NCBI GenBank assembly: GCA_004525355.1
Contig: SPCK01000016.1
Coordinates: forward strand, 1 to 14,307
DNA from: Spirochaetales bacterium
GTDB lineage: Bacteria; Spirochaetota; Spirochaetia; Treponematales; UBA12059
Direction of reading: 5' to 3'
Length of the DNA stretch: 14,307 nt
The notes under the pieces are model-generated. The model did no database searches. It had not been told where the DNA came from and saw only the letters and a program-made list of their open reading frames with translations. The translations under genes were made by a program, and so were the position numbers. The first letter of the stretch is position 1. Each line of letters opens with the position of its first letter. This document shows positions 1 to 14,307 of the stretch, in pieces.

Positions 1-1727
1 ATCTCGATAACGGTCACGTAGCCAGCACGGTCAAGCACTGCTATCGCTTCACGGGTCGTCGATTCGCTACGGTAGGCAGCCACTTGAATGTAATAATTTC
101 CCCTCTGCAACGCTCCAGCCGATGGCTGGACTGTCGCCGCTACGGGCGCTATCGCACTTGCGGTCGGTCTGGTCTCTACGGGTGTCCCTGCCGGCGGCTT
201 GAGATCGGTCGGCTCGAGGGAGAGGACTGTCTCGGCAGGCGCTGCTGCGGACGTCCCCGGCGCTGCTGCGGATGGCGTCCCCGGTTCGGACAGGGAAGCG
301 CTGGCAGGGGCTTCGAGCGGCGCCAAACGGCCCGCATCGGTCGCAGAAGGGGTTTCTCCAGTCAGCGGGCTCGCGTCCGCCAATGCAACTGTCGTCTCTG
401 CGGCTCCCAGCGATGGGGTCTCCATGGCCAGTGCCGTCGGTCCTATTTCTTCACCCAGGAACTGTACCTCGCCCTCAGCCAGGCTGGTCGCCGGGATCTC
501 CTCCGCTGGCTTGGCGAGCCGCGCCATGACCACCGCCTCGGGGATCTCGTCGGCCTCGAGTTGTGGCCAGGCGAGTTCCGGTCCCTGGGCGCCAGGCGCC
601 ATCACTGGAGCGACCCAAGTATACGCCACTGGGGCTTCAGGGCCTCCGGAAGCTTTGGCGCCTGGATCGACGAGCCCCACCTCGGAGTCGCCGTAGCGGG
701 GAGACGGCGAAACCAATTCGTATGCGAGCGCCGAATCGGATCCTGGCACGGCAGGATCACTCAGGGAAGCTGTCAAAGGCGCCGAGGCCGGAACGGGTGT
801 CCGTGGAGAAGAAGCCTCGGGCAGAACCGAAGGAGCGTCGTAGCGCTTGGGCGATCGGACCGCTTCCACCTTGAGCGGCGCTTCGTCAGGCTGGGGATAC
901 CCCATGGCAACCACCTCGGGGGACTCGGCTAAAACGGTAGCGGCCACGGGAGAAGTGGCTGCGGTTTCCGGTACGGGAACAGCCTTGGCGGGAACGCCAG
1001 GCTCGGGTAGTTGAGGCAGCAAGACAGTGCGGACCAGCTTGGGTTTCTTGCCGTTGAACAGCTCGGGAGATTCCGGGCCCGGAGCGCTTGCAACGGGGAG
1101 AGTCGCGGAGAGAGCGGTCTCCCCGGCAGCCTCAACCGTTTCGGTATGGGGCGCTACAACGACTTCTACAGGTTTTGTATCAGTCGCGGGACTGGCAGGC
1201 TTTACGGGTTCAGCCGGCACGGCCGTAACCGCCGGAGTAGTGCCGGTTTTCGGTACTACCGCGACAGCGGAGGCCGTGGGCGCCGCAGGGGCCGTATCCA
1301 GTTGATATCCGAGCCGCTTCAGTTCTTCCGTAGCGTACAAGCGGGGATTGAAATCAGGATCGATGGTCGTCGACCCTTTTGCGGGCGCCAATTCAAAGGC
1401 GCTCTTCGGCTCGGCCGTGCGAATCCTGGCCACCCTGCCGGATTGAAGACCGAGGGCATTGGCCGCGTCCAGCGAAAGCATCATGAAGATACCCGGAGTT
1501 TCAAGTCCCCTGGTGACCAGGACCGTCACGGTGCGACCGTTCTCCAGATTCGTGACCTCGACCGAGGAGTTCCGGGCAAAGGAGTTGCACGCCGCATAGA
1601 ATCCCGACGCAGGAAAGTCACCGTAGGATCCCATCATGGCGTTGCCTTCCCACGAAGCGGCAAAGGCCACCATCGCAGTCGCCATTACCGCCAGTACCAG
1701 GATGGTCCTGTTTTTCTTCATATCCAT
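1..1727 (-). CDS. Exported RlpA-like barrel plus SPOR domain protein (C-terminus cut by window edge)
   Basis: The minus strand is open from an ATG at 1727 to the window edge: 575 codons without a stop. Residues 1-24 form a signal peptide (MDMKKNRTILVLAVM, ending AFA-A). Residues about 35-105 resemble the RlpA double-psi beta-barrel (SVEVTNLENGRTVTV, then LSLDAANALGLQSGRVARI). About 400 residues of Pro/Ala/Glu/Ser-rich linker follow. From about residue 540 a SPOR domain begins (GNYYIQVAAYRSESTTREAI), which in this family binds denuded septal peptidoglycan. The likely role is a periplasmic cell-wall or division factor. The RlpA signature Asn-Asp-Arg-Gly-Pro is replaced by VTRGLETPG, so lytic transglycosylase activity is doubtful. 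ATG 1727 or ATG 1721 could be the start: a GGAGGGG Shine-Dalgarno sits 3 or 9 bases upstream. The gene begins 28 bases after the neighbouring secreted-protein gene, so they are probably cotranscribed. Domain calls are by eye. Confidence 0.85.
   Translation of the reverse strand, partial: MDMKKNRTILVLAVMATAMVAFAASWEGNAMMGSYGDFPASGFYAACNSFARNSSVEVTNLENGRTVTVLVTRGLETPGIFMMLSLDAANALGLQSGRVARIRTAEPKSAFELAPAKGSTTIDPDFNPRLYATEELKRLGYQLDTAPAAPTASAVAVVPKTGTTPAVTAVPAEPVKPASPATDTKPVEVVVAPHTETVEAAGETALSATLPVASAPGPESPELFNGKKPKLVRTVLLPQLPEPGVPAKAVPVPETAATSPVAATVLAESPEVVAMGYPQPDEAPLKVEAVRSPKRYDAPSVLPEASSPRTPVPASAPLTASLSDPAVPGSDSALAYELVSPSPRYGDSEVGLVDPGAKASGGPEAPVAYTWVAPVMAPGAQGPELAWPQLEADEIPEAVVMARLAKPAEEIPATSLAEGEVQFLGEEIGPTALAMETPSLGAAETTVALADASPLTGETPSATDAGRLAPLEAPASASLSEPGTPSAAAPGTSAAAPAETVLSLEPTDLKPPAGTPVETRPTASAIAPVAATVQPSAGALQRGNYYIQVAAYRSESTTREAIAVLDRAGYVTVIE
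238..271 (-). repeat. 21-bp tandem duplication in the linker of the SPOR protein
   Basis: The 13-mer GGCGCTGCTGCGG occurs at 238-250 and again at 259-271, a period of 21 bases, so reading frame is kept. On the coding strand it gives two successive Ser-Ala-Ala-Ala-Pro blocks (SAAAPGTSAAAP) in the Pro/Ala-rich linker. This is a likely slippage product and a candidate length-variable site. Confidence 0.7.
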
Positions 1728-1755
1728 GATCCCCTCCAGGGCGATGACATCTCCA

Positions 1756-2241
1756 CTACCAGGCGCCCGCGCAGGAACGCACCATGGCCGCGCCCATCTC
1801 GCTGCAAGCCTTTTCTACAGCCAGCGCGGAAGCACTCTCGGGAATGAATGCGGCCAGGTTCCCCTGAGCCAATGTATCGTTCCCGCGGACTGTTACGAGG
1901 CGGAATGAACAATCAGGCAACCCTGCCCCGGATGACCCGGGTTCGGGATATTCCGCCAAGATCAGAAGAACATGCGAAACGTACGATTCTTCCAGTGCGG
2001 CCTCGGGTCGATATACGGCAAAACGGTTGGCGGGAGCATCAACCGGCCTGGCATTTGTACCGATCAATCCTCCCGCAAACAGGGCGTCCAGGCAGCCGTT
2101 GACAATGAACTCGGACAGGGAAGCCACGCCTTCGGTACCGTCGGGAACCACGTGCATGAGCACGACCTGAACAGTCTGCGCGACAGCTCCACAAAGGGTA
2201 ACGATTGCGAGGAAAAAGGTCAGCACGATCAATTTCTTCAT
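1756..2241 (-). CDS. Secreted hypothetical protein, 161 aa
   Basis: The protein begins with a clear signal peptide (MKKLIVLTFFLAIVTLCGAVA, with cleavage expected before QTVQVV) and has no later hydrophobic segment, so it should be periplasmic or surface-exposed. There is no lipobox at the cleavage site. The mature chain is about 140 residues and has four cysteines (contexts NGCLD, PDCSF, KACSE, RSCAG), which could form two disulfides. I do not recognise a family. An AAGGA Shine-Dalgarno lies 8 bases before the ATG. The stop codon is 28 bases before the start of the SPOR protein gene on the same strand, so the two are probably cotranscribed and may share an envelope role. Being a real gene is supported by the signal peptide, ribosome site and position; the function is unknown. 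Confidence 0.75.
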   Translation of the reverse strand: MKKLIVLTFFLAIVTLCGAVAQTVQVVLMHVVPDGTEGVASLSEFIVNGCLDALFAGGLIGTNARPVDAPANRFAVYRPEAALEESYVSHVLLILAEYPEPGSSGAGLPDCSFRLVTVRGNDTLAQGNLAAFIPESASALAVEKACSEMGAAMVRSCAGAW

Positions 2242-2323
2242 TCACCGCTTCCTTGTCGCGAATGTGTACAGTCCCTCCCCGTACGGGCTCCCATGTCACC
2301 GAGTCCACGCGAGACTTCATTCC

Positions 2324-2352
2324 CTTATCTTTAATTCTATCGGTATTTTCAG
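2324..2352 (-). promoter_or_regulatory. Candidate sigma-70 promoter for the minus-strand pair
   Basis: On the minus strand CTGAAA (2352-2347) is followed after 17 bases by GATAAG (2329-2324). Each hexamer matches the consensus at four of six positions. It lies about 83 bases before the ATG at 2241. It is a weak candidate; other placements are possible in this AT-richer stretch. Confidence 0.25.
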
Positions 2353-2360
2353 TCGCTTGT

Positions 2361-2377
2361 TTAACAGGGTGTTGAAA
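2361..2377 (+). repeat. Dispersed repeat copy (TTAACAGGGTGTTGAAA)
   Basis: This 17-mer matches the reverse complement of 11018-11034 at 14 of 17 positions. It is directly followed by AAACCGCGGAGGCGG (2377-2391), which matches 10913-10927 at 14 of 15 positions. The two copies lie just outside the loaP-to-pilZ block in opposite orientations. This may be the trace of a small dispersed element; chance similarity cannot be excluded by eye. Confidence 0.35.
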
Positions 2378-2414
2378 AACCGCGGAGGCGGTGTCTCCAA
2401 CACTTCCGAAGTGT
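2367..2414 (+). other. Mutually exclusive RNA hairpins upstream of loaP
   Basis: GTGTTG (2369-2374) can pair with CAACAC (2398-2403), enclosing an ACCGC/GCGGT hairpin (2379-2383 with 2388-2392, loop GGAG). Alternatively ACACTT (2400-2405) pairs with AAGTGT (2409-2414), loop CCG. The two folds share bases 2400-2403 and exclude each other. No U-tract follows. It lies upstream of the promoter at 2540-2569, so it would be transcribed only from a more distal promoter, which I could not identify. Confidence 0.3.
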
Positions 2415-2539
2415 CGCTATAACGATGCAACCCATGCGATTTGGGAGCATGGCGAAGGATATTGGAAGAGTAAGCGACTATTGCAGCATCGTAATCAATA
2501 TACTGTTGAAAATGCTGAAAGACGGGAACATCCCTCGAC

Positions 2540-2569
2540 TTGCCGTGTTTCCGTTCTTCGTGCTAAAAT
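2540..2569 (+). promoter_or_regulatory. Extended -10 promoter for the loaP operon
   Basis: TTGCCG (2540-2545) is followed after 18 bases by TAAAAT (2564-2569), which is preceded by TGC to give an extended -10. Transcription would start near 2576, giving a leader of roughly 47 bases before the ATG at 2623. The position agrees with the start codon chosen from homology. Confidence 0.55.
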
Positions 2570-2603
2570 TCAGGCACTCAAAGACGAGCCGATCAGCCCA
2601 CGC

Positions 2604-2629
2604 AGGAAGGATTCCGGTATATATGGAAT
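2604..2629 (+). promoter_or_regulatory. loaP ribosome binding site with possible alternative pairing
   Basis: The Shine-Dalgarno GGAAGGA (2605-2611) lies 11 bases before ATG 2623. The ATTCC at 2611-2615 can pair with GGAA inside the Shine-Dalgarno (2605-2608) or with GGAAT just after the start (2625-2629), but not both. The stems are only 4-5 base pairs, so regulatory meaning is speculative. Confidence 0.35.
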
Positions 2630-3171
2630 ATTTCGCCGTCCAGGTGTGGACCGGCCATGAAGATGATTTCTCCAGGAATCTGCTTGCCGTCAGCCATTTT
2701 GGCCTTGACGTTTACGTTCCCAAACGGGTTCTTGTCATTCGGAAACGAGGCAAGATACGCCGCGAGGAACGGCCGCTGTTCAGCGGCTACATATTTATCG
2801 GAGCCGACACCGATCGTCTCGACCTGGAAAAGCGATGGACAATCAAGACCACCAAATATTTCATCAGGATACTCCCGGACAACGCCGATGCCAGGCCGAT
2901 AGGCCAGAGGGATCGGCACATCTTGGCCCATTTTATGTCATTCGGAAAAGCTGCCGATACATCGAAGGTGCTCTTCGACGAGAATGATCGCATCAGCGTG
3001 CTCGAAGGGCCACTCAAGGGCCTGGAAGGAATGATCGTCAAGGTGGACAGGCGCAAACAGCGCGCCAAGGTGCGCCTGGACATGTGCCAGGACGCTTTCC
3101 TGGTCGATCTGGCCTTCGAGGTCATCGAACGACCGGCGAAAGGATCCGATAATACAGATGAGCCCTCCTGA
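2623..3171 (+). CDS. loaP: LoaP-type transcription antiterminator (NusG paralogue)
   Basis: The 182-residue protein has an N-terminal NGN domain (MEYFAVQVWTGHEDDF, then VPKRVLVIRKRGK and PLFSGYIFI) that in this family binds RNA polymerase. A C-terminal KOW domain (ISVLEGPLKGLEGMIVKVD) follows. The segment DRRKQRAKVRLD closely matches the basic stretch I recall from LoaP, the NusG branch that drives readthrough of long polysaccharide and antibiotic operons in Firmicutes, Actinobacteria and Spirochaetes. It lacks the acidic insert seen in some housekeeping NusG proteins. The start at 2623 fits the NGN alignment, the Shine-Dalgarno and the promoter at 2540-2569; the frame is open back to 2425 but without homology. 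Its stop overlaps the next ATG by 14 bases. As first gene of a seven-gene overlapping operon it probably acts in cis on that operon. Family is well supported; the target is inferred. Confidence 0.87.
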   Translation: MEYFAVQVWTGHEDDFSRNLLAVSHFGLDVYVPKRVLVIRKRGKIRREERPLFSGYIFIGADTDRLDLEKRWTIKTTKYFIRILPDNADARPIGQRDRHILAHFMSFGKAADTSKVLFDENDRISVLEGPLKGLEGMIVKVDRRKQRAKVRLDMCQDAFLVDLAFEVIERPAKGSDNTDEPS

Positions 3172-4642
3172 AGTATCCCGTATCTACATTATCGGCGCCG
3201 GTTTTGCCGGCAGATCCATCGCCTCGGAAATCAGGGCAAAGGGCATATTCGGCACGGTCGTCGCCTTCCTCGATGACGACGAGTCCAAGATGGGCCGACG
3301 ACTCGACGGCGTACCCGTGCTCGGCCCTATACGGGACGTGGTTACCCTGCTTGGCCGGACACCTGCCGATGACGCCATCATCGCCCTCCCCACCGCCTCG
3401 CGCGAACGTTTGCGCGAGCTGTACTTCCTGCTCAAGAATGCTGGTTTTACCAGGATTCGCATCCTTCCCGACATTGCGCAAATCGTCGAGGGGGACGCGC
3501 ACCTGATACAAGCCCGGGAGATCGATCCGCAGGACCTCCTGGGCCGCTCTCCAATCGCTGTCGGCCTCAAGGAGAGCATTGCCTGGTTGAAGGGGAAGCG
3601 TGTCATCATTACGGGCGCGGGCGGCTCGATAGGGTCGGAACTATCGCGGCAGCTCTTGTCCGCCGGCGTGGAACGTCTGTACCTGTTCGGGCACGGCGAA
3701 AACTCGATCTACCAGATCGAGCGCGAACTGCGCGCCCTTCAGGCAGGAGGCGTCGGCGTCTCCACGGCACTCGTCCCGGTCATCGGAGAACTCAAGGATG
3801 CGGACTATCTGACGTTCATATTGGGTCGGCTGCGCGCGGACGTGATATTCCACACCGCAGCATACAAGCACGTTCCCATGATGGAGGCCAATACGGTGGC
3901 CGCGATCGAGAACAACGTATTAGGCACCCTGAACCTGGCCGACGCCGCCCTTGCCTCCGGCGTCCGGCGTTTTGTCCTGGTCAGTACGGACAAGGCAGTC
4001 GATCCGCTCTGCATCTACGGCGCATCCAAGTTCCTCGCGGAGCGTATCGTCCTTGACGCCCAGGACCGGGCCGGATCCAGCCAGGCTTTTATGACGGTTC
4101 GTTTCGGAAACGTGCTCGGTTCACGCGGCTCCATCCTGCCGCTCTTCATGCGCCAGGTCGCCCAGGGCGGGCCCGTGACCGTCACCGATCCGGATGCCAG
4201 CCGATTTTTCATGACCATACCCGAGGCTTGCTCGCTGGTTCTCAAGACGGGCGGCGTCGGAGACGGAGGCCACTCCTATCTCCTGGATATGGGTGAACCA
4301 ATACGTATCCGCGACCTCGCCGAACAGGTCATACGATTCTCCGGCTATGAACCAGAAAAGGACATCCGCATTGAATACATCGGCCTGCGACCGGGTGAAC
4401 GCCAGAGCGAACGGCTGAGGTCCGAATACGAAGACCTGGTACCCACGGCGTACGCAAAGATCAACCGCCTTGAGCGCAAGGGGCCGGCCTTCGATCTCGC
4501 GGCGATCATCGCCGATCTTGAACCGGTGTGGCACAGGGATACGGCGCGACCTGAGATGTACCGTAACCGGAGAACCCTCAGGGCGATCCTGAGACGATTC
4601 ATTCCAAGCCTCGAGGAGCGTCCCGATGAACCCGAATACTGA
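3158..4642 (+). CDS. Soluble NDP-sugar 4,6-dehydratase/epimerase, CapD/FlaA1 family
   Basis: This 494-residue protein has two Rossmann units. The first starts at once (IIGAGFAG, residues 11-18). The second has the NAD(P) motif TGAGGSIGSE (152-161) and the catalytic block VSTDKAV with Y287-G-A-S-K291. The family removes C6 water from a UDP-HexNAc after C4 oxidation, or epimerises it, giving the 4-keto-6-deoxy sugar that an aminotransferase uses. WbpM/PglF-type homologues are about 600-660 residues with four N-terminal membrane helices; here these are absent, and overlap with loaP leaves no room upstream, so the enzyme should be cytosolic. Long-form enzymes usually have Met where this has Tyr287, as in the short PseB/FlaA1 form. 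The stop overlaps the aminotransferase start by 17 bases. It resembles what is annotated cap5D in T. pallidum. The exact sugar is unknown. Confidence 0.85.
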   Translation: MSPPEVSRIYIIGAGFAGRSIASEIRAKGIFGTVVAFLDDDESKMGRRLDGVPVLGPIRDVVTLLGRTPADDAIIALPTASRERLRELYFLLKNAGFTRIRILPDIAQIVEGDAHLIQAREIDPQDLLGRSPIAVGLKESIAWLKGKRVIITGAGGSIGSELSRQLLSAGVERLYLFGHGENSIYQIERELRALQAGGVGVSTALVPVIGELKDADYLTFILGRLRADVIFHTAAYKHVPMMEANTVAAIENNVLGTLNLADAALASGVRRFVLVSTDKAVDPLCIYGASKFLAERIVLDAQDRAGSSQAFMTVRFGNVLGSRGSILPLFMRQVAQGGPVTVTDPDASRFFMTIPEACSLVLKTGGVGDGGHSYLLDMGEPIRIRDLAEQVIRFSGYEPEKDIRIEYIGLRPGERQSERLRSEYEDLVPTAYAKINRLERKGPAFDLAAIIADLEPVWHRDTARPEMYRNRRTLRAILRRFIPSLEERPDEPEY

Positions 4643-5795
4643 TTTCATACCCTTCGCCAAGCCGGTACTCGGCGTGGAAGAGGAAGAGGCCGTCCTCCGG
4701 ATCATGCGTTCCGGTTGGCTGACCACGGGTTCCGAGACGCTTGCCTTCGAGAAGGAATTCGCGGATTTCGTCGACTCTCCCCGTGCCCTGGCCGTCAATT
4801 CGGCCACCAGCGGCCTGCATCTGGCACTGGAAGCCCTTGGCATCGGCAAGGGCGACACGGTGATAACGAGCCCCTACACCTTTACCAGCAGCGCCGCCGT
4901 AGTGCGGCATCTGGGCGCCGAGGTGAAATTCTGCGATACCACATTCGACTCCTACAACATCGACCCGATCGAACTTGAGCGTGTTCTGGCCTCCACGAAA
5001 AATTGCCGCGCCATTGTGGTCGTACACGTCGGGGGCCTTCCGTGCGACATGGAAGCCATCCTGCCCCTGGCCAGACGTTACGGTTGCGCAGTCGTAGAGG
5101 ACGCAGCCCACGCGTTTCCCTCCAGGATCCAGGCTGGTTACGCGGGAACCCTGGGAGACGTGGGCGTCTACTCGTTCTACGCCACCAAGACGATCACCAC
5201 TGGCGAAGGCGGCATGATTGTCAGTGCCAACGAGAAACTGGCCACCCGAATGGCCACCATGCGCACGCATGGCATCGACCGCGAGGTCTGGGACCGATAT
5301 ACATCGAGCACGCCCTCGTGGGCCTATCAGGTGATGGAGGCCGGCTTCAAGTACAACCTTCCGGACATCCTGTCTGCGATCGGACGGGTCCAGTTGCGCA
5401 AGGCCAACGGCTTTCTGAACGAGCGGCGATCCATAGCGACGAGCTATGACAAGGCTTTCTCCGGCTCTCCGGGGTTGACGATTCCACCGCGGGGGGAAGG
5501 TCACGCCTGGCACCTGTATTCCCTGCGGGTAGACCCTGAAAAAGCCGGCATGAACAGGGACACATTGATCGAAGCGCTGGCGTCCAAAGGCGTAGGCGCA
5601 TCGGTCCATTTCATTCCACTGCACATCATGCCCTATTATGCTGAGCGCTATGGCCTGACGCCGGATTCCTTTCCCCATGCCCTGTCCCTCTACAACGATA
5701 CGTTGAGCCTTCCCATCTGGCAAGGCATGGGCGCCGACAGGGCGACGCGCGTGGCCGCGGCCGTACTGAGCGCGCTCGATACCGGGCGGCGATGA
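4626..5795 (+). CDS. PLP-dependent sugar aminotransferase, DegT/DnrJ/EryC1 family
   Basis: The 389-residue protein is the family's normal length. It begins with the typical IPFAKP and SGWLTTGSETLAFE segments. Asp159 in VVEDAAHAF should hold the PLP ring nitrogen and Lys188 in YSFYATKTITTGEGG should form the internal aldimine. The family transfers an amino group from glutamate to the C4 (or C3) keto carbon of a nucleotide-linked keto sugar in the cytoplasm. Directly after a 4,6-dehydratase, the likely product is a UDP-4-amino-4,6-dideoxy sugar, a precursor of bacillosamine-type glycans. A GAGGAG Shine-Dalgarno lies 7 bases before the ATG, inside the upstream gene, and the stop codon overlaps the next start as ATGA. 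It resembles spsC of T. pallidum. No acetyltransferase or glycosyltransferase follows in the window, so the later steps must be encoded elsewhere. Confidence 0.9.
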   Translation: MNPNTDFIPFAKPVLGVEEEEAVLRIMRSGWLTTGSETLAFEKEFADFVDSPRALAVNSATSGLHLALEALGIGKGDTVITSPYTFTSSAAVVRHLGAEVKFCDTTFDSYNIDPIELERVLASTKNCRAIVVVHVGGLPCDMEAILPLARRYGCAVVEDAAHAFPSRIQAGYAGTLGDVGVYSFYATKTITTGEGGMIVSANEKLATRMATMRTHGIDREVWDRYTSSTPSWAYQVMEAGFKYNLPDILSAIGRVQLRKANGFLNERRSIATSYDKAFSGSPGLTIPPRGEGHAWHLYSLRVDPEKAGMNRDTLIEALASKGVGASVHFIPLHIMPYYAERYGLTPDSFPHALSLYNDTLSLPIWQGMGADRATRVAAAVLSALDTGRR

Positions 5796-7858
5796 AAACC
5801 GACAGGAAGAATGGCGCCAGGGAATACGTCAGGCTTTCGGATTATCGACGGTCGGACATGGTTTACGTCGGTACGGTACGTTCACCCGCCCACAGGGGCG
5901 CCATACGGTCGATAAGCTCGCCCCACCTGCCGCGGGATTACCGCTTCATCACCACCGAGGACATACCGGGCGCCCGTTCATTGGCGTTCTCCGGCGACAG
6001 CGTACCCATTTTGGCTTTCGGAAAGGTCTCCTATCTCGGAGAGCCCATCGGGCTTATAGCGGGACCCGACCGCAAACGGGTTCAGGAAGCCATCCGCCTC
6101 ACGCGGGTCGTCATCGAGGAGGAACCGGCATCGTTCTCGTTCGAGCACTTCGATTCCTCCCGCCTGCTTTCACGTTCCCGCATGACCCGAGGCGACGTCG
6201 ACGCCGGTATGGCTTCTGCCGCATCGATCGTCCGAGGAGAGTTCCGCCTTGGCGCGGTGGACCATTATTATCCTGAACCCCAAGGCGCGGCGGCTTTCTA
6301 CGATTACGACAAGCTCGTCATCGTAGCGTCAACGCAATGGCCCTTCCAGCTTCGCAATGCTACGGCGAATATGCTGGCGGTCAAGCCTGAAGAGGTTGTC
6401 GTCAGGCCCACCTATCTGGGTCCGCATCTTGACGGCAAGCTGTGGTATCCGTCCATCCTTGCCTGCCATGCCGCCCTGGCAGCCCGCTTGCTGGGCCGCC
6501 CCGCCCTGCTTCTGCTAACTCGGGAAGAGGACTTTCTCTATACAACCAAGCGTGCGCCATTCCTTGCCGCCTATCGTGCGGGAATCGACGAGGAGGGCCG
6601 CCTTCTGGCTCTGGACGCCCGGTTTTCCATCAACCTGGGCGCCCATGGCCCTTTGGCCGATATAATGACTGCAAAACTATGCGAAACCGCGCCTGGCGGC
6701 TATTCCTGCCCGGCCGTCAGGGCGGAGGCATGGGCCGTTCGCAGCGACTTGCCGCCCATGGGCGCCTACGCGGGACTCGGCGGAGCTTCAGTCAATTTCG
6801 CGCTCGAGCGCATGGCGGATGAATGCGCCGCCGCCGTAGGACAGGATCCCCTGGCTTGGCGAATCGTCAATGCAGCCTCCCGCGGCGATGATACGACCGG
6901 TTCCCCGTTGAAAAAGTCTGTACGTTTTCAATCGGTCGCCGACACGCTCCTGCCTGTCAGCGACTATCTGCGAAAGCGCTCGGCGTACGAATTGCTGCGC
7001 AAACGGAGGCTTGACCCGGAGGCTCCGCCCGGATTCGGAATCGGCATAGCCTTTGCGTGGCAATCCAGCGAAGACGTGAGGGCATTGGCGCCCGACGCGA
7101 CTGTCTCTGTAGAAGCCGAACTGCGCAAGGATTTGGGATTGTTGATCCGTACCAGCGTCATTCCGATGGACGAACGCGCAATCGATCTGTGGAAACGGGA
7201 AGCGGCCGAAGCCATCGGTATCGAACCGGAAGATGTCCATGTCGAAACCGTTGCCACCGATCTGGTTCCCGATTCCGGCCCATCGGCCTTCTCCAGCGGC
7301 TTGGGCCTCATCAGCGGTCTGATCCTCCAAGCCTGCTCGGGCATTCAGGCCAGACGATTCCGGGAGGCGCTACCAATCACGGTGAGAAAGACGATGCGCA
7401 AAAAGGCGCGTAAGGCGTCGATATTGGATGGCGCCTCGTGGGGAGGGGCCGTGGTAGAGCTTTCCATCGATTCCATGGATGGCGCTCCGATAATCCGCGG
7501 TATCTGGCTCGTTGCCTGTGCCGGAAGGATCGTTTCCATGGAAAAGGCGCGACAGTCCCTGCAGCGGGACGCGGCGCGGGCGATCTCCAATTGTGTCAGC
7601 GAATATTTCGCCCCAGATGCCGCTCCAGGTACGGCATCAGCCCTGTTCTCATACGCGCCGCTGCGCCTCAAGGACAACCCGCCCATCGTCGTCGCCTTTA
7701 CCGATTCTGGAACGGGTGGCGACCCGGGCGGTATCGGCGAATTGGCTTTTTCAGCCATTCCCGCCGCTTTTGCCAACGCGCTCAGCCAGGCATGGGACCG
7801 CTCGATCAACAAGCTCCCGTCCGGGACGGGCGTCATGCGCGGAGGATCCGGAACATGA
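5792..7858 (+). CDS. Xanthine dehydrogenase-family large subunit with divergent molybdopterin site
   Basis: The 688-residue protein follows the XDH/CO-dehydrogenase large-subunit plan: a/b-hammerhead (RSPAHRGAIRSIS to VSYLGEPIGLIAG, about 28-90), then the molybdopterin domains (DHYYPEPQGAA with E162; STQWPFQLRN; LLLTREEDFLYTTKRAP) and a C-terminal GIGE with Glu650 at the catalytic-base position. Several cofactor motifs are changed. The GGFGGK loop reads GPHLDGK (210-216). The A-F-R-G-F-G segment with substrate-contacting Arg reads AYAGLGG with Ala327. The M-G-Q-G dithiolene loop reads PMDE (458-461). The usual Ser-Arg-Ser/Thr stretch reads AFSSGLG. It is shorter than most homologues (750 or more). 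The gene overlaps both neighbours by ATGA junctions and heads a trio with the FeS and FAD subunits. Homology is clear; whether it binds Moco, another cofactor or none is open. Substrate is unknown. Confidence 0.82.
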   Translation: MKTDRKNGAREYVRLSDYRRSDMVYVGTVRSPAHRGAIRSISSPHLPRDYRFITTEDIPGARSLAFSGDSVPILAFGKVSYLGEPIGLIAGPDRKRVQEAIRLTRVVIEEEPASFSFEHFDSSRLLSRSRMTRGDVDAGMASAASIVRGEFRLGAVDHYYPEPQGAAAFYDYDKLVIVASTQWPFQLRNATANMLAVKPEEVVVRPTYLGPHLDGKLWYPSILACHAALAARLLGRPALLLLTREEDFLYTTKRAPFLAAYRAGIDEEGRLLALDARFSINLGAHGPLADIMTAKLCETAPGGYSCPAVRAEAWAVRSDLPPMGAYAGLGGASVNFALERMADECAAAVGQDPLAWRIVNAASRGDDTTGSPLKKSVRFQSVADTLLPVSDYLRKRSAYELLRKRRLDPEAPPGFGIGIAFAWQSSEDVRALAPDATVSVEAELRKDLGLLIRTSVIPMDERAIDLWKREAAEAIGIEPEDVHVETVATDLVPDSGPSAFSSGLGLISGLILQACSGIQARRFREALPITVRKTMRKKARKASILDGASWGGAVVELSIDSMDGAPIIRGIWLVACAGRIVSMEKARQSLQRDAARAISNCVSEYFAPDAAPGTASALFSYAPLRLKDNPPIVVAFTDSGTGGDPGGIGELAFSAIPAAFANALSQAWDRSINKLPSGTGVMRGGSGT

Positions 7859-8340
7859 CGGTGAATTTCATATTGAACGGCGAAGACGTTTCCCTGAGCG
7901 CCGACCCGATGGATAGGTTGTCCGACGTGCTCAGGGAGCAGTTCGGGCTCAGAAGTGTCGCCAGCGACTGCAGGGTCGGACAATGCGGCAAGTGCCTGGT
8001 ATTCATGGATGGAAAACTGGTCAATTCCTGCCTGGTGCCCGCATTCCGCGTCCGAGGCGTCGAGATAGTCACCTACGAAGGTTTTTCGAGCACTGAAGAC
8101 CACGCCGCGGTGCATGAAGCCTTCGAACGTCGCGGCCTGGACTTGTGCGCCTTCTGCGAACCGGCTGTACACATGACTGTCGGCTCTCTACTGGAGACGG
8201 GACATCGGCCGGAATCCGATCACATCGCCGAAGTACTTTCTTCTGTGTACTGCACCTGCACGGACCCCATATCCATCCTCGAGGCGGCCAACGACGCCCT
8301 CGATGCCAAGGAAGGCAAGAAACATGCCCGTTCGCGTTGA
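7855..8340 (+). CDS. [2Fe-2S] subunit of the molybdo-hydroxylase-like complex
   Basis: The 161-residue protein is the small electron-transfer subunit of the XDH/CoxS family. The N-terminal plant-type ferredoxin domain carries C39, C44, C47 and C59 (DCRVGQCGKCLVFMDGKLV, then NSC). The C-terminal helical domain carries C98 and C101 (LCAFCEP) and C133 and C135 (YCTCTD). All eight cluster ligands are present. Residues around the second cluster that normally face the molybdopterin differ: the usual Q-C-G-F-C reads L-C-A-F-C, and C-R-C-T-G reads C-T-C-T-D. That matches the altered cofactor site of the large subunit. The frame is open upstream to 7438, but the ATG at 7855 fits the family, has a GGAGG Shine-Dalgarno 9 bases ahead, and overlaps the large-subunit stop as ATGA. 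The complex is expected to be cytosolic. Confidence 0.88.
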   Translation: MTVNFILNGEDVSLSADPMDRLSDVLREQFGLRSVASDCRVGQCGKCLVFMDGKLVNSCLVPAFRVRGVEIVTYEGFSSTEDHAAVHEAFERRGLDLCAFCEPAVHMTVGSLLETGHRPESDHIAEVLSSVYCTCTDPISILEAANDALDAKEGKKHARSR

Positions 8341-9172
8341 CGAGGTATCCAATCCGGCCACGTTACAGGAAGCGCTGCTTTTCCTGAAGCGTTATCCGGA
8401 AGCGGTACCGTGGGCGGGAGGAACCCTGCTCATGACCGATTCCGCCGCCTGGCCTGAAGGCCGGGGTACCGCTATCCTGGACGTGCATCGCATACCCGAG
8501 TTGAGTTCGATACATCGAACCGAACGTTACATCGAGGTAGGTGCCGCGTACAGCCTCTCGTCCATACTCGCCCTGCCCGGGAGTTCGATACTCGATCCGC
8601 TCACTCAGGCCATCGGAACTATCGGCAACGCCGCGGTCAGAAACCTTGCCACCCTTGGCGGCAATATTGCCGCGAGAGGCCGTTTCATGACCAGCTTTCC
8701 AGCGTTATCCTGTTTGGATGCCTCCGTGGAATTGAGGGATTCCGCCGGCGTGCGATGGCACGGTATCCATAAGCTGGTCGGACCGGGAAACCAGCCGAGC
8801 TTCCCCCGGGGCACCCTCCTGACCCGCGTAAGGCTGCCCGTAGCCAAGTGGGATTCCATTGCCATCAAATCGATCGGGGAGAAGTCTTTCCCTCATCCTG
8901 ATGCCAACGCCTTTTGCGCCTGCGCGCGCTACGACAAGGGGGCAATATCGGACATTCGCATTGCCACAGCCGGTCGCGTCCTCGTACGGGACCGTGAGCT
9001 TGAGCTGACCCTGGCAGGCAAGCACCTACCGCTGACCAGGAGAGAGCTTGTGACCTTTGCCACCGAGCTGGCAGCTCTGGCATACGCTCTGTCCGCGTCC
9101 CGGAACCTTGCCGATCGCCTTGAAGCATACGTTACCGCCTTCCTCGCTCGCTCCCCGGAGTACATATCATGA
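8324..9172 (+). CDS. FAD-binding subunit of the molybdo-hydroxylase-like complex
   Basis: The 282-residue protein matches the CoxM/XdhB flavoprotein family. It has the first FAD motif WAGGTLLMTD (residues 30-39) and the second motif VRNLATLGGNIA (105-116), followed by FPALSCLDASVELRD as in homologues. A C-terminal CO-dehydrogenase flavoprotein domain (ARYDKGAISDIRIATAGR) ends the protein. FAD would take electrons from the 2Fe-2S clusters and pass them to NAD or another acceptor. The ATG at 8324 is preferred over an in-frame ATG at 8303 because AAGGAAGG (8308-8315) sits 8 bases ahead of it. It overlaps the FeS gene by 17 bases and the next gene by an ATGA junction. The order large-FeS-FAD is less usual than FAD-FeS-large or large-FAD-FeS. 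The final acceptor cannot be told from sequence. Confidence 0.86.
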   Translation: MPVRVDEVSNPATLQEALLFLKRYPEAVPWAGGTLLMTDSAAWPEGRGTAILDVHRIPELSSIHRTERYIEVGAAYSLSSILALPGSSILDPLTQAIGTIGNAAVRNLATLGGNIAARGRFMTSFPALSCLDASVELRDSAGVRWHGIHKLVGPGNQPSFPRGTLLTRVRLPVAKWDSIAIKSIGEKSFPHPDANAFCACARYDKGAISDIRIATAGRVLVRDRELELTLAGKHLPLTRRELVTFATELAALAYALSASRNLADRLEAYVTAFLARSPEYIS

Positions 9173-9981
9173 AAGGTACACTATACTTGGTTCCCGTTCC
9201 CATCGGGGACGGGATTCCCCGTGACGAGTTGGCCCCCCGCGTACTTGAAACCGTACGCCGATTGCGTGACTTCATCGTGGAAGACAAGCGCACGGCAAGG
9301 CGCTTCCTGTCCGCGGTCATGCCGCAGGAAGCAGTGGACGAGTCGAACTACTGGATACTTGACAAGAGGATCGATCCGCGGGAGCTTGCCGCCCTCCTCG
9401 AGCCGCTCCGGGCGGGCCGCGACGCTGCCATAATGTCTGAAGCCGGCAGTCCCTGCGTGGCCGATCCTGGCACCGCCCTGGTAGCCGTTGCCACGGCCGA
9501 AGGAATTCGAGTCGTTCCCCTGCCGGGACCGAGCGCCATACTCATGGCCTTGATGGCCTCGGGATTGGGGGGACAGAAATTCTCGTTTGCGGGCTACCTT
9601 CCAACGGAGCAGTCCGGCAGGGAGCGGGCTCTCAGGTCATTGGAAGCGACATCCGCACGCGAAGGTTCCACCCAGATATTCATAGAGACGCCGTACCGCA
9701 ACGAAGTTCTGGCACGAAGCGCCATCGGCGTCCTGGCCCCCGATACCGTATTCTGTATCGCCTATGCCCTCTCAACCGCTGATGAATCGGTTATCTCCAT
9801 GCCGGTCGCTGCGTGGAAACGCTCGTTCCCGATCCTGGGCAAGGCGCCCGCCGTATTCCTTATTTCGGCGATTCCACCCGAGGAAACCAAGGGCGACCAG
9901 AAAGCTGCTTGCGCCCATAGGGGTGACGACGGACGCGGTTCGTCAAGGCGCATCAGGAACACGGGAAATAAAGCATGGTGA
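9169..9981 (+). CDS. RsmI-like SAM-dependent methyltransferase (tetrapyrrole methylase fold)
   Basis: The 270-residue protein has the tetrapyrrole-methylase SAM site: GTLYLVPVPIGDG at the N-terminus, MSEAGSPCVADPG (89-101) and PLPGPSAILMALMASGL (from 117). RsmI itself 2'-O-methylates C1402 of 16S rRNA. This protein lacks the canonical RsmI spellings (AEDTR, SDAGTP, YEST-HR). It reads VEDKRTARR, SEAGSPCVADPG and FIETPYRN, like a paralogous COG0313 branch I recall from Bacteroidetes and some proteobacteria, whose substrate is not known to me. The family's usual end is near VFLISA (about residue 236). About 35 further residues, basic and polar, look unrelated and may be an extension. The start overlaps the FAD-subunit stop as ATGA, so it is translationally tied to the oxidoreductase operon, although an rRNA methyltransferase would not need that. 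Confidence 0.8.
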   Translation: MKGTLYLVPVPIGDGIPRDELAPRVLETVRRLRDFIVEDKRTARRFLSAVMPQEAVDESNYWILDKRIDPRELAALLEPLRAGRDAAIMSEAGSPCVADPGTALVAVATAEGIRVVPLPGPSAILMALMASGLGGQKFSFAGYLPTEQSGRERALRSLEATSAREGSTQIFIETPYRNEVLARSAIGVLAPDTVFCIAYALSTADESVISMPVAAWKRSFPILGKAPAVFLISAIPPEETKGDQKAACAHRGDDGRGSSRRIRNTGNKAW

Positions 9982-9995
9982 ATAACATCAAGTGC

Positions 9996-10023
9996 TTGAC
10001 GAAGCGCATTGCCGGGCTACACT
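9996..10023 (+). promoter_or_regulatory. Promoter for the PilZ-like gene
   Basis: TTGACG (9996-10001, five of six consensus positions) is followed after 16 bases by TACACT (10018-10023, four of six). The expected start of transcription is about 10030, only a few bases before the ATG at 10034. It would give the PilZ-like gene expression independent of the upstream operon. Confidence 0.5.
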
Positions 10024-10033
10024 GGTAATCGAT

Positions 10034-10900
10034 ATGCAGGTGAATACGACGCAGAATATATACGCGAAATACGAGAATGAGACTCTGGCGGTAAATCAAT
10101 TCGCCATGGCCCACATGGGGCTCGAGGTCGGTCAGACCGCACTCAAAGTGGATTCTTATGTCGTCGCCTGCGCCCCGTTCAGATTCTCCCTCAAGGGAGG
10201 TATGCTGCTGGCGGTTTTCTCGAGGGAGGAGCTCGTTTTCTTCCAGCGCTATACAAACGCGATGGCAGGCCTGAAGTTGGTCTTTCAAACCGGTACGGCT
10301 ACCCAGCCCATGAAGATATTCGCCCGGTGCACGCTCAAGTCATTGTCTCCCATGAAAGGCAAGGATTCCATCGGCCTGATTACCGTCGAGTGGCGCCCCT
10401 GTCCACCCGATCTCCTGTCCATCATCGGCGATTACTTCCTGTTGATGGAACGGCTCAAGGTAGAGCATGAGGATTTCAAGGGTAAACGCATCCCGATAAA
10501 TCCGGTGAGCTCTGGACTGATGGGATACAACAACTATGCCTTGGCCTCGTACGAGGGGTCCGAATCAAAGGCTGCTGTTTTCTCGATAGCGAGCGACAAG
10601 CTGGAATTCCTGTTGCCCATACAGGCGCCGGCGTTGGAGGGCGGCAAAGCCCTCCAGGTCAAACTCTTTTTCAGGTCGTACCAGTTCGCCATCGCTGGAA
10701 CCGTGCTCGAGGCGACTCGACTGCCCAATGGAGCCCAGAAAGTAGCCGCTTCGATCGGTTTCTCCCCCGAGCTTGTCGATATCATCGAGCATTACCGCTT
10801 CTCTGAACGTTTTTCAATCAAATCGGCCGCTCAAGGCCAGGGAGAGACGCAGCAGGCGGACTCCCTGAACGCCGATGCCAAGAAGAACAAGTCCGGCTAA
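10034..10900 (+). CDS. PilZ-like beta-barrel protein of spirochaetal type
   Basis: The chosen start gives 288 residues. The N-terminus MQVNTTQNIYAKYEN resembles the opening of spirochaetal two-domain PilZ proteins as I remember them. The second half looks like a PilZ barrel: GKRIPIN (150-156) at the place of the R-x3-R region, then AAVFSIASDKLEFLLP, LQVKLFFRSYQFAIAG and a C-terminal helix. PilZ proteins bind cyclic di-GMP and control motility or exopolysaccharide. Here the D/N-x-S-x2-G motif reads FSIASDK (183-189), so nucleotide binding is doubtful. There is no signal peptide, so it is cytosolic. The C-terminal tail is polar and Lys-rich. A GTG at 9992 is in frame but lies within the promoter. 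No Shine-Dalgarno precedes ATG 10034, so the mRNA may be nearly leaderless. It follows the polysaccharide-type operon and converges with mfd. Family call is moderate. Confidence 0.6.
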   Translation: MQVNTTQNIYAKYENETLAVNQFAMAHMGLEVGQTALKVDSYVVACAPFRFSLKGGMLLAVFSREELVFFQRYTNAMAGLKLVFQTGTATQPMKIFARCTLKSLSPMKGKDSIGLITVEWRPCPPDLLSIIGDYFLLMERLKVEHEDFKGKRIPINPVSSGLMGYNNYALASYEGSESKAAVFSIASDKLEFLLPIQAPALEGGKALQVKLFFRSYQFAIAGTVLEATRLPNGAQKVAASIGFSPELVDIIEHYRFSERFSIKSAAQGQGETQQADSLNADAKKNKSG

Positions 10901-10903
10901 CAG

Positions 10904-10939
10904 GCTGCAGACAAACCGCGGATGCGGGCGGTCTGCAGC
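10904..10939. terminator. Strong hairpin just after the PilZ-like gene
   Basis: GCTGCAGAC (10904-10912) pairs perfectly with GTCTGCAGC (10931-10939). Inside, CCGC (10916-10919) pairs with GCGG (10924-10927) around loop GGAT, with a 3-by-3 internal loop. It starts 4 bases after the stop codon. No U-tract follows on either strand, so it is either an imperfect terminator or a 3'-end-protecting hairpin. Confidence 0.5.
10913..10927 (+). repeat. 15-mer shared with the loaP upstream region
   Basis: AAACCGCGGATGCGG matches 2377-2391 at 14 of 15 positions in the same orientation. In both places it forms the tip of a hairpin with loop GGAT or GGAG. Confidence 0.3.
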
Positions 10940-10947
10940 TACATTAT

Positions 10948-10990
10948 TGCTGCAATTGCGCAGCATACCGCAAGGAATGCGAGCAATTGC
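10948..10990. repeat. Small palindromes between the PilZ-like gene and mfd
   Basis: TGCTGC (10948-10953) pairs with GCAGCA (10960-10965). The palindrome GCAATTGC occurs at 10952-10959 and again at 10983-10990. No gene or U-tract is present. The pattern resembles the intergenic palindromes of dispersed repeats, but the function is unknown. Confidence 0.3.
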
Positions 10991-10992
10991 AT

Positions 10993-11029
10993 AGGGTGCT
11001 GGCCAAGTAACCGACTTTGTCAGCACCCT
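10993..11029 (-). terminator. Hairpin directly after mfd
   Basis: AGGGTGCTG (10993-11001) pairs perfectly with CAGCACCCT (11021-11029), with partial inner pairing of CAAGT and ACTTTG. On the mfd strand it begins 1 base after the stop codon (11033-11031). No U-tract follows, so a role in termination or 3'-end stability is likely but unproven. Confidence 0.45.
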
Positions 11030-11034
11030 GTCAA
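11018..11034 (-). repeat. Inverted copy of the 2361-2377 repeat, overlapping the mfd stop codon
   Basis: The minus strand reads TTGACAGGGTGCTGACA, matching 2361-2377 at 14 of 17 positions. The TGA inside it is the mfd stop codon. Confidence 0.35.
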
Positions 11035-14000
11035 CCTGCAAGCGCCGCCAATTTCTCCCGTATGAATTCGCTCTTTTCCCTCAGGCCGATCGGACCCGTG
11101 GCTATCATGAGAACGTTCGGGCGTGCCGGGTCGAGCTTCATCTTCTGCCCGCTCTCCCTCATCAGGCGCAGGAGCCGCTCGACCGATACCTTGGCCACCT
11201 TCATGAACTCGACCGTCACGAACCCCTTGTGCTCGATCAGGCTCGCGATGGACAAGCGCTTGCACAGTACCCGAATCTCGGCCAGCGACAGGAGGCTGGA
11301 CACCTCGCCGGGTACCGGTCCGAACCGATCCTCCATCTCCCGGTAGAGCGCTTCCAGGTCGTCCTGGGTCAGGATGGATGCGATCTTCTTGTAGACCTCC
11401 ATCTTGACTGCCTGCTGCCCGATATACTCATCCGGTATGAAGCCTGAGTACTCGAGCTCAAGGTAGGGCTCTTCCTCGCCCTCGTAACCTTCCTGCGAAA
11501 GCTTGGCGACCGCCTCGTCCAGAAGCTTGAGGTACAGGTCGAAGCCTACCGAGTAGATGTCCCCTGATTGCTCCCGCCCCAGCAGGTTGCCCGCTCCGCG
11601 TACCTCCAGGTCCTTCATGGCGATCTTGAAGCCAGACCCCAGCTCGGTAAAGTCGGAGATGATCTGCAGCCGCTTCATGGCCAATTCGGACAAGGCGCGT
11701 CCGTCCGGGTAGAACAGGTAGGCGTACGCGAGGCGATCCGAGCGGCCCACGCGACCGCGTAATTGGTACAGCTGGCTGATGCCGTAGAAGTCTGCCCTGT
11801 CTATGACGATGGTGTTGACATTGGGAATATCGATACCGTTCTCTATGATGGTCGTAGACACCAGGACATGAAATCCCCGGTGCACGAAGCGATGCATGAT
11901 GTCCTCAAGCTCGTGGGGCGCCATGCGACCGTGAGCCGATTCCACCAGTACCTCGGGCACCAGGCGCTGGATCAGGGCGCGTGTGTCCTCCAGAGTATCG
12001 ATGCGATTGTGCAGGAAGAATACCTGCCCGTCCCGCTCGATCTCGCGCCGTATGGCCTTGGCCACGAGGTCGGGCTGGAATTCGTCCACGACGGTCTTTA
12101 TGGGATGCCTGTTGGACGGCGGCGTGTTCAGGACCGAAAGGTCCCGGATCTTGAGCATCGACATATGCAACGTCCGGGGAATGGGTGTGGCCGTCAGGGT
12201 CAGGCAATCCACGTTGGACTTCATCTCCTTGAGCCGCTCTTTGTCCTTGACGCCGAAGCGTTGTTCCTCGTCCACTACCAACAACCCCAGGTCCCTGAAG
12301 CCGACGTCCTTCTGCAGGATGCGGTGGGTACCGATGAGCACATCCACGCGGCCCTCCCTGGTCGAGGCCAGGGTCTTCTTCTGTTCCGACTTGTCGACGA
12401 ATCGCGACATCATGCCGAAGGTGACCGGGAGCCCCCTGAAGCGATCCAAGGCATTCTCGTAGTGCTGTTCCGCCAGTATCGTCGTCGGGGCCAGGAAGGC
12501 GACCTGCTTGCCACCCATGACAGCCTTGAACGCGGCCCGCATGGCGATCTCGGTCTTGCCATATCCAACATCGCCGCAGATCAGACGGTCCATGGGCCGT
12601 TCGCTCTCCATGTCCTTCTTGACGTCGTCGATGCAGGTAAGTTGATCGGGTGTTTCCTCGTACGGGAAAATCGCCTCGAAGCCTGTCTGCCATTCGCCGT
12701 CGGGTGGGAATGCGAAGCCCTTTGCCAACTTCCTGCGCGAGTAAATGCGGATGAGCCGCTCGGCCAGGTCCTCGACGGACTTGCGCACGCGATTCTTGCG
12801 GTTCTCCCAGGATTTTGAACCCAGCCTGTCCAGGCGCGGCGCGCTACCCTCGTTCCCGATATAACGCTGGACGAGGTTGGCCTGTTCTATGGGGACGAAA
12901 ACGTTCTCCTCGTCGGCGTACGCGATCTTGACGTAGTCACGATCGTTGCCCAGGACCTTCATCCGTTCGATGCCGTCGAAACGCCCGATGCCGTAGTTCA
13001 CGTGCACCACGAAATCGCCGGGATTGAGCTCCACGAACGTATCGATTACCCGCGATCGGGCGCTCTTGAGAGATTTCGGTGGCCGCTTGTGCCTGCCGAA
13101 TATTTCACCCTCGTGGATGAGCGCCAGCTTGACAGCCGGTAACGTAAAACCGGCAGACAAACCGGTCTCGTGGACGATAACGGCGTCTTCCTTGATCAAG
13201 GAGCGTATCCGCTCGGCCTGCGGCGCGTTTTCTGCGAATATATGCACGTCATACCGCGCCTTGAGCAAGGATGCCAGCTCATCGCGGAAATATGTCACGT
13301 TGCCGAAGAAGGAACGCGGAGGTTCGGATCCGATTGCGAGGCGATCCTGGGCCGCAGCGTCTTTCAGGGACCATGTCGACATGGTGCGCGGCAAGGTACC
13401 CATAGCGGCATCGAAGTCGACAAGAACTCGCTCGGGGGGCGGCACCGGCTCATCCATCAACGCCTTCCGGTACAGGCCCTCGTATTCGCGGTGAACGGCA
13501 TCCGCTTGCCCTAGAAGCCGCTCGCGTTCCAGGAAAACCACGACGGAGTTACGGTCTAGATACTCGAACAGCGAAGCGACCCGCCCGAAAGCGAGCGGAT
13601 ACAAGTATTCCTCACCCTTTGCCTCACCGCGTTCTGAGAGGGCTTCGACGATAGCAGCCACGAACGTCTCGTCGTTGCCCGAGCCCGATCGCGGGCATGC
13701 AAGGAGGGCAGCGCCTGCGGCCATGGCCAGCTCTCGCGACCAAATCAACTCGCGAGCAGGCCGGAGGAGGATACTTGAGGGCCGCTCCGGGCTGGAAGCC
13801 TGCGAAATGGGTTCGAAGCACCGGAATTCCTCGACCACATCGTACTCGAAGACCACGCGAAGCGCTTCCTCGTCGCCGGGCATGAACACGTCGAGGACTT
13901 CGCCCCGAAGCGCAAACTCCCCATGCAGGCTCACACGGGGCACCCTGAGGTAGCCCCAAGCGGCTAGCCGGTCAGCAAGGGCGACGGCGTCTATCGCATC

Positions 14001-14307
14001 ACCCTTGCTGACCCGAAACAAGCCCCCCAGGAAGAAATCCCTGGGCGGGACCGGAGTCATGACGGCCCGCTGGCCGGCTACGATCACGCGCGGTCCCTGC
14101 TCATCCAGCATGGCGGCCAGGGCTGACGCGCGTTCGCCAAAGGCGGATGAACGCGGCTCGACGGGACGATACGCCGCTGTCTTCCACCAGGGAAAGACCA
14201 TCGAGGAAGCGCCCATGGCGGCACAGTCAGAAGCGAAGGCTTCGGCTTCGGCATCGGAGGGTACGATGACGAGGAAGCGTTTTTCGCTCTTGAGCGCGGC
14301 CGCCGCG
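11031..14307 (-). CDS. mfd: Mfd, transcription-repair coupling factor (N-terminus cut by window edge)
   Basis: The frame is open from the window end (first whole codon at 14306) to TGA at 11033-11031, giving 1,091 visible residues against about 1,150 for E. coli Mfd, so a few tens of residues are missing. The ATG at 14216 is internal: upstream codons read KRFLVIVPSDAEAEAF, typical of the UvrB-like N-terminal region. The RNA-polymerase interaction domain shows NPGDFVVHVNYGIGRFDG (about 428-445). The RecG-like motor has Walker A GDVGYGKTE (578-586), DEEQ (679-682) and LRGRVGRS (about 850). The C-terminal autoinhibitory domain includes EDRFGPVPGEVSSLL. Mfd uses ATP to push stalled RNA polymerase off damaged DNA and recruits UvrA. 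All key motifs are intact and nothing looks unusual. It converges on the PilZ-like gene. Confidence 0.97.
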   Translation of the reverse strand, partial: AAAALKSEKRFLVIVPSDAEAEAFASDCAAMGASSMVFPWWKTAAYRPVEPRSSAFGERASALAAMLDEQGPRVIVAGQRAVMTPVPPRDFFLGGLFRVSKGDAIDAVALADRLAAWGYLRVPRVSLHGEFALRGEVLDVFMPGDEEALRVVFEYDVVEEFRCFEPISQASSPERPSSILLRPARELIWSRELAMAAGAALLACPRSGSGNDETFVAAIVEALSERGEAKGEEYLYPLAFGRVASLFEYLDRNSVVVFLERERLLGQADAVHREYEGLYRKALMDEPVPPPERVLVDFDAAMGTLPRTMSTWSLKDAAAQDRLAIGSEPPRSFFGNVTYFRDELASLLKARYDVHIFAENAPQAERIRSLIKEDAVIVHETGLSAGFTLPAVKLALIHEGEIFGRHKRPPKSLKSARSRVIDTFVELNPGDFVVHVNYGIGRFDGIERMKVLGNDRDYVKIAYADEENVFVPIEQANLVQRYIGNEGSAPRLDRLGSKSWENRKNRVRKSVEDLAERLIRIYSRRKLAKGFAFPPDGEWQTGFEAIFPYEETPDQLTCIDDVKKDMESERPMDRLICGDVGYGKTEIAMRAAFKAVMGGKQVAFLAPTTILAEQHYENALDRFRGLPVTFGMMSRFVDKSEQKKTLASTREGRVDVLIGTHRILQKDVGFRDLGLLVVDEEQRFGVKDKERLKEMKSNVDCLTLTATPIPRTLHMSMLKIRDLSVLNTPPSNRHPIKTVVDEFQPDLVAKAIRREIERDGQVFFLHNRIDTLEDTRALIQRLVPEVLVESAHGRMAPHELEDIMHRFVHRGFHVLVSTTIIENGIDIPNVNTIVIDRADFYGISQLYQLRGRVGRSDRLAYAYLFYPDGRALSELAMKRLQIISDFTELGSGFKIAMKDLEVRGAGNLLGREQSGDIYSVGFDLYLKLLDEAVAKLSQEGYEGEEEPYLELEYSGFIPDEYIGQQAVKMEVYKKIASILTQDDLEALYREMEDRFGPVPGEVSSLLSLAEIRVLCKRLSIASLIEHKGFVTVEFMKVAKVSVERLLRLMRESGQKMKLDPARPNVLMIATGPIGLREKSEFIREKLAALAG

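Follow-up and report, generated by a model that had tools for sequence, protein, structure and literature searches.

We propose that the three adjacent genes at positions 5792 to 9172 of the window, the 14,307-nucleotide stretch analysed here, encode a heterotrimeric flavo-iron-sulfur complex whose ancestor was a xanthine dehydrogenase (XDH). A single loss of the molybdenum cofactor (Moco) would have taken place early in a spirochaete clade, and selection would have kept the complex since; we give this reading a probability of roughly 0.6. The absence of Moco from the complex is highly probable from its sequence, and redox activity in the window's lineage is rather likely. A new active site in the former Moco cavity is a more tentative proposal. 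The first-pass annotation had argued for re-purposing rather than decay, the outcome being either a site for a different cofactor or a redox enzyme free of Moco, and the case for re-purposing is supported by a loss shared throughout the family, its position on one branch of the tree, newly fixed residues, purifying selection, a kept gene order, and the 168 of 269 family-bearing genomes in which Moco genes went unmatched.

The host genome of the window comprises 2.65 Mb in 506 contigs. Between positions 2425 and 9981, the window carries a row of plus-strand genes that overlap or nearly so, in the order NusG-like, CapD family, DegT family, large, FeS and FAD subunits, and TP_methylase. The last is regarded as a neighbour and is not claimed as a component of the complex. 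Upstream of the row, a long minus-strand open frame (3-1727) runs off the window edge, and Pfam gives no match for the frame at 1756-2241. The features are as follows.

2425..3171, plus strand: NusG-like protein, first in the gene row (Pfam NusG, KOW)
3158..4642, plus strand: protein of the CapD/Polysacc_synt_2 nucleotide-sugar dehydratase family (Pfam, 9.8e-103)
4626..5795, plus strand: DegT-type sugar aminotransferase, overlapping the large-subunit gene from upstream (Pfam DegT, 7.5e-112)
5792..7858, plus strand: large subunit, 688 aa by translation, XDH large-subunit fold with a dismantled Moco site
6335..6340, plus strand: Gln182-Trp183, the Gln retained and the Trp new; the column of Trp183 holds Cys in 8/8 intact sisters
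6419..6445, plus strand: GPHLDGKLW (residues 210-218) in place of the GGxFGGK loop, by alignment
6770..6772, plus strand: Ala327 at the place of the AFRGFG Arg, a column in which all 8 intact sisters and 7/8 paralogues have Arg
7163..7174, plus strand: PMDE (458-461) at the place of the GQG loop, by alignment
7553..7570, plus strand: residues 588-593, where the GQxxGG loop is lost, from the comparison of core and intact rows
7739..7741, plus strand: Glu650, the site of the XDH catalytic Glu, present in the window and not strictly held in the family
7855..8340, plus strand: [2Fe-2S] subunit, 161 aa, Cys 39/44/47/59 and 98/101/133/135 (Pfam Fer2, Fer2_2)
8303..9172, plus strand: FAD subunit, 289 aa, AGGT 38-41 and TLGGN 117-121 (Pfam FAD_binding_5, 6.3e-28)
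9169..9981, plus strand: TP_methylase (RsmI-like), overlapping the FAD gene (Pfam TP_methylase, 1e-14)

The former Moco site of the large subunit

Translation of the large-subunit gene confirmed the substitutions reported earlier, namely GPHLDGK at 210-216, Ala at 327 and PMDE at 458-461. A fold search, which is blind to the contents of the pocket, showed that the XDH large-subunit fold is retained. We aligned the subunit with eight XDH paralogues: L070-L073, which are the four that the window genome encodes (contigs C239, C135, C220 and C116), and L099, L100, L101 and L103. The old motifs occupy the same columns in these paralogues: the GPHLDGK column reads GG-x-FG-x-K in all eight, the column of Ala327 holds Arg in seven (Gln in L073), and that of residue 461 holds Gln in six. 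Hence, the motifs were substituted, and the explanation that they had merely shifted is ruled out by this alignment.

The same loss extends to the whole family as far as it was read. GGxFGGK, the AFRGFG Arg and GQG are absent from all 65 large subunits read in the order Treponematales, the window included, which come from 65 of its 269 matching genomes; this set and the 61-row FeS set were de-duplicated by sequence, and rows that were too short were dropped. Outside the order, the Moco motifs are likewise lost in 8/8 dismantled rows read. A set of 80 named loci had been chosen by the replacement motif, which makes their lack of GGxFGGK trivial, but the absence of the AFRGFG Arg (0/80) and of GQG (0/80) among them is not. 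A comparison of 39 core rows with 20 intact rows revealed that the GQxxGG loop (588-593), unmentioned in the first-pass annotation, is additionally lost. The positions conserved in the intact rows and lost in the core include 211, 213, 214, 327, 460-462, 500 and 588-593, which we take to be the Moco-holding loops of XDH structures.

Other residues of the pocket have become fixed. Of the 73 dismantled rows, 72 carry Trp183 (39/39 core, 26/26 derived and 7/8 from outside the order), 67 carry Trp218 and 53 carry Asp214. Within the core, Trp183, Trp218, Gln182, Ser501 and Gln424 are each present in 39/39 rows and Asp214 in 37/39, and most core members also have His212. Gln182, presumably the counterpart of bovine Gln767, and Ser501 belong to the old site, and the earlier annotation was silent on both. 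In the derived treponemes, the new pocket drifts too (Asp214 in 9/26 rows, Gln424 in 13/26). The catalytic-site Glu650, reported as still there, is indeed Glu in the window, but its retention does not hold family-wide: it is Glu in only 31/39 core and 7/26 derived rows.

It is conceivable, if rather unlikely, that the cavity binds another prosthetic group (another pterin, a nucleotide, a flavin or a metal) instead of Moco. Such a group could be held by the newly conserved polar residues His212 and Asp214 of the core rows, and the unchanged fold makes a large buried cavity plausible. However, the large Trp side chains would tend to fill that cavity, and the gene rows examined, with Pfam on some neighbours, showed no second conserved cofactor-synthesis gene.

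Spread, ancestry and Moco supply

The window's large subunit, used as a query, matched 279 of the 291 genomes of the order at E <= 1e-10, and a 20-member profile matched 269 of the 291 at E <= 1e-70 (171 of the 178 better genomes). Relatives in the named collections are spirochaetes in 79 of 80 cases, the remaining one being labelled only "bacterium"; two further relatives differ in name (a Clostridia MAG and a Magnetospirillaceae MAG). Several of the genome pairs for which dN/dS was computed turned out to be duplicate entries of the same genomes, and we counted the six closest distinct pairs, in which dN/dS of the large subunit is 0.059-0.131. It is low for all three subunits. The large-subunit matches in G146, G152, G164 and G273 contain one or two in-frame stops, with open frames of 704-722 aa remaining.

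A phylum-wide profile search matched 86 of 247 genomes at E <= 1e-60 and revealed a sister form in which every Moco motif is present; eight of its members were read (L126, L131, L132, L133, L135, L136, L137 and L144). In a 58-row tree built after removal of the motif columns, one branch with an SH-aLRT of 100 parts 38 dismantled rows from 20 intact ones; the tree was computed in quick mode with no bootstrap, has three long rows (L128, L130 and L141), and its label "intact" refers to the GGxFGGK pattern alone. Among the sister form, L126 is flanked by two Xan_ur_permease genes and L132 adjoins XdhC, a PALP enzyme and an OTCase. XdhC adjoins the intact copies L101, L103, L132, L143, L144 and L145; in the sister form it was seen only near L132 and L144, the remaining six stretches, some of them short, giving no match. 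It is also absent from 109 stretches with the dismantled form, as judged by tblastn with one XdhC query and with at least one genome counted twice. As some of the closest intact relatives adjoin purine permeases or XdhC, the ancestor was probably a xanthine dehydrogenase of purine breakdown.

These findings leave very little room for plain decay, in which the genes would be a pseudogene or a relic on its way out. The in-frame stops of the four matches and the further losses in host-associated treponemes are what such a process would produce. However, the family is present in 269 of 291 genomes with open frames and low dN/dS, and the three genes stay together in 73/73 and 68/68 loci with enough flank. 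Chance or decay in a single genome is ruled out by the spread, the shared motif loss, the single branch and the low dN/dS.

The supply of Moco in the host genomes was assessed by searches for MoaC, MoeA and MoaA, all three of which were positive in 11 of 14 control genomes. Among the 291 genomes of the order, MoaC matched in 104, the MoaA C-terminal domain in 105 and MoeA in 83. In 168 of the 269 genomes carrying the family, none of MoaA, MoaC and MoeA matched. In a selection of 45 genomes, each with a completeness of 90% or more and each with a family match, the same was true of 39, and of 16/20 in the single-contig subset. The dismantled motifs were read in 35 of these 45 genomes, 30 of which are without a Moco match. 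Outside the order, MoaC was found in 0/9 genomes with the dismantled form (8 of them read, G337 not) versus 6/8 genomes with the sister form.

The Moco-gene search of the window genome, which had been proposed as a check, gave a mixed answer: MoaC and MoeA are present and the MoaA match is weak. Therefore, this genome alone would not show Moco independence; with its Moco genes and four XDH-family paralogues, Moco is available there. At G000:C445:1992-2072, a match to the MoaA C-terminal domain of about 25 residues lies below the Pfam cut-off and adjoins MoaC, and the same short match beside MoaC in other genomes of families f1 and f4 points to a divergent or shortened MoaA. Several XDHs with intact motifs also occur in spirochaete genomes without a MoaC or MoaA match: L101 (G002), L102 (G012, partial), L133 (G485), L135 (G308), L139 (G302) and L142 (G324, 78% complete). 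Such cases could mean that the pathway was overlooked, that the cofactor is taken up, or that these XDHs are true orphans. We did not accept missing Moco genes alone as proof of Moco independence, as these six genomes likewise lack matches. The pathway argument is statistical, and the motif argument is the stronger of the two.

The same data bear on the improbable case that the complex is still a molybdoenzyme and binds Moco in an unusual way. It would account for the retention of Gln182, Ser501 and, usually, Glu650; the window genome encodes MoaC and MoeA, and the intact XDHs found in genomes without Moco genes make another supply conceivable. Set against this are the loss of all pterin- and phosphate-holding loops in 65/65 rows, the lack of an adjoining XdhC in the 109 stretches, and the 39 of 45 near-complete genomes in which MoaA, MoaC and MoeA are all missing.

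Electron chain, gene neighbourhood and possible function

The eight FeS cysteines at 39, 44, 47, 59, 98, 101, 133 and 135 were confirmed in the translation of the window, as were both FAD motifs, AGGT at 38-41 and TLGGN at 117-121, together with the Pfam FAD_binding_5 match; FAD motif counts were taken over 60 orthologues. The claim of an intact FeS relay holds for the window and for the 52 of 61 FeS orthologues with all eight Cys, but 9/61 miss some ligand. Ligands of the N-terminal cluster are missing in six of the 61 and those of the C-terminal cluster in four, with L062 affected at both, while Cys98, Cys101 and Cys135 are kept in 61/61. Of the two cofactor-facing replacements described earlier, that of the Gln before CGFC is general (absent in 61/61 orthologues, present in 9/9 paralogue rows, equivalent to 7 distinct genes). 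The other does not extend to the family: CRC retains its Arg in 46/61 orthologues, and its loss in the window thus falls outside the family-wide change. In the 1.1-Mb single-contig treponeme-like genome G013, the FeS subunit (L075:9270-9734) has lost its N-terminal [2Fe-2S] ligands and kept the four C-terminal Cys. Going by the ligands, the relay is retained in most members and is eroding in some host-associated treponemes.

This erosion brings in the strongest competitor to a catalytic role, which we nevertheless consider unlikely. The large subunit could be a structural pseudo-enzyme, with the Fe-S and FAD parts serving as an electron carrier, as a redox sensor or in assembly only. The pocket residues do drift in the derived treponemes, 9/61 FeS orthologues have lost cluster ligands, G013 has no N-terminal cluster left, and the DegT and CapD neighbours are dispensable. 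On the other hand, the conservation of Trp183, Trp218, Gln182, Ser501 and Gln424 in 39/39 core rows and of Asp214 in 37/39 exceeds the needs of a scaffold, and dN/dS is low in all three subunits.

The gene order large-FeS-FAD is kept in the named loci with enough flank (FeS 73/73, FAD 68/68). DegT lies upstream of the complex in 62/75 named loci and CapD in 57/67; in the best-scoring or chosen genomes of the order, DegT is directly upstream in 30/30 and 20/20 loci. Exceptions occur: both CapD and DegT are absent in L188 and L203, where the complex follows the NusG-like gene, in L141, where only NusG-like stands upstream, and in L134 and L138; CapD is present without DegT in L213 and L227. A strict tie to CapD/DegT is ruled out by such loci (10 of the 13 DegT-less loci were viewed). 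In 12 genomes without a large-subunit match, DegT is strong (E < 1e-100) in 3, weaker in 6 and missing in 3, so that, assemblies permitting, DegT also occurs without the complex. The NusG-like gene (window 2425-3171) stands upstream of the complex even in the absence of CapD/DegT (L188, L203 and L141), and its product is possibly a dedicated antiterminator for the gene row.

The neighbourhood would be compatible with a nucleotide-sugar oxidoreductase that works with CapD and DegT, or an electron donor to DegT. In 3-deoxysugar synthesis, E3 is the electron donor to E1, and an E1-type 3-dehydrase such as ColD has a His in place of the PLP Lys. The window DegT differs from E1/ColD in keeping the PLP Lys188, which is conserved in a 67-row alignment; this residue and the best PDB match, ArnB, identify it as a predicted PLP aminotransferase. 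An E1/E3-like role with DegT is weakened by Lys188. The overlapping genes of the window and the position of DegT directly upstream in 30/30 and 20/20 order loci and in 62/75 named loci fit the sugar assignment, whereas the complex without both neighbours (L188, L203, L141, L134 and L138), CapD without DegT (L213 and L227) and the retained lysine do not. We thus give it a low probability; a role in sugar-nucleotide chemistry is possible and not required.

Returning to an XDH descendant without Moco, electrons would still pass between the FAD and the two [2Fe-2S] clusters, and to or from the large subunit. The former Moco cavity, rebuilt with Trp183, Trp218 and Asp214 (and His212 in most core members), may hold an organic substrate or other ligand directly, beside the proximal cluster. 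As no Mo centre is left to take two electrons from a C-H bond, our guess is a reductase direction, in which FAD takes electrons from NAD(P)H or a different donor and passes them to the clusters and then to an acceptor. In its fullest and still speculative form, this would make the complex a catalytically active, molybdenum-free member of the xanthine oxidase fold, whose substrate swaps electrons directly with the proximal [2Fe-2S] cluster in the former Moco cavity. Such an enzyme would be shared by a large fraction of the spirochaetes and might survive, in reduced form, in the syphilis spirochaete.

Comparison with known systems

Genomes that have xanthine oxidase (XO)-family proteins but no Moco pathway are an open puzzle. 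A 2018 survey (PMC6147048) describes XO-family members from genomes in which Moco synthesis is incomplete and considers a Mo-independent form; it reports that no sequence-level feature marking such orphan molybdoproteins was found. Here, clear motif losses define a clade. Within the open-access literature, from which most subscription papers are missing, no account of what these proteins do turned up. PMC4403809 names Treponema pallidum TPASS_0079 and TPASS_0081 "xanthine dehydrogenase". The L075 genes of G013 are very probably their orthologues, and a DUF4015 glycosyl hydrolase follows the L075 complex downstream, as it does at the TPASS locus. The TPASS proteins are annotated there as a molybdoprotein, yet the L075 large subunit is without Moco motifs. 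An intact sister group is at hand for comparison, and the gene sets occur in cultured spirochaetes (Breznakiella homolactica). If confirmed, the proposal would show the re-use of a molybdoenzyme scaffold after loss of the metal, and the names "xanthine dehydrogenase" and "Mo-binding subunit" would need correcting for these proteins.

With the XDH/xanthine oxidase family, the window complex shares the large-subunit fold, the eight-Cys set for two [2Fe-2S] clusters and the FAD motifs. It differs from this family, including Rhodobacter capsulatus XDH (1jro), in being without GGxFGGK, the AFRGFG Arg, GQG and GQxxGG; compared with the R. capsulatus enzyme, it also has no adjoining XdhC, and its large subunit is shorter (688 aa). 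The intact sister form is closer. Its members score 316-512 bits against the dismantled-family profile (L133, L135 and L136 being scored through their genomes G485, G308 and G331). It has the same large-FeS-FAD order where the stretch spans all three genes, and has the KEHYP/KLWYP and DSGP-x-x-x-SR surroundings in common with the dismantled form. In contrast to the latter, it retains all Moco motifs and stands beside xanthine/uracil-type permeases (L126) or XdhC (L132 and L144).
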